The notes under the pieces: generated by a model
Seen by the model: the letters and a program-made list of their open reading frames with translations, nothing else
Told to the model about the DNA's origin: nothing
The model's database searches: none
Shown: positions 1 to 64,000 of the stretch, piece by piece
Layout of the letters: every line of letters begins with the position of its first letter
Numbering within the stretch: the first letter of the stretch is position 1
Made by a program: the position numbers and the translations under genes
DNA from: Phycisphaerae bacterium
GTDB taxonomy: Bacteria; Planctomycetota; Phycisphaerae; UBA1845; Fen-1342
Assembly (NCBI GenBank): GCA_022072445.1
Contig: JAJVHV010000005.1
Coordinates: 124,001-188,000 of the forward strand
Direction: 5' to 3'
DNA: 64,000 nt

Positions 1-1050
1 GATCTTGAGGATCGCTACGTCACGACACAGCCCGTCGAAGTCGAGCCGCAGCAGCTCTCCGTCCGCGAAATGCGGCCCTACACCGTCGGCGCCGGCGACG
101 TGCTCCAGATCACTATTCTCGGTCTCGACGCCGCCGCCATCTACGCAGGACCAACCATCCACGCCCGCGTGCACAAGGACGGGCAGATCGTCCTGCCCAT
201 GGCCGGCGCCATCGACGTCGCCGGCCTCGACCTGCCGGGCGTCGAGCGCGCCGTGCGCAGTGCGTTTCTGCCGAAATTCGTCAAGCAGGAAATCTCCGTC
301 TTCGCCGAACTCAGCACGCCCGAAGGAACCACCGTCATGGTCTTCGGCGCCGCCGGCCAGCGCGGCGCTGTCACGCTCAAGAGCAACGAGCGCAACGTCC
401 TCTACGCCCTGGCGTACGCACAGGGCTTCGGCGCCGGCAGCGGCGGGACCGTCCGCGTCAAGCCGATTCGCTCTGACCGCGAGGAGATCGAGTACAACCT
501 GAACGACGTGAACGACGTCCGCCGCGCGCTGACCGCCGCGCCGCTCGAATCGGGCGACATGCTGTTCGTGTCGGCGGCCAAGCCGAACGTGATCTACACC
601 ATGGGTCTGCTGAGCAGCCCGGGTCAGGTGTCCGTGCCGGAGAACGGCAGCATGTCCGTGCTGCACACGATCGCCGCGTCGGGCGGTCTGCTCGATCTGG
701 CGCAGCGCGACGCGACCCTGTGGCGCACGCTGCCCGACGGGGCCCGCGTCCGCGTAAAGCTCGAGCTGGACAAGATCATGGTCGGCGAGCAGTACGATCT
801 GGCCCTGCGGGCCGGCGACGTGCTCGAGGTGCCGCACACGCTCGACACGCGCTTCATGCAGTGGTTCAACCAGAACATCAACCTGGGACCGTTCGGCATC
901 TCGACGATGTACAACCCGCTCGCTCAGTACAACACGAACCGCGCTCTGCGCGGCTCGAACGGGAACTTCCGCAGCACCGTGCGCGACGCCCTTCAGCTTG
1001 GCATTCCTGAGCTGCTGGTCCCGCCAGTCGCGGCGCCGCGCGTGCCGTAG
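1..1050 (+). CDS. Polysaccharide export protein (Wza-like), 5'-partial
   Basis: The frame is open from the first base, so the N-terminus (signal peptide) lies outside the window; 349 residues are visible. Near the start is the Poly_export signature YTVGAGDVLQITILG, followed by a typical dose of short beta strands (DGQIVLPMAG, VFAELSTPEG). A later segment, SSPGQVSVPENGSMSVLHTI, reads as an SLBB domain. Proteins of this family form the outer-membrane/periplasmic channel for capsule or exopolysaccharide export. The proline-rich end stops at TAG. No partner export gene is visible because upstream sequence is missing. The family assignment is firm; the exported polymer is unknown. Confidence 0.85.
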   Translation, partial: DLEDRYVTTQPVEVEPQQLSVREMRPYTVGAGDVLQITILGLDAAAIYAGPTIHARVHKDGQIVLPMAGAIDVAGLDLPGVERAVRSAFLPKFVKQEISVFAELSTPEGTTVMVFGAAGQRGAVTLKSNERNVLYALAYAQGFGAGSGGTVRVKPIRSDREEIEYNLNDVNDVRRALTAAPLESGDMLFVSAAKPNVIYTMGLLSSPGQVSVPENGSMSVLHTIAASGGLLDLAQRDATLWRTLPDGARVRVKLELDKIMVGEQYDLALRAGDVLEVPHTLDTRFMQWFNQNINLGPFGISTMYNPLAQYNTNRALRGSNGNFRSTVRDALQLGIPELLVPPVAAPRVP

Positions 1051-1092
1051 GTAGGGTTCAGGGTTTAGGGTCCAAGGTTCAGGGCCCGGGCT
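1051..1092. repeat. Degenerate GGGTTCAGGGTTT heptamer-like repeat
   Basis: Directly after the stop of the polysaccharide-export gene is a run of GGGTTCAGGGTTTAGGGT and related heptamers. The complementary motif (GAACCCTGAACCCC) recurs at 31023-31065 and 36573-36590, also at 3' ends of genes. It is an interspersed simple repeat with no coding potential. Confidence 0.6.
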
Positions 1093-1177
1093 TCCGACTT
1101 CGACAGGAAGGTGAGGCTCGCGCCAAGCGGTTGGATCGAACGGCGCGCGAATGGAAGCAATCGCGCGCCCATCCGAT

Positions 1178-1361
1178 GTGGCACCGCCGCCCTCGGCTGT
1201 GAGAGTGATGTGGCACAGCCGCCCTCGGCTGTGAGAGTGATGTGGCACGGCCGCACCCCGGCTGTGTGGCACACCCGCCCTCGGCTGTGCGTACCGCATC
1301 CGCCCTCAGCTATGTGGCACAGCCGCCCCCCGGCTGTGTGGCACACCCGCCCTCGGCTGTG
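1178..1361. repeat. Array of about seven hairpin repeats (GTGGCACAGCCGCCCTCGGC type)
   Basis: About seven imperfect copies of a 24-26 bp unit are seen, for example at 1178-1201, 1210-1233, 1242-1266, 1265-1289, 1313-1338 and 1337-1361. The best copies contain CACAGCCG, the four-base loop CCCT, then CGGCTGTG, so each unit is its own 8-bp stem. The array lies between two convergent genes. Short frames across it are low-complexity artefacts. It looks like a REP-like or 3'-end repeat family. Confidence 0.8.
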
Positions 1362-1387
1362 TGTCACCCCGCGCCCCGCGCGCGGCT

Positions 1388-1418
1388 GCCCTGCCGACGC
1401 TGTTCGCGTCGGCAGGGC
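1388..1418. terminator. Bidirectional terminator-like hairpin
   Basis: A perfect 13-bp stem, GCCCTGCCGACGC / GCGTCGGCAGGGC, with the 5-base loop TGTTC lies between convergent genes that end at 1050 and 1448. There is no clear T-run, so function is inferred from position and stem strength. Confidence 0.5.
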
Positions 1419-1447
1419 CGCGCACTTAAGGTAAGACCCGCTGCCGC

Positions 1448-2320
1448 TCAGTCCAGCGTGACGGTCTTCCCGTCACGGACGATGACGCTGCCGCCCGTGA
1501 ATGTGAACTCGCCGGTCGAGCCGAAACTGTCCTTGAGATCGAGCGTGCCGCCGCTGACGCTGATATTGACCGTCAGGCCGGTGAAGAAGGTGTTGTCATA
1601 GGGCAGGTCGAAGACCTCGATCTCGCCGCCGCTCAGTTCCCACGCGGGCGTCGTGGCGGACAGTTTCGCCGCTCTGATTTCGAGGAATCCGCCGTTGGAG
1701 ACCTGGAACTTGCCCGTGCCGGCGAGGGTCAGCTCCGGGATGAAGCGGGCCATGCCGCCCAGCGTCAGGTGATCGTCGCTGTGACTGACGGTGACGTTGA
1801 CGTTGTTCTCAAGCGACGTGAGGAAGGTCAGGTTGCCCTTCAGGTCGACGCCGTCGCTGAGGATCATCAGCATGTAATACCCCGTGTCGGGGTCGGCACG
1901 CTTGATCAGTCCGCCATAGCCGCTGCCGCGCTTGCCGATGTCGCCCGAGCCGTCGAACGTGACGGTTCCCCAGATGCGCAGGATGGCGCGGTCGCCCGCG
2001 GATTCGATGAAGTGAATCTCGCCGTCGACGGTAGAGGTGGTGCTGGCGTCGTTCTCGCCGAGCTGGAGGTTGTTATCGTAGTCGATCACCAGCGTCCCGC
2101 CCGACTGAACGTTCAGGATCTTGACGGCCTGGTTGGCGTCGGCGATGTTGCAGGTCTTGCCGTTCGGGATGATCGCCGTGTCGCCAGAGCCGGGCTTTCC
2201 ATTGGGAGACCAGTTCGTCTGTGTGTTCCAGTCTCCGGACGTTGCGGTGAAGGTGTAGTCCGTCGCCGCGGCCAACAGCGGAGTAGCTGCGACGAGAAGG
2301 GTTGAGAGGATGCGTTTCAC
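1448..2320 (-). CDS. Secreted beta-rich repeat protein (autotransporter-repeat-like), function unknown
   Basis: 290 residues starting at a GTG. A GGAGGAG Shine-Dalgarno lies inside the last codons of the upstream gene (ending at 2325), so the two genes are coupled. An N-terminal signal peptide (MKRILSTLLVAATPLLAAA) is followed by a WNTQTNWSPNGKPGSGDTA motif and strand-rich GG/DG repeats. This style is common in planctomycete extracellular proteins that begin with a W-x-N-W-x-x-x-x-x-P-x-x-x-D-x-A-x-I segment. A truncated near-copy lies at 3419-4090. No catalytic motif is visible. Probably a surface or matrix protein secreted together with the propeller protein. Confidence 0.75.
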   Translation of the reverse strand: MKRILSTLLVAATPLLAAATDYTFTATSGDWNTQTNWSPNGKPGSGDTAIIPNGKTCNIADANQAVKILNVQSGGTLVIDYDNNLQLGENDASTTSTVDGEIHFIESAGDRAILRIWGTVTFDGSGDIGKRGSGYGGLIKRADPDTGYYMLMILSDGVDLKGNLTFLTSLENNVNVTVSHSDDHLTLGGMARFIPELTLAGTGKFQVSNGGFLEIRAAKLSATTPAWELSGGEIEVFDLPYDNTFFTGLTVNISVSGGTLDLKDSFGSTGEFTFTGGSVIVRDGKTVTLD

Positions 2321-2324
2321 GGGT

Positions 2325-3527
2325 TTACTCCTCCAATAGAATCCCTACAAAAGGCTCGATATCAAAACCGTTCAGTGAGTTGTCCGCATTGACATCGGCC
2401 AACATCGCGTCGCACGCCGGATAGACGACACCGTACAGGTGTGGATCAGTCAACGCCAACAGGAACGGTTCGACGTCAAAGCCGTCCACAGAGCCGTCGC
2501 AGTTGAGATCGCCGGGGCTGTAGCGCTGCAGGAGGCAAATGTCGGTCGCAGGATAGATTCCGTAGAGCCAGACGACCTCGCCAGCGTTGTTGATGTCCCC
2601 GTCTGTGCTCCAAGTCGGGTCGTCTGTGAGCTGGTAAAACGTGGAGTCACGGTAGAGCCACGCCTGCCAGCCACCCGCTTCCTGCCAGCGGATGAAGTAG
2701 ATGTGCCCGAGGTCGTTCGTACGAGAATTGCGCCCGTGGGTGAGGTGCAGGGCGTGACCGCCGTGCCACAGCACCAGGGCTTGGTCGCTCCCGTCGTTAT
2801 AGAACCAAACGAGGTCTCCCAGGTTGTTGATGTACGGCAATTGGGCTTCGAACATCCACGGCGGACTGAGAGTACGGATCTGGCCCCGGTCGTAGAGTCG
2901 GATTTCGCCTTCCCAGGGATCCACGAAGAAGTCGTAGCGCGTCCAGACGATCTGACCGAGTTCGTTGAGCTGTCCCCCTTGATTGCTCTTCGCCTCAGCT
3001 TCGCCGTCGTACGTCAACCGCTTCACCGTTGTTCCGTCGTACCAGTAGATCTCGGACTGTGCGGAGTACTGGCCAAGAGTTTTCGACCAGGCACATTGAC
3101 CAAGGTTGTTGATGTACGGCGCGTAGTCATACTCATCGTCATCGGTGAGTTGCGTGATCACGCCATCCTTGTACATCATGATGTCGGCCGTCGGGCCGAA
3201 TGGTCCCTCGGGACCACGAAAACTGCTCCAGACGATGATGCCGTCGTCGTTGATGTCCGGCCAGGCGTCGCGCACTTCGTCGTCTGTGATCTGAACCAAC
3301 GTACCGTTGTCATACAGGATGATCTCGCCGGTCGAGTCGAGGTTGGGCTCACGGCGGTCCCAGACAATCTGCTTGTGATTGTTGAGACGGGGAACGCCCT
3401 CGTTATAGGGGGTGTTCGTCAACTCAACGATGCGGTAGCCCGGCGGGATCTCCTGTCCACCCAGCGCCCAGCCCGGAACCAACGCACCAACCGCGGCGAT
3501 GAGGATGGAACTGATTCGTCGTAACAT
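2325..3527 (-). CDS. Secreted TolB-like beta-propeller protein with C-terminal dockerin-like domain (copy B)
   Basis: The start at 3527 is chosen because AAAAGGAG sits just upstream and a clean signal peptide (MLRRISSILIAAVGALVPGW) follows; the frame extends further upstream but without either. 400 residues. The middle has repeated blades of the type YDNGTLVQITDDEVRDAWPD and DINDDGIIVW, as in TolB/WD40-like propellers. The C-terminus carries two EF-hand-like dockerin repeats (GDLNCDGSVDGFDVEPFL and ADVNADNSLNGFDIEPFV), a planctomycete extracellular module. It is the first gene of a two-gene unit with the 1448-2320 gene. Paralog of 4107-5312. Substrate unknown. Confidence 0.8.
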   Translation of the reverse strand: MLRRISSILIAAVGALVPGWALGGQEIPPGYRIVELTNTPYNEGVPRLNNHKQIVWDRREPNLDSTGEIILYDNGTLVQITDDEVRDAWPDINDDGIIVWSSFRGPEGPFGPTADIMMYKDGVITQLTDDDEYDYAPYINNLGQCAWSKTLGQYSAQSEIYWYDGTTVKRLTYDGEAEAKSNQGGQLNELGQIVWTRYDFFVDPWEGEIRLYDRGQIRTLSPPWMFEAQLPYINNLGDLVWFYNDGSDQALVLWHGGHALHLTHGRNSRTNDLGHIYFIRWQEAGGWQAWLYRDSTFYQLTDDPTWSTDGDINNAGEVVWLYGIYPATDICLLQRYSPGDLNCDGSVDGFDVEPFLLALTDPHLYGVVYPACDAMLADVNADNSLNGFDIEPFVGILLEE

Positions 3528-4090
3528 GAAGTGCTCCTTTTGCGTCGTGCGCGATCGGAACCGGACACGGCGCGCCGCGCGGGCCTGCTGGTCCGCTGCG
3601 TGACGCCATGCCTTCCTTCCGTCACGCACTCTGCTTTCACGTGGGCGCGTTTGTCAGGGTCGGCACGCTTGATCTGTCCGCCATAGCCGCTGCCGCGCTT
3701 GCCGATTTCGCCCGAGCCGTCGAACGTGACGGTTCCCCAGATGCGCAGGATGGCGCGGTCGCCCGCGGATTCGATGAAGTGAATCTCGCCGTCGACGGTG
3801 GAGGTGGTGCTGGCGTCGTTCTCGCCGAGCTGGAGGTTGTTGTCATAGTCGATCACCAGCGTTCCGCCCGACTGCACGTCCAGAATCCTGACCGCCTGGT
3901 TGGCGGCGGCGATGTTGCACGTCTTGCCGTTCGGGATGATGGCCGTGTCGCCGGAGCCGGGCTTGCCGGGCGGGTCCCAATTGTCGTTGCTGTTCCAATC
4001 CCCGCTGGTGGCCGTAAACGTGTATGTCGTAGCCGGTGCAGCGGCTGCGGCGCCGAGCATGATCAGAACACAGGCGATAACGCGAAGCAT
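3419..4090 (-). pseudogene. 3'-truncated duplicate of the secreted beta-rich protein, fused to downstream sequence
   Basis: It starts at ATG 4090 with GAAAGGAG upstream and a signal peptide (MLRVIACVLIMLGAAAAAP). Residues up to IKRADPD match the 1448-2320 protein closely. Then the frame runs abruptly into sequence normally found upstream of the propeller gene and continues, out of its usual frame, through the leader and start of the 2325-3527 gene, stopping at 3419. About half of the parent protein is missing and the tail is arginine-rich nonsense-like sequence. It is probably a by-product of the tandem duplication, though the start signals are intact and a short secreted protein could still be made. 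Confidence 0.7.
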
Positions 4091-4106
4091 TGGAAGACTC
4101 CTTTCT

Positions 4107-5312
4107 TCAGTTTGTGAGAATGTCCACGAATGGATCGATGTCAAAGGCGTTTGCTGACGAGTCGTCGTTCACGTCGGCCAACATGCGGTCGCACTCAGGG
4201 TGAAGGAGCGCGTACAACGCCGGATCGGCGATTGCCACGACGAAACCCTCAATGTCGAACGCGTCAACAGACCCATCGCAGTTCAGATCGCCCACTCCGA
4301 ATCGTCGGAGCGCGCGCACATCACGCGGTGCTGTCGGGCCACCGGCGCGCCAGACAATCTCCCCGCGTTCGTTGATGTCCCCGTCGGTGTTCCAGAACGG
4401 GTCGTCGGTGAGTTGGTAGTAACGATGGTCGCGATAGAGCCAGCCCTGCCAGCCGCCAGGCTCGTGCCAGCGGATGAAGTAGATGTGGCCCAGATCGTTC
4501 AAACAACCGTTGCGGCCGTCGGTCAACGACAGCACGTGACCACCGTGCCACAATTGCAGTGCCTGGCTGTCGGTTCCATTGTTGTAGAACCAGACCGCGT
4601 CTCCCAGGTTGTTGATGTCGGGCACTTGCGGCTCGAACACGCCCGGCGGACTGATCGTGCGAATCCGGCTGCCGTCATACAGCCGAATCTCCGATTCCCA
4701 CGGATTGACGAAGAAGTCGTAGCGCGTCCACACCATGTGGCCGGCATCGTTGATCCGGACTGCTTGGTTACTCCTCGCCTCTGCCTCTCCGTCATGCGTC
4801 AAGCGCCGAACGCTGCTGCCGTCGTACCAGTAGATGTCGGACTTGTCCACGTAGAGACCGAAGGTCTTCGGCCAGGCGACCTGACCGGCGGCGTTGATGA
4901 AGGGTCTGTAGTCGTACTCATCGTCGTCGGTGAGCTGCGTGATCACACCGTCGCGGTACATCATGATCTCGGCCGTCGGGCCGAACGGCCCCATCGGTCC
5001 ACGGAAGCTGCTCCAGACGATCACGCCGTCATCATTGATGTCGGGCCAGACGTCACGGTAGTTGTCGTGGGTGAGCTGCGTGAACGTGCCGTTGTCGTAC
5101 AGCACGATCTCGGCGCTCTCGTCTACACCCTCTTCCCACTGGTCCCAGACGATCTGGCCGTGGTTATTCATGCGCGGACCCTGGTTGCTCAGATCGTCGC
5201 GCGTGATCCAGACCAGCTCGTACCCCGGCGGGAGCTCCTGCCCACCCAGCGCCCAGCCCGGAACCAACGCACCCACGGCGGCGATGAGGATGGAACTGAT
5301 TCGTCGTAACAT
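4107..5312 (-). CDS. Secreted TolB-like beta-propeller protein with dockerin-like domain (copy A)
   Basis: 401 residues, start at ATG 5312 behind the same AAAAGGAG leader and a signal peptide identical to copy B (2325-3527). Blades such as YDNGTFTQLTHDNYRDVWPD are recognisable. It ends in paired dockerin-like repeats, GDLNCDGSVDAFDIEGFV and ADVNDDSSANAFDIDPFV. The coding body has clearly diverged from copy B, whereas the about 130-bp leader and signal peptide remain almost identical. The truncated beta-rich gene follows 16 bp downstream, mirroring the two-gene layout of copy B. It is likely exported and calcium-binding through the dockerin loops. Confidence 0.8.
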   Translation of the reverse strand: MLRRISSILIAAVGALVPGWALGGQELPPGYELVWITRDDLSNQGPRMNNHGQIVWDQWEEGVDESAEIVLYDNGTFTQLTHDNYRDVWPDINDDGVIVWSSFRGPMGPFGPTAEIMMYRDGVITQLTDDDEYDYRPFINAAGQVAWPKTFGLYVDKSDIYWYDGSSVRRLTHDGEAEARSNQAVRINDAGHMVWTRYDFFVNPWESEIRLYDGSRIRTISPPGVFEPQVPDINNLGDAVWFYNNGTDSQALQLWHGGHVLSLTDGRNGCLNDLGHIYFIRWHEPGGWQGWLYRDHRYYQLTDDPFWNTDGDINERGEIVWRAGGPTAPRDVRALRRFGVGDLNCDGSVDAFDIEGFVVAIADPALYALLHPECDRMLADVNDDSSANAFDIDPFVDILTN

Positions 5313-5421
5313 GAAGTGCTCCTTTTGCGTCGTGCGCGATCGGAACCGGACACGGCGCGCCGCGCGGGCCTGCTGGTCCGCTGCGTGACGCCATGCCTTC
5401 CTTCCGTCACGCAATCCGCTT

Positions 5422-5832
5422 TCACGTGGGCGCGTTGGTCAGCGTCGCCCCGCTGATGGTCAGCGTCACGTCGCCGTTGCTGGCATCCACCACCACCACG
5501 TCGACTTCCAGCGCCGGAGTGCCGCCCGCGCTGCCGAAATCCACGTTCCCGCCGATCGTCAGCCGGCCGATGCTCTCGTTGATCAGGTTGACCGTCCAGG
5601 TGCTGCCGCTGTAGGCGATTTCGGCGTTGTCGCCGGCGTCGTCAGGGTAGCAGGGGCTCGCCAGCCCGCTGGCAACCCAGTTGGCACACGTGTCCCAGTC
5701 GTCGTCCGGCTCACCCGCGATCCAACTGAAATCGGTCGCCAGGGCAAGACTCGACCCGAGTGCCACAGCGAGAACGCCCTCGGCACGAACCCACCCCCCG
5801 AAACCCGAATGCGACATTCTCTGTCCAGACAT
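5422..5832 (-). CDS. Small secreted beta-rich protein, function unknown
   Basis: ATG 5832 (or 5817, five codons later) starts a 136-residue protein. The frame is open much further upstream, but that part is arginine-rich shadow coding. An N-terminal hydrophobic segment (GVLAVALGSSLALA) reads as a signal peptide. It is followed by DDDWDTCANWVASGLA, the same W-x-x-x-x-N-W opening as the 1448-2320 protein, and by beta-strand repeats. It ends ISGATLTNAPT. Its last codons and stop form one breakpoint of the tandem duplication seen downstream. The Shine-Dalgarno is weak (GGGGGA). It may be an N-terminal remnant of a longer family member. Confidence 0.6.
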   Translation of the reverse strand: MSGQRMSHSGFGGWVRAEGVLAVALGSSLALATDFSWIAGEPDDDWDTCANWVASGLASPCYPDDAGDNAEIAYSGSTWTVNLINESIGRLTIGGNVDFGSAGGTPALEVDVVVVDASNGDVTLTISGATLTNAPT

Positions 5833-6143
5833 GTTCTGTCCCCCGAACAGGGTCCTCAGCCGCCGCCGGCGCCTGTCGACGCCTCCGCCGACAGCAGCGG
5901 ACGGCGAGCCGTACGACACTCCCCATCGGGCCCCCGGCGCGCGTCTCGCGCCGCATGATTGTAGACATGCAATTTCCGGACCATCGCCCGCGTCGGCGCG
6001 GAATCCTCCTCCCAACCGCGAACCGCACGCGCCACGCGGCCCCCCACCCGCACTTCCGCGGCGTGCGCAGCGCACTGTGTTTGAATTCACGCAGCCGGAC
6101 CGCGCCGGTGTCGCATTTCGCCGCAATCAGCTTCAGCCGGCGC
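5833..6143. other. Intergenic region, no gene recognised
   Basis: 311 bp between two minus-strand genes. Several arginine/proline-rich frames cross it but none has a start signal or recognisable protein. It presumably holds the promoter of the 5422-5832 gene; no convincing -35/-10 pair was found. Confidence 0.5.
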
Positions 6144-7526
6144 TCAGCGCCGCGTCCCGATGCACACCACCGACCCGCGCGTGCGGAAGATGATCCGCCC
6201 GTCCGAGATCGCCGGCGTCGCCATGCAGACTTCGCCCATGTGGTTTTCCGCCACTCGTTCGAAAGTCTTACCCGCCGAAACGACGTGCACGTCGCCTTCT
6301 TCGCTGGTGAAGTAGATTTTTCCGTCGCCCGCCACCGCCGATGCGCTGAATCCGGTCTTGCCGGTGCCGAGCCGCTCGCGAATGACCTGCTCGCCGCTGG
6401 CCGCGTCGTACGCCGTCAGCGCGCCGTTGTCGTTGCAGAAGTAGGCGATGCCGCGATAGACCAGCGGCGTCTGCATGTAGTTGCCGCGCCCGGTCTTCAT
6501 CCAGGCCACGTGCTCGCCGGGCTGCTCCTCAGTCGGCAGCGGTAGCTCGCCGCGCGCCGACGCGCGAACCACAAAGATCGGCTTGAGCGGGTCGCCTTCG
6601 CGGATCGGCCGGTGATTGCTCGTCAGGTAAATCAAGCCGTCGCCGGCGACCGGCGCCGGCACCGGGATACCGCCGCCGCCCGACATCCGCCAGATTCCGC
6701 GGCCGTCGGCCAGGTCGACCGCGCCGATGTGCTTGCAGCCGTTCATGAGCACCTGCCAGCCGTCGCCGGCCTTCATCGCCGTCGGCGTCGCCCAGCCCGG
6801 CACGTCGTCGCGCGCCGTCCGCCACAGCTCGCGCCCGTCGGCCACGTCGAAGGCGGCGATGAAGTGCGCCTGTTTGGCGTCGCACTGCACCACCACGCGA
6901 TCGGCCACGATGATCGGACTGCTGGCGAAGCCCCATTGCAGCTCGGTAGCGTCGTGCGGCCCGACGTCGAGCGGACCGAGATCCACCTTCCACTTCAGCT
7001 TGCCGTCCACCGTGTAGCAATACAGCCCCTCGCTGCCGAACAGCGCCACCACGTGCCGCCCGTCGGTCGCCGGCGTCGAATTGCAGTGCGTCGCCTTGGT
7101 GTGCCGCTTGAACTGCGGGACGCGCTTCACGCACGTCTGCTCCCACAAGATCTTCCCGCTCGCGCGATCGAGGCAATACAGCTTGAACGCGTGCTCGACC
7201 ATGTCCGCCGCCGAATCGCCCGCCCCATACAGCCCCACCTTCAGCTCGGTCTCCCCGCTGTCCGCCGCGGCGGTCGTGACGAAGACGCGCTCGCCCCACA
7301 CGATCGGCGACGAGTGCGCCAGCCCGGGAATGGGTGTCTTCCAGGCGATGTTCTTGCCGCTCGATACGTCCCATTCGGCGGGCAGCGGGCTGCCGTCGCC
7401 GACTCCGGCCGCACCGATCCCGCGGAATTGCGGCCAATCGACGCCGGGGCGCGGATCGCCCGCGATCGCAACTGCAATGACCGAAGTCGTACCGGCGATG
7501 AGCGCTGCCCAGCGCATGAGTGACAT
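6144..7526 (-). CDS. Secreted PQQ-binding-like beta-propeller repeat protein
   Basis: 460 residues. ATG 7526 is chosen because ACGGAGG precedes it and a signal peptide follows (MRWAALIAGTTSVIAVAIAG). The mature part opens with WPQFRGIGAAGVG, a hallmark of planctomycete PQQ-like repeat proteins. It continues with propeller blades such as YCLDRASGKILWEQ, VDGKLKWKVDLG and FDVADGRELWRT. The blades lack the active-site signatures of quinoprotein dehydrogenases, so a scaffold or assembly role is as likely as an enzyme role. It stands alone on the minus strand, divergent from the PTPS-like gene. Confidence 0.8.
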   Translation of the reverse strand: MSLMRWAALIAGTTSVIAVAIAGDPRPGVDWPQFRGIGAAGVGDGSPLPAEWDVSSGKNIAWKTPIPGLAHSSPIVWGERVFVTTAAADSGETELKVGLYGAGDSAADMVEHAFKLYCLDRASGKILWEQTCVKRVPQFKRHTKATHCNSTPATDGRHVVALFGSEGLYCYTVDGKLKWKVDLGPLDVGPHDATELQWGFASSPIIVADRVVVQCDAKQAHFIAAFDVADGRELWRTARDDVPGWATPTAMKAGDGWQVLMNGCKHIGAVDLADGRGIWRMSGGGGIPVPAPVAGDGLIYLTSNHRPIREGDPLKPIFVVRASARGELPLPTEEQPGEHVAWMKTGRGNYMQTPLVYRGIAYFCNDNGALTAYDAASGEQVIRERLGTGKTGFSASAVAGDGKIYFTSEEGDVHVVSAGKTFERVAENHMGEVCMATPAISDGRIIFRTRGSVVCIGTRR

Positions 7527-7626
7527 GTCCAGCCTCCGTAAGGGGGGCGCAAGGCACCCGCCTGTGTCAATCGGCTCGGCCGCCCGAGTGTGTCCTATGT
7601 AGCCGCACCGATACAATCGTGGCAAG

Positions 7627-8454
7627 ATGGACGCCGCCACGCGGACAACTTGCCGGCTGACGCGCGCGTATCGCGCCAACCTGCCATTCGACCGCCACGC
7701 GCCCGGCGTCGCGGCCAATCGCTGGGCCGGCGTACCGCTCACCTATCGCGGCGCCGCGCACCTGACGCTCTGTGCAACGGTCAGCGGCGAGCCCGACGCA
7801 CGAAGCGGGTACCTCTGCGACATTCGCGCGCTGGATGGCTGCCTGGCCCGCGTCTGCAACGCCGGCATCGCGCCGCGCCCGGCCGAGCCCGCACCTGCCA
7901 TGCTGCGGCGCGCCTGGCGCGCCCTGGCCGACGACGCCACGCCCGAGCTGCACGGCGTGACGCTCGACGCACTGGAGCTCTCATTCTCGCCACACCTGGT
8001 CTGGCACACCTCCCGGGAGATCGACCCGATGATCCGCATGACCGAATCGTTCGAGTTCTCCGCCGCCCATCGCCTGCACTGTCCAGAGCTGAGCGAAGCC
8101 GAGAACCGGCGGCTGTTCGGCAAGTGCGGCAATCCGGCGGGGCACGGACATAATTACGTGCTCGACGTCACGATCGAGGGCGAGCCCGACACACAGAGCG
8201 GACTCCTGCTCGTTGAGGGCGTGTTCGAGCGAATTGTGCACGAGTGTGTGATCGAGCGCTTCGATCATCGGCATCTGAATGTCGACTGCCCCGAGTTCGC
8301 GCGGCTCAACCCGACGGTCGAGAACATCGCACGCGTCATTCACGACCTGCTTGCCCCGCACTTTCCGGCCCCGCCTTCCACCCATCCGCGGCTGGCCCGC
8401 GTCCGCGTCTGGGAAACGCCGAAAACCTGCGCGGAATGCGAAGCAGCAGGCTGA
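7627..8454 (+). CDS. 6-pyruvoyl-tetrahydropterin synthase / QueD family protein with a degenerate N-terminal domain
   Basis: 275 residues. The C-terminal half (from about residue 137) is a complete PTPS domain. Its zinc ligands are the His of FSAAHRL and the two of GHGHNY, with the catalytic Cys in FGKCGNPAGHGHNY, an Asp-His pair in DHRHLN and the pterin-binding Glu in VRVWETPKT. The Cys-x5-HGHNY spacing is that of classical PTPS rather than the Cys-x3-HGH of E. coli QueD. The N-terminal 130 residues look like a second, decayed copy (LCATVSGEPDARSGYL; no HGH). It may act in pterin or queuosine-precursor synthesis. The start at ATG 7627 has only a weak ribosome site. Confidence 0.8.
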   Translation: MDAATRTTCRLTRAYRANLPFDRHAPGVAANRWAGVPLTYRGAAHLTLCATVSGEPDARSGYLCDIRALDGCLARVCNAGIAPRPAEPAPAMLRRAWRALADDATPELHGVTLDALELSFSPHLVWHTSREIDPMIRMTESFEFSAAHRLHCPELSEAENRRLFGKCGNPAGHGHNYVLDVTIEGEPDTQSGLLLVEGVFERIVHECVIERFDHRHLNVDCPEFARLNPTVENIARVIHDLLAPHFPAPPSTHPRLARVRVWETPKTCAECEAAG

Positions 8455-8549
8455 CGCCGGAACGACGAAGCGGAAGAGCCACGAAGCGACTGGGAGGGGC
8501 GTGGGCGGCCCCCGGTCTGGGAGAGCGTCACTCCCCAGCGCCGCCGGGT

Positions 8550-10007
8550 CTAGCCTGCCCGTCGTTCGAAACGGTCGATGGCCGGCAGTTGAACAACGGC
8601 GGTCGTCCCACCGCCCGGTGTGCTCTCAATCCAGACGCCGCCGCCGTGAGCTTCCGCGATCATCCGGCAAATCGGCAGCCCCAGGCCGCACCCGCGCGGG
8701 CCGCGGCCGGATCGGGCCGCATCGGCACGGTAAAAGCGATCAAAGACGTGCGGCACGTCCGCCGGTGGAATACCAGGACCATTATCGATGACCTTCATCT
8801 GGATCATGTCGCCGAGACTCGCCAGTGCGATGGTGATGAGCTTGCCGTTTCCGGAATACTTCACCGCGTTGTCAATCAGGTTGCTCAACAGTTGGCGCAG
8901 GTACGTGTGGTCGCCGCGCACCAGCGCCAGCCCGTTCAGCTCGGTCCGTAACGTGATCTCGCGTTCCTCGGCGAATGGGCCGTAGAGGTCTGAAACGTCG
9001 CGGACGGCGTCAGTAAGGCTCACCGGCTCTTCCGCGAGGCGCAGCTCGCCGGCGTCGCCCCGGGCAAGCAGGAGCAGGTCGTCCGCAATTCGCGTCAGAC
9101 GGTCATAGTGGTCGACGCTCTGCTCGATCGACGCCCGTAACTCCTCCGCCGAACGCGGCCGCGAGAGCGCAACCTCGGCGTTGCCGCGCAGCACCGCCAG
9201 CGGCGACCGCAGCTCGTGCGATGCGTCCGCCGTGAACCGCCGCATGCGCACCACGTGCTCCTCGACGCGGTCCAGCATGCGGTTCAGCGTCGCGGCCAGA
9301 TTGTCGAGTTCGTCGCCCGTCCCGTGCAGCGGCAACCGCTCCTGAAGTTGCTGGGCGCCGATCCGTTCGGCTTTGCGCGTGATCAACTTCACCGGCCGCA
9401 GGCAGTGCTGCGCGACGATCATCCCGCCGGCGACCGCCCCGGCAACCGCGACGAGCAACGCGGCGATCGACACGTACCGAAAGGTGCTCAGCGATGTATA
9501 CATGCCGCCCAACGCGTAGATCGCTTCACCGACGTACACTTTGCCGTCGTCGCCCGCAAATGCGAGCGAGCAGACGCGCATCGGGTGTCCGCCGTCGCCG
9601 ATCCGGATGGTCGCAAAGTGCGATTCGCTCGCGGGTGGCCCTTCGGCTGTCGGAGGCATCGGCGTCCGCCACTGCCGGGCGGTTGCGTCGCTGCTCACGA
9701 GCACGCTTCCCGCGGCGTTCTTCAGCCGGAAGACGAGCGTGCCGCGCGGCCGGGCGCCCAGCTCCAAATCGAAACTGGTCTGAACGGCGTCACGGTCGTA
9801 CGCATGCCGCGCCAGCAGCGCGGCCATTTCATGAGCTTCACCCGCCAGAAAGCCGTCGATCTCGCACTCGAGCGAACGTCTGAACCCGACGTACAGCACG
9901 CCGCAGACCAGCACACACACCGCCGTGGTGACGAACGCCGACCAGAGCGTCAAGCGCGTTCGAATGGTCCCTCGCCATCGCCTACGAAGCATCTTCCCGC
10001 AGGACAT
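8550..10007 (-). CDS. Membrane sensor histidine kinase (HAMP, HisKA, HATPase)
   Basis: 485 residues. One membrane segment lies near residues 20-42, then a periplasmic sensor region of about 140 residues, a second membrane segment near 180-200, and a HAMP linker. The phospho-acceptor H-box is FTADASHELRSPLAVL, the N-box NLIDNAVKYSGNG, the G1 box DNGPGIPP and the G2 box GCGLGLPICR. All key residues are present, so it should be an active kinase. Its start overlaps the 3' end of the response-regulator gene by 26 bp, so the pair is translationally coupled. The architecture resembles metal- or envelope-stress sensors, but the signal cannot be read from sequence. Confidence 0.9.
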   Translation of the reverse strand: MSCGKMLRRRWRGTIRTRLTLWSAFVTTAVCVLVCGVLYVGFRRSLECEIDGFLAGEAHEMAALLARHAYDRDAVQTSFDLELGARPRGTLVFRLKNAAGSVLVSSDATARQWRTPMPPTAEGPPASESHFATIRIGDGGHPMRVCSLAFAGDDGKVYVGEAIYALGGMYTSLSTFRYVSIAALLVAVAGAVAGGMIVAQHCLRPVKLITRKAERIGAQQLQERLPLHGTGDELDNLAATLNRMLDRVEEHVVRMRRFTADASHELRSPLAVLRGNAEVALSRPRSAEELRASIEQSVDHYDRLTRIADDLLLLARGDAGELRLAEEPVSLTDAVRDVSDLYGPFAEEREITLRTELNGLALVRGDHTYLRQLLSNLIDNAVKYSGNGKLITIALASLGDMIQMKVIDNGPGIPPADVPHVFDRFYRADAARSGRGPRGCGLGLPICRMIAEAHGGGVWIESTPGGGTTAVVQLPAIDRFERRAG

Positions 10008-10659
10008 ACCCGATTCCTCGCACCGTGTGGATCAGCGGCGCTGCAAATCCATGGTCCACCTTCTTTCGCAGCCGGTTGACGTGGACCTCGAGCACACTGC
10101 TGAGCGGATCCTGATGCAAGTCCCAGACGTGCTCCAGGATCATTGTACGGGACAGGATCTCTCCCTTGTGCCGCGCGAGAAACTCAAGCAGCGCGAACTC
10201 GGTCGGCGACAGCTCCAGCCGCTGCCCGCCGCGCGTCGCGGTGCGCGCCACGACGTCCACGCACAGGTCCGAGACGACGATCGGATTTGCGACGACGCTC
10301 TGCCCGCGGCGGAGCAGCGCCCGCAGGCGGGCGAGCAGCTCCGCGAAGTTGAACGGCTTCGCCAGGTAGTCGTCGGCCCCGAGGTCAAGCCCGCGAATTC
10401 GGTCGTCGACCGAGTGCCGCGCTGTGAGGCAGATGACGGGTGTGTCAATCTCCCGGCTGCGCAGCTCACGCAGCACGGCGAGTCCGTTCAGACCGGGCAG
10501 CATCAGGTCCAGGATAATCGCATCGTAGGGATGACTCGTCGCCAGCCGCAGCCCTTCGTGCCCGTCCGCCGCAACGTCCAACGCGTAGCCCGACTCGCGC
10601 AGCCCCGTACGCAGAAATTCGGCCATTCCCACATCGTCCTCAACGATGAGGATGCGCAT
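9982..10659 (-). CDS. OmpR/PhoB-type response regulator
   Basis: 225 residues from ATG 10659 (MRILIVEDDVGM), trimmed from a longer frame because this is the canonical receiver start. The receiver domain has the acidic pair EDD, the phosphorylated Asp in AIILDLMLPG, a switch Thr/Ser region (CLTARHS) and the Lys of YLAKPFNF. A winged-helix DNA-binding domain of the OmpR type follows (LSPTEFALLEFLARHKGE, then HVNRLRKKVDHG). It forms an operon with the overlapping histidine kinase. The octaheme cytochrome gene is divergent across a 240-bp gap, so it is a plausible regulatory target (inference). Confidence 0.93.
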   Translation of the reverse strand: MRILIVEDDVGMAEFLRTGLRESGYALDVAADGHEGLRLATSHPYDAIILDLMLPGLNGLAVLRELRSREIDTPVICLTARHSVDDRIRGLDLGADDYLAKPFNFAELLARLRALLRRGQSVVANPIVVSDLCVDVVARTATRGGQRLELSPTEFALLEFLARHKGEILSRTMILEHVWDLHQDPLSSVLEVHVNRLRKKVDHGFAAPLIHTVRGIGYVLREDAS

Positions 10660-10900
10660 CACGGCGGCTCCCGGGCCGGGCCGGCCGACGGGTCGCGCCA
10701 ACGCGACGATCGACGTGGCCCGAATCACAGTGTACGCGTCACGAATCCGCGAACAAGCCTATCTCGCGGCGGCTCGCGGCGCCCGCGCCGCCGCGGACCT
10801 TACCGGTTTGTAAACATCGCGTAATCGGCAGCCGGCGGCCCGCGTCGTACGATGCTGGCTGTCAGCGCGGGCGTTGCGGTAGCGCTAGATCGGAGACAAA

Positions 10901-12886
10901 ATGAGAGCGTCACGTCTGGTGGGATTCGCAGCGGCCGCCGTGAGCCTTGGCGGGCTGGCGGGGTGTCCCGCAGGATTCAACTTCCAGGGTCCGCAAGGCG
11001 AGCCGGGAGCCGCCGGTCCGCCCGGCGCGGGTTACCTCGAGCTGGAGACCAACGGCCTCGTCGGATACGTGCGCGACGCCGGTGGCAGCGCGGTCGCCGG
11101 CGCCACGGTGTATCTCGTGCCCGTCACCGACATTCCCACGGCATCTCTGGCGCTGACTGACGTCGCGGCCGAGCGTGCCAGCACGGTCGACGAGCCGCTT
11201 GAGGATACGATCGCGGCCAACGGGGCCAGCTATGCTCAGGCGACCACCGACGCCGACGGCGCATACCGCTTCACGAGCATCAGCCCCGATTCGTTCTTCA
11301 TCGTCGTCGTCCCGAACGACCCCGACCACCTCCCCGGCGGCAGCCTGTGCCGAACGGCCCTCGACCAAGCCGACATCGTCGGCAAGCAGCGCGACATTGA
11401 GATATCGTCGACGCCCAGCTCCGCTGCCGAGTACGTCGGCCCGTCGGTGTGCATCAATTGCCACGGCTTGGTGCACGAATACCAGACGCTGCACTACCTC
11501 GGCCTGCGCAAGATCGGCGAGACGGGGGCGCTTCAGAACAGCTCGCGCTTCCCGGACTGGAACCTCCCGCTCCAGAAGTTCACTCCCGAAGGAACCACGC
11601 TCTACTACTATTCCTACAACGGCAACGCCGCGTCGCCGGACTGGAAACTGTCCGAGACCGATCCGGGCAGTGGCGTGAGCTTCACGGCCCGGCTGTACAC
11701 CGCCGACGGCAAGTACTACGTCGACCTCACCGACGTCAAAGGCACCAGCGGCACGGTGACCTACGAGGTCGAGATGACCTACGGAGGCGGCCTCTACAAG
11801 CAGCGCTATGTGACGAACATCAACGGCAGCCGCTACATCCTGCCGATCCAGTTCAACTTCCAGGGCCAGTCCGACGAGTCGCAACCCTATGCGCGCTGGG
11901 TGTGGCAGCAGTACAACGCCCAGAACTGGTACGACGAAACGGCCCTCGCGAAAAAGACGCCCGCAAAGACCAAGTCCTTCGACAACAACTGCGCTGGTTG
12001 CCACTTCACGGGCTTCGCGCTGACCGGCGATTCGACCAGCGGATACAGGGCCCATGCGGTACCCGACGTGAACGGCGAAATGGACTTTGACGGCGACGGC
12101 CAGCCGGAGGCCATCAACGTCACTTGCGAGTCGTGCCACGGCCCGGGCTCCGAGCACTGGGAATGGGCTGGCCAGGGCCGCGCCATCGTGTCGCCACGGC
12201 TGCTGACGCCCGAGCGCGAAGTCGCCATCTGCTCGCAGTGCCACACGCGAGCCCTGGGCGTGGGCGGCAACAACACCGAGGCGCCGATGGATGCCAACGG
12301 CCACATGATGCGCGCCGGCACCAGCCGCAAGGACTTCCTGACGAATTTCGTCTCAAAGCTCGACGACGGCCTGTGGGACACGAACAAGGGCGACGGAAAG
12401 CACGCCAAGAAACACCATCAGCAGGCGTCGGATTTCCTCAAGACCAAGAAGTACCGAAACGGAACCGAGCTCATGACCTGTGCGTCCTGCCACGACCCGC
12501 ACGGCCGCGACGGACGCGATCATCAGTTGCTCGCGGCGCTCGACCGGGCGCAGTCCGGCGAAGGTCTCTGCCTGTCGTGCCACACCGCCACCTTCCCCTC
12601 CGGCGCCACGCTCGCGGCGCGCGAGCAGGCTCATTACGCGTCGAAGGGGATCGCCGACATCGCGATGGGCAACATCGGCTGCTCAGATTGCCACATGCCC
12701 AAGACCGCCAAGTCGGGTGCCGGGCTGCGGCAGAAGACCATCGACGGCGTCACGTACTACTCCGGCGACATCTCGTCGCACTTGTTTGACGTGCCTCTGC
12801 GCTCGTCCATCGCGACCAAAGCCGCGGACATGATGGCGATTCCGTACACCGACGACTGCGGCCTGTGCCACTTTGAGGCACCCTAA
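10901..12886 (+). CDS. Octaheme c-type cytochrome lipoprotein with collagen-like and carboxypeptidase-regulatory-like segments
   Basis: 661 residues. The N-terminus is a lipoprotein signal (GGLAGC lipobox), followed by a short collagen-like stretch (GPQGEPGAAGPPGAG). Next comes a beta-sandwich of the carboxypeptidase-regulatory type (GYVRDAGGSAVAGATVYLV). The rest carries eight CxxCH heme sites: CINCH, CAGCH, CESCH, CSQCH, CASCH, CLSCH, CSDCH and CGLCH. Overall it resembles cytochrome c554 / multiheme DUF-type cytochromes that move electrons in the periplasm or at the outer membrane. No catalytic CxxCK heme site is visible, so electron transfer is more likely than nitrite reduction. It is divergent from the two-component pair. 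Confidence 0.85.
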   Translation: MRASRLVGFAAAAVSLGGLAGCPAGFNFQGPQGEPGAAGPPGAGYLELETNGLVGYVRDAGGSAVAGATVYLVPVTDIPTASLALTDVAAERASTVDEPLEDTIAANGASYAQATTDADGAYRFTSISPDSFFIVVVPNDPDHLPGGSLCRTALDQADIVGKQRDIEISSTPSSAAEYVGPSVCINCHGLVHEYQTLHYLGLRKIGETGALQNSSRFPDWNLPLQKFTPEGTTLYYYSYNGNAASPDWKLSETDPGSGVSFTARLYTADGKYYVDLTDVKGTSGTVTYEVEMTYGGGLYKQRYVTNINGSRYILPIQFNFQGQSDESQPYARWVWQQYNAQNWYDETALAKKTPAKTKSFDNNCAGCHFTGFALTGDSTSGYRAHAVPDVNGEMDFDGDGQPEAINVTCESCHGPGSEHWEWAGQGRAIVSPRLLTPEREVAICSQCHTRALGVGGNNTEAPMDANGHMMRAGTSRKDFLTNFVSKLDDGLWDTNKGDGKHAKKHHQQASDFLKTKKYRNGTELMTCASCHDPHGRDGRDHQLLAALDRAQSGEGLCLSCHTATFPSGATLAAREQAHYASKGIADIAMGNIGCSDCHMPKTAKSGAGLRQKTIDGVTYYSGDISSHLFDVPLRSSIATKAADMMAIPYTDDCGLCHFEAP

Positions 12887-13281
12887 CAGTTCAGCCGGGT
12901 CACGCGACACTGCACAGACGGCTGAGACCGAGCCGGCGGCCCGCGTACGCTGACACGCGGGCCGCACGTTCGCGTGGCCCGGTTGTTGCCTTGAGTCCCA
13001 GCAGTGCTGGCAACGGCGCGGATCGGTCGCGCGGTGTTGCCGGCGCGTTCGCCCGTACGGCGCGCGATCGTTGCCAGTGGCTTCAGTCACCGCTATGCGA
13101 TGACCACTCCTTCTTGTTTCCCGCCTGCACCGCCGACGGACGTTGCCGGCGACTTCACGGCATCGTGGGGGTCCCCCCCGGGGAATCCGGCCTGAAACGG
13201 AGTCGGTCAGGGCTCGCCCCGTCGCACCAAGCCAGCCCAAGCCATAGAATGACTCAGAATTCGCTCAAACGGAGCCCGACC
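12887..13281. other. Intergenic region, no gene recognised apart from the hairpin
   Basis: 395 bp between the cytochrome and the bPH2 protein. Apart from the hairpin at 12937-12964 nothing coding is supported. A frame reading into the next gene from 12991 lacks a ribosome site and is cysteine/arginine-rich. Confidence 0.5.
12937..12964 (+). terminator. Terminator-like hairpin after the cytochrome gene
   Basis: A perfect 10-bp stem (CGGCCCGCGT / ACGCGGGCCG) with an 8-base loop sits 50 bp after the cytochrome stop. No strong T-run follows. Confidence 0.5.
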
Positions 13282-13866
13282 ATGGCAGACATCCCCGTCG
13301 CACCCAAGCCCCCGCGCCCGCCGCCGGACCCGCTCGACGCCACCGCCCGGCAGAACGCCGCCGACACGAATTCGCAGCTTGATCCGGCGACGGAAAAGGA
13401 CCTCTGGCAGGGCCGCGCAAGCTGGAAATCCCTCTATCCGCTGCTGGCGTTGTGGCTGGTCCTCGTGCTGGCGGCCATCATCCTGCTCGGCCTCTACAGC
13501 AGCGGCCGAGCAGCGCTCTACGCGCTTTACGTCGGGCTGATCCTGCTGGCGCCGCTGCTCGTCGTTGGCGTGCTGCGCGTCTGGGGACTCTCGTACAAGC
13601 TCACCACGCAGCGGCTCTTCATTCGCCGCGGCATTCTGACCCAGACCGTTGACCAGACCGAGCTGATGCGCGTCGACGACGTCAAGATCCGCCAGACGCT
13701 GCTGGAGCGCGTCCTGCGCATCGGCCTGGTCGAGGTCTCGTCCAGCGACCGCACCGACGCCAAGCTCAGCATCCGTCACATCGACGATCCCGAAACCGTC
13801 GCCGAGCACGTCCGCCGGCACACCCGGACCGTGCAGCGCCGGACCGTTTTCATGGAACAGTTATGA
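13282..13866 (+). CDS. Membrane protein with bacterial PH domain (bPH_2, YdbS-like)
   Basis: 194 residues from ATG 13282, supported by GGAG seven bases upstream; ATG 13249 is an alternative. A proline-rich, probably cytoplasmic N-terminus is followed by two adjacent membrane helices (residues about 52-72 and 78-100). Then comes a bPH_2 domain beginning YKLTTQRLFIRRGILTQTVD, with the characteristic ELMRVDDVKIRQTLLERVLRI-like core (only part quoted). Such proteins are membrane-associated and poorly characterised. The ferritin gene follows 58 bp later on the same strand. Confidence 0.8.
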   Translation: MADIPVAPKPPRPPPDPLDATARQNAADTNSQLDPATEKDLWQGRASWKSLYPLLALWLVLVLAAIILLGLYSSGRAALYALYVGLILLAPLLVVGVLRVWGLSYKLTTQRLFIRRGILTQTVDQTELMRVDDVKIRQTLLERVLRIGLVEVSSSDRTDAKLSIRHIDDPETVAEHVRRHTRTVQRRTVFMEQL

Positions 13867-13924
13867 CCCGTAGCGGCGTCGCCGGCGGCGCCGGCGTGTG
13901 CTTGACCCAAGGAGTACGCCCGTG

Positions 13925-14413
13925 ATGATCTCGGACGCGATGAACGCCCTGCTCAACGAGCAGGTCACGCACGAATTCGGCGCTTCGCAGGCCTATCTGG
14001 CGATGGCCTGCAAATTCGACCAGATGGCCCTCAAGAATCTGGCGAGTTATTTTCGGAAGCAGACCGAAGAGGAACGTGGCCACGCGCTGAAGCTCCTCGA
14101 CTACGTCCTGGAAGTCGGCGGCCGCGTGACCCTCAAGGCCATTCCCGCCCCGCAGCACGAATTTCCAACCGTCAAGGCCGCCATCGAGGCCGCCCTGGCA
14201 CACGAAAACCGCGTGACGCAGCAGATTCACGAGCTGGTCGTGCTCGCGGAAAAGGAGAAGGACTTCGCCACGCGGAGCTTCCTCCAGTGGTTCGTCGACG
14301 AGCAGGTCGAAGAAGTATCCAGCATGAGCCACCTCGTGCAGCTCGCCGAACTGGCAGGTCCGAATCTGCTTCAGCTCGAAGCGGTCGTCGTGCGGGCGAC
14401 CGAAAACGACTGA
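13925..14413 (+). CDS. ftnA: Bacterial non-heme ferritin
   Basis: 163 residues. AAGGAG at 13909-13914 serves either GTG 13922 or ATG 13925. It is a four-helix ferritin with ferroxidase residues visible: Glu in NEQVTHEFGASQAYL, the E-E-x-x-H cluster in TEEERGHALKLLDYV, Glu in AHENRVTQQIHEL and the Gln/Glu pair in FVDEQVEE. It oxidises ferrous iron and stores it as a ferric mineral in the cytosol. The length is normal for FtnA and there is no heme-binding Met as in bacterioferritin at the usual place. It may share a transcript with the upstream bPH2 gene. Confidence 0.93.
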   Translation: MISDAMNALLNEQVTHEFGASQAYLAMACKFDQMALKNLASYFRKQTEEERGHALKLLDYVLEVGGRVTLKAIPAPQHEFPTVKAAIEAALAHENRVTQQIHELVVLAEKEKDFATRSFLQWFVDEQVEEVSSMSHLVQLAELAGPNLLQLEAVVVRATEND

Positions 14414-14659
14414 TCCGCCGCCGCCGGCCGGGCTGCCGGACATTCGCGTTCCTGCCGGCCGAGCTGGCCCGCGCCGGCGGATCCGGCCGGGCCGCGGACC
14501 CGTCTGGTCGCAAACCCCGACAATCGGAAATTCTCCCGACATTGCGGGTTTTTCTTCTCCGCGAAAGACATTGAATCTTTAGAATGAGCCGGTTATGACA
14601 TCCGATCACAAGGATGGCCATCAGGCGGCTCATCGCCGCCGCACGAGCGAAGGACTGCC

Positions 14660-15130
14660 GTGAACCCGAATAACCGCAACACCCGCATCGTCGTTGCGCT
14701 GGTGGCGGCGATGACCGCCGGCGCTGCCCTCTTGTTATGGCTCGAACGCCCCGTCGCCCGGCTCCCCGCCGCCAGCCTCATCGCCGCTGCCGGAGAGCCT
14801 TTCGACCACATGGTTATCAGCCTGGCCCCGGCCGAACACATCGAGCAACTTGCCGAAGCCGATTGCGCGATCTTGCCCGACGGGCGCTTCACCTGGAACC
14901 CGCGCGGCGGACAATTGCGCTTGGCGCTGGCCGCGGCGCCCGACGGCCGCCTCGACCAGGCGCAGGTGCTCTCGCTGCTCGGAATTCTGGGACAACTGAC
15001 GACCTCGCGCGGCCTGCCGGTTGAAAGCATCTCGCTTGCGCCCGAATCGGACCCGCGACTCAAGCCCGATCTGCCGCCCGCCGCATTCGACCTGCGCGCC
15101 CTCTTGGAGAAGAAGGGCGTCATCAAGTAA
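14660..15130 (+). CDS. Hypothetical membrane-anchored protein
   Basis: 156 residues from GTG 14660 with GAAGGA upstream. There is one N-terminal membrane anchor (IVVALVAAMTAGAALLLWL, residues 10-28), then an about 125-residue extracytoplasmic part with no family I recognise. It contains FDHMVISLAPAEHIEQL and a LDQAQVLSLLGILGQL helix. Coding bias and start signals support a real gene. It sits between ferritin and the Ser/Thr kinase on the same strand. Function unknown. Confidence 0.6.
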   Translation: MNPNNRNTRIVVALVAAMTAGAALLLWLERPVARLPAASLIAAAGEPFDHMVISLAPAEHIEQLAEADCAILPDGRFTWNPRGGQLRLALAAAPDGRLDQAQVLSLLGILGQLTTSRGLPVESISLAPESDPRLKPDLPPAAFDLRALLEKKGVIK

Positions 15131-15259
15131 AGTGCAGCTTTCGGCGCCGCGCTGCGCGTGAAGCCGACGGCGGCGGTCGCTTTCCACGGTGCGTCGCGTC
15201 GGGTGGCGCCTCGGTTGGTGTTCTCGGACGCATTCGCGCCTCCTCGATCGGTCGGACGG

Positions 15260-16165
15260 ATGTCGGTACGCAGCTATCCGGAACTTCCCGGATACAAGAT
15301 TCTCAAACCTCTCGGCACCGGCGCTCACGCCACCATCTGCCTGGCCACCGAGCCGAAGGCCGGCGAAAAGGTGGCCGTGAAGCGCATCGTCCGCAGAAAC
15401 GCCGACGACGACCGTTTCCTCACCCAGGCTGAGTCCGAATTCGAGATCGCCCGGCGTTTCGAACACCCGATTCTGCGCCGCTGCCGCGAAATGATTCGCG
15501 TCCGAAAATGGCTCCAGACGCGCGTGCTCTTCCTGATCATGGATTACGCCGAGGGCGACACGCTCGAGCATCACCCCCCGACGCGCCTGGCGCGGACGCT
15601 GCACATCTTCTCGCGGGTGGCGGAGGGGCTGCACGCGCTGCACAAGCTCGGTTTCGTGCACGCCGACATCAAGCCCAATAACATCATCGTGGGAAAGGGC
15701 GGGGAGGTGCGGATCATCGATTTCGGACAGAGCTGCCCGATCGGCCATCGCAAGGAACGCGTCCAGGGCACGCCGGACTACATCGCGCCCGAGCAGGTTC
15801 TGCGCCATCCGCTCGACCAGCGGACGGACGTGTTCAATCTGGGCGCGACGCTTTACTGGACGCTGACGCGGCGGCCGCTGGTGACGCTGATGCCCAGTCA
15901 GAAGGATCAGCAGAAGCTGGTGGACCTGAAAGCGTCGCGCGAGAACTTGCCCCCGCACGAGATCAACCCGAAGATTCCCGTGGCGGTCTCACGGATGGTA
16001 ATGCGGTGCTGCGAAAGCGAGCCGGCAGCCAGACCGCGCGACATGCGCGAGGTTTTGACAAGCCTCGACGTGCTCATGCACGTGGTGGAGAAGCACGCGG
16101 CGGAATCAGGCGCCGAGGAACGGGCGGCGCATCGGGAAGGGCGTACGCGGCGTGCGGAAGGCTGA
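15260..16165 (+). CDS. Serine/threonine protein kinase (Hanks type, soluble)
   Basis: 301 residues from ATG 15260; GTG 15158 would add 34 residues with no conserved content. All kinase motifs are present: glycine loop LGTGAHATICLA, Lys in VAVKRIV, catalytic loop VHADIKPNN, Mg loop IDFGQS and GTPDYIAPE. The residue before the catalytic Asp is Ala (HAD instead of HRD), making it a non-RD kinase. There is no membrane segment and no PASTA domain, unlike many bacterial STPKs. A metallophosphatase gene begins 39 bp downstream on the same strand, which suggests a paired phospho-switch (inference). Confidence 0.9.
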   Translation: MSVRSYPELPGYKILKPLGTGAHATICLATEPKAGEKVAVKRIVRRNADDDRFLTQAESEFEIARRFEHPILRRCREMIRVRKWLQTRVLFLIMDYAEGDTLEHHPPTRLARTLHIFSRVAEGLHALHKLGFVHADIKPNNIIVGKGGEVRIIDFGQSCPIGHRKERVQGTPDYIAPEQVLRHPLDQRTDVFNLGATLYWTLTRRPLVTLMPSQKDQQKLVDLKASRENLPPHEINPKIPVAVSRMVMRCCESEPAARPRDMREVLTSLDVLMHVVEKHAAESGAEERAAHREGRTRRAEG

Positions 16166-16204
16166 CGCCCGCGCGATTGGATCAACGAGCGAGGAAGACT
16201 GCGA

Positions 16205-17068
16205 TTGCCTGACCTGTTAACCGACGCCCGCGCCGCCGCCGAGGTGCTTCACGAGGCAGCGAAGCTTATCCGGGAAGATCCGCTGCGGCGCGGCTCGCTG
16301 CTGGGGTTCGGCGCGGCCGGGCAGCTCGTCGTCACGGGGGACATGCACGGCAACATCCGCAACTTCGAGAAGCTGCAGAAGTTCTGCGACCTGAAGCGCA
16401 GCCCGGGCCGCTCGGTGATCCTGCACGAGCTGATTCACGCCGACCCGGTCTCCTACACCGATTCCGACCTCTCGATCGACCTGCTGGTGCGGGCGGCGGC
16501 GTGGAAGTGCGAATACCCCGATAACGTCTTCTTCCTGCAATCGAATCACGAGCTGTCGCAGTACTGCCGGCACGAGATCATGAAGGGTGGGCGATCCGTG
16601 CTGTATCACTTCGAGGCCGGTATTCGCGAGCGTTACGGCGACGGCGCGGCGACCGTGCTGGCGGGGGTCAACGATTACATCGTCTCGCTCCCGCTGGCGG
16701 CTCGGACCGATTCGGGCATCATGGTCTGCCACAGCCTGCCGAGCGCCGCGCTGATGCACCACTTCGATGCCGGCGTTTTCGACCGCACACCGACCGAGGA
16801 CGACCTCAGCCCCGGTGGCTCGGCCCACGCGCTGGTCTGGGGTCGGTTTCAGCCGGCCGACGCGATCGAGCAATTCGCCGAACGTCTGGGCGTCGAAGTC
16901 TTCATCGTCGGGCACACGCCTCAAGAAACCGGTTACGCGTTGGTCGGGCGCATGATCATCCTGGCGAGCGATCACGCCCATGGCGTGTTCCTTCCGATCG
17001 ATCTGTCGAAGCGGTATTCGGCTTCCGAGTTGGAAGGGCGGATCAGGAAGTTCGCGGGCGTCGCGTAG
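16205..17068 (+). CDS. Calcineurin-like metallophosphoesterase
   Basis: 287 residues from TTG 16205; GAGGA at 16191-16195 supports this start. Metal-binding motifs are VTGDMHGNIRNFEKL (GDxHGN), LQSNHELSQ (variant of GNHE), the His of MVCHSLPS and GHTPQETG. The usual middle motif GDxVDRG is replaced by a divergent stretch around ILHELIHADPVSYTD. It is therefore related to PPP-family phosphatases but distinct. It lies directly after the Ser/Thr kinase, and dephosphorylation of the kinase or its targets is the obvious hypothesis. Cytosolic, no signal peptide. Confidence 0.8.
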   Translation: MPDLLTDARAAAEVLHEAAKLIREDPLRRGSLLGFGAAGQLVVTGDMHGNIRNFEKLQKFCDLKRSPGRSVILHELIHADPVSYTDSDLSIDLLVRAAAWKCEYPDNVFFLQSNHELSQYCRHEIMKGGRSVLYHFEAGIRERYGDGAATVLAGVNDYIVSLPLAARTDSGIMVCHSLPSAALMHHFDAGVFDRTPTEDDLSPGGSAHALVWGRFQPADAIEQFAERLGVEVFIVGHTPQETGYALVGRMIILASDHAHGVFLPIDLSKRYSASELEGRIRKFAGVA

Positions 17069-17129
17069 AGCATCGTCCGATAACGATCAACGCAACCGAT
17101 CCCGTTCACCGTTCACGTCATTCCACTGA

Positions 17130-17166
17130 CACCTTTCGTGCTTGCACACGCTGAATTAGGATGAGG
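17130..17166 (+). promoter_or_regulatory. Conserved upstream element of the dimethylformamidase-like paralogs (copy 1)
   Basis: This 37-bp segment aligns without gaps to 18966-19002 ahead of the second paralog. Both keep ACACCTT-x-CG and ACGCTGAA-x-TAGGATGAG. TAGGAT could serve as a -10 hexamer. The same spacing in two otherwise diverged leaders suggests a promoter or operator. Confidence 0.45.
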
Positions 17167-17243
17167 GAGCACCAATTCAGCGATGGTTGGGTCGCCGCGT
17201 TCGCGCGGGTGGATTTCCGGGCAATTGTGCAGGAGCAAGTCGG

Positions 17244-18866
17244 GTGATCGAATCAGGGGCTCGCAGGGGGAGATATCGCTATGCGCTGACCGTGGCACTT
17301 TTGTTCGGCGCGATCGCGTGTCAGCCGCAAGCTGAACTGGATGGCGCGAGCTCGAGCGACGACTCGAGCACGTCGGTGCCGTCAGACGTGGATTCCGGCT
17401 CGACCGCCATGTCGAACTACTGGCAGCACCCTGCGCCGCCGTTCATCGAGGGCTACGCGGACAAGTCGTCGGTGGAGCCGGGGGGCGTGATTCGCTTCAT
17501 GGTGAGCACGTCGGAGCCGGTCTACAGCATCCTGGTGTACCGGCTGTCGCTCTACAGCACGCCGCTGCTGATCGAAAGCGGACTGACGGGAGTGGAGCAG
17601 TCGTACCCGGCGGACTCCTACGCTGCGGGTTGCGGCTGGGCGCCGTCGTATGAACTGACCGTCCCGCTGGAGTGGACGAGCGGTCCGTACCTTGCGCGGC
17701 TGGACGTTGGCGGGGGGAATTTTTCGACGATTTTCTTTGTGGTGCGGTCGGCGAATCCGGGCCAGGCGTCGAACATGTTGTTTCAGTGCTCGACGAACAC
17801 GTACCAGGCGTACAACAACTGGGGCGGCAAGAGCCTGTACTCGACGAATTCGAGCAGCAACATCCGCTCGCCGCGCGTCACGTACGATCGGCCGTACGCG
17901 TTGAATTCGACCAAAGGCTCGGGCGAGTTCTATTTCTGGGAAGCGAACATGGCGCGCTTCCTGGAGAATCAGGGTATCCACCCGGACTACTGCACGAACG
18001 TCGACCTGCACCAGGACGCGACACTGCTGTCGCACTATGACCTGTTCATGAGCGTCGGCCACGACGAGTACTGGTCGGCGGCGATGTACGATCAGGCCGA
18101 ACAGCACCGCGACGCGGGCCGCAGCCTGGCGTTCTTCGGAGCCAACAACGTCTACTGGCGCGTCGATTTCGAGAGCGGCGACCGGGTGATGTTCGTCGAG
18201 AAGTTCAACAACGCGTACTGGTGGCGGAACCAGGGCCGGCCTGAGGCAGCGCTGGTGGGCATCGCCTACACCGACGGCATGCTCGGCACCGGCTTGCACG
18301 GCTATCGCGTGCTGCAGCCGGGCAGCGCCTACCTGCGGCTGACCGGGCTGAAGCTGCTCCAGCCGCTGGGCCAATACTCCTCGTTCATCGGCCACGAAGG
18401 CGACGAACCGCAGCCCGAGTCGCCGGCCAACCTGAAAGTGATCGGCCTGAACGAGGACATCAGTTGCACCGTGGCAAGCTACGTCGCGCCCAGCGGCGCC
18501 CAGGTCTTCGCCGCCGGGACGATTGCGTGGTCGTATGGACTCGACACCGGCGACCCGATCTACGCACGGGGAATTCCCGACGCCAAAGTCCAGCAGACGA
18601 CGCTGAACATCATCGGGTCGCTGGCGCGGCCGGCGCTGCAGCGCGGCGACTGCAATTGCGACGGCTCGGTCGATCTGGCGGATCGCGACGTGCTGCGCGA
18701 CGCAATCCGGCTCCGGCAGACGGGGTGGGAGGCGCGCTACCCGTGCTCGTTTTTCGTGGCGAATGACATGGACTTCGATGGCGACGTGGACATTGACGAC
18801 TTGGGCGAGTGGACCGATGCGCCGACCGAAATCTCGAACAGCCAGGGCAGCGCGCCGCCGCCGTGA
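17244..18866 (+). CDS. N,N-dimethylformamidase beta-like lipoprotein with dockerin-like C-terminus (copy 1)
   Basis: 540 residues from GTG 17244, with AGGAG eight bases upstream. A lipoprotein signal (ALLFGAIAC) precedes a Ser/Asp-rich linker. The core resembles the C-terminal domain of the large subunit of N,N-dimethylformamidase: CSTNTYQAYNNWGGKSLY, FWEANMARFLENQG, DLFMSVGHDEYWS and FFGANNVYWRV. The C-terminus has two dockerin-like calcium loops (GDCNCDGSVDLADRDV and DMDFDGDVDIDDL). No small subunit is nearby, so amide hydrolysis of a small formamide is not assured. It is likely a surface-attached hydrolase-like protein of unknown substrate. Residues 60-257 are encoded by a tract identical to copy 2. 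Confidence 0.75.
   Translation: MIESGARRGRYRYALTVALLFGAIACQPQAELDGASSSDDSSTSVPSDVDSGSTAMSNYWQHPAPPFIEGYADKSSVEPGGVIRFMVSTSEPVYSILVYRLSLYSTPLLIESGLTGVEQSYPADSYAAGCGWAPSYELTVPLEWTSGPYLARLDVGGGNFSTIFFVVRSANPGQASNMLFQCSTNTYQAYNNWGGKSLYSTNSSSNIRSPRVTYDRPYALNSTKGSGEFYFWEANMARFLENQGIHPDYCTNVDLHQDATLLSHYDLFMSVGHDEYWSAAMYDQAEQHRDAGRSLAFFGANNVYWRVDFESGDRVMFVEKFNNAYWWRNQGRPEAALVGIAYTDGMLGTGLHGYRVLQPGSAYLRLTGLKLLQPLGQYSSFIGHEGDEPQPESPANLKVIGLNEDISCTVASYVAPSGAQVFAAGTIAWSYGLDTGDPIYARGIPDAKVQQTTLNIIGSLARPALQRGDCNCDGSVDLADRDVLRDAIRLRQTGWEARYPCSFFVANDMDFDGDVDIDDLGEWTDAPTEISNSQGSAPPP
17420..18013 (+). repeat. 594-bp tract identical to 19264-19857
   Basis: Read base by base, this stretch matches 19264-19857 without a difference (offset 1844). 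It is bounded by mismatches: unrelated sequence before it, and CACCAGG against CACCAAG at the end. The tract lies wholly inside the coding region of both paralogs. Confidence 0.85.
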
Positions 18867-18965
18867 ACACTGAAGCTGCCGCCCGGCGGCGACGCCCGCA
18901 TGCGGCGCACAGGCCCGATAAGCACTTCCGCAATCGATCCCGGCGTCGCGCACGGAAATCCGGCG

Positions 18966-19002
18966 ACACCTTCCGCGTTACTGAACGCTGAAGTAGGATG
19001 AG
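18966..19002 (+). promoter_or_regulatory. Conserved upstream element of the dimethylformamidase-like paralogs (copy 2)
   Basis: Ungapped match to 17130-17166 (ACACCTT-x-CG ... ACGCTGAA-x-TAGGATGAG), located 82 bp before the GTG of the second paralog. Candidate promoter or operator. Confidence 0.45.
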
Positions 19003-19084
19003 GTTGAATCATGTCGAATTTGCGCAGTGAGGTTGCGCGCTGCGTGTCGCGTTGATCTCGGGCAGATGTGTGGGAGGCGGCAGG

Positions 19085-20716
19085 GTGATCGCTTCATGGG
19101 CTTATCGGGGAGTGTGCGTTTGCGCGCTGTTGGGGGTCCTCATATCGGCGCCGCGCGCCGCCGGACAGCGACAGCCAAGACTGGACGGCGTGACCGCGCA
19201 GGCTGAGACGGTGACGCCGCCGGGTTCGCAGCTCGACCACGAATTCGGCGGAGCGGCCGGATTCTGGCAGCACCCTGCGCCGCCGTTCATCGAGGGCTAC
19301 GCGGACAAGTCGTCGGTGGAGCCGGGGGGCGTGATTCGCTTCATGGTGAGCACGTCGGAGCCGGTCTACAGCATCCTGGTGTACCGGCTGTCGCTCTACA
19401 GCACGCCGCTGCTGATCGAAAGCGGACTGACGGGAGTGGAGCAGTCGTACCCGGCGGACTCCTACGCTGCGGGTTGCGGCTGGGCGCCGTCGTATGAACT
19501 GACCGTCCCGCTGGAGTGGACGAGCGGTCCGTACCTTGCGCGGCTGGACGTTGGCGGGGGGAATTTTTCGACGATTTTCTTTGTGGTGCGGTCGGCGAAT
19601 CCGGGCCAGGCGTCGAACATGTTGTTTCAGTGCTCGACGAACACGTACCAGGCGTACAACAACTGGGGCGGCAAGAGCCTGTACTCGACGAATTCGAGCA
19701 GCAACATCCGCTCGCCGCGCGTCACGTACGATCGGCCGTACGCGTTGAATTCGACCAAAGGCTCGGGCGAGTTCTATTTCTGGGAAGCGAACATGGCGCG
19801 CTTCCTGGAGAATCAGGGTATCCACCCGGACTACTGCACGAACGTCGACCTGCACCAAGATCCAACGCTGCTGTCGCATTACGACCTGTTCATGAGCGTC
19901 GGCCACGACGAGTACTGGTCGGCGGCGATGTACGATCAGGCCGAACAGCACCGTAACGCGGGCCGCAGCCTGGCGTTTTTCGGAGCCAACAACGTCTACT
20001 GGCGCGTCGATTTCGAGAGCGGCGACCGCGTGATCTACTGCAACAAGCTCAACAACGCGTACTGGTGGCGCAACCAGGGCCGGCCCGAGGCGGCACTGAT
20101 CGGCATTGCGTACACCGACGGCATGCTGGGCACGGGGATGTCAGGATATCGCGTGCTCCAGCCCACCAGCGCGTATCTGCGGCTGACGGGGCTGAAATTG
20201 ATGCAGCCGCTCGGCCAGAACTGCAATTTCATCGGCCACGAAGGCGATGAGCCGCAGCTCGAGTCGCCGGTAAATCTGAAGATCATCGGTCACAACGAGG
20301 ACATCGGCTGCACCATGGCGAGCTACGTGGCTCCCAGCGGCGCCCAGGTCTTCGCCGCCGGCACGATTTCCTGGTCTTATGGTCTGGACGCGGGCGACCC
20401 GATCTACGTGCGTGGCACGCCGGATGCGAAAATCCAGCAGACGACGCTGAACATCATCGGCTCGCTGGCGCGGCCGGCGCTGCAGCGCGGCGACTGCAAT
20501 TGCGACGGCTCGGTCGATCTGGCGGATCGCGACGTGCTGCGTGAGTCGATCCGCCTGGGTCAGCCGGGCTGGGAAGCGCGCTACCCCTGCTCGTATTTTG
20601 TGGCCAACGACATGGACGGCGACGGCGACGTGGACCTTGACGACCTGGGTGATCTCTCGGTGGGCGGCTGGCCGCCTGTCTTTTCCGCCGCGGAAGGGTC
20701 CGCTCCACCGCCCTGA
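19085..20716 (+). CDS. N,N-dimethylformamidase beta-like secreted protein with dockerin-like C-terminus (copy 2)
   Basis: 543 residues from GTG 19085 with GGGAGG seven bases upstream. Unlike copy 1, the signal peptide (VCALLGVLISAPRAAGQ) has no lipobox Cys at the cleavage site, so the protein is probably released or held by its dockerin-like module. The core motifs are the same (NNWGGKSLY, GHDEYWS, FFGANNVYWRV). The C-terminus carries GDCNCDGSVDLADRDV and DMDGDGDVDLDDL. After the identical 594-bp tract the two genes diverge mostly at silent and conservative positions. A different N-terminus but the same core suggests two cellular locations for one activity (inference). Confidence 0.75.
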   Translation: MIASWAYRGVCVCALLGVLISAPRAAGQRQPRLDGVTAQAETVTPPGSQLDHEFGGAAGFWQHPAPPFIEGYADKSSVEPGGVIRFMVSTSEPVYSILVYRLSLYSTPLLIESGLTGVEQSYPADSYAAGCGWAPSYELTVPLEWTSGPYLARLDVGGGNFSTIFFVVRSANPGQASNMLFQCSTNTYQAYNNWGGKSLYSTNSSSNIRSPRVTYDRPYALNSTKGSGEFYFWEANMARFLENQGIHPDYCTNVDLHQDPTLLSHYDLFMSVGHDEYWSAAMYDQAEQHRNAGRSLAFFGANNVYWRVDFESGDRVIYCNKLNNAYWWRNQGRPEAALIGIAYTDGMLGTGMSGYRVLQPTSAYLRLTGLKLMQPLGQNCNFIGHEGDEPQLESPVNLKIIGHNEDIGCTMASYVAPSGAQVFAAGTISWSYGLDAGDPIYVRGTPDAKIQQTTLNIIGSLARPALQRGDCNCDGSVDLADRDVLRESIRLGQPGWEARYPCSYFVANDMDGDGDVDLDDLGDLSVGGWPPVFSAAEGSAPPP

Positions 20717-20781
20717 GAATTCGCCGCCGATCCCGACGATTGCTCCCACGCAGCGATCGCTGACCGGCGGTGGTTGCCGCT

Positions 20782-20805
20782 GCGGCCCCCAAGCGCGGGG
20801 GCCGC
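20782..20805. terminator. Bidirectional terminator-like hairpin
   Basis: Perfect 9-bp stem GCGGCCCCC / GGGGGCCGC with loop AAGCGC, located between the convergent stops at 20716 and 20805 and followed by TATTGCGTTT on the plus strand. Confidence 0.6.
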
Positions 20806-21701
20806 TATTGCGTTTCAGCCAGCTTGAGCAGCAGTGGGGCGAGCAGCAACTGGACGAAGTTGAATCCGAAGTGCGCGATGATCACGGCCGGCAGGCTGCG
20901 GCTGGCAATGAAGATCAGGCTCAGCACGATTCCCAACCCCGTCACCTGCACCGCCCCGATCACGCCCTGAAGCAGGTGCAGCGCGCCGAAGACCAGCGCC
21001 ACGATCGCGACGGCGCAGCTCCACGAGCCGGTGATGCGGCGCGCATAGGGCAGGAGCAGGCCGCGGAAGATGATCTCTTCGTGCGTCGCGACGGCGCCCA
21101 TGAGAATGGCGCCGCGCAGCGCGTCGCCGGTCGGCAGCGCCCGCATCAGCTCGACGCGCTGGTTCACGTCTTCGGCGAAGAACTGGTAGATCGGAATGAT
21201 CAGCAGCGCCGAGAGAAACAGGTAGACATAGCAGGCGACGAATCCAGCAACGCCCCAGGCCAGTTGCTGGCCGAGCTGGTTGGCACGGATTCCGAAGCAG
21301 CGCGGCGCCGTCCGATGGCGCAGCAGCAGGTATGAAAGCAGGACCAGCGCGAGGCTCAGCTCGATCAGCTTGGCTCCCACGCTGATGCTGATCGACGGCA
21401 TCTCAATCTCTTCGCCGATAGCCTGAATCGACAACAGCGCCGCGCCGCCATACGGCAGGATGACCGCCACCAGCAGCACCAGCCAGAAATCCAGCCGCGC
21501 ATCGCGCGGCGAGAGGGCGGAGAGGTCGAGCGCGGCGCGCGGCGGCACCGCCCAGGTCAGCGGTCGCGCGATGACGACGGCGTCCACGCCGGCATGCGGG
21601 GATGAGTCGCTCCGGAAGAGGTCGGCGCGCCGCGGCGACGTGCCACGGGCAGCCGACGAATCGACCGGCTTCGAATCCGGCGCTGGTTCGTGTTCGTTCA
21701 T
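20805..21701 (-). CDS. CPBP-family intramembrane metalloprotease (Abi/Rce1-like)
   Basis: 298 residues from ATG 21701. The polar N-terminus (about 75 residues) is followed by about seven membrane helices. The CPBP motifs are intact: EEIIFRGLLLPYARR (EExxxR), FGALHLLQG (FxxxH) and HFGFNF (HxxxN). The family includes CAAX-type prenyl proteases and bacteriocin-immunity proteins; here it lacks a bacteriocin or peptide neighbour. It lies 103 bp after rpmH, where many bacteria have rnpA. The Shine-Dalgarno is weak, so it may be translated by read-on from rpmH. Substrate unknown. Confidence 0.85.
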   Translation of the reverse strand: MNEHEPAPDSKPVDSSAARGTSPRRADLFRSDSSPHAGVDAVVIARPLTWAVPPRAALDLSALSPRDARLDFWLVLLVAVILPYGGAALLSIQAIGEEIEMPSISISVGAKLIELSLALVLLSYLLLRHRTAPRCFGIRANQLGQQLAWGVAGFVACYVYLFLSALLIIPIYQFFAEDVNQRVELMRALPTGDALRGAILMGAVATHEEIIFRGLLLPYARRITGSWSCAVAIVALVFGALHLLQGVIGAVQVTGLGIVLSLIFIASRSLPAVIIAHFGFNFVQLLLAPLLLKLAETQ

Positions 21702-21804
21702 CGCGGGTCGCCGCGCAGCGGCGCGCGCGACCCTGGGCCGGCGCATCGGCCGTACGAGGGCAGGCGTCGCGGCGGGCTCGTCGGCACTTGCGGAGCGGGG
21801 CGGG

Positions 21805-21939
21805 TCAGACGACCTGGACGCGGCGTTTCATGCGGCGCTTGCGGTTGATGGTCTTGCGGCCGTTGTGCGTGCGCATGCGTGCCCGGAATCCGTGCGTGCG
21901 CTTTCGCTTGCGCCTGCTGAGGCGATGGGGATAATGCAT
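21805..21939 (-). CDS. rpmH: 50S ribosomal protein L34
   Basis: 44 codons. The protein starts MHYPHRLSRRKRKRTHGF and continues RARMRTHNGRKTINRKRR, the diagnostic L34 sequence with its very high Arg/Lys content. The N-terminal MHYPHRLS differs from the usual MKRTYQPS, as seen in some deep lineages. ATG 21939 has GGAG nine bases upstream. L34 is a small protein of the large ribosomal subunit. The usual neighbours dnaA, rnpA, yidD and yidC are not adjacent in this window. Confidence 0.95.
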   Translation of the reverse strand: MHYPHRLSRRKRKRTHGFRARMRTHNGRKTINRKRRMKRRVQVV

Positions 21940-22016
21940 GGACAGTCTCCGACGCGTTCAGATCACAGGCGAGCAGCCGTCGAACCATGCCGCGGCCCAT
22001 CACCGTGGAACCGGGT

Positions 22017-22045
22017 ATTGTGCCGTCATTCGGCGTGGATGGCAA
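22017..22045 (-). promoter_or_regulatory. Candidate rpmH promoter
   Basis: On the minus strand, TTGCCA and CACAAT are separated by exactly 17 bp, about 80 bp before the rpmH start. This resembles a vegetative sigma-70 promoter; it is a prediction from spacing and hexamers only. Confidence 0.4.
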
Positions 22046-22179
22046 CGGGCAAAGGTCTGATAAGTTGACCCGACCCGTCGATCGACCCATCCGAACCTCG
22101 GAGCCGGGCGGGCGTGCTGCGTCGGTAAAGTCACCAGGGCGGGGAGACTTCCGGGCGCCGGCGCGTCCTCGCCGTCCGG

Positions 22180-22199
22180 CCCCCGACTGGCGTCGGGGG
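22180..22199 (-). terminator. Terminator-like hairpin after the SDR gene
   Basis: 8-bp stem CCCCCGAC / GTCGGGGG with a 4-base loop (TGGC), about 70 bp downstream of the SDR stop. No T-run. Confidence 0.4.
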
Positions 22200-22267
22200 T
22201 TCGGATTTCACGGCCTGGCGTCGGGGGCGTCGGGGGTTCGCGCGGCGCGCTGCGCCGCCTTCGGCGC

Positions 22268-23332
22268 TTACACCGTCGCCGGTGCCGGCGCCTGCGAACC
22301 GCCGGGCGCGGCGCGCGACTCCTGCTCCAGATACCAGCGCACCGTCGCCGGAATACCCTGCTGATAGGAGACCGACGACTTCCAGCCGAGCACACGGCGG
22401 GCCTTGTCGGCCGAGAAGTACGAATAGCGACCCATCAGCCAGACCGCGTAGCGTGTGATGAACGGGGGCTTGCGCTGCCGCAGCAGATGTCCCAGGCATT
22501 CGAGCACGAAACCCGCGAAGTACGCCAGGCGATACGGAACGTGGCGGCGAACGGGGCTGACGCCGAGTGTCCGCGCGAGGAGATTGAAGTACTCCTGCTG
22601 CGTGATCTCGCCGTCGTTGCTGATATTGAAGGCCTCGCCGTTGGCCTGAGGCAGAGCAGCGGCGGCGATGGCGGCCTCGGCGATGTTGCCGGCGTAGACG
22701 ACGTTGAGTCGATTGTCGCCGCGGCCCAGTATCTTGGCGCGGCCCGTGCGGACCATGTTGACCAGGCGGGCGATCGTGGTGCGGTCGCGCGGGCCGTAGA
22801 TCCAGGCCGGGCGGATGACGCTCAGCTCGATTTTCCCGGCCCGGAACGCGTCCCAGCAAATCTGCTCAGCTTCGATCTTTGAGCGGCTGTAGTACGCCCA
22901 GCGGTAGAGCTTGTAGCCCAGGTCGAAGGTCTCGTCGACAATCCCGGGACGCGTGTGATAGCCGTAGCAACTCACCGAGCTGATGTGCACCAGCCGCCGG
23001 ACGCGCGCCGCGACGGCGGCGTTGACGAGGTTGCGCGTGCCTTCGATGGTAATCTGCTGAAACTGGTGCCAAGGCCCCCAATCTCCGACGCGCGCCGCGG
23101 AGTGATACACGACGCCGACACCGCGGCAGGCGCGCTCCAGCGAGGCCGGATCGGTCACGTCGCCCTCGGCGAACTCGACGCCCTGCGAGTCGAGCCAGCT
23201 TTGATCGCTGCCCCGGCGGACCAGGACGCGGACCGGCAGCCCGCGAAGCCGCAACTGCTCGACGATGTGGCTGCCCAGCAGCCCGGTTGCGCCGGTCACC
23301 AGGTTCATTCCGCCACCGACCGCATCGCTCAT
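22268..23332 (-). CDS. NAD(P)-dependent epimerase/dehydratase, extended SDR (3-beta-HSD/DFR-like)
   Basis: 354 residues. ATG 23332 overlaps the transketolase stop as ATGA, indicating coupled translation. The Rossmann motif is VTGATGLLGSHIVEQL, the active-site Ser region HISSVSCYG and the Tyr-Lys pair YYSRSKIEAE, so the catalytic residues are present. The length and the C-terminal hydrophobic patch (AYFAGFVLECLGHLL) fit sterol/hopanoid- or sugar-modifying SDRs, possibly membrane-attached. Substrate cannot be assigned. The operon with transketolase may simply reflect co-expression. Confidence 0.85.
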   Translation of the reverse strand: MSDAVGGGMNLVTGATGLLGSHIVEQLRLRGLPVRVLVRRGSDQSWLDSQGVEFAEGDVTDPASLERACRGVGVVYHSAARVGDWGPWHQFQQITIEGTRNLVNAAVAARVRRLVHISSVSCYGYHTRPGIVDETFDLGYKLYRWAYYSRSKIEAEQICWDAFRAGKIELSVIRPAWIYGPRDRTTIARLVNMVRTGRAKILGRGDNRLNVVYAGNIAEAAIAAAALPQANGEAFNISNDGEITQQEYFNLLARTLGVSPVRRHVPYRLAYFAGFVLECLGHLLRQRKPPFITRYAVWLMGRYSYFSADKARRVLGWKSSVSYQQGIPATVRWYLEQESRAAPGGSQAPAPATV

Positions 23333-25299
23333 TCTGCGCCCTTACGTTCGAGCAGTCCCAGGCAGTCGTCGGCGATCTGCTGCGCCGAAAGGCCGCAGTA
23401 CGTCAGAATCTCGTCCTCGCGAACCGTCGATTTCGGAATCCGCCGCACACTCGCGCAGCAGGCGCGGAACTTGCCCGAAGCGGCGGCGATTTCAGCGACA
23501 GCGGCCCCCAGACCACCGCCGTAGTTGTCCTCGACCACCACGGCCTTGCCGCCGGCGCGGACGACCGCGTGGGTCAGTGCGGCGGACCGGATCGGCAGGC
23601 TGTAGGCGTCGATCAGCGTGGCGCGCACGCCGTGGCGGCCGAGCAGATCGGCGGCGGCGGCGGCGACGTGCACCATGTAGCCCGAGGCGACGAGGGCGAG
23701 GTGTTCACCCGCGCCGCGCACGTGGAATCCGCCCGCTTCGAAGCGCGTGTCGGGCGCGTAGAGCAGGGGCGCGTCGGGCCGGTGCGTGCGCATATAGCAC
23801 AGACCGCGGGCTTCGAGCATCAGCCGCGTGCAGTGAAACGCGGAGACGGCGTCGGACGGCTGGAAGAACCAGCCCAGCGGGCTCTCGCGATCGTCCGCGG
23901 GGACCGTCGAAAGCGAGCGGAAGAACGCCACGTCGCAGAGCCCCATCTGGCTGGGGCCGTCGGAGTGCGGCGTGATGCCGGCGTGGGAGCCGACCAGCTT
24001 GATGTTGGCGCGCGAGATCGCGGCTAGTTCGATCTGGTCGAGCGCCCGCGACCAGAACTTAGCGAATGTGTTGCACACTGGAATCAGACCGCCCGCCGAC
24101 AGACCCACCGCCACCGACGCCATGTTCTGCTCGCCGATCTTGCATTCGAAAAAGCGCTGCGGGTAGGCGGCGGCGAACAGCTCCGAGAAGGTCGAGTTGC
24201 TGACGTCGGCGTCCAGCACGACGAGCTGCGGCAGGATCGCGCCGGCGGCGCGGAGCGCGGCGCCGTATGCCTTCCGCGTACCCAAGGCGTTGGCCGCGAC
24301 CGCGGCGCCGAACCCCGCCGCGCTCATCGCGTCGGCGAAGGGCGGCCACGCCAGCCCGCGCGGATCGCCGCGCTGCGGCGCAGAGCGCGGTTCGGCGGGC
24401 ACGCGCGGCCGCGGCAGCTCTTCGGCGGCGGCGTAGGGTGCGACGGTCTGGTCGATGCTGCGCTCGATAGCGGGGAGATCGTCTTTCTTGGGCGGTTTCC
24501 CGTGCCAGTTTCCCTTGCGGAGCTGTTCAGCGCCCCAGCCTTTGACCGTGCGAGCGACGACGGCCAGCGGCCGTTCACTCTCGCCGACGCGCGCGAACGC
24601 CTGCTCGATGGCGCCGGGGTCGTGGCCGTCGATCGTGGTCACCTTCCAGCCGAAGGCTTCGAGCTTGGCCGAAAGCCTCTCGGCGGATTGCTGCTGCGAG
24701 ACCAGGCCGGCCTGGCCTTGTCCGTTGCAGTTGAAGACGGCGCAGACGTGATTCAGCTTGTGATCGACGATGAAATCGACCGCCTCCCACACCTGGCCCT
24801 CGCGCGACTCGCCGTCGCCGACGATCGCGAAGACTCTTCGCGGGCTGCCGTCCAGCCGGGCAGCCAGTGCCAGGCCGGCGGCGACACTGAGCCCCTGTCC
24901 GAGGCTGCCCGTCGCCGCGTCGAAGAACGGCACGCCCTCGGCCGGGTTCGGGTGGCCGTCGAGCACGCTGTCCAGGGCCCGCAGTTGATCCAGGTCGGCG
25001 GCATGCAGGGCGACAGATTGCTCGCGGCTGCGGCCGACCGTCGCCCCCAGGTCGGCGAGTGCGGCGTAGATGATGGGGACGGCGTGGCCCTCGGAGAGCA
25101 CCAGGCGGTCCGCGGTCGGATGCCACGGGTTGCCGGGGTCCCAGCGCATTTGCCGGTACATGAGATGGGCCGTCAGATGCGCCAGCGACAGCGCACTGGA
25201 CGGGTGTCCGGCTCCGGCCGAGGCTGTCATGCGAACCACGAATTTGCCAAGCGTGGCCGCCTTGCGATGCAAGGCGCCGACCGCGGCGGCAGAGCTCAT
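23329..25299 (-). CDS. tkt: Transketolase
   Basis: 656 residues from ATG 25299; the frame is open upstream but the homology begins at MSSAAAVGALHRKAATL. The thiamine-diphosphate binding motif is GDGESREGQVWEAVDF...NCN, and the substrate His residues lie in AGAGHPSSALS and LSEGHAVPI. The catalytic Glu is in CKIGEQNMASVAVG, and GSHAGITPHSDGPS follows in the pyrimidine domain. It transfers two-carbon ketol units in the non-oxidative pentose phosphate pathway; the linker between the two halves is Pro/Arg-rich. It is the first gene of a coupled pair with the SDR. Confidence 0.9.
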   Translation of the reverse strand: MSSAAAVGALHRKAATLGKFVVRMTASAGAGHPSSALSLAHLTAHLMYRQMRWDPGNPWHPTADRLVLSEGHAVPIIYAALADLGATVGRSREQSVALHAADLDQLRALDSVLDGHPNPAEGVPFFDAATGSLGQGLSVAAGLALAARLDGSPRRVFAIVGDGESREGQVWEAVDFIVDHKLNHVCAVFNCNGQGQAGLVSQQQSAERLSAKLEAFGWKVTTIDGHDPGAIEQAFARVGESERPLAVVARTVKGWGAEQLRKGNWHGKPPKKDDLPAIERSIDQTVAPYAAAEELPRPRVPAEPRSAPQRGDPRGLAWPPFADAMSAAGFGAAVAANALGTRKAYGAALRAAGAILPQLVVLDADVSNSTFSELFAAAYPQRFFECKIGEQNMASVAVGLSAGGLIPVCNTFAKFWSRALDQIELAAISRANIKLVGSHAGITPHSDGPSQMGLCDVAFFRSLSTVPADDRESPLGWFFQPSDAVSAFHCTRLMLEARGLCYMRTHRPDAPLLYAPDTRFEAGGFHVRGAGEHLALVASGYMVHVAAAAADLLGRHGVRATLIDAYSLPIRSAALTHAVVRAGGKAVVVEDNYGGGLGAAVAEIAAASGKFRACCASVRRIPKSTVREDEILTYCGLSAQQIADDCLGLLERKGAE

Positions 25300-25400
25300 C
25301 CTCGTTCTCCGACAAACCGATCCAGTCCCGTTCCGGCGACGCGGCGGTACTTTAGTGGATTTTCGTCTGAAGTGCAGCGGAGTGCGGCGGAACAAAGCGG

Positions 25401-25430
25401 CGAGCCATGCTCGATGAGGAGCATGGCTCG
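25401..25430 (-). terminator. Terminator-like hairpin after the small lipoprotein gene
   Basis: Perfect 12-bp stem CGAGCCATGCTC / GAGCATGGCTCG with a 6-base loop, about 60 bp after the lipoprotein stop and before the transketolase start. A short T-containing stretch (GCTTTGTT) follows on the minus strand. Confidence 0.5.
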
Positions 25431-25489
25431 ATGGCGAATCGTCGGTCGCGCGCACACGTCGGTGCGCAGCGACGCGTTCGGAGCGAGAA

Positions 25490-25693
25490 CTAGGTGGTGG
25501 TTCCGCCGATGCCGAGGCTGGCCAGCAGATCAGTGATGAATCCGGTGACGAAGGTAGCGGGCAGGCCGCCGACCGAGTAGCCGAAACCGCGCCAGACGTT
25601 GCGGGCAAAGCTGTCAAGGCCGCAACCACCCAGTTGGAACATCATCGCGCCCGAGATGACCGCGATAACAGCGAACTTCTTCGACTTGCGCAC
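25490..25693 (-). CDS. Small lipoprotein, function unknown
   Basis: 67 residues from GTG 25693, with TGGAGG seven bases upstream. A signal sequence (FAVIAVISGAMMFQLGGC) ends in a lipobox Cys. The mature part is about 45 residues: FARNVWRGFGYSVGGLP and then a hydrophobic stretch ending in GIGGTTT. Small lipoproteins of this type are common in planctomycetes. No function can be given. It is monocistronic, flanked by a hairpin downstream. Confidence 0.7.
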   Translation of the reverse strand: MRKSKKFAVIAVISGAMMFQLGGCGLDSFARNVWRGFGYSVGGLPATFVTGFITDLLASLGIGGTTT

Positions 25694-25837
25694 TGTCGTG
25701 CCTCCAAAATGGACCCACTTCTTCACGTTCAGGCGCACGAGTTCCAGCCGTGGCTCATCGTTCGCGCCCGACGGGCCTGCCAGACCGCCGGCAGGCAAAA
25801 TACCAGTGCCAGCATTATTCGCCCCGCCGACCCCGTG

Positions 25838-26926
25838 TCAAGGGCTCCGGGGAGATGAGTCGGACGCGGTTCCGGAGGCGGTCGCCCCCCGGCCGGCGGC
25901 GAACCAGTCGCGCAGGACGCGCTCGGCCGGCTTGGCCTTGGGCGTATACCCAAAATCGGCAATGCCGCCCGGAGAGGCGGTCCATTCCCACCAGATCACA
26001 CCCGCCAGACCCGGCGTGCCGTCCCAGACTCGTGCGAATCCCTCATAAAGGCGACGCTGCTCCTCGTGTCCCTCCGGCGTGGCTTTCATGTTCTGGTAGT
26101 AGTTCCAGGGCGCGGTGGCCGCGCCGGACTGGCTGCACCAGCCAACTTCCGTCAGCACCAACGGCTTGCCGATCTTCCGCTGCCAGGCGGTGATCTCGTC
26201 ATGTACCGGCTTCCACTTGGCGACGATTTCGTCAATGTCCGGATTCTGCCGGTCGGCGAGCTTGTAGTAGCTGGTCATGCCGACCAGGTCGAGCTTGTCC
26301 CAGAATTGGATCGGCTTGTAGTGATCCCAGTTCGCCGAGTAGCCAAGCTGGCCGGGAAAGTGCTGCCGGGCCAACTCGATCACGCGCACCCACTGGGCCG
26401 TGTACTTCTCGGTGCTGACGAGTTCGGAGCCCACCATCAGCACGTCCGCCCCTCCCTCGCGGGCCACGTCCGCAAAGTGCGCGATGAACTCCCGATATTG
26501 GCGGAACCAATCGTCCCAATTCGGCGGCTCGATCACGCCGCGCCACTCGCTGCCGCGCGGGTGGCTCAGCAGGATGATCGGCATGATGACGACTTTGAGA
26601 CCGAGCGCCTTCGAATCGCGGATGATGCGCTTGAATTCGTCGGGCGCCGGCGTCTTGCGGACGTCGATGAAAATCGCCTGCCCGCGGGCGTGCTCCATCA
26701 GTGCCGGCGTGCTCAGCAGCACCGTGTCGGCGCCCAGTTCCGCGATCTCGCGGATCAGCGGCATGTAAGTGTCGTACGGTCCGAAGCCGGTCTGCATCTG
26801 CACCGCAACGCCGCGATAACGCAACCCGTCGGCGTGCGGCGTGGGCGAGTCACCGGCGGCGCGCAGGGTCAGGGCGAGCAGGGCAGCGCTGCAACCGGCG
26901 GCCAGAGTTGTCAGACCGATACGCAT
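25838..26926 (-). CDS. Secreted glycoside-hydrolase-like TIM barrel (GH113-like)
   Basis: 362 residues from ATG 26926 (GTG 26947 is possible; neither has a strong ribosome site). A signal peptide (TLAAGCSAALLALTLRAAG) is followed by RYRGVAVQMQTGFGPYD. The barrel has candidate catalytic acids in LMVGSELVSTEKY (acid/base Glu) and LVLTEVGWCSQSG (nucleophile Glu), the layout of clan GH-A and particularly GH113 beta-mannanases. The C-terminal W-W-E-W (GVIWWEWTAS) also fits. Probable polysaccharide degradation in the periplasm or outside; the actual sugar is uncertain. Confidence 0.75.
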   Translation of the reverse strand: MRIGLTTLAAGCSAALLALTLRAAGDSPTPHADGLRYRGVAVQMQTGFGPYDTYMPLIREIAELGADTVLLSTPALMEHARGQAIFIDVRKTPAPDEFKRIIRDSKALGLKVVIMPIILLSHPRGSEWRGVIEPPNWDDWFRQYREFIAHFADVAREGGADVLMVGSELVSTEKYTAQWVRVIELARQHFPGQLGYSANWDHYKPIQFWDKLDLVGMTSYYKLADRQNPDIDEIVAKWKPVHDEITAWQRKIGKPLVLTEVGWCSQSGAATAPWNYYQNMKATPEGHEEQRRLYEGFARVWDGTPGLAGVIWWEWTASPGGIADFGYTPKAKPAERVLRDWFAAGRGATASGTASDSSPRSP

Positions 26927-27028
26927 GTGTGGGAGAGAGCTCAGCACAAGGTCAATAACGCGTGGCGCCGCGGCGCACTGCCGGGGCAGTGTAGTTGATC
27001 GCTGGCACGCTCGAAAGGCCGCCCCGCG

Positions 27029-28606
27029 TCACGCCGCCGGCCTCCCCCAGCGCAGCAGCGTCGCGGCAGCCGCCCAGAGCTTCATCTCGTAGGCCGCCCA
27101 GGCCGAGAACGCCACCGCCGCCGCCAGGATCACCAGCTTCCCGATCAGCAAGCGCCGCTCGAACCGAGTGGCGGCGACGGGGCTGCGCGCCAGCCGCTGC
27201 AGCGCCCGCGAGCGGGACGCGATTGAGCCATGACGCCAACTCGGCGCCTCGGGCGGGATGCCGTTCAGGACGGCAACCTGGTTGAGCGTGTCGCCGAACA
27301 GTTCCGCCGCTCCGCTGCACAGCCGGCCACCGCCGAGGATTTCGCGGTCAGCGACCCGCGCGGCGCCCGGCCCGGCGCCACCCGCGAGTTGCGCCGACGG
27401 ATCGGTGGACGGGCGCGCCAGCGGATCGGCTCCGTGCACGGCGCAGGGCAGCGCACACGGAGGTTCCATCAGCGCCACGGTCCGCACGCCGAAAATGTCG
27501 GCCTGCCGCTCGAAACTGCGCGAGACGAGCCCGAAGAAATAGCCCCATTTGACGGTCAGCACCGCGGCGACGACGAGATAGAGCGTCTGGCGCGAGGCGG
27601 GCGTCGTCAGAGTTGGGGCACGCGCGGTCGCGACGGCGACGATGCAGCCGCTGGTCAGCGCAAAGAGCAGAAAGAACAGAATGTGATGCCGTTTGACGTG
27701 TCCGGCTTCGTGGCCGAAGACCGCCTCGATCTTCCGGTCGTCGAGCTGCTGCAGCATGCCGTCGGTGATCAGGACGTAGCGAAACGGTGCCAGCACGCCC
27801 ATGACGGCGGCGTTGACCAGCATGCCGCCCGAGTGCCACACCAGGATGTCGCGGCAGCGCAGCTTCAGACGGCGACACAGTCCTTCGAGCCGCGCACGCA
27901 GCGGGCTGTCTGGCAACCGCCGCGTGATCCAGATGTAACGCAGGAACCCCGGCGCGACGACCGCGACAACGGCCGTGGCGAGGCCCAGGAGAAAGTCCGG
28001 CGCATAGACATTGCGCGTGGCGCGCTGCAGCGGAACGCGGAAGACGTCGATCATGTCGCGCGCCACGAGGATGATGAGCATCGGGGCCATGACGAACAAC
28101 ACCTGATGCCGCAGGTTGAAGGCCAGGTATTCGAACAGCCGCCAGACCGGCCGGATCGGCTTGCCGCGGAACAGGTGCATCTCCAGCGCGATCTGCCGGA
28201 CAGCGCGCTCCGCCGGGTACGTGATGATCCATACCAGCAGAATCGTCGCCAGAAACGGTGCCAACGCGATCAGATCCGGCAGCACGACCCACGTGCCGAC
28301 CACCGGAATGCGACGGCACAGGTCGAGCCAGCCCGTCCCCAGCAGCAGCAGCGCCTGCGACGCCGCCAGCGCGAAGTACGTGCAGGTCAGGCCGCGGCTC
28401 AGCGCGCCCTGTCCATAGCCCGGATCCGCCGGGTAGCGCTCGAAGCAGTACAGCGCCCGGCGTGTCACAAGTGCCGAGGTCAGAAGCGGAAGCGCGATCG
28501 CCGCGCCGGCCACCGCCAGGATCAACGCCGGTGAACGCAGCGACCAGGCCGGCGTGGGCGGAGAGGCGAGCACGACGGCGGAAACGAACAGGACGACCAG
28601 GAGCAT
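27029..28606 (-). CDS. Integral-membrane M48-family metallopeptidase
   Basis: 525 residues with about seven to eight membrane helices. The zinc-binding site is FGHEAGHVKRHH (HExxH) and a downstream third-ligand candidate is the Glu of SRSFERQADIFGV, as in Ste24/HtpX proteases. The N-terminal half resembles Ste24 topology (a YPAERAVRQIALE region between helices). A proline/alanine-rich insertion around residues 390-440 is unusual. It would act on membrane or misfolded proteins. It is divergent from trpF with only 83 bp between the starts, and no Shine-Dalgarno is visible. Confidence 0.85.
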   Translation of the reverse strand: MLLVVLFVSAVVLASPPTPAWSLRSPALILAVAGAAIALPLLTSALVTRRALYCFERYPADPGYGQGALSRGLTCTYFALAASQALLLLGTGWLDLCRRIPVVGTWVVLPDLIALAPFLATILLVWIITYPAERAVRQIALEMHLFRGKPIRPVWRLFEYLAFNLRHQVLFVMAPMLIILVARDMIDVFRVPLQRATRNVYAPDFLLGLATAVVAVVAPGFLRYIWITRRLPDSPLRARLEGLCRRLKLRCRDILVWHSGGMLVNAAVMGVLAPFRYVLITDGMLQQLDDRKIEAVFGHEAGHVKRHHILFFLLFALTSGCIVAVATARAPTLTTPASRQTLYLVVAAVLTVKWGYFFGLVSRSFERQADIFGVRTVALMEPPCALPCAVHGADPLARPSTDPSAQLAGGAGPGAARVADREILGGGRLCSGAAELFGDTLNQVAVLNGIPPEAPSWRHGSIASRSRALQRLARSPVAATRFERRLLIGKLVILAAAVAFSAWAAYEMKLWAAAATLLRWGRPAA

Positions 28607-28689
28607 ATAATGCCAGATGATAGGCGCTGCGGCTCGGATTTCGCGAACGCCGGCGGCGCCCGGCAGCCGAACCGACGCGGAGCACCAGC

Positions 28690-29337
28690 GTGGAAATCAA
28701 AATCTGCGGCATCACCCGTCCGCGGGACGCCGCGCTGGCCGCGGAACTCGGCGTCGATCATATCGGAATGATCTTCGCTCCGAGCGCACGCCGCATCGAC
28801 CTGTCCGCGGCACGTGCGATCGTCGCCGGCCTGCCGCCGACAACACGCCCCGTGCTGGTCTTCCGCGATGCCCCGGTTGACGAAGTTGTCGCGGCGGTGG
28901 ACGCGGTGGGGGTCGCGCACGTGCAACTGCATGGCGACGAAAGCGTCGACGCGCTCGCGGCGCTGGCGGCGGCGCTGCCGGCGGTGCGCATCATCAAGGC
29001 GTGGGAAGTGCGGTCGGCGGAGTCGGGCGCGGCGTTGCGGCGCTACGTCGACGATCTGGCGTCGCGCTCCGTTCGGCTGCATCGCGTCATTCTGGACCTG
29101 CCGAAGTCAGGCAGTGCTCCGCCGGCCGGCGCATTTGCCCAGATCGCGCGTGCCTGGCCCGCGTCGTATCCGGGTCTGTGGCGGGCGGGCGGGCTGGACG
29201 ATGCGAACGTGAGCGAAGCACTCCGCGAGGCGTGTTACGCCGGGGTGGATGTGGCCCGCGGCGTCGAGCACTCGGCCGGTGTGAAGGACGAGGGGCGGCT
29301 GCGCCGCTTGGTGGAGGCGGTGCGTCGCGGGGCGTGA
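28690..29337 (+). CDS. trpF: Phosphoribosylanthranilate isomerase
   Basis: 215 residues from GTG 28690. The general-base Cys is in KICGITRPRDA, the general-acid Asp in RVILDLPKSG, and the phosphate-binding end reads YAGVDVARGVEHSAGVKD. These are the TrpF signatures for the Amadori rearrangement of phosphoribosylanthranilate in tryptophan synthesis. It stands apart from other trp genes and is followed 12 bp later by the phosphatidylserine decarboxylase gene, so it is probably the head of a mixed operon. Confidence 0.93.
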   Translation: MEIKICGITRPRDAALAAELGVDHIGMIFAPSARRIDLSAARAIVAGLPPTTRPVLVFRDAPVDEVVAAVDAVGVAHVQLHGDESVDALAALAAALPAVRIIKAWEVRSAESGAALRRYVDDLASRSVRLHRVILDLPKSGSAPPAGAFAQIARAWPASYPGLWRAGGLDDANVSEALREACYAGVDVARGVEHSAGVKDEGRLRRLVEAVRRGA

Positions 29338-29349
29338 CGCGCGGCGAGA

Positions 29350-30024
29350 TTGGACGCGCTCGACCCGCGGCGCGACAATGCGGCCGTGTTTGCTCCGTAT
29401 GCGCGAGTCGAAGTGGCCGGCATCGTGGCCGGCGGCGGGCTGCTGACGGCCGCCTGCGCGCTGCTCGCGGGCGCGTATTGGGCGGTGCTGCCGGCGGCGC
29501 TGGCGCTGGCCCTGCTGAGCTTCTATCGCGATCCGCCGCGGCGAATTCCGCCCGATACCGACGTCCTGCTGGCTCCGGCCGACGGCCGGGTCGTCGAGGT
29601 GGCACGCGGCGACCCAGGGGGCGAGCTGCGCATCCTGATCTTCCTCAGCGTGGCCAACGTGCACGTCAATCGCAGTCCGTGTGCGGGCCGCGTCCTGCGC
29701 GTCGACTACCGTCCCGGCCAGTTCCTCAACGCCCTCAAAGCCGAATCGACCGAAAGGAATGAGAGCAATGCACTGACCATCGAGCCCGACGCGCCGCTTC
29801 CCGGACCGATCGTCGTGCGGCAGATCGCCGGCGTGTTGGCCCGGCGGATCGTCTGCGCTACCCGGCCGGGAGATGCGCTCCAGCGCGGCCAGCGCTACGG
29901 CATGATCAAGCTCGGCTCGCGCACCGAGCTGCGCGCCGCCGACGACGGCCGCTGGGACCTGTGCGTCCGCGCCGGGCAGACCGTTTACGGCGGAGTGACG
30001 GTGCTGGCCCGCCGGAAAGCGTAG
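29350..30024 (+). CDS. psd: Phosphatidylserine decarboxylase-related protein (short, archaeal-type)
   Basis: 224 residues from TTG 29350 (GTG 29386 is an alternative). Two membrane helices (about residues 23-58) precede the catalytic part: LLAPADGRVVEV, IFLSVANVHVNRSPC, and the self-cleavage site MIKLGSRTEL, where the Ser would become the pyruvoyl group. It lacks the long N-terminus of E. coli Psd, as in short archaeal-type enzymes. With the downstream pssA it supplies phosphatidylethanolamine. The order trpF-psd-pssA with small gaps suggests one transcript. Confidence 0.9.
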   Translation: MDALDPRRDNAAVFAPYARVEVAGIVAGGGLLTAACALLAGAYWAVLPAALALALLSFYRDPPRRIPPDTDVLLAPADGRVVEVARGDPGGELRILIFLSVANVHVNRSPCAGRVLRVDYRPGQFLNALKAESTERNESNALTIEPDAPLPGPIVVRQIAGVLARRIVCATRPGDALQRGQRYGMIKLGSRTELRAADDGRWDLCVRAGQTVYGGVTVLARRKA

Positions 30025-30035
30025 AATAAAGACAG

Positions 30036-30965
30036 ATGGAGACGCGCGACTATCGCCACAGCCCGCACCGCGACGAGGAGCCGCGCCCGCGGCTGATCGG
30101 CGTCAGCATGCTGCCCGCCGCCGCGACGCTGGGAAACCTGCTGTGCGGCTTCGGCGCCGTGTTTTACTGCCTGCTGTCGATTCGCGACGAGTATCACAGC
30201 GTCCCCTCGCGCCTGATTCATCCACACCTGGCCACGCTGCTGCCCTCGCATGTGGCGGTCGGCTGCTACCTGATCGTCGCCGCCATGATCTGCGACGCGC
30301 TCGACGGGCGACTGGCGCGGCTGACGCGCAAGGTGAGCGAATTCGGCGCCCAGCTCGATTCGCTGGCCGACGTGGTCAGCTTCGGCATCGCCCCCATCAT
30401 GCTCTTCATGACGCTGCTGCTGCGCCTGGCCGTGCCCGCCGACGGCGAGCCGCTCGTCTCGCGCATCCTGTGGCGGTTCAGCATGATCGGCGGCGTCGTC
30501 TACGTGAGCTGCGCCGCGATCCGCCTGGCGCGCTATAACGCCGAAAACGTCAAGCACGAGTCGGCCCAGAAGAAATTCAGCGGCTTGCCAGCCCCCGGCG
30601 CGGCGGCGGCGTTCGTCTCGCTGCTGCTGCTGCACGAAGACCTGGCGCATCCGGCGTCGGCCTATTTCGGCGTCGACTGGGCCTATGTGCTGCGCTGGCT
30701 GATTCCGCTGGCGGCTCTGGCCCTGGGCATGCTGATGGTCAGCCGCATCGACTACGTTCACGTGTTCAACGTCTACGTGCGGCGCAAGCGCCCGCCGACC
30801 GACCTGGTGTGGCTGCTGATCATCCTCGGTGTCGGCTGGTTCAGCCCGCAGGTGATGCTGGTCCTGGCGGCGATGACGTATGTGCTGAGCGGCCCGATTC
30901 TCGGCTGGCGATCCGCAAAGACCGCTGCCGACACGCGCCTGCCCTCGCCGCCGGTCGAGGTGTGA
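30036..30965 (+). CDS. pssA: CDP-diacylglycerol-serine O-phosphatidyltransferase
   Basis: 309 residues with about eight membrane helices. The CDP-alcohol phosphotransferase signature is intact: CDALDGRLARLTRK followed by EFGAQLDSLADVVSFG, providing the D-x2-DG-x2-AR ... G-x3-D-x3-D metal site. It makes phosphatidylserine, the substrate of the adjacent decarboxylase. ATG 30036 is 11 bp after psd. The long C-terminal membrane part is typical of the Bacillus-type PssA subfamily. Confidence 0.92.
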   Translation: METRDYRHSPHRDEEPRPRLIGVSMLPAAATLGNLLCGFGAVFYCLLSIRDEYHSVPSRLIHPHLATLLPSHVAVGCYLIVAAMICDALDGRLARLTRKVSEFGAQLDSLADVVSFGIAPIMLFMTLLLRLAVPADGEPLVSRILWRFSMIGGVVYVSCAAIRLARYNAENVKHESAQKKFSGLPAPGAAAAFVSLLLLHEDLAHPASAYFGVDWAYVLRWLIPLAALALGMLMVSRIDYVHVFNVYVRRKRPPTDLVWLLIILGVGWFSPQVMLVLAAMTYVLSGPILGWRSAKTAADTRLPSPPVEV

Positions 30966-30983
30966 ATATCGAGCGCCGAGTGG

Positions 30984-31009
30984 GGCAGGTCGCGCCGTTG
31001 CGACCTGCC
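30984..31009 (+). terminator. Terminator-like hairpin after pssA
   Basis: Perfect 10-bp stem GGCAGGTCGC / GCGACCTGCC with loop GCCGTT, 19 bp after the pssA stop and ahead of the convergent folD end. Confidence 0.55.
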
Positions 31010-31022
31010 GACCTTGGCTGAA

Positions 31023-31065
31023 TTCTGAACCCTGAACCCCGAACCCTGAACCCCGAACCGTACCC
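31023..31065. repeat. GAACCCTGAACCCC heptamer-like repeat
   Basis: Alternating TGAACCC/CGAACCC units fill the gap between the convergent pssA and folD stops. Same family as 1051-1092 (opposite strand) and 36573-36590. Confidence 0.7.
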
Positions 31066-31069
31066 GCTC

Positions 31070-31954
31070 CTACAACCGCCGATGGAGCTGCTTCCGCGCC
31101 GCCTCGACCGTGTTTCTCAGCAGCATCGCCACCGTCATCGGGCCAACGCCGCCAGGGACCGGCGTGATCGCCGACGCCAGCGGAGCAACCTCGGTGAAGT
31201 CGACATCGCCGACGGTGCGCCGCACGTCGGATCCCCCGGCGTCGCGCTCGACGACGGAGTTGATGCCGACGTCGACGACGACGGCGCCGGCCTTGACGTG
31301 CCGCGCCGTGATGGTCCGCGGGCGGCCGACGGCGACGACGAGGATGTCCGCCTCGCGCGTGTGCGAACACAAGTCGCGCGTCGCGGCGTGACACGCGGTG
31401 ACGGTGGCCTGGTTCTCCAGCAGGAACATCGTGATCGGCTTGCCGACGATGCGGCCCTGGCCGACGACCACGGCGTGCGCCCCGGTCAACGCCGCTCCGC
31501 TTCGCAGCAGCAGCTCGTTGACCGCCAGCGCCGTGCACGGGGCGATGATCGGCTGGCCGTAGAAAAGCAGGCCGATGTTCGCCGGGTTGACGCCCTCCAC
31601 GTCCTTGTAGGGGTCGATGCGATACTGGGCCGCGGCCGGTTCGATCCCGGGCGGCAGCGGCAGGTGCAGCATGATGCCGGTGACGTCAGGCGCGGCGTTC
31701 AGCCGGTCGATCTCGTCGCGAAGCCGGGCTTCGCTGATGTCGTGCGGCAGCTCGATCAGCTCATACGCGATGCCGACGTTCTCGCACTGCTTGCGCTGCG
31801 AGCGGGCATAGAGCTGGCCGGCCTGGTCGCTGCCCGCCAGAATGGCACACAGCCGGATCGGGCCGTGCGCGGCGCGGTGCGCCGCGACGTTGCGGGCGAC
31901 CTCGGCCCGCACTTCCGCCGCCAACGCGCTGCCGTCGAGAATCCGAGCGCTCAC
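31070..31954 (-). CDS. folD: Methylenetetrahydrofolate dehydrogenase / methenyl-THF cyclohydrolase
   Basis: 294 residues. GTG 31954 overlaps the lpxI stop as GTGA, which fixes the start despite a longer open frame. The catalytic Lys lies in YARSQRKQCENVGI, the Asp in DVEGVNPANIG, and the nucleotide site in VVVGQGRIVGKPITM; the family end signature is PVPGGVGPMTVAML. The conserved Gln of the usual VQLPLP motif is His here (IMLHLPLPPGI), a noteworthy active-site change. It interconverts one-carbon folates in the cytosol. Coupled to lpxI, apparently by operon position only. Confidence 0.92.
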   Translation of the reverse strand: MSARILDGSALAAEVRAEVARNVAAHRAAHGPIRLCAILAGSDQAGQLYARSQRKQCENVGIAYELIELPHDISEARLRDEIDRLNAAPDVTGIMLHLPLPPGIEPAAAQYRIDPYKDVEGVNPANIGLLFYGQPIIAPCTALAVNELLLRSGAALTGAHAVVVGQGRIVGKPITMFLLENQATVTACHAATRDLCSHTREADILVVAVGRPRTITARHVKAGAVVVDVGINSVVERDAGGSDVRRTVGDVDFTEVAPLASAITPVPGGVGPMTVAMLLRNTVEAARKQLHRRL

Positions 31955-32844
31955 GGTGCGGCCGCGTCCTTTCGGGCCAGTACGGCGACTCCGTAACGGT
32001 CGGCCAGCGCGATCGTTTTCTCGCGTTCCAGAATGAGCGTCCGTCCGGCCTCGACTGCCAGGCAGGCGGCCCGCTGCCGGTGCAGATTCTCGATCGTCAG
32101 CGGTCCGACGGTCGGAACGTCGAAACGCATGTCCTGCTTGGGCTTGGCCAGCTTCACCAGCGTCCAGCCGCCAGCGCGGCACAACTGTCCGCTGCGCTCG
32201 ATGAGCGCGTCGGTGCCTTCGATCGCCTCGACGGCGATGATCTCGCGCTCCTTGACCGCCAGGGCCTGCCCGATGTCGAGGGCCGCGATCTGCCGCGCCA
32301 GCGGCCAGGCGAACGCCACGTCGTCCAGCACCGCACGCGACGGCTGCGTCCGGCCGAGCACGCCTTCAGCCGCGAGCGCTTCGGGGCAATAAGAGGTCGA
32401 GTCGATCAAGGTCAGTCCCTTGCGGCCGAGTTCGTCCGCGATGGCGCCCAGCAACGAGTCGTTCCGCCGATCGCGCATATGAAAGTACCACAGGCGGATG
32501 CTCGTCAAATCGGGCGCGTAGGTCAGCCACTGGAGCCAGCGCGGACCGGCGAACATCTTCGCCTTCCGCACGCGCCCGGCCATGATCACCTCGCGGCAGC
32601 CGGCCCGGCGGAGCTTGCGAATCCAGCTTCCGACACGCGCCACGCCCACCCACGTGAAGCGGTCGGCCAGCGCGTGCAGATCGGGCTCCGCGCTGCCGCG
32701 CAGCGCCAGCACGCAGACCCGACGGCCCGCAACCCGCGCTCCGCGCGCCACCAGCCGCGGAAACTCGCCCGCTCCGGCGATCAGGCCGAGCGGCGCTCCG
32801 GCGGCCGACGGCATTTCTGCCAGCGACGATGCGGCTGCTTCCAT
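31951..32844 (-). CDS. lpxI: UDP-2,3-diacylglucosamine pyrophosphatase LpxI
   Basis: 297 residues from ATG 32844; upstream frame is not conserved. The LpxI signatures are GLIAGAGEFPRLVARGA, IMAGRVRKAKMF, STSYCPEALAAEGVLG, and KLAKPKQDMRFDVPTVG with the catalytic Asp region. It hydrolyses UDP-diacylglucosamine to lipid X in lipid A synthesis, replacing LpxH. This implies an LPS-bearing outer membrane. It is followed by folD with a 4-bp overlap and preceded, 76 bp away, by the anti-sigma/pilin-like gene. Confidence 0.92.
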   Translation of the reverse strand: MEAAASSLAEMPSAAGAPLGLIAGAGEFPRLVARGARVAGRRVCVLALRGSAEPDLHALADRFTWVGVARVGSWIRKLRRAGCREVIMAGRVRKAKMFAGPRWLQWLTYAPDLTSIRLWYFHMRDRRNDSLLGAIADELGRKGLTLIDSTSYCPEALAAEGVLGRTQPSRAVLDDVAFAWPLARQIAALDIGQALAVKEREIIAVEAIEGTDALIERSGQLCRAGGWTLVKLAKPKQDMRFDVPTVGPLTIENLHRQRAACLAVEAGRTLILEREKTIALADRYGVAVLARKDAAAP

Positions 32845-32920
32845 GCGATCAGTTTGGCGGCGAACCGTGCTGGCGTCCACAGCCGGATCCGCGCCGCGCG
32901 CCGCCAGGTACGCCGGAGAA

Positions 32921-33907
32921 CTACTTGATGAGGTGAGAATCCGTCGCCGATCGCGGACCTTCCGTGCCGTGGTACTCACGCACGCCGCTCAGCGTCCAGA
33001 TATTGTCGCCACCGACGCCACAATCGGGAGTCGTCGACCAGATCACGCGCCCGCCGAGCGTGAGGATGTTCTGGCCAGCCCCGCCATGGGCACGCGAGTT
33101 GGCCGCCGCCCCGCTGCGCAGCGTGAGGAAGCGGCCGTCGTCGAACAGTGGGTTGTCGTCCGACATGATCGGCTGCGCTGGGTCGCTGCGCGGCGACGGA
33201 CGGACGCCCGCCATGTTCTGGTAACCGTAGCTCACGTTGCGCGACTCGGCGAAATCGTGGCGTGCGCGAATGTCGGTGATGGCCATCGGCGCGTCCCAGC
33301 GCGACGGGCACACGAACCGCGACGGGTCGCGCACGAGTCCTTCACGCAGAAGCGGGTAAACATGCCGCCGGTTGGGCACGACGCGCGCCGCGGGCGCGGC
33401 GCCGGCCTGCCAGGTGGCAGTCGGGTTCCAGCCGACGAACGGCAGGCTGTCGTTGAACTGGGCCGCATACGCCGCCAGACCCTGGCCGAGCTGCGCGAGG
33501 TTCGCCGAGCAGCCCGCCCGCTGGCCGCGCTCGCGCATCCGCAAAACACTCGGGACGCCGATGCCCACGAACAGCACGATCATCGCCGCAACCGCCAGCA
33601 CGTCGCGCAGACTGCGGACGCGCACCACCATCCCCGACGGCAGCTCGCTGTCGGCCGCCCGCACCAGACGCAGCGGCGCGGTCCGCACGCGGGCACGAAT
33701 ACCAGCTTCCAGGTCGGCCGGCGGCGCCGCGTCGTCGCGCAGCATGCCCAACGCCGAGAAAACCGACGCCAGCGCCTCCGCTTCGCGCGCCAACGCCGGA
33801 TCGCCGGCGACGCGCGCCTTCAGCTCGGCACGCTGCGAATCGGAGATCGGACCGAGGTACAGGTCGAGCAGCTCGGGTGCAGATTCGGATGGGTCACGCT
33901 CAGACAT
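32921..33907 (-). CDS. Anti-sigma-factor-like membrane protein fused to a DUF1559/pilin-like ectodomain
   Basis: 328 residues. Residues 1-90 look like an anti-sigma cytoplasmic region (LLDLYLGPISDSQRAEL and PALAREAEALASVF, without zinc ligands). One membrane helix at about 100-122 (DVLAVAAMIVLFVGIGVP) is followed by an ectodomain that starts CSANLAQLGQGLAAYAAQFN. The ectodomain contains FVCPSRWD and ends with GGAGQNILTLGGRVIW, the layout of planctomycete pilin-like DUF1559 proteins. The ECF sigma gene lies 58 bp upstream on the same strand, so it probably restrains that sigma factor. The fusion would couple an outside, pilin-like sensor to sigma release (inference). Confidence 0.7.
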   Translation of the reverse strand: MSERDPSESAPELLDLYLGPISDSQRAELKARVAGDPALAREAEALASVFSALGMLRDDAAPPADLEAGIRARVRTAPLRLVRAADSELPSGMVVRVRSLRDVLAVAAMIVLFVGIGVPSVLRMRERGQRAGCSANLAQLGQGLAAYAAQFNDSLPFVGWNPTATWQAGAAPAARVVPNRRHVYPLLREGLVRDPSRFVCPSRWDAPMAITDIRARHDFAESRNVSYGYQNMAGVRPSPRSDPAQPIMSDDNPLFDDGRFLTLRSGAAANSRAHGGAGQNILTLGGRVIWSTTPDCGVGGDNIWTLSGVREYHGTEGPRSATDSHLIK

Positions 33908-33965
33908 GTCTATCGGCCGCGGATCCGGCCGCCTCGTTGCCAGCGGGTTGCTCCCGTATTCGATC

Positions 33966-34586
33966 TCATGGTGAGCCCGATGCGTCGGCCGACTGCGGAT
34001 CGCGCGCCACGCTGCGCCACAGGTTTCCGAAATGCGTCACGGCCGAGTGCAGCCGCGACTTCACCGTCCCGACCGGAATGCCGAGGATTTCGGCGATGTC
34101 GGCGTACGGCAACTGCTGGTAATAGCCGAGAATCAGAATCATCCGCAAATGCTCGGGCATACGCGCGATCAACGCACGCACGCGCTGCTTGTCGTCGTTC
34201 GCGTCCGACCGCTGCTCCAGGTCGTCCACCGCAGCCTCGACCGCGTCGGCCAGGCTCAGCTCCGAATCTCGCCCGCCGCCCGGAGCGTCCAGAGAACGCT
34301 CCTGGCGACGGACGCGGGAACGGAGGAGGTCGCGCGCCTTATTGGCCGCGATGGTGTAAAGCCACGGCTTCAACGGCCGTGCCAGGTCGAACGAGTCGGC
34401 CGCGACGTGAATCTGCAGGAACGTCTCCTGTACCAGGTCTTCGGCGAGAGCGGCATCGCCGACAAACCGGTACAGGAATCCGTACAGATCCCGGGCGTAC
34501 CGATCGACGAGAGCGTCGAAACTCGCTGCGTCGCCTTGCAGGTAGGCTCGCAACAGCTCCCGATCGCCTCGCTCGTGCACTGCCAT
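33966..34586 (-). CDS. RNA polymerase sigma factor, ECF (sigma-70 family)
   Basis: 206 residues from ATG 34586. Region 2 is clear (FDALVDRYARDLYGFLYRF, EDLVQETFLQIH, KPWLYTIAANKARDLL), as is region 4 (MPEHLRMILILGYYQQL followed by YADIAEILGIPVGTVKSRL). A longer acidic linker separates them. It directs transcription from specific promoters and is likely held by the membrane protein encoded next in the operon. It is divergent from the sigma-54 activator gene. Confidence 0.93.
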   Translation of the reverse strand: MAVHERGDRELLRAYLQGDAASFDALVDRYARDLYGFLYRFVGDAALAEDLVQETFLQIHVAADSFDLARPLKPWLYTIAANKARDLLRSRVRRQERSLDAPGGGRDSELSLADAVEAAVDDLEQRSDANDDKQRVRALIARMPEHLRMILILGYYQQLPYADIAEILGIPVGTVKSRLHSAVTHFGNLWRSVARDPQSADASGSP

Positions 34587-34802
34587 GGTTCTGTACGCTC
34601 ATCCCCGCGATGAGTTCGCGGATTGCCCGACGAGATTCTTGCAGCCCGGCGGCAGCATGGATTGAATACGGGAGTCGCGGCAGCCGGGTCGTTTGAATGG
34701 GCGCAGTCCGGAATACCCTTCAATCGGCGGAGGACGGACTGGCACGCGGCACCGCGAGTTCATAAGCTGTAAGTATATTCTCGATAAGGAATAACGGCGA
34801 GC

Positions 34803-36509
<1,707 letters not shown>

Positions 36510-36528
36510 TTGCCCTGGCAGAAGAAGC

Positions 36529-36554
36529 ATGCTTACGCCGTCAGGCGTGAGCAT
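36529..36554. terminator. Bidirectional hairpin, CGCCGTCAGGCG-type repeat
   Basis: An 11-bp stem (ATGCTTACGCC / GGCGTGAGCAT, one G-T pair) with loop GTCA lies between the convergent activator and dnaE2 stops. The core CGCCGTCAGGCG recurs at 43885-43896, so this is a member of an interspersed hairpin family used as a terminator here. Confidence 0.6.
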
Positions 36555-36572
36555 ACCTTTGCACCTTTCGTG

Positions 36573-36590
36573 CTGAATTCCGAACCCTGA
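36573..36590. repeat. Short CCGAACCCTGAATC repeat
   Basis: A short member of the GAACCCT family seen at 1051-1092 and 31023-31065, placed immediately beyond the dnaE2 stop. Confidence 0.45.
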
Positions 36591-36591
36591 A

Positions 36592-39500
36592 TCATCGAAA
36601 ATCCCGCGAGCGATTCCCAAGCCGCTCCGGCACGCTGGCGGTCGAACTTCGCTCACCTCGTGCGGCATCCTCCAGACAGGCCGACAGATCGCGCAGCCGC
36701 GTCGCCATCACGTGAATCACCTCGCCCGTCCGCTGAACGACACCTTCCGCGATCAACGCCACGCAGCCGCGCGCCGCGCGCCGGTCGCGATCCCAAACCT
36801 GCGGCTTGACGATCAGGTTCGCCACGCAGGTCTCGTCCTCCAGCGTCATGAACACGATCCCCTTGGCCGTTCCCGGCCGCTGCCGCACCAGCACCAGCCC
36901 CGCGACCGCGACCCGCGCGCCGTTTCTCATCTGGGCCAGCTCTGCGTTGCGCACTACGCGCATCCGTGCATCCCGCGAGCGGGCGGGACGCCCGCTCTCC
37001 CCTGTGCGGGCGGGACGCCCGCACTCCCCTTCGTGGCTTCGTGGCTTCGTGGCTTCGTGGCTGTTTTCCAGCTCCGCACGCACCAGCTCGATCGGATGCG
37101 CATTGAGCGACAGACCCACCGCGTCGTAATCCATCACCACGGTTTCATCCAGCGGCGTCGGCGGCAGCGTCACCGGCGTCTCATCCGCGGCGTCGCGATC
37201 CGGTTCGACGTCCGCAAACAGCGAGGGCGTCCCGCTCTCGTCGCGATAGAGCGAATCGTCGCGGTCGAGCGATAAAATCTCCCACAGCGCCTCGCGCCGG
37301 CCCAGTCCGAGCGAGCGGAACGCGTCCGCCGCCGCCAGCCGCAACAATGTTTCACGTGAAACGGCGTGGCGTGCGAGCTGGCGCAGTGAAGAGAAGGGAC
37401 GAAGGGACGGAGGGACGGAGGGACGGAGTTGCGGGATTGAGGGATCAGGGGATCGAGGGATTGAGGGACGGAGGGCCTGTCGTGCCGCGATGAGACCTTG
37501 CAGCTTTTCCGCGCTCAATCCGCGGACCATGCGAAAGCCCAAGCGCAGCGCGGGACCCGATTGAGAATTCAGGTTTTCGGCTCGGCCGATTTCTGCGCTG
37601 CGAAGACTTCCTTCGTCACGAACCCCTCCCTGACGGTCGGGGCTCGGCTGGGCGGCTCCTCGAACCCCTCCCTGACGGTCGGGGCTCGGCTGGGCGCGTT
37701 CTTTCCCCTCCGTCGCTTCGTCGCTTCGTCGCTCCGTCGCTGTGTTCCCCTCCGTCGCTTCGTCCTTCGTGCCTTCGTGCCTCCGTGCCTCCGTGCCTTC
37801 CTCCAACGTGCAATCCCACGCGCTGTACAGCACATCCACCGGCCGCACCTCGACGCCGTGGGCGATGGCGTCGCGCACGAGCTGGGCCGGCGCGTAGAAG
37901 CCCATCGGCTGCGAGTTCAGAATCGCCGCGCAGTACGCCGCCGGGTAATAGCATTTCAGCCACGCCGACGCGTACACCAGCAGTGCGAACGAGGCCGCGT
38001 GGCTTTCGGGGAAGCCGTATTCGCCGAAGCCCTGAATCTGCCGGTAAATCTGCTCGGCGAACTGTTTGCTGTAGCCGCGGTCCAGCATGCCGCGGACGAG
38101 CTTGAGCTTGAATGTCTCGATCGAGCCGCTGCGGCGCCAGGCGGCCATGGCGCGGCGAAGCTGGTCGGCCTCGCCGGCGGTGAAGCCGGCCGCGACGACC
38201 GCCAGGCGCATCACCTGCTCCTGAAACAGCGGCACGCCGAGCGTCTTGTGCAGCACTTTCCTGACGGCCTCGCTGGGGTAGGTGACGGGTTCGAGTCCGT
38301 CGCGGCGGCGGAGGAAGGGGTGCACCATGCCGCCCTGGATCGGGCCGGGCCGGACGATGGCGACCTCGATGACCAGGTCGTAGAAATTCCGCGGCCGCAG
38401 TCGCGGGAGCATGGACATCTGGGCGCGGGACTCGATCTGGAAGACGCCGACGGTGTCGGCGCGGCAGATCATGTCGTAGACGCGCGGATCTTCCTGCGGC
38501 AGGTCCGCGAGGGACGAAGGGACAGAGGGACGGAGGGACGAAGAATCATGCGTGAGGGCGCGTACAACATCCTGCACTACGGAGGGCTGCTCCGCGTCTG
38601 AAGACTCCGGATGAGTCCTTGAAGCACACGATCGGTCTCCGCCATCAGTTCCTGCACACCGTCGCCGTTCGTCATCATTCGCAGCTCGACCGCTATCGTC
38701 AATTGCGTCTCCAGCTCCGCCAGTGATCCTCGCGCGATGATCAGAAATCGCAGGTAGTCCGTCCGCGACTGGCGCGCGTTGCCCTCGGCGATGTTGCTTG
38801 CAATTGACACCGCTGCTCGTCGCATCTGAGAGGTCAGACCGAAACGCTCTTCCGGCGGCATGTGCTGCGTCTGCTGATACACCCGCTTCGCCAGAGCCAC
38901 TGCCTTTTGCCAGGCCACCAGGTTGCGAAACGTTTTCTTGCGATCGTCGCCGCTCATTTCTTGGTCCCTTTATCTCTTGGTCTCGTCTTCGATCTTCTGT
39001 CCCTTTGTTTCTTTGTCCCTTTGTCCCTTCGTCCCTTCGTCCCTGCATCAACTCAAAGCACTTCCTCAGCGCCGTCAGCATCCCCAACGCCAGACAATCC
39101 ACCTTGAGAATCCCCAGCGCGTCGATGTCGTCTTTGTCCCATTCGATGAATGTGCGGCCGGGCATGGCGCCGTTCTCGAGCGGGACGATTTCGCACAGCG
39201 GCGACTCGGTGATGACGAACCCGCCGACGTGCTGCGACAGGTGCCGCGGGAAGCCGAGGAGCTGTTTGACGAGAGAAGCAAGGGACGCAGGGACGGAGGG
39301 ATTAGAAGCAAGGGACGCAGGGACGGAGGGATTAGAAGCAAGGGACGCAGGGACGGAGGGATTAGAAGCAAGGGACGCAGGGACGGAGGGATTAGAAGCA
39401 AGGGACGCAGGGACGGAGGGACAGAGGGACGAAGGATTAGACGGATTGTCTTTTTCTTCCCGTTCCTCCGTCCCTCCGTCCCTTCGTCCCTCCGTCCCTC

Positions 39501-41826
39501 CGTCTCCTTGTCCCTCCGTCCCTCCGTCCCTTCGTCCCTCGTCGTACCACCACCCGTCATACCAGTCCACCGACTTCGCCAGCACGTCGAGCTTGTCCAG
39601 CGACAGCCCCAGCACCTTGCCCACGTCGCGGATCGCCGAACGCGGGCGGTAGCTGATCACCTCGGCGGTGATGGCGGCACGCTCGCGCCCGTACTTCTCG
39701 TAGATGTACTGAAACACCTCCTCGCGGCGCTCGTGCTCGAAGTCGACGTCGATGTCCGGCGGCTCGCCGCGCTCCTTGCTGATGAAGCGCTCGAAGAGCA
39801 GGTCGTGCTTGGTGGGGTCGACAGCGGTGATGCCGAGGTAATAGCAGACGGCGGAGTTGGCGGCCGACCCGCGGCCCTGGCAGAGGATGCCGCGGGCCCG
39901 CGCGAAGCGGCAGATGTCCCAGACGGTGAGGAAGTAGTGTTCGAAGCGGAGCTCGCGGATGAGCGCGAGTTCGGCGGAAAGCAGCCACGAAGCCACGGAG
40001 CCACGGAGCCACGAAGGGAGCGGAGACGGGCCTGCTATATGGCTGGCGGCGGTGGTGGTGTCGATGTCCCTTTCGGCGGCAGCCGCTCCAGGCTGCGGAT
40101 CAACCCCTGAAGGACACGATCCGTTTCGGCCAGCAGGTCCAGAAACGACGATGGTGCCTTGATGAACTGAAGGCGTTGGGCCAGGAGCACCTGGGTTTGC
40201 AACTCCATGAGTGAGCCGCGGGCGTTCCTCAGGAAGCGAATATAGTCCGGGAGGCTGTGGCGTCCGTGACCCTCCGCAATATTCGACGGAATCGACACGG
40301 CTGCGCGACGCATCTGGATCGTCAAGCCGAATTTCTCCGAATCCGGCATCTGAGTGGTAATCTGATAAACCTGCTCCGCAAGAGACATCGCTCTCTGCCA
40401 GGCAACCAGGTCGCGAAACGTCTTGATATCCGCGTTCTCGCTGTTGGACGTGCTCATCGTCGCAATCTCCTGATGGTAGATCGTCTCCACACCGCGTGGC
40501 TCCGTGGCTTTGCTCTTCGTGGCTTCGTGGCTCCGTGGCTCCGTGGCTTTGCTCTTCGTGGCTTCGTGGCTCCGTGGCTCCGTGGCTTTGCTCTTCGTGG
40601 CTTCGTGGCTCCGTGGCTCCGTGGCTTTGCTCTTCGTGGCTTCGTGGCTCCGTGGCTTCGTGCCTGGCTTTTCCCACCGCCGCCCACACCAGCTCCTCCA
40701 GATAATCCATCGCCGACCGCCCCGGCGGCACCAGCTCGTGCGGGTAGTCGTAACGCAGCTCGTCGAGCGTGAAGGTGCACTGCCCGGCGATCTTCAGCGT
40801 GTTGGCCAGCGCTTCGCGGCCGATCCGCGACAGCTCAGCGTCCGCGTGCCGCGTGTAACGCCGGGCGATCTCGTCCAGCGGGCGCAGGTGCCGCTCGGCG
40901 TTGGCGAAGAGGCGCGAGCCGGCCTCGGCGAGCGTGCATTTCTCGCGGATACAGGTAAGCACGTCCTGGAGCTGGCGGCGCTGCGGGTCGTGGTAATGCA
41001 CGTGATTGGTGGCGACCAGCGGAATGCCCGTCTCACGTGAGAGGTCGGCCAAGCGGCGGAGGCGCGTCGCGTCGGGCTCGTCAAACGACAGCGCGGCGGC
41101 GAGGTAGAGGCGGTGGTTGAAAGAGCGACGAAGATGAGGGCTCGCTACTCGCTCACCCTCAACTTCGTCGCTCTCGGTGACAATCGCCACCAACCCCTCA
41201 GCGAACTCCGCCACGTCGGACAGGTGGAGAATGCAGTCGCCCTTCTTCGCCCGCCGCCGGCCGCGGGTGATCAGCCGCGACAGGCGGCCGTAGGCGGCGC
41301 GATCGGTGGCGAGCAGGACGAGCGGCGGTCCGTCGAGCGGCGTGATCTCGGCGCCGATGATGAGGCGTAGGGACGAAGGGACGGAGGGACGGGGGGACGC
41401 GGGTTGCTGGCGCGGGGATGCATGGACCGAGCAACTCAGGGACGAAGGTAGGATCTCCTCGCGCGCAGGGGCGTTGTTGTGTTCCCCTTCGTCCCTTCGT
41501 CCCTGTGTCCCTCCGTCCCTCTTCCCGAGTTCCTTCCACGCCACATGCGCCCGCACGACGCCCGCCAGCGAGTTGCGGTCGGTGATCGCGATGGCGGCGT
41601 AGCCCAGTTCGGCGGCGCGTTCGATCAGCTCCTCCGGGTGCGAGGCGCCGCGGAGGAAGGAGAAGTTGGAGAGGCAGTGCAGCTCGGCGTACGGGAGAGA
41701 CTCAGGGGTGGAGGGATGGGCGGGCTCAGGGGTGGAGGGATTGGGCGATTGAGGGTTTGAGAGATGAGGGCCAGGGATTGAGGGATGAGGGTCTTTGGCG
41801 ACCGAGGGATCGAGGGGGCGCATCAT
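36592..41826 (-). CDS. dnaE2: Error-prone DNA polymerase III alpha subunit DnaE2 (ImuC) with eight in-frame repeat insertions
   Basis: A single 1744-codon frame; family members are usually a little over 1000 residues. The PHP domain opens with YAELHCLSNFSFLRGAS and TDRNSLAG. The polymerase catalytic Asp residues lie in PDIDVDFEHERREEV and LKVDCLALGML, and FQIESRAQMSMLPRLRP, SHAASFALLVYASAW and a C-terminal OB domain follow. Removing the N-terminal extension and seven internal low-complexity segments (about 740 codons) leaves roughly 1000 residues that read as normal DnaE2. DnaE2 works with ImuA/ImuB in damage-induced mutagenic synthesis; those genes are not in this window. Two inserts hold nested four-helix-bundle genes. 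The frame being open throughout argues against simple decay. Confidence 0.9.
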   Translation of the reverse strand: MMRPLDPSVAKDPHPSIPGPHLSNPQSPNPSTPEPAHPSTPESLPYAELHCLSNFSFLRGASHPEELIERAAELGYAAIAITDRNSLAGVVRAHVAWKELGKRDGGTQGRRDEGEHNNAPAREEILPSSLSCSVHASPRQQPASPRPSVPSSLRLIIGAEITPLDGPPLVLLATDRAAYGRLSRLITRGRRRAKKGDCILHLSDVAEFAEGLVAIVTESDEVEGERVASPHLRRSFNHRLYLAAALSFDEPDATRLRRLADLSRETGIPLVATNHVHYHDPQRRQLQDVLTCIREKCTLAEAGSRLFANAERHLRPLDEIARRYTRHADAELSRIGREALANTLKIAGQCTFTLDELRYDYPHELVPPGRSAMDYLEELVWAAVGKARHEATEPRSHEEQSHGATEPRSHEEQSHGATEPRSHEEQSHGATEPRSHEEQSHGATRCGDDLPSGDCDDEHVQQRERGYQDVSRPGCLAESDVSCGAGLSDYHSDAGFGEIRLDDPDASRSRVDSVEYCGGSRTPQPPGLYSLPEERPRLTHGVANPGAPGPTPSVHQGTIVVSGPAGRNGSCPSGVDPQPGAAAAERDIDTTTAASHIAGPSPLPSWLRGSVASWLLSAELALIRELRFEHYFLTVWDICRFARARGILCQGRGSAANSAVCYYLGITAVDPTKHDLLFERFISKERGEPPDIDVDFEHERREEVFQYIYEKYGRERAAITAEVISYRPRSAIRDVGKVLGLSLDKLDVLAKSVDWYDGWWYDEGRRDGGTEGQGDGGTEGRRDGGTEEREEKDNPSNPSSLCPSVPASLASNPSVPASLASNPSVPASLASNPSVPASLASNPSVPASLASLVKQLLGFPRHLSQHVGGFVITESPLCEIVPLENGAMPGRTFIEWDKDDIDALGILKVDCLALGMLTALRKCFELMQGRRDEGTKGQRNKGTEDRRRDQEIKGPRNERRRSQENVSQPGGLAKGSGSGEAGVSADAAHAAGRAFRSDLSDATSSGVNCKQHRRGQRAPVADGLPAISDHRARITGGAGDAIDDSGRAANDDERRRCAGTDGGDRSCASRTHPESSDAEQPSVVQDVVRALTHDSSSLRPSVPSSLADLPQEDPRVYDMICRADTVGVFQIESRAQMSMLPRLRPRNFYDLVIEVAIVRPGPIQGGMVHPFLRRRDGLEPVTYPSEAVRKVLHKTLGVPLFQEQVMRLAVVAAGFTAGEADQLRRAMAAWRRSGSIETFKLKLVRGMLDRGYSKQFAEQIYRQIQGFGEYGFPESHAASFALLVYASAWLKCYYPAAYCAAILNSQPMGFYAPAQLVRDAIAHGVEVRPVDVLYSAWDCTLEEGTEARRHEGTKDEATEGNTATERRSDEATEGKERAQPSPDRQGGVRGAAQPSPDRQGGVRDEGSLRSAEIGRAENLNSQSGPALRLGFRMVRGLSAEKLQGLIAARQALRPSIPRSPDPSIPQLRPSVPPSLRPFSSLRQLARHAVSRETLLRLAAADAFRSLGLGRREALWEILSLDRDDSLYRDESGTPSLFADVEPDRDAADETPVTLPPTPLDETVVMDYDAVGLSLNAHPIELVRAELENSHEATKPRSHEGECGRPARTGESGRPARSRDARMRVVRNAELAQMRNGARVAVAGLVLVRQRPGTAKGIVFMTLEDETCVANLIVKPQVWDRDRRAARGCVALIAEGVVQRTGEVIHVMATRLRDLSACLEDAARGERSSTASVPERLGNRSRDFR
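36977..37070. repeat. Insert in dnaE2: two GCGGGCG-hairpins plus a GCCACGAA octamer array
   Basis: Two palindromes, GAGCGGGCG-GGA-CGCCCGCTC (36977-36997) and GTGCGGGCG-GGA-CGCCCGCAC (37004-37024), differ by a compensatory base-pair change, which supports a selected hairpin. They adjoin about four copies of the octamer GCCACGAA (37030-37062, minus-strand reading). The whole is an in-frame insert before the OB domain of DnaE2, read as HEATKPRSHEG and GRPARTGESGRPARS. Confidence 0.8.
37391..37482. repeat. Insert in dnaE2: pyrimidine-rich CGTCCCTC array
   Basis: On the coding strand this is a (C/T)CGTCCCT octamer array read as RPSIPRSPDPSIPQLRP. It sits between DnaE2 segments LQGLIAARQA and SSLRQLARHAVS. 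It has no fhb gene. Confidence 0.75.
37560..37803. repeat. Insert in dnaE2: octamer array plus two 35-bp GACGGTCGGGGCTCGGC repeats
   Basis: It contains purine-rich octamers (AGGCACGG, AGCGACGA types) and two near-identical copies (37621-37652 and 37661-37696) of a unit with core CCCTCCCTGACGGTCGGGGC. A third copy lies outside the gene at 41941-41975. The insert is read in frame as EARRHEGTKDEATEG and twice as QPSPDRQGGVR. It separates DnaE2 segments YSAWDCTLEE and PALRLGFRMVRGLS. Confidence 0.8.
38507..39043 (-). mobile_element. IVS-like insert 1 in dnaE2: inverted octamer arrays flanking a four-helix-bundle gene
   Basis: About 537 bp inserted between DnaE2 segments LTALRKCFELM and DLPQEDPRVYDM. 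On the coding strand the 5' edge is a GGGACGAA/GGGACAAA octamer array (about 38965-39043) and the 3' edge is its inverted counterpart, CGTCCCTC/TGTCCCTT (about 38507-38545). A complete four-helix-bundle gene lies between them. The edges can pair, so the RNA could form a stem enclosing the gene. There is no transposase, reverse transcriptase or intein motif. The mobile nature is inferred from the second, related insert at 39981-40672. Confidence 0.65.
38577..38957 (-). CDS. Four-helix-bundle protein (S23/IVS family), nested in dnaE2
   Basis: 126 residues, same strand as dnaE2 but another frame. The family signature is complete: FRNLVAWQKAVALAKRVY, RFGLTSQMRRAAVSI, SNIAEGNARQS, DYLRFLIIARGSLAELETQ. 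The octamer array directly upstream supplies an AAAGGGA ribosome-binding site nine bases before ATG 38957. Relatives are encoded by intervening sequences of 23S rRNA in several bacteria, and by small free-standing genes; some resemble the Avd protein of diversity-generating retroelements. The biochemical role is unknown, with RNA or nucleic-acid binding suspected. About 58% identical by eye to the 40035-40457 protein. Confidence 0.85.
   Translation of the reverse strand: MSGDDRKKTFRNLVAWQKAVALAKRVYQQTQHMPPEERFGLTSQMRRAAVSIASNIAEGNARQSRTDYLRFLIIARGSLAELETQLTIAVELRMMTNGDGVQELMAETDRVLQGLIRSLQTRSSPP
39270..39543. repeat. Insert in dnaE2: inverted octamer arrays without cargo, including five 30-bp tandem repeats
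   Basis: Five copies of a 30-bp unit (plus-strand AGAAGCAAGGGACGCAGGGA and on, 39271-39420) are read as SNPSVPASLA. They face a GGGACGGA-type array in the opposite orientation (39460-39543), read as RRDGGTEGQGDGGTEGRRD. Only about 30 bp separate the two arms, so this resembles a long hairpin without a four-helix-bundle gene. It splits DnaE2 between YDGWWYDEG and LVKQLLGFPRHLSQHVGGF. Confidence 0.8.
40035..40457 (-). CDS. Four-helix-bundle protein (S23/IVS family), nested in dnaE2
   Basis: 140 residues from ATG 40457, chosen for AGGAG nine bases upstream (ATG 40490 would add 11 residues). The signature is complete: FRDLVAWQRAMSLAEQVY, KFGLTIQMRRAAVSI, SNIAEGHGRHS, DYIRFLRNARGSLMELQTQ. The protein ends with a proline tail (PPPPPAI) that runs into the 3' octamer arm. 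It lies in a different frame from dnaE2 on the same strand. It is a diverged paralog of the 38577-38957 protein, so the two inserts probably come from separate or old insertions rather than a recent local duplication. Confidence 0.85.
   Translation of the reverse strand: MSTSNSENADIKTFRDLVAWQRAMSLAEQVYQITTQMPDSEKFGLTIQMRRAAVSIPSNIAEGHGRHSLPDYIRFLRNARGSLMELQTQVLLAQRLQFIKAPSSFLDLLAETDRVLQGLIRSLERLPPKGTSTPPPPPAI
40504..40660. repeat. Four tandem 39-bp repeats in the 5' arm of insert 2
   Basis: The unit (plus strand GTGGCTTTGCTCTTCGTGGC and on) is 39 bp, exactly 13 codons, read by dnaE2 as ATEPRSHEEQSHG four times. It is itself built from GCCACGRA octamers. The copies look identical, suggesting recent slippage or unequal exchange. 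Confidence 0.85.
41367..41525. repeat. Insert in dnaE2 PHP domain: inverted octamer arrays around a short unique core
   Basis: A GGGACGGA/GGGACGAA array (41466-41525) and its inverted counterpart (41367-41400) enclose about 65 bp of unique sequence without a gene. The insert is read in frame as KRDGGTQGRRDEGEHNN and RPSVPSSL. It separates VRAHVAWKELG and LRLIIGAEITPLDG of the PHP domain. Confidence 0.8.
41692..41826. repeat. N-terminal repeat extension of dnaE2
   Basis: The first about 44 codons are a pyrimidine-rich array (CATCCCTC, AATCCCTC, CACCCCTG types) read as NPQSPNPSTPEPAHPSTPES. Normal homology begins at PYAELHCLSNFSF. The true start of translation could therefore lie within the array; ATG 41826 is the only clear ATG. 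Confidence 0.65.
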
Positions 41827-41839
41827 CCATAAGGATACC

Positions 41840-41854
41840 TAACATAATACGAAC
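41840..41854 (-). promoter_or_regulatory. Possible LexA-type box before dnaE2
   Basis: On the minus strand, GTTCGTATTATGTTA lies 14 bp before the dnaE2 ATG. It matches the alphaproteobacterial-type box GTTC-N7-GTTC in seven of eight positions. dnaE2 is DNA-damage-induced in many bacteria, so this is plausible, but the box of this lineage is unknown. Confidence 0.3.
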
Positions 41855-41940
41855 ATTCAAGCGTGAAAGCGCCGCCGGGATCTCGATCGCCGAACGATCG
41901 GCTGCGTATGCATGCGCCAAGTTCGGCGGCGCGCTCAGGT

Positions 41941-41975
41941 CGAACCCCTCCCTCACGGTCGGGGCTCGGCTGGGA
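41941..41975. repeat. Interspersed 35-bp GACGGTCGGGG-type repeat, third copy
   Basis: Matches the units at 37621-37652 and 37661-37696 except for single-base changes (CTCACGG for CTGACGG). Its occurrence both inside a gene and in intergenic DNA marks it as a dispersed repeat. Confidence 0.8.
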
Positions 41976-42126
41976 ATGCCATGCGCCGAGTCTTGCGGGC
42001 GCGCCCGCACGAGCTCACCAAATCCTCACATGCCGCTCGCATCGTCTGGGCGCAGCGACGATGATGTCGCCTCAACCGGAACCTGAGCGAATCGGCGGTC
42101 CATAACTGAGCGAGGGAGAAGATCGG

Positions 42127-43782
42127 ATGTCCCGTCACGTGCGAACGCTGCTCCTGTTTCTGCTGACCGCCGCCGCGGAGGCCGCCGCCGCTCCGCGGCT
42201 GATTGTCGTCGTCAGCGTCGATCAGCTTTCGGCGGATTACCGCACGCGCTTTGCGCGCGGATTGGCCGACGACGGCTTCTTCCGCCGGGTGGAGCGCGAC
42301 GGGCTGAGCTATTCGAACTGCCGCCACATGCACGCCGGCACGTTTACGGCCCCCGGCCACGCGGTCATCATGACGGGCGCTTACCCGCATCTGACTGGCA
42401 TCATCAACAACGACTGGCACGACCGCCGCCTGAACCGGCAAGCTTATTGCGTCGAGGATGCCGACGCGCCGCTCGTCGGCGCCGAGATGGCCGACCCCAG
42501 CGAGGGCATCTCGCCACGGCAACTGCTGGTGCCGACCGTGGGCGACGCGCTGAAGCTGGCGACGGCGGGCCGCGCGAAGGTCTTCGGCGTGTCGTTGAAG
42601 GACCGCGCCGGTGTGTTGATGGCGGGTCACGCCGCCGACGCGGCCTACTGGATCAACGTGCGGAGCGGTACCTGGGTCACCAGCCGCTACTACCGGACCG
42701 ACCTGCCGGCGTACGTCGCGCAACTGAACGACTCGGCGGCGCTGGGCCGCTGGGCCGGCGGCGAGTGGCCGCTGCTGCGCGACGAGCAGAGCTATCAGGA
42801 CTCTTACCCCGACGACGCACCGTTTGAACAGGACATGGCCGGCCTGGGCCGGGCGTTTCCGCACCGGCTGCCGCCGCTCGAACCCAACCGCGTCTACTAT
42901 CGCGTGCTGCCCTACACGCCATTCGGCAACGACGCGGTTCTGGAGATGGCGCGGCTGCTGATCGAGCACGAGCAGCTCGGCGCCGACGAGGTGCCCGACA
43001 TTCTGGCAGTCGGACTCTCGTCGAACGATTACATCGGCCACGCCTTCGGGCCATTCAGCCGCGAAGTGCAGGACGTCACCTTTCGCACCGACGTGCAGCT
43101 CGCGGCGCTGGCCGACTTTCTCGATCAGCACGTCGCGGATAGATCGTGGCTCATGTTCGTCACCGCCGATCACGGCGTGTCGCCCATTCCCGAGCACGCC
43201 GCGTCGCTGCGGCTACACGCGCGGCGCAACCCGCTGGGCGATCTGAAGCAGCTTCGGCGGGATGTGGATGCGTTTCTGCGGCAGCGTCTGGGCGTCGCCG
43301 ACATGGCCGTCCGATTGGTCGAGGCGATCGACCCGCCGGCGATCTACCTCGACCGCAATCGGCCGGAGCTTTCCGGCGAGCGATTCGGCCTGGCGCAGCG
43401 GCTGGTACAGGAATTCCTGGCCGACCATCCCGAGGTCGTAACCGTCTTCACCCGCGAACAGATCCTCTCGGGATCGGGCGACACGCCCATCCTGGCGCAA
43501 TTCCGCCGCGCGTTCCACGTCGGCCGGAGCGGCGACGTGTTCTTTGCATTGCGGCCTTACACGTTTCACTCGGGCGACGCCGCGACGCACGGCACCCCCT
43601 GGGCGTATGACGCGTCCATTCCGCTGATGGTCCTGGGACCGGGGTTGCGGGCGGGGTCTTCGGATCGGCGTGTGACGCCCGCGTCGATTGCGCCAACGAT
43701 CGCGCGGCTGCTGTCGATTCCCGAGCCGCCGGCCTGCGAGGTCGAACCGCTGGTCGAAGTGCCGAGCGCGGCGTCGCACTGA
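42127..43782 (+). CDS. Alkaline-phosphatase-superfamily hydrolase (PafA-like), secreted
   Basis: 551 residues with a signal peptide (TLLLFLLTAAAEAAAA). GGGAG nine bases before ATG 42127 supports the start. Metal and nucleophile motifs: VVSVDQLSADY (Asp), HAGTFTAPGHA (Thr nucleophile), SSNDYIGHAFGP (Asp, His), FVTADHGVSP (Asp-His) and ATHGTPWAYD (His). This is the type I phosphodiesterase/PafA layout, a zinc-dependent phosphomonoesterase with a Thr nucleophile. It probably releases phosphate from organic esters in the periplasm. It stands alone, divergent from dnaE2. Confidence 0.85.
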   Translation: MSRHVRTLLLFLLTAAAEAAAAPRLIVVVSVDQLSADYRTRFARGLADDGFFRRVERDGLSYSNCRHMHAGTFTAPGHAVIMTGAYPHLTGIINNDWHDRRLNRQAYCVEDADAPLVGAEMADPSEGISPRQLLVPTVGDALKLATAGRAKVFGVSLKDRAGVLMAGHAADAAYWINVRSGTWVTSRYYRTDLPAYVAQLNDSAALGRWAGGEWPLLRDEQSYQDSYPDDAPFEQDMAGLGRAFPHRLPPLEPNRVYYRVLPYTPFGNDAVLEMARLLIEHEQLGADEVPDILAVGLSSNDYIGHAFGPFSREVQDVTFRTDVQLAALADFLDQHVADRSWLMFVTADHGVSPIPEHAASLRLHARRNPLGDLKQLRRDVDAFLRQRLGVADMAVRLVEAIDPPAIYLDRNRPELSGERFGLAQRLVQEFLADHPEVVTVFTREQILSGSGDTPILAQFRRAFHVGRSGDVFFALRPYTFHSGDAATHGTPWAYDASIPLMVLGPGLRAGSSDRRVTPASIAPTIARLLSIPEPPACEVEPLVEVPSAASH

Positions 43783-43798
43783 GCGTCCGAGCGTGGCA

Positions 43799-43912
43799 TG
43801 CTTCGAGGGTGGCATGCTTCGCCGCAGGCGCAAGCATGCTGTTCGAATGCAAGGGGGTGGCAGACCTTGAGGGTGGCGTGCTTTCGCCGTCAGGCGTACG
43901 CATGCTTGTCCC
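43799..43912. repeat. GCATGCTT hairpin repeats
   Basis: Two hairpin units: GCATGCTT-CGCC-GCA-GGCG-C-AAGCATGC at 43812-43839, and a copy with the core CGCCGTCAGGCG at 43885-43896. A partial GGCATGCTTCGAGGG precedes them. They follow the phosphatase stop and match the hairpin at 36529-36554. Likely dispersed 3'-end elements that may also end transcription. Confidence 0.7.
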
Positions 43913-43994
43913 CCCGCTCGCGCGACCCTAGCATCGCACCATCGCGGCATGTCGTCATCGAACGCGCGCCGCGTCACCGCCACTGGGCGAGCCC

Positions 43995-44789
43995 ATGCTG
44001 ATCGACACGCATTGCCATCTGACGTATGACGAGCTTCGCCCGCAGATCGGGGCCGTACTGGAGCGTGCCCGCGAGGCCGGCGTCTCGCGCTGCATCACGG
44101 TCGCGACCAGTCCGGCCGACGCGCGGCTCGCCGCCGGGCTGCTGGCCGAGCACGCCGAAATGTGGTTGGCCGCCGGAATCCACCCGCACGAAGCGGGCCG
44201 CCGCACGTATGAGGACCAGCAGCAGCTCGAGGCGATCCACCTGTCGGACGGCCTGCCCGAGAAGGTGCGCGGGCGGCTCGTCGCGGTCGGAGAAACGGGC
44301 CTGGATTTCCATTACGACTTCGCGCCGCGCGCGCGGCAGGAAGAAGTTTTTCGCCACCAGATCGAGCTGGCCCGCCGCTGCGGACGCCCGATCATCATTC
44401 ACGCCCGAAAATCCGAAGAGGTGGTCTGCGATATTCTGGCGGGCTATGGCGACCTGGCGGGCCGCGTCGTGTTCCACTGCTTCTCGGGCGGCGCAGCCCT
44501 TGCGCGGCGCATTCTTGACCTGGGATTCTGGCTGTCGTTCACAGGCGTGGCGACGTTTCGGAATGCCGATGATGTTCAGGAGTCGGCCCAGCTTGTGCCG
44601 GCCGATCGGATCATGCTCGAGACCGATGCGCCTTACCTGACGCCCGAGCCGATCCGCAAACGCCGGCCGAACGAGCCGGCCTACGTCGCGCACACCGCCC
44701 GCTTCATCGCGGAGCTGCGCGGGCAGAGCTATGAGGACTTCGCCCGGCAGACGACGGCCAATGCCGAGCGTTTCTTTGGTTTGACTTGA
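43995..44789 (+). CDS. tatD: TatD-family metal-dependent hydrolase
   Basis: 264 residues of normal length. Metal ligands are visible in LIDTHCHLTYDEL (HxH), VGETGLDFHYDF (Glu), PIIIHARKS (His), VVFHCFSGG (His) and MLETDAPYLTPE (Asp). TatD proteins are cytosolic 3'-5' exonucleases or deoxyribonucleases, involved in DNA repair and possibly other hydrolysis. The epimerase gene follows 13 bp later, so the two are probably co-transcribed. Confidence 0.92.
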   Translation: MLIDTHCHLTYDELRPQIGAVLERAREAGVSRCITVATSPADARLAAGLLAEHAEMWLAAGIHPHEAGRRTYEDQQQLEAIHLSDGLPEKVRGRLVAVGETGLDFHYDFAPRARQEEVFRHQIELARRCGRPIIIHARKSEEVVCDILAGYGDLAGRVVFHCFSGGAALARRILDLGFWLSFTGVATFRNADDVQESAQLVPADRIMLETDAPYLTPEPIRKRRPNEPAYVAHTARFIAELRGQSYEDFARQTTANAERFFGLT

Positions 44790-44802
44790 AGAAGGGACGA
44801 CC

Positions 44803-45759
44803 ATGAGCGTGGTGCTGGTGACGGGTGGAGCGGGGTTTATCGGCAGCCACATCGCCCGGCGGCTGGTGGGCCTGGGACACAAGGTGCGCGTTCTGGACAA
44901 TTTCGCCACCGGGCGGCGCGAGAACATCGCCGACATCGAGTCGAAGATCGAGCTGGTGGTCGGCGACATCGGCCAGCCGCCGATGTGCGACCGCTGCGCC
45001 GCCGGCGCAGAAGTGGTGTTTCACGTCGCCGCCATCCCCAGCGTACCGCGCAGCGTCGACAAGCCGCGCGAGAGCCACGAGGCCAACGCCACCGGCACGT
45101 TTAACGTGCTGCACGCCGCCCGCAACGCGGGCGTGCGGCGGTTCGTCTATTCGGCCAGCAGCTCGGCCTACGGCGACACGCCGACACTGCCGAAAGTCGA
45201 GAGCATGCGGCCGGCGCCGCTCAGTCCCTACGCGGTCAGCAAGCTCATGGGCGAGTATTACTGCGCGTGCTTCTCGAACGTCTACGGAATCGAGACCATC
45301 GCCCTGCGGTACTTCAACGTCTTCGGGCCGCGCCAGGATCCCAAAAGCCAGTACGCCGCCGTCATCCCCGCCTTCGTCACCCGCATGCTCCGGGGCGAAA
45401 GCCCGACGGTCTACGGCGACGGCGAGCAGTCACGCGACTTCTGCTTCATCGACAACGTCGTTGATGCGAACCTTCAGGCCGGCGGGCTGCTGAAGGGCGA
45501 GGGCGGGCTGGCGCGCATGAGCGGCGAGGTGGTCAACGTCGCCTGTGGCGAGCGGACCACGCTCAACGAGATCATCGCCGCCATCAACAAGTCCCTCGGC
45601 ACGAACATCCGCGCCGAATACCGCGAACGCCGCGCCGGCGACGTCATGCACAGCCTGGCCGACATCGGCGAGGCCCGCCGCGTCATCGGCTACACGCCGA
45701 AGGTGCTGTTCGAAGAGGGGCTGCATCGCACGATCGAGTGGTATCGCCAGCACACGTAA
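44803..45759 (+). CDS. UDP-sugar 4-epimerase-type NAD-dependent SDR (GalE/WbpP-like)
   Basis: 318 residues from ATG 44803. The NAD-binding motif is VTGGAGFIGSHIARRL. The catalytic Ser lies in SASSSAYGDTP and the Tyr-Lys in YAVSKLMGEYY, followed by ALRYFNVFGPRQDP and GDGEQSRDFCFIDNVVDA, which are typical of UDP-glucose/UDP-GlcNAc 4-epimerases. It likely supplies nucleotide sugars for polysaccharide or LPS. Its 3' end overlaps the convergent alanine racemase gene by 77 bp. Confidence 0.88.
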   Translation: MSVVLVTGGAGFIGSHIARRLVGLGHKVRVLDNFATGRRENIADIESKIELVVGDIGQPPMCDRCAAGAEVVFHVAAIPSVPRSVDKPRESHEANATGTFNVLHAARNAGVRRFVYSASSSAYGDTPTLPKVESMRPAPLSPYAVSKLMGEYYCACFSNVYGIETIALRYFNVFGPRQDPKSQYAAVIPAFVTRMLRGESPTVYGDGEQSRDFCFIDNVVDANLQAGGLLKGEGGLARMSGEVVNVACGERTTLNEIIAAINKSLGTNIRAEYRERRAGDVMHSLADIGEARRVIGYTPKVLFEEGLHRTIEWYRQHT

Positions 45760-46684
45760 GCGGCGCGTCGTCGATCGGGGCGTAAGTCCGCGGCCCCATC
45801 GCGCCGTAGCGGCAGAGTATCTCGTGCTCGCGCGTGCAGTAAAAACCGGCGAGCACCGCTTCGGGCAGTTCGTCACCCAGCAGGACGACTTCGTCGCCGA
45901 CCCGGTCGTGCGCGTCGACGCTGACGTACGACGAGTTCATGCCGACTTCGAGAATCTGCTGTCGGCGGCCGTTGATCACCGCCGGCCCTTCGCGCAGAAA
46001 GTTGGAATAGCCGGCCAGGATCACGCCCACGCGCGGGCAATGGAAGCGCGTGTAGCCGGCCGGCCCGTGCGTCTGCCGCACGCTCTCCAGCCGTGCGGAC
46101 ACGCGCAGCGCCCCGCGATAGAGCGCCACGCCCGGCCGCACGGCGTCGAGCCATGCGTCGGGCGTGTCGAGCAGCGCGCTCGACGCCGCGTGCAGCTTCA
46201 TGCTTCGCCCGCCGAGCAGCTCGCGCAGCCGCCGCGCCCCCTCCGGCCGCGCCGTGTGCGTCATCGCTTCGTCGATCGCGCCGCCCGCCGCGGCGAGAAT
46301 CTCGTCGATCTGCCCGTCGGGGCAGCCGAAGCGTTGCATGCCCGTGTCGACGCTCAGCGCGCAGCCTATCGAGGCGTAGCGCCGCGCCTGCTCGACACTG
46401 GCGACGCAGGGCCGCACGCCCAGTTCCTGATGCCAGGCCGCTTCGCCGTCCGCCGGGCCGATCACCAGGCCCGGCCGGCCGACCTCACGCGCCTCGTCGA
46501 TCGAGAAATACGCGAATTCGTCGACCACCGCCGCCAACGCATCGGCGACGCGGATCGCGCCGAGACCGTACGCGTCGGCCTTGACAACTGCTAAGAGCTC
46601 TACGCCGGTGGATGCTCGGATTCTCTCGGCCGACGCTCGTATCCGATCGAGGTCGACGCGAGCACTGACATGCCTGGAACGCAT
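45683..46684 (-). CDS. alr: Alanine racemase, divergent
   Basis: 333 residues from ATG 46684 (MRSRHVSARVDLDRI); the much longer upstream frame is antisense-like. The PLP Lys is in LLAVVKADAYGLGA and the catalytic Tyr in ILAGYSNFLRE. The usual CMDMxMVD segment is replaced by VGMNSSYVSVDAHDRVGDEVV, which keeps the fold pattern. It makes D-alanine for peptidoglycan, or acts on another amino acid, as the divergence would allow. It overlaps the epimerase 3' end by 77 bp and lies 49 bp after the GGDEF gene on the same strand. Confidence 0.8.
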   Translation of the reverse strand: MRSRHVSARVDLDRIRASAERIRASTGVELLAVVKADAYGLGAIRVADALAAVVDEFAYFSIDEAREVGRPGLVIGPADGEAAWHQELGVRPCVASVEQARRYASIGCALSVDTGMQRFGCPDGQIDEILAAAGGAIDEAMTHTARPEGARRLRELLGGRSMKLHAASSALLDTPDAWLDAVRPGVALYRGALRVSARLESVRQTHGPAGYTRFHCPRVGVILAGYSNFLREGPAVINGRRQQILEVGMNSSYVSVDAHDRVGDEVVLLGDELPEAVLAGFYCTREHEILCRYGAMGPRTYAPIDDAPLTCAGDTTRSCDAAPLRTAPSACSR

Positions 46685-46733
46685 CGATGTGTCACCAAAA
46701 CGGACCTCCGTGTCCGCTGGGCAGCAGTATACG

Positions 46734-48107
46734 TCAGCTTTCACGCCCGGCAAGGTCCGCGCAGCGCGGCACTCCGTCCGCCACGCGGCGCTCGTCGAAT
46801 GCCGCGTCTCCGACCGCGCCTGCCGGCGGCCGGAAGCAGATGCGCGCGCCGCCGGCGCGCTTGGCGCGGTACATGGCCTCGTCGGCAGCCCGCACCAGCT
46901 TCTCGCCGTCCCAGCCGCGCTCCCGCTGCACCGCGCCGATGCTGGCCGCCAGCTCAATGCGGTGGCCGTCGATCGGGGCGGGCTCTGAAGCGATCCGCTC
47001 CTGAATCCGCAGCGCGGCTCGCCGCGCTCCGGCCAGATCGGTGCTCGGCAGCAGCACGGCGAACTCGTCGCCGCCCACGCGGGCACACACGTCGAACTGC
47101 CGCAACGCCGACGAGATGCGGCCGGCCACGTCACGAATGACGACGTCGCCCGCCGGATGCCCCAGCCGGTCGTTGACGGCCTTGAGGCCGTCGAGATCCA
47201 GCATCAGCAGCGAGAGCGGCTGCGAGAAACGCGTCGCGCGGCTGATCTCGCCGGCGAGCGCCTCGCGGAATGCCCGCACGTTGGCGATCCCGCTCAGTTC
47301 GTCGACGCGCGCCTCGGTCCGGGCCGACTCGAGCTGCCGTGCGAGACGCAGCGAGCGTCCGATGAACGCGAAGACGCGTTCGTGGTCAGCGGCGGAATGA
47401 TCCGGCCGCTGCTCGCGCACGCGGCTCAGCCCGATGACGGCGACGACCTGGTTATCGGCCGTGCAGGGTGCGACGAGATATCGACCGTCGCGATACTCGA
47501 CGTGAATCGGACTGGCGTCGTCTGATAACTGCATCCGGGCCTGCGACGCCGCCCGCGCCAGGATGCCGTCCGTCGCTAGCGGTATGACCAGGTTGATCGG
47601 ACGTACGTGGTTGGTTTCCGCGAGCGTGAGCTGGCCGCGCGGCGCGTCGTGCAGGTAGATCGAGGCGTCCGAATAACCGAGACGCTCGGGCAGGATGGTC
47701 GTGCATTTTCGGCACAGCGCGCGCAGGTCCGCGTCGTGAAATTCCAGCAGCCACTCGGGCAGATTCGCCGGCGGGCGCGGTACGTCGGCGGCGGATGCGA
47801 CGAGATCGGCCCACAGAATTTCGAGCACCGGCGCTGCGCACGGTTTTCGGACGACCGGCCCGATCGGCCAATTCGCCGGAACGGCGTGGCGAGCGGCGGT
47901 GAAGTAGACCCAGCGTTGCGGGTGCAGGTCTGGGAACGCGCCGCGCCGTGAGCGGTCCATCCATATCTGACGGGGTTGGATGTCGCCGGGCCGCGCGTCG
48001 GCGGGGAGGACGCGCAGCGTCAGGTCCGCCGGTCGCGTGCGTTGGACGTCGGCCGCGAGGGCTGCGTCGTCGGTGATCAGCAGCACATCGATGATCTGGT
48101 TAAACAT
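46734..48107 (-). CDS. Diguanylate cyclase (GGDEF) with N-terminal sensory region
   Basis: 457 residues from ATG 48107, with GGAG five to six bases upstream. The N-terminal 110 residues resemble a receiver-like fold without the phosphorylated Asp in an obvious place. A GAF-like region follows (about 140-270). The cyclase domain has an intact RVGGDEFAVLLP and a product-inhibition site RQFD exactly five residues before it. It should make cyclic di-GMP and be feedback-controlled. It is divergent from the flagellar cluster, and a role in the motile-sessile switch is plausible (inference). Confidence 0.9.
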   Translation of the reverse strand: MFNQIIDVLLITDDAALAADVQRTRPADLTLRVLPADARPGDIQPRQIWMDRSRRGAFPDLHPQRWVYFTAARHAVPANWPIGPVVRKPCAAPVLEILWADLVASAADVPRPPANLPEWLLEFHDADLRALCRKCTTILPERLGYSDASIYLHDAPRGQLTLAETNHVRPINLVIPLATDGILARAASQARMQLSDDASPIHVEYRDGRYLVAPCTADNQVVAVIGLSRVREQRPDHSAADHERVFAFIGRSLRLARQLESARTEARVDELSGIANVRAFREALAGEISRATRFSQPLSLLMLDLDGLKAVNDRLGHPAGDVVIRDVAGRISSALRQFDVCARVGGDEFAVLLPSTDLAGARRAALRIQERIASEPAPIDGHRIELAASIGAVQRERGWDGEKLVRAADEAMYRAKRAGGARICFRPPAGAVGDAAFDERRVADGVPRCADLAGRES

Positions 48108-48292
48108 CGAGCTCCGCCCGCAACGCCTAACCCATTCTATCGGTCGTCGTCGGCAGTGTCCGAAGCGCAATCGCGGCGGGCGCGAAGGCGCAGTTTGCGT
48201 GCAGTTCGGACAGGCACACTCCCGATAGGAAGGTCGTCGGGCGACGTTGTCGCCGGTGGTCATTCCACGGACGGAATGGAGATGGTCTCAGG

Positions 48293-50716
48293 ATGAGTGA
48301 ATCCAGACCCAGACGGACGCTGCGCGAGGTGCTGGCAGGACGCTGGCAGATACCGCTGGCGCTGGCTTCGGCCGGCGCGGTGGGCGTCGCGCTGCTGTCG
48401 CTGCGTCCGACGATCCCGCCGGTGAATTTTGACGCCGCCATGGCCGACATCGCGGAGTTGATGTCGCACGGCGCGTTTGGCCCGGCGACGGATGCGGCGG
48501 CCAATCTGCTGGAGCACGATCCGCCCGTCTCTGAGGCGCAGCAGGCGGCGCTGCACCGATTTCTGGCGGACGCGATTTACGAGCTCGAGTCGAAGCAGCC
48601 GGTTCCCAACCCGGCGAATCTGCGTCTGATGCTGCGGCACGCCGACGAAGCCGCGCGGCTCCGGCACGAACAGCCGCCGGAGCTCGCGGTGCGGTCGGCG
48701 GAAGCGCTGGAGTGGCTGGGCGAGCGTGAAGCGGCGCTGGAGCGCTACCGGCGGTTGATCGAGGCGGCGCCTGAATCGAACGAAGCGCACCGCTCGCACC
48801 AGGCGCTGGTCCGGCTGCTCGAAGGCCATCCGCAGGGCGAGAGCGAGCGGCGGCGCTCGATGGCGGCGTTGTTGGACGACGAGCGCACGCCGATGTCGTT
48901 CGTGTGGTGGGCGTTGCAGCGCGCGGTTCAGGACGCGCTGGACCAGAACGACACGCTGACGGCCCGCGAGTTGCTGGAGCGCTATGGCCCGCGGCTGGCG
49001 CGCTCTGACCGGCAGGGGTATTACGCGTTCCTGGACGCGTGGATCAAACTTCGGGAGGGGCGTCCGGATGAAGCGGGTCCGATCGCGGAATGGGTCGACG
49101 ACTGGCTGGGGGAGTTGCGGCCCGATCCGGACCGGCTGAGCGAGCGCGGCTATCTGCCGGCGATGAACCGCTGGCTGCGCGGCGAGATCAACCTGGCGGA
49201 CGAGCGGCCGCAGGAAGCGCTGGCGGCGTTCGACGCGGCGCTGGCGCTGCAGCCGGAGTCGGACCTGGCGCTGGCGGCGATGGTGGGGCGTGGCCGGGCG
49301 CAAGCGCGGCTGGGCCGCGATCAGGACGCGGCCGAAGAGCTGCGCGCCATGGTGACGGCGATCCTGGCCGCGCAGGCGCGGGACCGGGCTGACACGGCAG
49401 CGCACGAAGGGTGGCGCTGGCGCAGCGTCAGTCCGCGGGCGCTGGCGCGGCTGCAACAGGCGCTCGAGACGCTGGCCGAACGGGCGCGGGCGGGCGCTCG
49501 CCCGGATGACGCCGTGGGTTATCTCAGTCTGGCGGCGGAACTGGCGTCGCTGCACGGGCGGCGGCCAGCACTGGAGGCGCTGTCGAATCTGGCCGGGCTG
49601 TTGAAAGCGGCCGTCGACGCCCGGCCGCAGCTCAGCTCGCGCGAGCTGCGGGGGCTGGCGCGGCAGACGGCGCGGACGTTTGAGCAGGCCGCGGCGCTGG
49701 TCGAGCTGGACGAGCGGCGTGTCTCGGACCTGTTGTGGTCGGCCGCCGAATACTACGACCGGGCGGGCGCGGTGGCGGAGACGCGGCGGATTCTGCTGCG
49801 GTTCGCGGACGCGCATCGATCCGACCCGCGTTATCCGGCGGCGCTGCTGAAGCTGGGTCAGCTCAGTCAGGTGGAAGGGCACTTCGACGACGCGGTGCGG
49901 CAGTATGAGACGCTGTGGAAGCAGTTTCCCGACGTTCCGGAGTCGGTTCGGGCGCGGGTTCAACTGGCGGAATGCCTGACGGCGCTGGGGAACGGCCACG
50001 AGCAGCGGGCCGAGCAGATTCTGGTGGACCTGCTGGAAGACGATCGGATTGCGCCGGAGTCGGCGGCGTTTCTGGACGCGCTGCGGGCGCTGTGCGACCA
50101 GCTTTACTACCGGGGGCGGTACGCCGACGCGATTGTGCGGCTGGAGAACCTGTTGACCTACGCGCCGGACCGGCCGGATCGGCGGCGGACGATGTTCATG
50201 CTGGCGGACTCGTTCCGGCAGAGTGGGGAGGCGCTGCGCGCGTCGCCGCCGGCGGACACGGATGCGGTGCGCGTGGACGAGGTGGTGCGGGCGCGGCTGA
50301 GTCAGGCGGCGGAGACGTTTGGCGAGATTTACGCGGACGAGTCGAGCGCGGCGGAGGACGAAGAGGGGGCGTTGTACGACCGGCTGGCGATGCAATACCG
50401 GGCGGACTGTCTGCTGGCGCTGGGCGACGACGCGGCGCTGGAGCAGGCGCTGGTGGTGTTGCGGCAGATTGCGGTGCGGTTTGACCGCGAACCGGCGGCG
50501 CTGAACGCGCAGGTTCAGATCGCGAACATTTATCTGCGGCGCGGGATGCTGACGGAAGCGGCGCGGGCGGTGGAGCGGGCGCGCTGGCTGCTGGGGAACG
50601 TGCCGGACGAGGCGTTCCGGGCGTATGACGACGGGACGGACCGGTCCTACTGGCAGCGCTACATCAACGCGATTTCGTCTTCTCATCTGTTCAAGGACGT
50701 GTTCGCGACGTCGTAG
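48293..50716 (+). CDS. Membrane-anchored TPR-repeat protein at the head of the flagellar cluster
   Basis: 807 residues from ATG 48293. One N-terminal membrane helix (IPLALASAGAVGVALLSL, about 20-38) is followed by a long array of helical repeats with TPR character, such as PQEALAAFDAALALQPES, YPAALLKLGQLSQVEGHF and FDDAVRQYETLWKQFPD. There is no enzymatic motif. It lies 26 bp upstream of the flgN-like gene on the same strand. A scaffold or assembly role in the envelope, perhaps for flagella, is suggested only by context. Confidence 0.75.
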   Translation: MSESRPRRTLREVLAGRWQIPLALASAGAVGVALLSLRPTIPPVNFDAAMADIAELMSHGAFGPATDAAANLLEHDPPVSEAQQAALHRFLADAIYELESKQPVPNPANLRLMLRHADEAARLRHEQPPELAVRSAEALEWLGEREAALERYRRLIEAAPESNEAHRSHQALVRLLEGHPQGESERRRSMAALLDDERTPMSFVWWALQRAVQDALDQNDTLTARELLERYGPRLARSDRQGYYAFLDAWIKLREGRPDEAGPIAEWVDDWLGELRPDPDRLSERGYLPAMNRWLRGEINLADERPQEALAAFDAALALQPESDLALAAMVGRGRAQARLGRDQDAAEELRAMVTAILAAQARDRADTAAHEGWRWRSVSPRALARLQQALETLAERARAGARPDDAVGYLSLAAELASLHGRRPALEALSNLAGLLKAAVDARPQLSSRELRGLARQTARTFEQAAALVELDERRVSDLLWSAAEYYDRAGAVAETRRILLRFADAHRSDPRYPAALLKLGQLSQVEGHFDDAVRQYETLWKQFPDVPESVRARVQLAECLTALGNGHEQRAEQILVDLLEDDRIAPESAAFLDALRALCDQLYYRGRYADAIVRLENLLTYAPDRPDRRRTMFMLADSFRQSGEALRASPPADTDAVRVDEVVRARLSQAAETFGEIYADESSAAEDEEGALYDRLAMQYRADCLLALGDDAALEQALVVLRQIAVRFDREPAALNAQVQIANIYLRRGMLTEAARAVERARWLLGNVPDEAFRAYDDGTDRSYWQRYINAISSSHLFKDVFATS

Positions 50717-50742
50717 GGGCGTCGCGCGGCGTGGAGTGCATG

Positions 50743-51204
50743 ATGGACGTGAATCCTCCCAACGACGCGGAACGGCTGCTGGCGCTGCTGAGCGAGCAGC
50801 GCGACCGATACCTGACGCTGCGCGAGCTGAGCCGGCGGCAACGGACGCTGATCACCGACGACCGTCCGGACCTGCTGCTGACCATTCTGACGGAGCGGCA
50901 GGGGCTGGTCTCGGCGCTGGCCCGGCTGAATGACGAGCTGGCGCCGTTCCGGCGCGACTGGAACCAGACGTATGGAACGCTGAGCGAAGTGGCGCGGCAG
51001 GCGGTCTCGAAGCTGGTGACGGAGATCAACGAACTGCTGAGCGAGATCATGAAGACCGACCGCGAGGACGGCAAGCTGCTGTCGATCCGCAAGCAGATGA
51101 TCGAGGACGAGACCAGCGGGCTATCGGGCGGGCGGCTGGCCAACGCCTCGTATGCCCGGGCGGCGCGACCCGACGGCGGTTCGTCGGCGGACATCACGGG
51201 GTGA
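50743..51204 (+). CDS. flgN: FlgN-like flagellar export chaperone
   Basis: 153 residues from ATG 50743, with GGAG six bases upstream (GTG 50731 and ATG 50740 are alternatives). The protein is almost wholly helical: AERLLALLSEQRDRYLTLREL, then LLLTILTERQGLVSALARLN, then an Ala/Thr helix. It fits the FlgN family, which guards hook-filament junction proteins FlgK and FlgL before export. The family is weakly conserved, so the call rests on length, helical pattern and position in the cluster. Confidence 0.65.
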   Translation: MDVNPPNDAERLLALLSEQRDRYLTLRELSRRQRTLITDDRPDLLLTILTERQGLVSALARLNDELAPFRRDWNQTYGTLSEVARQAVSKLVTEINELLSEIMKTDREDGKLLSIRKQMIEDETSGLSGGRLANASYARAARPDGGSSADITG

Positions 51205-51227
51205 CGCACGTGCCAGGGACGGCTTGC

Positions 51228-52091
51228 ATGCCCGATCAGGAACTCGGACAGGTGCTCAAGGACTATCTCAACGTCGCTGAGCGCCTGCAGCGCACGCACG
51301 AGGCGCTGGAGAGCGAAGTGCAGCGCTTGCGGCGCGAGCTGAAGCGCAAGGACCGGGAGCTGCAGCGGCGGAGGCAGCTTGCGGCGCTGGGCGAGATGGC
51401 GGCGGGCGTGGCGCACGAGGTGCGCAACCCGCTGGGGGCGATCCAGCTCTACAGCGGGCTGCTGCGGCACCACTGCGAACGGATGGGCGCGGGGATCGAA
51501 CTGATCGACAAGATTGAGGCCGGCATCCAGAGCATCGAGCGCGTCGTGCAAAACACGCTCTCCCTGGCGCCCAGCCGGGCCTGCCAGCTTCGCCCGCAGA
51601 ACTTGCAGGTGGTCATCGAGCGGGCTCTGGACGTGAGCGCCGACGCGCTGCGCCGGCACGACGTGCGCGTGACGCGCGAGACGGCCGCCGAAACGTTCAT
51701 GATCTCGTGCGACGAAGAGGCGTTGCATCGTGCGTTCGTCAATCTGCTGGTGAACGCGGCCGAGGCGTCGCCGCCGCAGGGCGAGGTGTGCGTCGTGGTG
51801 CGACGTGGGCGGCGCGGGATGGTGGTGACGGAAGTCCGCGACCACGGACGGGGGCTGCAGCGCGGGGCCGGCGAAAAGATATTCAATCCGTTCTACACAA
51901 CCAAGGAGCAGGGCACCGGACTGGGGCTGACGATCGCCTACCGCCTGATCGAGGCGCACGGCGGGCGGCTCAGCGCCCGCAACCACCCCGAGGGCGGGGC
52001 GGTGTTCTCGGTGTGCCTGCCGCTGATCGAGGGAAATGACGGGCGCGGACGCGGCAGTCAAACAGAGTCCCGGCGGATCACCGCCGCTTAG
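51228..52091 (+). CDS. Soluble sensor histidine kinase (NtrB/FlrB-type)
   Basis: 287 residues from ATG 51228 with AGGGA nine bases upstream; GTG 51201 overlaps the flgN stop as GTGA and is an alternative. A coiled-coil N-terminus (RLQRTHEALESEVQRLRREL) replaces a membrane domain. The H-box is GEMAAGVAHEVRNPLGAIQ, the N-box FVNLLVNAAEASPP and the G2 region TGLGLTIAYRL. Soluble kinases of this kind (FlrB, FleS) act with a sigma-54 activator to time flagellar gene expression. The cognate regulator gene starts 28 bp downstream. Confidence 0.88.
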   Translation: MPDQELGQVLKDYLNVAERLQRTHEALESEVQRLRRELKRKDRELQRRRQLAALGEMAAGVAHEVRNPLGAIQLYSGLLRHHCERMGAGIELIDKIEAGIQSIERVVQNTLSLAPSRACQLRPQNLQVVIERALDVSADALRRHDVRVTRETAAETFMISCDEEALHRAFVNLLVNAAEASPPQGEVCVVVRRGRRGMVVTEVRDHGRGLQRGAGEKIFNPFYTTKEQGTGLGLTIAYRLIEAHGGRLSARNHPEGGAVFSVCLPLIEGNDGRGRGSQTESRRITAA

Positions 52092-52118
52092 GTTCGAACA
52101 GGGAGAGGATTCACCCCC

Positions 52119-53513
<1,395 letters not shown>

Positions 53514-53520
53514 CGCGCAA

Positions 53521-53556
53521 GCGGCGCCGCGGCTTGCAGTTGCGCGCCGGCGCCGC
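53521..53556 (+). terminator. GC-rich hairpin between the regulator and flgB
   Basis: A 9-bp stem GCGGCGCCG / CGGCGCCGC with an 18-base loop directly follows the regulator stop. It could attenuate transcription into flgB. No T-run. Confidence 0.35.
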
Positions 53557-53644
53557 GCAGTGCTCGCCGCCCGAACGCACGTGCGGGCGGCCGGCGGGCA
53601 TGCGGCGTGCATGGGACGACGGCGACAACCGCGGAGGACGGCCA

Positions 53645-54097
53645 GTGTGGATTGACCGGGTGACGTCGAGTTCGCTGATCAGCGCGCTGGAGCTGTCGGC
53701 GCGCTTCAGCGAGGAGCGGCACCGCGTGTTGGCCGACAACGTCGCCAACATCGACACGCCGGACTACGCGACCAAGCGGCTGGACCCGGCGGCGTTCGAG
53801 GCCTCGCTGCGCGAAGCGCTGGAGCGGCAGGACTCGGCGGAGGCGGCGGGCGATGGTCGCGACGGGCTGGAGCTGCGCGGCAACGCGCAGTTTCGAACCA
53901 CCGACGATGGCGCGATCGAGGTGGCGCCGGCGGTTGAGCCGGCGGGCAACGTGCTGTTTCACGACGGGACGAACGCCGGCGTGGAGCGGCTGATGACGGA
54001 CGTGGCGGGGAACAAGCTGCGGTATGAGATGCTGACGAGCCTGCTGCGGAACGAGTTTGACGGGCTTCAGTCGGCGATTCGCGGGAGAGTATCGTGA
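53645..54097 (+). CDS. flgB: Flagellar basal-body rod protein FlgB
   Basis: 150 residues from GTG 53645, fixed by GGAGG seven bases upstream. The N-terminal rod signature is LADNVANIDTPDYATKRLD; the C-terminal helix reads GNKLRYEMLTSLLRNEFDGLQSAI. It is a proximal rod subunit of the axial-protein family. It overlaps flgC by four bases (GTGA). It begins the structural part of the cluster. Confidence 0.93.
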   Translation: MWIDRVTSSSLISALELSARFSEERHRVLADNVANIDTPDYATKRLDPAAFEASLREALERQDSAEAAGDGRDGLELRGNAQFRTTDDGAIEVAPAVEPAGNVLFHDGTNAGVERLMTDVAGNKLRYEMLTSLLRNEFDGLQSAIRGRVS

Positions 54098-54504
54098 TTG
54101 ACGCACTTGACATCAGTGCTTCAGCGCTGGCGGCGCAACGTGCCCGGATGGACGTGATCGCGGGCAACGTCGCCAACGCCTTCGTCACGCGCCAGGACGA
54201 CGGGACGGTGCGGCCGTATCGACGGCGCGTGCTGTCGCTGGCGGAGGGCGACGGCGCAGGCGGCGCGGGCGTGCAGGTGGCGGCGATTTCGGAAGATCCG
54301 TCGGAATTCCGGCTGGTGTACGACCCGGGGCATCCGGACCGCATGCGTAGCGGGCCGGGACGCGACTACGTTCAATATCCGAACGTCAACATCACGATGG
54401 AATACGTGGACGCGATGGAAGCCGGGCGTGCGTATGAGGCGAACATCGCGGTGATGAACGTGACCAAGGAGATGATCCGCGACTCGATCCGGCTGTTTGC
54501 CTGA
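54094..54504 (+). CDS. flgC: Flagellar basal-body rod protein FlgC
   Basis: 136 residues from GTG 54094, overlapping the flgB stop. The motif MDVIAGNVANAFVTRQDDG at the N-terminus and the C-terminal NVNITMEYVDAMEAGRAYE with ANIAVMNVTKEMIRDSI are diagnostic of FlgC. It forms the proximal rod together with FlgB and FlgF. The normal second motif ANxxT is ANAFVT here, a mild variant. Confidence 0.94.
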   Translation: MIDALDISASALAAQRARMDVIAGNVANAFVTRQDDGTVRPYRRRVLSLAEGDGAGGAGVQVAAISEDPSEFRLVYDPGHPDRMRSGPGRDYVQYPNVNITMEYVDAMEAGRAYEANIAVMNVTKEMIRDSIRLFA

Positions 54505-54560
54505 CGAGTCGGCCGGTTTTGCGCGGGGCGACCCGCGGAGGGCGTGAGGCGCGAGGACGC

Positions 54561-54872
54561 ATGTCGAACTTCATCGATCCCATCAAGATCAGCGGCACGG
54601 GCGGGGCGGCGCGCCCGAGCGCGGCACCGGCGGTCGGCGAGCGCGCCGGCGGCGCGGACTTTGCGGCGACGCTGCGGCAGGAGCTGCAGCGCGTCGCGGC
54701 GATCCAGAACGAGGCGGACGCGGGCGTGCAGGGACTGCTGACCGGGCGGACGCAGAACGTGACCGAGGTGTTCGCCACGGCCCGCAAGGCGCAGGTCGCG
54801 TTCAACGTGCTGATGGAGATACGCAACAAGCTCGCGGATGCCTACACCGAGCTCAAGCAGCTCCGCGTCTGA
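54561..54872 (+). CDS. fliE: Flagellar hook-basal body complex protein FliE
   Basis: 103 residues from ATG 54561 with GAGGA just upstream; the longer frame from 54519 has no homology. The C-terminal half is typical: FAATLRQELQRVAAIQNEAD, NVTEVFATARKAQVAFNVLMEIRNKL-like (part quoted), and DAYTELKQLRV. FliE joins the MS ring to the rod. It is followed by fliF after 88 bp. Confidence 0.93.
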   Translation: MSNFIDPIKISGTGGAARPSAAPAVGERAGGADFAATLRQELQRVAAIQNEADAGVQGLLTGRTQNVTEVFATARKAQVAFNVLMEIRNKLADAYTELKQLRV

Positions 54873-54960
54873 CGCGCCGGCGGAGGTCGGACGGGATGCG
54901 GCGGGGCGGCGGCGGAGGCCGTCGCGGAACTGACGGCGGGACGCCGTCGCGGAAGCCAGG

Positions 54961-56691
54961 ATGGCGCTCTACAACGACATCATGAAGCGCGTCGGCGACA
55001 GCCTGCGCGCCCTCTCGCCGTCGCAGCGCGCCGCGCTGCTGCTCAGCGCGCTGCTGGTGGGGGTGTCGCTGGCGTGGCTGGCGTCGTGGGCGGCGTCGCC
55101 CGAGCTGAGCGTGCCGCTGCTGGATCAGGCGCTGTCGGCGGATGAGATTGCGCGGATCCGGGCGGGGCTGACGCAGATGAACGAGCCGCACAAGCTGGTG
55201 GGCTCGCAGATTCTCGTGCGCCCGAACGCCAACCGTCTGGCGCTGCTGGCGCAATTGCAGCTTCAGGACAACCTGCCCACGACCACCGCCACCGCCTTCG
55301 ACAAGCTCGTCAAGGAAAGCAACCCGTGGATTCCGCAGGAGGAGAACAACCGCCGCTGGGTTGTGGCGTATTCGCAGATGCTGGCGCGGGCGCTGGAGCA
55401 GTTCAACGGGGTGCGACGGGCGGAGGTGTTTCTGAACCTGACGTCGGCGCAACGGGGTTTTTCGCGGAATCCGCCGGCGGCGTCGGCGGGCGTAACGCTC
55501 TACATGAAGAACGGGGAGCCAGTGCCGCGCAACCTGGCGATCGCGGCGGCGCGGCTTGTTTCGGGTGCCGTGCAGGGGCTGACGCTTCAGGCGGTCAACG
55601 TCGTTGACGGCGCGGGGAACACGGCGCTCGACTGGCAGGACGAAGCGGACGGAAGCGGGGCGTCGCGGCGCCGGACGCGCGAGGAGGAGCGCGAGATCGC
55701 GGCGAAGATTCGCGATCAGCTCTCGTTCATTCCCAACGTGCGCGTCAACGTGCAGGTGGAGCTTGATCTCAGCACGGTCGACACGCGCACGTCGACGCCG
55801 CAGAAGTCCGTCGCGATCCGCGAAAAGTCGGACGATTCGCAGCGGACGCGCTCGTCGCGTGGCGGGCAGCCGGGCGTGGAGCCGAACACGGGGTTGGCGG
55901 TGGGCGGCGCGGGCGGCGAGAACACCGAGACGCGGACGATGTCGGAAAAGGACTTTGTCGCCGGAATGAAGGTCGAGAATGAGACGAAGCCGGGCGGCGG
56001 CGTCAAGGAGGTTTTTGCGGCGGTGTTCGTCTCGCGGTCGTATCTGGTCGGCGCGTTCAAGCGTACCAAGCCGGATGCGACGCCGACGGACGCGGACGTT
56101 GAGGCCGTGTTTGCGGCCGAGAAGAAGCGCATCGTCAGCCAGGTGACCAAGCTGGTGAAGCCGCAGACGGAAGAGAAGGTGGCGGTGGACTGGTACGACG
56201 ACAGCCTTGCGGCGGGTGGTGGTGGCGGGGGTGGCGCGGGCGGCGGAAGCGCGGCGAGCGCCGGGGCGCTGGAGACGGCGCTGTCGATGGTGCAGCAGTA
56301 TGGCGCGCCGGCCGGTCTGGCGGTGCTGGCGCTGGTGTCCTTCTCGCTCATGCTGAGCCTGTCGCGCCGGACGGCGGCCAGCGAGTCGCTCGGGCTGGAT
56401 CTGGGGTTGCCGCGCGAGGTGATCGACGCAGCCAAGAAAGCGGCGCAGGACGCGAGCACGGCGGGCCGCAAGGTGGCCTCGCGGGCGGCGACGCGCGATC
56501 CGGAGGCGCTGGCGGCATTGCAGCCGGACGTGGGCGAGACGCTGGCGACCGACGGGCTGCTGGTGGCCCGCGAGATCGACGAGACGACCGTGCAGATCAA
56601 CGCCATGCTTGAACAGGTGGGCGAGATGATCGAGCAGAATCCGGACACGGTGGCGTCGCTGGTTGAGCAATGGACGCAGCAGTCGAGCTGA
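54961..56691 (+). CDS. fliF: Flagellar MS-ring protein FliF
   Basis: 576 residues from ATG 54961. Membrane helices lie near residues 23-42 and 443-464. Between them are the ring-building motifs, including FDKLVKESNPWIPQEENNRR, GVRRAEVFLNLTSAQ and RNLAIAAARLVSGAVQGL. The linker before the second helix is extremely Gly-rich (AAGGGGGGGAGGGSA). The C-terminus (QINAMLEQVGEMIEQNP and EQWTQQSS) is the FliG-binding tail. It forms the inner-membrane ring that holds rotor and export gate. Confidence 0.94.
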   Translation: MALYNDIMKRVGDSLRALSPSQRAALLLSALLVGVSLAWLASWAASPELSVPLLDQALSADEIARIRAGLTQMNEPHKLVGSQILVRPNANRLALLAQLQLQDNLPTTTATAFDKLVKESNPWIPQEENNRRWVVAYSQMLARALEQFNGVRRAEVFLNLTSAQRGFSRNPPAASAGVTLYMKNGEPVPRNLAIAAARLVSGAVQGLTLQAVNVVDGAGNTALDWQDEADGSGASRRRTREEEREIAAKIRDQLSFIPNVRVNVQVELDLSTVDTRTSTPQKSVAIREKSDDSQRTRSSRGGQPGVEPNTGLAVGGAGGENTETRTMSEKDFVAGMKVENETKPGGGVKEVFAAVFVSRSYLVGAFKRTKPDATPTDADVEAVFAAEKKRIVSQVTKLVKPQTEEKVAVDWYDDSLAAGGGGGGGAGGGSAASAGALETALSMVQQYGAPAGLAVLALVSFSLMLSLSRRTAASESLGLDLGLPREVIDAAKKAAQDASTAGRKVASRAATRDPEALAALQPDVGETLATDGLLVAREIDETTVQINAMLEQVGEMIEQNPDTVASLVEQWTQQSS

Positions 56692-56701
56692 GGAGCGCGG
56701 C

Positions 56702-57745
56702 ATGCCGTTCGGCTTTGCCAAAGAGACGAAGAAGATCGACGTCAGCGAGCTGAGCGGGATCAAGAAGGCCGCGATTCTGTTCATCGCCATGCGGCATGAG
56801 ACCGCCAGCCGGGTGCTGAAGCTCATGCCGGCGGAGGTGGTGGAGGAGATTACGCGCGAGATCGCGGCGACGCGGACGATCGATCCGAACCTGCGGCAGG
56901 CGGTGGTGGCGGAGTTCTACAACCTGGCGCTGGCGCGGCAGTATGCCGACGCGGGCGGGCTGTCGTACGCGCGTTCGCTGCTGCAGGAGGCGCTCTCGCC
57001 GGAGGAGGCCAAGCGCGTCATCGCGACGATCGAGCATCAGGTCTATCAGCAGCCGTTCAGCTTCCTGCAGAAGACCGAGACCGAGAACCTGCTGACGTTT
57101 TTGCAGGAAGAGCACCCGCAGACGATCGCGCTGGTGCTGTCGCACCTGCCCTCGGCGAAGGCGTCGGAGATTCTGGTGGGCTTGCCGCCCGAGAAGCAGG
57201 TCGAGGTGATCGCGCGGGTGGCGAACATGGACCAGACCAGTCCGGACGTGATCAAGGAAGTGGAGCGCGGGCTGGAGAACCGGCTGTCGGGCGTGGTGTC
57301 GGAGCGTTTTCAGCGCGTCGGCGGGATCAACGCGGTGGCCGAGATGCTGAACCTGGCGGGTCGGGCGGCGGAGCGGTCGATCTTCGAGGGGCTGGAGCAG
57401 CATCACCCGGAGCTGGTGGATGAGATTCGCCGGTTGATGTTCGTGTTCGAGGACATCATCCGGATCAACGACCGCGGCATTCAGTCGATCCTGAAGGAAG
57501 TGGACAACGAGCAGCTTTCGTTGGCGCTGAAGACCGCCAGCGAGGACCTCAAGAAGAAGATTTTCGGCAACATGTCGGAGCGGGCCGCGGCGCTGATTCA
57601 GGAAGAGATGCAGTTCATGGGGCCGGTGCGCGTCAGCGACGTCGAGGCGGCCCAGCAGAAGATCGTGGACATCGTGCGGCGGCTCGAGGACGCGGGCGAG
57701 ATCATCATCTCGGGCAAGGGCGGCGACAAGGACATGATCGTCTGA
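56702..57745 (+). CDS. fliG: Flagellar motor switch protein FliG
   Basis: 347 residues from ATG 56702, with AGGAG (overlapping the fliF stop) six bases upstream. The N domain binds FliF, and the middle has EEHPQTIALVLSHLPSAKA. The C-terminal torque domain contains FEDIIRINDRGIQSILKEVD, with the charged residues that face MotA, and KKKIFGNMSERAAALIQEE. It converts stator movement to rotation and sets direction with FliM/FliN, which are not in the window. Confidence 0.95.
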   Translation: MPFGFAKETKKIDVSELSGIKKAAILFIAMRHETASRVLKLMPAEVVEEITREIAATRTIDPNLRQAVVAEFYNLALARQYADAGGLSYARSLLQEALSPEEAKRVIATIEHQVYQQPFSFLQKTETENLLTFLQEEHPQTIALVLSHLPSAKASEILVGLPPEKQVEVIARVANMDQTSPDVIKEVERGLENRLSGVVSERFQRVGGINAVAEMLNLAGRAAERSIFEGLEQHHPELVDEIRRLMFVFEDIIRINDRGIQSILKEVDNEQLSLALKTASEDLKKKIFGNMSERAAALIQEEMQFMGPVRVSDVEAAQQKIVDIVRRLEDAGEIIISGKGGDKDMIV

Positions 57746-57774
57746 GGCGCGGGACGAGCCGGAGGATGGAGCCG

Positions 57775-58539
57775 ATGGCGGCGGTGATTCGTCGAGAGAC
57801 CTTCGTGTCGGCGCAGGCGGTCAGCCTGCGCGACGTGCAGCAGCACGCCGACGGCATCGTGGCGCAGGCGCGCGAGGAAGCGCGGCGCGTCCTGGCCGAA
57901 GCGGAGGCAGCGTCGGGCGCGCTGTTCGAGCAGCGCCGCGCGGAGGGCTACACGCGCGGGTTTGCCGAGGGGCGGGCGGCGGGCGAGTCGTCGCTGGGAC
58001 AGGAGGCGCGGCAGAAGGCGCTCACGGAGGCCCGCGCGGAGATCAGCGCGCTGCTGGAGACGCTCCGCGGCTGCCTGGCCGAATTCGACGGGCAGAAGCG
58101 GCACGCCCTGGCGTTGGCGCAAACGGGCATCATGCACCTGGCGTGGCAGATCGCGCGACGCGTCTGCAAGTGCCTGGCCGAATCGCCGGGCGCGCGGAGC
58201 GCCGCGGCGAACGCGGCGGCGGTGCTGGAGATGGCCCAGCACGAGCATGATCTGCGGGTGCACTTGCACCCGTTCGACCACGCCGCGATCATCGAGCTTG
58301 GGCCGGCGCTGGTGAAGCTCGAGCCGCGGCTCAAGCACGTGGAGCTGGTCGCGGACGCGGCCGTGGCGCGGGGCGGCTGCGCGCTGCACATGCGCAGCGG
58401 AACGATCGACGCGGGCATCGACGTGCAGCTCGAGCGCGTCGCCGCCGCACTGCTTGGCGATGCGGCGGCGAAGGCCGGCGACGGGCCGGGCGCGGCGCCG
58501 GCGAGCGAAGGGGGAGGCGGCGCGGCATGCGGGGAATAG
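57775..58539 (+). CDS. fliH: Flagellar export ATPase regulator FliH
   Basis: 254 residues. ATG 57775 is favoured over 57766 because GGAGG at 57761-57765 is nine bases away rather than adjacent. It has a coiled-coil N-terminus (GIVAQAREEARRVLAEAEAA), a Gly-rich GYTRGFAEGRAAGESS helix of the GxxxG type, and a C-terminal FliH/HrpE domain. The very C-terminus is Gly/Ala-rich. It binds FliI and holds it near the export gate. Its end overlaps fliI by 13 bp. Confidence 0.88.
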   Translation: MAAVIRRETFVSAQAVSLRDVQQHADGIVAQAREEARRVLAEAEAASGALFEQRRAEGYTRGFAEGRAAGESSLGQEARQKALTEARAEISALLETLRGCLAEFDGQKRHALALAQTGIMHLAWQIARRVCKCLAESPGARSAAANAAAVLEMAQHEHDLRVHLHPFDHAAIIELGPALVKLEPRLKHVELVADAAVARGGCALHMRSGTIDAGIDVQLERVAAALLGDAAAKAGDGPGAAPASEGGGGAACGE

Positions 58540-59888
58540 CGCTCCGGCCGGACGAGGACGTCTGCGCCGCGGCGGGGCGGGACGTCGAGAGCATCATCAC
58601 CGAACGGGTTCGCGGCCGCGTCAGCGGCGTGAACGGCTTGTCGGTGCACGTGGCGAGCTTTCCGGTGCCGGTCGCGACCAGTGCTCGGATTCGCACGCGC
58701 CAGTCGGGCACGCTCGACGCCGAGGTCGTCGGATTGCGCGGCGGTGAAGCCATTCTGTCGGTGCTGGGTGAGCCGCGCGGCGTGTCGGCCGGAGACGAAG
58801 TCGAGTGCGCGGCGGAGGTTCCCGGCGTGCCGGTCGGGCCCGATCTGCTGGGGCGCGTCATCGACGGGCGGGGCGTGCCGCTTGATGGACGTCCAGCACC
58901 GCGGATGAACATGCGTTACCCGCTTGTGGCGACGGCGCCGCCCGCGATGCAGCGCCGGGCGATCACGCGGCCGCTGGGGCTGGGTGTGCGTTCCATCGAC
59001 GCGCTGCTGACGGCGGGACGTGGCCAGCGGCTGGGTATCTTCGCCGGAACGGGCGTGGGTAAAAGCGTGCTGATGGGGATGATCTGCCGCCACACGCAGG
59101 CGGACGTGAACGTGGTGGCGTTGATCGGCGAGCGTGGCCGCGAGGTGGGGGATTTCATCCGCGATCAGCTCGGGGCGGAGGGGTTGGCGCGGAGCGTGGT
59201 GGTGGTGTGCACATCCGACGAGGCGCCGTCGATTCGCGTGCGCACGTGCATGGTGGCGACGGCGATCGCCGAGTACTTCCGCGACCGCGGGCTGGACGTG
59301 CTGCTGATGATGGACTCGTTGACGCGCTTCGCGATGGCGCAACGGCAGCTTGGGCTGGCGGCGGGCGAGCCGCCGACCAGCAAGGGCTATCCGCCGAGCG
59401 TTTACGCCATGCTTCCGCGGCTGCTGGAGCGTGCGGGCAGTACGGCGGAGGGCAGTATCACGGGGATTTACACGGTGCTGGTGGAGGGTGACGACATCGG
59501 CGAGCCGCTGGCCGATGCCGTCCGCGGCATTCTCGACGGGCACATCTGGCTGTCGCGCCCGCTGGCGAACCGCGGCCACTACCCGGCCGTCGACGTACTG
59601 AACAGCATCAGCCGCGTGGCCGTGGACGTGGTGGACGCGGAGCACGCCGGGGCGGCGCGGGCCGTGCGGCGGGTGCTGGCGACCTGGCACGACATTGAGG
59701 ACCTGGTCAACATCGGCGCGTACGTGAAGGGCGTCAGTCGCGAGTATGACCTGGCGGTCAGCACGCGTGACGCGGTGCTCGAATTCCTGCGGCAGGACCG
59801 GCACGCGGCGGCGACGTTTGAGGAGAACAGCGCCGCGTTGCGTGCCCTGCACGGCGTGATCAAGACCGCCGCGGCGGGGCCGGGCTAA
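58527..59888 (+). CDS. fliI: Flagellum-specific ATP synthase FliI
   Basis: 453 residues. Walker A is GIFAGTGVGKSVLMG, Walker B is DVLLMMDSLTRFAMAQRQ, and the family signatures GERGREVGDF and PPTSKGYPPSVYAMLPRLLE follow. GHYPAVDVLNSISR completes the F1-like core. It energises type III export of rod, hook and filament subunits. The start overlaps fliH and has GGGAGG about ten bases upstream. Confidence 0.95.
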   Translation: MRGIALRPDEDVCAAAGRDVESIITERVRGRVSGVNGLSVHVASFPVPVATSARIRTRQSGTLDAEVVGLRGGEAILSVLGEPRGVSAGDEVECAAEVPGVPVGPDLLGRVIDGRGVPLDGRPAPRMNMRYPLVATAPPAMQRRAITRPLGLGVRSIDALLTAGRGQRLGIFAGTGVGKSVLMGMICRHTQADVNVVALIGERGREVGDFIRDQLGAEGLARSVVVVCTSDEAPSIRVRTCMVATAIAEYFRDRGLDVLLMMDSLTRFAMAQRQLGLAAGEPPTSKGYPPSVYAMLPRLLERAGSTAEGSITGIYTVLVEGDDIGEPLADAVRGILDGHIWLSRPLANRGHYPAVDVLNSISRVAVDVVDAEHAGAARAVRRVLATWHDIEDLVNIGAYVKGVSREYDLAVSTRDAVLEFLRQDRHAAATFEENSAALRALHGVIKTAAAGPG

Positions 59889-59900
59889 GGAGGGGGCGGC

Positions 59901-60389
59901 GTGGCGCGACGATTTCGCTTTCGGCTGGAGACGTTGCTGCGGGTGCGCCGGATCGCGGAGCGCGAGCAGCAGCGGCAGCTTGCGGCGCGGCAGGCCGAAT
60001 TGGCCCGGCTCGACAAGCTGATCGCCGAGCTTCTGGCGGAGATCGAGCGCTGGCAGCAGGTGTTGCTGGGCGAGCAGTCGTCGGCGGCGCTCGACGCCAC
60101 GTCGTTGAGCCGGCAACGCGCATGGATTGCGTATCTGCGGCAGGTTTTGCACGTGCAGCAGGCGCTGCGCGGCAGCGCGGTCCAGGAAGTTGAGGCGGCG
60201 CGGCGGAGGTTGTCGGAGGCCCGCGTCCGCACGCGGACGGTGGAGACGCTGCGTGAGCGGCGTTGGCAGGAGTACCGGCAGGAGCGCGAGTCGGCCGAGC
60301 AGACCGAAGCCGACGAACTGGCACGGCAGTTGCTGTATCACGCCCGCGCTGTCACGGCGCCGCGCGTGAAGCCGTCGGAAGCGGATTGA
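59901..60389 (+). CDS. fliJ: Flagellar export protein FliJ
   Basis: 162 residues from GTG 59901 behind AAGGAGG. It is an all-helical coiled coil beginning RFRFRLETLLRVRRIAEREQ, the FliJ start motif, with heptads through AELARLDKLIAELLAEIERW. It binds FliI and FlhA to couple ATPase and gate. Assigned by position and the N-terminal motif because the family is poorly conserved. Confidence 0.88.
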   Translation: MARRFRFRLETLLRVRRIAEREQQRQLAARQAELARLDKLIAELLAEIERWQQVLLGEQSSAALDATSLSRQRAWIAYLRQVLHVQQALRGSAVQEVEAARRRLSEARVRTRTVETLRERRWQEYRQERESAEQTEADELARQLLYHARAVTAPRVKPSEAD

Positions 60390-60399
60390 GAGAGCCCGG

Positions 60400-61083
60400 A
60401 TGCTGTCGAAGGTTTACCACATCAGCGCGATTGGCTCGATTGCGGTCACGATCGGGGTATTGGGGTTCGCGGGTTACCTGTTCGGCGTCGGGCGGCTGAA
60501 CGGGGAGCGGATCGAGCAGATCGCGGCAGTGTTGCGTGGTGAGGGGGGCGGCAGCGCGACGAGCCAACCGGCGTCGCAGCCGGTGCTGACCGTCGAACAG
60601 GTCGACGAGCAGCGTGCGCAGGCCGTGGACGAGCTGCGCAAGGCGCGGCGTGACGAGCAGATCCGCCGGGCGGTTTTGGAGCGTGCGGCGCAGGAGGTGA
60701 ATGCGCGGCAGGCGCTGCTGGACCGGTCGCTGCACCAGCTTGTGACGCTGGGGGAGCAGTTTGAGCGCGATCGGGCGAGTTGGCGCGAGCAGCAGTCGAA
60801 GCTGGCCGCCAAGTCGCAGGAGGGCGGCTTCGTCAAGGAGCTGGAGTACGTCAACGCGCTGGACCCCAAGCAGGCCAAGGAACACATCGTGCGGGCCTGG
60901 CGCAAGAGCAAGGCGGACGTGGTGCGGCTGTTCATGGCGCTGGAGACCGACAAGGGCACGTCGATTCTGCGGCAGCTCAAGGACGGTCCGGAGCTGGAGA
61001 TTCTGCACGAACTGCTGGAGCAGTTGCGTATTCAGGACGTTGACAAGTTCGCCGCCCAGACACGGACGGAAACGGGCGGCTGA
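60400..61083 (+). CDS. MotE-like flagellar protein (membrane anchor, coiled coil, MgtE-N-like tail)
   Basis: 227 residues from ATG 60400. A membrane helix (SIAVTIGVLGFAGYLFG, about 13-29) is followed by a periplasmic coiled coil (QRAQAVDELRKARRDEQI onward). An MgtE-N-like helical tail (KQAKEHIVRAWRKSKADVV, DKGTSILRQLKDGPEL) ends it. In other bacteria MotE is a MotC-like or MgtE-N chaperone found next to fliJ and linked to stator function. The position between fliJ and fliK fits that. Cysteine content is absent. Confidence 0.7.
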   Translation: MLSKVYHISAIGSIAVTIGVLGFAGYLFGVGRLNGERIEQIAAVLRGEGGGSATSQPASQPVLTVEQVDEQRAQAVDELRKARRDEQIRRAVLERAAQEVNARQALLDRSLHQLVTLGEQFERDRASWREQQSKLAAKSQEGGFVKELEYVNALDPKQAKEHIVRAWRKSKADVVRLFMALETDKGTSILRQLKDGPELEILHELLEQLRIQDVDKFAAQTRTETGG

Positions 61084-61121
61084 CGTACGAGCCGCATTTG
61101 CGCGGCCGGGAAGCAGCCAGG

Positions 61122-62420
61122 ATGAACGTCAGCCGATCGGACCGCGCGCCCGTGTCGCGCGAGCCCGCCCTGCCCGTGGTCGTCAGCACGCCCGACGCCC
61201 AGACACTTTTCGTTCCGCTGCTGAGCGAGCTGTCGCGCATCGACGCCGGCGCGCGCGAGCAGCGGGCGGAGCTGCGCGACGAGCAGGAGCGCGAGGCGCT
61301 GGAGACCGCGGAAACTGGCGGAATCGCTGCCGCCACCCAGACGCTTCAGCAACGTGAGGCGGCGGCGCTTCGTGGCGATGCAGCGACCGCGGCCCGCGAG
61401 GAGGCGCTGCGCCGCGCGCAAGCGCCCGAGCCGCGGCGGGGGCCGGCCGACGGGCGCAGCGCAGATGACGCGCGTTCGGAGCGCAAGGTATCGACTCCCG
61501 CGGATGGGGCCGTGACGGACGATGCTGCCGAGTTGTCGACGGGGCCGAAAGGGGCAGCGCGGACAGCGGCGGACGGGCGTGATTCGATCCTGCGCCCCGA
61601 AGCCGATCGCCCGGCGGCGCCTGCGGCGCGTGGCTCGGGCCCGCAGACGATGAGCGCGATGTCTCCGCCGATGGCCGCGGAGCGTGCCGCTCCGCCGGTC
61701 GGAGGACCGCTGAATCCGGCGGTTGGCGTGACGGCAGTCTCGGCCGCGGGCGCTGAGGCACAGGCGGCAACGCGGGCATCGACGTCGATCGGCGCTGCGG
61801 CGCCGGCGCCAATCGGCTCAGCGGCAGCGGGGACGGCGTCGGGCGGCAACGGCGAACGGGTCGAGACACCGCCGGTCGGTGCCGCGGCGCCGGCGGGCAG
61901 CGCGCGGGCCGGCGTGGCGGCGGGTCGCGCGGCGCCGGAGTTGCGCGGCGATGGCGCGGAAAACGCGTCATTCGAGCGTCTGCTGCGCGCCGTTCGCGGG
62001 CGGCTGAAAGAATCCCGTTCGACGATGACATTGCGGCTGGACCCGCCGCGGCTGGGTTCTCTCCGCGTTTGGATGACCGTTGACCGCGGGCGGGTGACGC
62101 TGGACGTGGCGACGCAGACGCATCTGGCACACCGCATGCTAACGGGCGAGGTCGAGTCGCTGCGCCGTGCGCTGGAGGCGGTCGGCGCGCAGCTCGACGC
62201 GTTTGTCGTGCGAGAACCCGACGCGCAGGAGGCGGCGAGCGATCCGGATGCGTTTCGCCCGGACGCGGACACAGCGGGCCACGGACGGCCGCACGCGGAC
62301 ACGGACCGTCCGCGGACAGCACCGGAGACGGATCTCCACACCGCCGGCGCCACGGAGGGCGCTGCGACGGAGTCGTTACTGGCGTGGACGACGGAGTCGT
62401 TCGTGAACGTTCTGGCCTAG
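61122..62420 (+). CDS. fliK: Flagellar hook-length control protein FliK
   Basis: 432 residues from ATG 61122. The first about 280 residues are Ala/Pro-rich and low in complexity, as expected of the secreted molecular-ruler part. The C-terminal Flg_hook domain is recognisable: RSTMTLRLDPPRLGSLRVWM, RGRVTLDVATQTHLAHRML, and RALEAVGAQLDAFVVRE. FliK sets hook length and switches export specificity. The C-terminal tail is Asp/His-rich. It is followed by flgD. Confidence 0.85.
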   Translation: MNVSRSDRAPVSREPALPVVVSTPDAQTLFVPLLSELSRIDAGAREQRAELRDEQEREALETAETGGIAAATQTLQQREAAALRGDAATAAREEALRRAQAPEPRRGPADGRSADDARSERKVSTPADGAVTDDAAELSTGPKGAARTAADGRDSILRPEADRPAAPAARGSGPQTMSAMSPPMAAERAAPPVGGPLNPAVGVTAVSAAGAEAQAATRASTSIGAAAPAPIGSAAAGTASGGNGERVETPPVGAAAPAGSARAGVAAGRAAPELRGDGAENASFERLLRAVRGRLKESRSTMTLRLDPPRLGSLRVWMTVDRGRVTLDVATQTHLAHRMLTGEVESLRRALEAVGAQLDAFVVREPDAQEAASDPDAFRPDADTAGHGRPHADTDRPRTAPETDLHTAGATEGAATESLLAWTTESFVNVLA

Positions 62421-62456
62421 CGGCGGCGCGGAGCGGCGCGGGCTGGCCGAAGCGGA

Positions 62457-63059
62457 ATGTGGGATCCGGTGATGGATACGACCGCCATCGCGCCTGCGGG
62501 CGCGGCGACGGCGGCGCGGCCCGATCGCGGGCTGGCGTCGCTGCGCAGCGAGGACTTTTTTTCGCTGCTGATTTCAGAGCTCAAGCAGCAGGACCCGCTC
62601 GAGCCGTCGAAGACGTCGGACATGATCGACCAGGTGGCGCAAATCCGGTCGATCGAGCTGTCGGGCAACCTGAACGAGTCGCTGGCCAAGCTGGCCGATC
62701 AGAACGGCGCCGCGAGCGTCGCCGGCCTGCTGGGACGGCACGTGACCGCGGTCATCAAGTCGGGCGTGGGTCAGGAGACGACCGTGGCCGGCGTGGTGAC
62801 TGGCGTGCGTTTCGGCGAAGACGGCACGCCGGTGCTGGAGCTGGACAGCGGACAGACCGTTCCGCTCAGCGCGGTGCGCAGCGTCGCGACGCTCGAAAGC
62901 GTGGAGGCGGCCGCGGCGTCCGGTTCGACGGCGACGGACGCCGACAAGTCGGCGACGGCGTCCAAGTCGACTGCCGCGGCGCAAGGCCGTGCCGCCGCGG
63001 CGAGCGGCGCGGCGCCGCGTCAGCCGTGGTTTTCGCTGGGGCCGCTGAAGCTCTATTAG
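62457..63059 (+). CDS. flgD: Flagellar hook assembly protein FlgD
   Basis: 200 residues from ATG 62457 (ATG 62472 is an alternative). The N-terminal FlgD motif is intact: FFSLLISELKQQDPLEPSKT and SDMIDQVAQIRSIELSGNLN. A short beta domain follows (GLLGRHVTAVIKSG, VVTGVRFGEDGTPVLELD), and then an Ala/Ser/Lys-rich tail. It caps the growing hook and is discarded afterwards. Its place just before flgE is the usual order. Confidence 0.93.
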   Translation: MWDPVMDTTAIAPAGAATAARPDRGLASLRSEDFFSLLISELKQQDPLEPSKTSDMIDQVAQIRSIELSGNLNESLAKLADQNGAASVAGLLGRHVTAVIKSGVGQETTVAGVVTGVRFGEDGTPVLELDSGQTVPLSAVRSVATLESVEAAAASGSTATDADKSATASKSTAAAQGRAAAASGAAPRQPWFSLGPLKLY

Positions 63060-63176
63060 CCTGGAGTGGGCGCCTCTCGGCAGCGGAACGAACCCCGGCG
63101 CCGGCTGGCATGCGGAAACGTGCGTCGCAGCGGGCGGCGGGAACTTGAACGGGTTGCATACGGAACGGCGGGAAAC

Positions 63177-64000
63177 ATGGGACTGACGTCTGCGCTGTAC
63201 ACGGGGCTGACCGGGCTGAACGCCAATCAGTTTCGCATCGACACGATCGGCAACAACGTGGCGAACGTCAACACGACGGCGTTCAAGTCGTCGCGGGCGC
63301 TGTTTCAGACACAGTTTTCGCAGACCTACTCGTTCGGCAACGGGCCCAGCGCGAACAGCGGCGGTGTCAACCCGACACAGATCGGGCTGGGTACGGCGCT
63401 GGGCTCGGTGCAACGGAATTTCAATCCCGGCTCGATCGAGACGACGGGCATTGCCAGCGATCTGGCGATCGAGGGCAACGGCTTTTTCATGATCCGCAAG
63501 CCCGACGGCCAGCAGGTCTACACGCGCGACGGCGCGTTCACCGTTTCGACCGACAACCGGCTGGTGACGGCCGACGGCAATTTCGTGCAGGGCTTCGGCG
63601 TCGACGGTGCGTTCAACGTCGTGCCGGGGGTGCTGACCGATCTGACGGTTCCGCTGGGGACGCTGACCCTGGCCCGCGCGACGCAGGTCGCGGCGATCGA
63701 CGGCGATTTGGCGGCGAATGGCACCGTTGCGACGCAAGGTTCGCTGCACAGCTCGCAAGCGCTGGTGAACGGCGCCGGCGCGGCCGTGGACGGGTCGACC
63801 GCGCTGACCGACGTGCGCAGCGCGTCGGGCGCCGCCGTCGCGCTCTTCAACGACGGCAGCGTCATCACGGTGTCGCGCGTTGCGAAGGGCGGCCGCGAGC
63901 TGCCGGACGCGACTTTCACCGTAGGCACCGACGGCGCGACGCTCGATGATTTCGCCAACTGGCTCGAACGGACGATGGGGATCGACGCCACAGCCGGATT
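63177..64000 (+). CDS. flgE: Flagellar hook protein FlgE, 3'-partial
   Basis: It starts at ATG 63177 (MGLTSALYTGLTGLNANQF) and continues to the window edge, 274 codons visible. The axial-protein motif is DTIGNNVANVNTTAFKSSR. It is followed by QIGLGTALGSVQRNF, FNPGSIETTGIASDLAIEG and GNGFFMIRKPDGQQVYTRDG, which distinguish hook FlgE from the rod proteins. FlgE polymerises into the universal joint of the flagellum. The C-terminus is missing only because the window ends. Confidence 0.93.
   Translation, partial: MGLTSALYTGLTGLNANQFRIDTIGNNVANVNTTAFKSSRALFQTQFSQTYSFGNGPSANSGGVNPTQIGLGTALGSVQRNFNPGSIETTGIASDLAIEGNGFFMIRKPDGQQVYTRDGAFTVSTDNRLVTADGNFVQGFGVDGAFNVVPGVLTDLTVPLGTLTLARATQVAAIDGDLAANGTVATQGSLHSSQALVNGAGAAVDGSTALTDVRSASGAAVALFNDGSVITVSRVAKGGRELPDATFTVGTDGATLDDFANWLERTMGIDATAG

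Follow-up and report, generated by a model that had tools for sequence, protein, structure and literature searches.

In the window, by which is meant the whole 64,000-nucleotide stretch of DNA analysed, an ECF sigma factor gene is followed by a gene whose product joins an anti-sigma domain, a single membrane helix and a pilin-derived ectodomain. The two genes probably constitute a self-driving circuit of an ECF sigma factor and a membrane anti-sigma factor. Its sensor probably arose from a DUF1559-type pseudopilin, and part of the pilus machinery would thereby have been turned into a cell-envelope sensor. The features of the locus are as follows.

33966-34586, minus strand: ECF sigma factor, 206 aa (Pfam Sigma70_r2, Sigma70_r4_2; TIGR02937)
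32921-33907, minus strand: fusion gene, 328 aa, with anti-sigma domain, membrane helix and pilin-derived ectodomain
33677-33877, minus strand: class I-type anti-sigma domain without zinc motif, residues 11-77 (NF052375, hhalign, RskA profile match)
33545-33610, minus strand: membrane helix, aligned in register with pilin helix 1 and lacking a prepilin cleavage site, residues 100-121
33602-33604, minus strand: D102, at the position of pilin Glu5 (alignment)
32924-33544, minus strand: ectodomain derived from pilin/DUF1559, C133 and C200 conserved, residues 122-328 (PF07596, invariant columns)
33050-33100, minus strand: NSxxHxGxGQNxLxxxG motif, residues 270-286 (alignments)
34594-34617, minus strand: ECF-type promoter of the sigma gene by exact match, with -35 GAAC at 34614-34617, a 16-base spacer and -10 CGTA at 34594-34597
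34803-36509, plus strand: GAF-AAA-Fis sigma-54 activator, divergent neighbour (domain scan)
31951-32979 (open frame), minus strand: lpxI, lipid A precursor hydrolase, behind the fusion gene (Pfam)

The sigma and fusion genes lie on the minus strand and are separated by 58 bases. The sigma gene was taken to start at the ATG at 34586, with an alternative GTG two codons downstream. Its product matched Sigma70_r2 (E 9.9e-20) and Sigma70_r4_2 (E 1.3e-15) in Pfam and TIGR02937 (E 4.3e-30) in NCBIfam; it is a short protein with both regions 2 and 4, which makes it an ECF sigma factor, and it is otherwise unremarkable. The initial annotation had read the second gene as an anti-sigma-like part, one helix and a DUF1559-like ectodomain with an ECF sigma partner, and this architecture was borne out by profiles, homologues, synteny and the sigma gene's own promoter. 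Both NLAQLGQGLAAYAAQFN and NILTLGGRVIW are present in the translation of the fusion gene.

The sigma gene lies directly upstream in all 67 non-duplicate fusion loci, none of which has a prepilin motif. Among the plain relatives, 26 have the prepilin motif and none of these has the sigma gene, and one truncated plain frame has neither (94 frames in total). Because the loci had been collected for their resemblance to the query, and related genomes were counted separately, this clean split is to be read as a pattern and not as a probability. Duplicates (L020 and L040-L046) were left out, as were L096 from the tree and the tables and L007 from the tree alone. Two loci, L028 with a frame broken after the sigma gene and L072 with a long diverged N-terminus, stood with the plain proteins at first and were regrouped with the fusions after the tree had been seen, because both have a sigma gene upstream. 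With this grouping, the fusions make up one side of a branch of the tree with a support of 30 (67 rows) or 84 (63 class rows), which is compatible with a single origin as well as with several. The break in L028 consists of a stop and a frame change in the anti-sigma part and is either an assembly error or a lost anti-sigma factor.

A match at E ≤ 1e-20 was obtained in 54 of 61 genomes (the own genome and relatives), mostly with one copy in each. Of the 150 genomes sampled from the class, 144 matched at E ≤ 1e-15, some of them by plain pilins. The same fusion, which the initial annotation had suggested looking for elsewhere, is present in at least 105 of these 150 genomes, counted from 124 listed genomes of which 105 have a best match reaching the anti-sigma part (starting at model position 50 or lower). 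At least 25 of 199 genomes matched in the phylum sample, where up to ten candidates were scored per genome, and at least three of these (G258, G301, and G344) come from beyond the class and start in the anti-sigma part, with a sigma gene adjoining all three. The own genome contains 43 further partial matches, nearly all to the helix region, and no relative was found in the viral contigs searched.

The dyad GAAC-N16/17-CGTA was found upstream of 53 of the 67 orthologous sigma genes, the window included (shuffles: mean 0.86, largest 5), and lies mostly 6-13 bases from the sigma gene start. The 53 include L039, L087, L089, and L090, and the exact promoter is missing at 14 of the 67 loci. Its recurrence ahead of the sigma gene in 53 loci suggests that the circuit probably drives itself. 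In family f17 (L059, L063, L066, and L067), the sigma gene has no exact promoter and similar-looking secreted proteins follow the fusion gene; the circuit may be rewired there.

The ECF genes of the own genome were surveyed for the same dyad. Matches to the ECF region-4 family occurred at 48 places, from which 30 loci were taken; a sigma frame could be recognised in 24, and the other 6 were left out. The dyad was present at 2 of the 24, namely the window locus and L281, and a pilin ectodomain at the window locus only. At L281, GAAC-N16-CGTA starts 66 bases before the open frame of a second ECF sigma factor, which is followed by a zinc-type anti-sigma factor. Since L281 carries the same dyad as the window sigma gene, cross-talk is possible, at least with this second ECF sigma factor.

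Among the 31 loci L009-L039, at least 13 have the sigma-54 activator beside the pair; flanks of 1500 bases were available for most of the 31, and L020 and L038 belong to the same contig. On the other side, the Pfam match of lpxI begins at residue 64, for which reason 32844 is probably its true start. The genes lpxI and folD were considered as operon partners and rejected; they lie behind the pair in this window only, the flanks of the remaining loci having neither. With lpxI, an outer-membrane gene stands behind the fusion gene in an arrangement specific to this lineage. No conserved downstream gene was found in the loci examined and no pilin or pilus gene beside the pair, so synteny names no partner protein. 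Elsewhere, the genome carries pilus/T2SS platform genes and M50 proteases. At 36592-41826 (minus strand), a 1744-aa open frame was read as a putative DNA polymerase III alpha type protein; it holds long repetitive insertions, among them ATEPRSHEEQSHG and NPSVPASLAS, which give the impression of a polymerase gene invaded by low-complexity repeats.

Candidate targets beyond the pair were sought with the same dyad. The exact dyad precedes glmS in 10 of 30 relatives (shuffling gave 0.23 and never more than 2), and 9 of the 10 exact sites are located at -72 to -114. By matrix score, 15 of 28 glmS loci were above the 95% null and 9 of 28 above the 99% null, with 2 of the 30 loci left out for want of a usable start. 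The glmS gene of the own genome (L225) has no exact site and a single weak one, with a score of 9.3 at -212. For an HtrA-type protease, a site was found at 3 of 30 loci, 2 in a fixed window and L240 added by the matrix scan, in which 13 of the 30 loci were without a usable start; these sites are only suggestive of HtrA as a target. A stricter form of the dyad gave 111 sites in 7 genomes vs 63 for a reversed control, so that most genome-wide matches are chance. A broad regulon was rejected, as the only likely targets to recur behind the 111 sites were the sigma gene itself, in 5 of 7 genomes, and glmS, in 2 of the 7. Other repeats behind sites were set aside as apparent frame artefacts (L119/L161), as a further ECF sigma factor (L152), or as two sulfatases of one genome (L177 and L183). 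The two sulfatase genes belong to the relative G011, and each lies behind an exact promoter dyad.

The membrane helix of the fusion aligns in the register of pilin helix 1. P119 falls on pilin Pro22, where proline is found in 67 of 67 fusions, and position 5 is acidic in 65 of 67 despite the lost cleavage motif. Position 4 is mostly Arg and not Ile, and the -1 residue, which is Gly or Ala in the plain relatives, is bulky in most fusions. The prepilin peptidase site (G-1 F1 ... E5) occurs in 0 of 67 fusions vs 26 of 27 other relatives. As this site is absent, the fusion protein is best described as derived from a pilin and is itself not classed as one. The acid at position 5 and the helix register support pilin-type contacts, although an acid at a membrane border is cheap and is no proof of them.

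In the ectodomain, DUF1559 (PF07596) matched residues 124-168 of the window protein (E 4.4e-4) with 20.8 bits, short of the gathering score of 23.3 bits. The same profile matched 17 of 30 orthologues at E ≤ 0.01 (best 3e-7). By these matches the window protein is related to DUF1559, yet it stands outside formal membership of the family. In a PDB search, a whole-length profile of 30 rows (A1) matched anti-sigma factors over its N-terminus and pilins over its helix, all weakly; the helix matches, to the pilin PilA and geopilins, had E values of 0.03-0.3. Invariant in the 30 sequences are C133, C200, N270, S271, H274, G278, and G286. The last five belong to the NSxxHxGxGQNxLxxxG motif, which we take to correspond to the H-X9-DG motif of prepilin-type proteins in planctomycetes (TIGR04294). 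In the fusions the C-terminal H-motif is conserved in the form H-x10-(D/G)-G, one residue longer than H-X9-DG, and TIGR04294 gave no match at E ≤ 1 in the window protein, L038, or L039.

This conservation bears on two other explanations of the outer part. The first is that the protein is an ordinary membrane anti-sigma factor whose pilin-derived outer part serves as a mere scaffold or protease substrate for envelope stress, as in RseA and RsiW, and has otherwise nothing to do with pili. The site upstream of glmS and of the HtrA-type protease (3 loci) resembles general envelope stress, M50 proteases exist in the genome, and the pair has no pilus gene linked to it. The conservation seen goes beyond what a mere anchor or spacer requires: the helix retains its pilin register, Pro22 and the position-5 acid, and the ectodomain retains both cysteines and its H-motif. 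We consider this explanation somewhat unlikely. The second, that the ectodomain senses an outside ligand such as a polysaccharide independently of pilins, is improbable. DUF1559 is described as a solute binding protein family in the available part of one source (PMC2754498), and the near-invariant ectodomain residues could make a binding site; on the other hand, the pilin-like part was the only candidate ligand-binding domain found in the Pfam and NCBIfam scans, and the conserved membrane helix is left unexplained.

In its N-terminal part, the window protein matched the NCBIfam 'anti-sigma factor' model NF052375 at E 6.2e-10 (residues 17-138) and the 'putative anti-sigmaE' model PRK13920 at E 1.1e-6, with both scores under the NCBI naming cut-offs. 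As a single protein it gave no anti-sigma match in a Pfam scan and no match in a PDB sequence search. When 30 orthologues were scanned individually, NF052375 matched 30 (best E 4.4e-15) and PRK13920 matched 27. For a profile built from the N-terminal regions of 26 orthologues in this set, the top PDB match was RskA (4nqw; E 7e-4), followed by protein A and affibodies, which are short helical look-alikes; RsiW was also brought up by the PDB profile searches. The domain was compared by hhalign with eight proteins encoded behind other ECF genes of the same genome, which gave E values of 9e-6, 7.7e-5, and 8.4e-4 for L270 (an anti-sigma factor), L282, and L281, respectively, and 0.018-0.34 for the remaining five (unrelated and shuffled controls: 0.0069-0.77). 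The three parts recur in L087, a protein from beyond the class that carries an Hx3Cx2C zinc motif (HLESCTEC), and this zinc-type fusion aligns to the anti-sigma domain of the window family with an hhalign E of 1.6e-6. The zinc motif is absent from the window protein and is optional for class I (ASDI) anti-sigma factors, about 44% of which are without it according to the available part of the survey in PMC7406223. By sequence, the N-terminal domain is related to known anti-sigma domains and is assigned to ASDI.

The initial annotation had named the lack of an anti-sigma fold in residues 1-90 as a refutation, and a structure model of these residues neither refutes nor proves the three-helix bundle of class I anti-sigma factors there. 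The model has four helices in the expected order (13-18, 23-35, 37-58, and 63-76) at modest confidence (mean pLDDT 58.7), but its lone Foldseek match, to the anti-sigma factor RslA, was non-significant (E 9.2, Z 2.6). The full-length fusion model, built with three sequences, was poor (mean pLDDT 36.4). Weak structure models and the missing zinc motif are what could be said for reading the N-terminal part as a cytoplasmic tail on an unusual pilin whose gene simply neighbours the sigma gene and is among its targets, a reading that is very improbable given NF052375 in 30 of 30 orthologues, the zinc-type relative L087, RskA and RsiW in the profile searches, a prepilin site in 0 of 67 loci and sigma pairing in 67 of 67. 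With NF052375 in all 30 orthologues, PF07596 in 17 of them and a sigma gene at every fusion locus examined, the fusion is beyond chance.

For the preferred reading, a pilin-derived sensor on a membrane anti-sigma factor, we infer the following mechanism. The N-terminal ~75 residues would hold the ECF sigma factor in the cytoplasm, and the single helix, in pilin register and with no prepilin-peptidase site, would anchor the protein with the pilin fold outside. A signal sensed through the ectodomain or the helix would release the sigma factor by regulated proteolysis, possibly with the M50 proteases of the genome, or by a change of shape. From GAAC-N16/17-CGTA, the freed sigma factor would transcribe the operon that encodes it and, in some members of the lineage, glmS as well, which serves amino-sugar supply for the envelope. 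Tentatively, and as a rather unlikely extension, the protein could act as a pilin decoy. Its uncleavable helix 1, which retains the position-5 acid and Pro22 of pilins, would pack against true DUF1559 pilins or the assembly platform, so that the condition of the pilin pool or of the pilus machine would set whether the protein keeps hold of the sigma factor or lets it go; once free, the sigma factor would adjust both its own level and, through glmS, the supply of envelope precursors.

Sensing in the PilS-PilA system of Pseudomonas was reportedly treated by Kilmury and Burrows in 2016. The idea that the pilin pool or pilus machine is read by helix contact has a precedent in PilS-PilA, a regulator reading the pilin pool in the inner membrane according to the available part of PMC6058289. 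PilS is a histidine kinase whereas the fusion is an anti-sigma factor, and a pilin contact of the fusion is only proposed. As in the class I anti-sigma factors RskA, RsiW, and RseA, a putative helical sigma-holding domain at the N-terminus, one membrane helix and an ectodomain are encoded directly behind an ECF sigma gene; unlike in these, the ectodomain and the membrane helix derive from a pilin-like protein. Class I anti-sigma factors bear varied extra domains that are conserved by group, and no pilin-derived sensor is named among them, in the available part of PMC7406223. With the planctomycete DUF1559/SBP_bac_10 prepilin-type proteins, the fusion shares helix 1 with Pro22 and the position-5 acid, the following Cys, a second Cys and the C-terminal H-motif. 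It differs from them in having no prepilin-peptidase site and ~95 extra N-terminal residues, and in being mostly single-copy and always beside a sigma gene in the loci examined. DUF1559/SBP_bac_10 genes number 41 or more per Planctomycetales genome (PMC8567305), and Planctopirus limnophila has 68 DUF1559 paralogues, two of them essential (PMC10632474), as given in the available parts of these sources. No description of an anti-sigma/pilin fusion was found in the openly licensed literature of PMC, a search outside which the main ECF classification papers lie; within the literature searched, the pilin-derived sensor is a new addition to the known membrane anti-sigma factors, and no claim is made that it is unpublished.

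The DUF1559 pilin-like proteins are among the largest planctomycete protein families. The fusion is probably a pilin turned signalling receptor, in which the cleavage site was lost and the position-5 acid retained, and the class-wide sigma/anti-sigma pair would offer a genetic handle on the envelope state that DUF1559 proteins report. If the uncleavable helix does act as a decoy for true pilins, the pair would be a dedicated, class-wide regulatory readout for this large planctomycete family.
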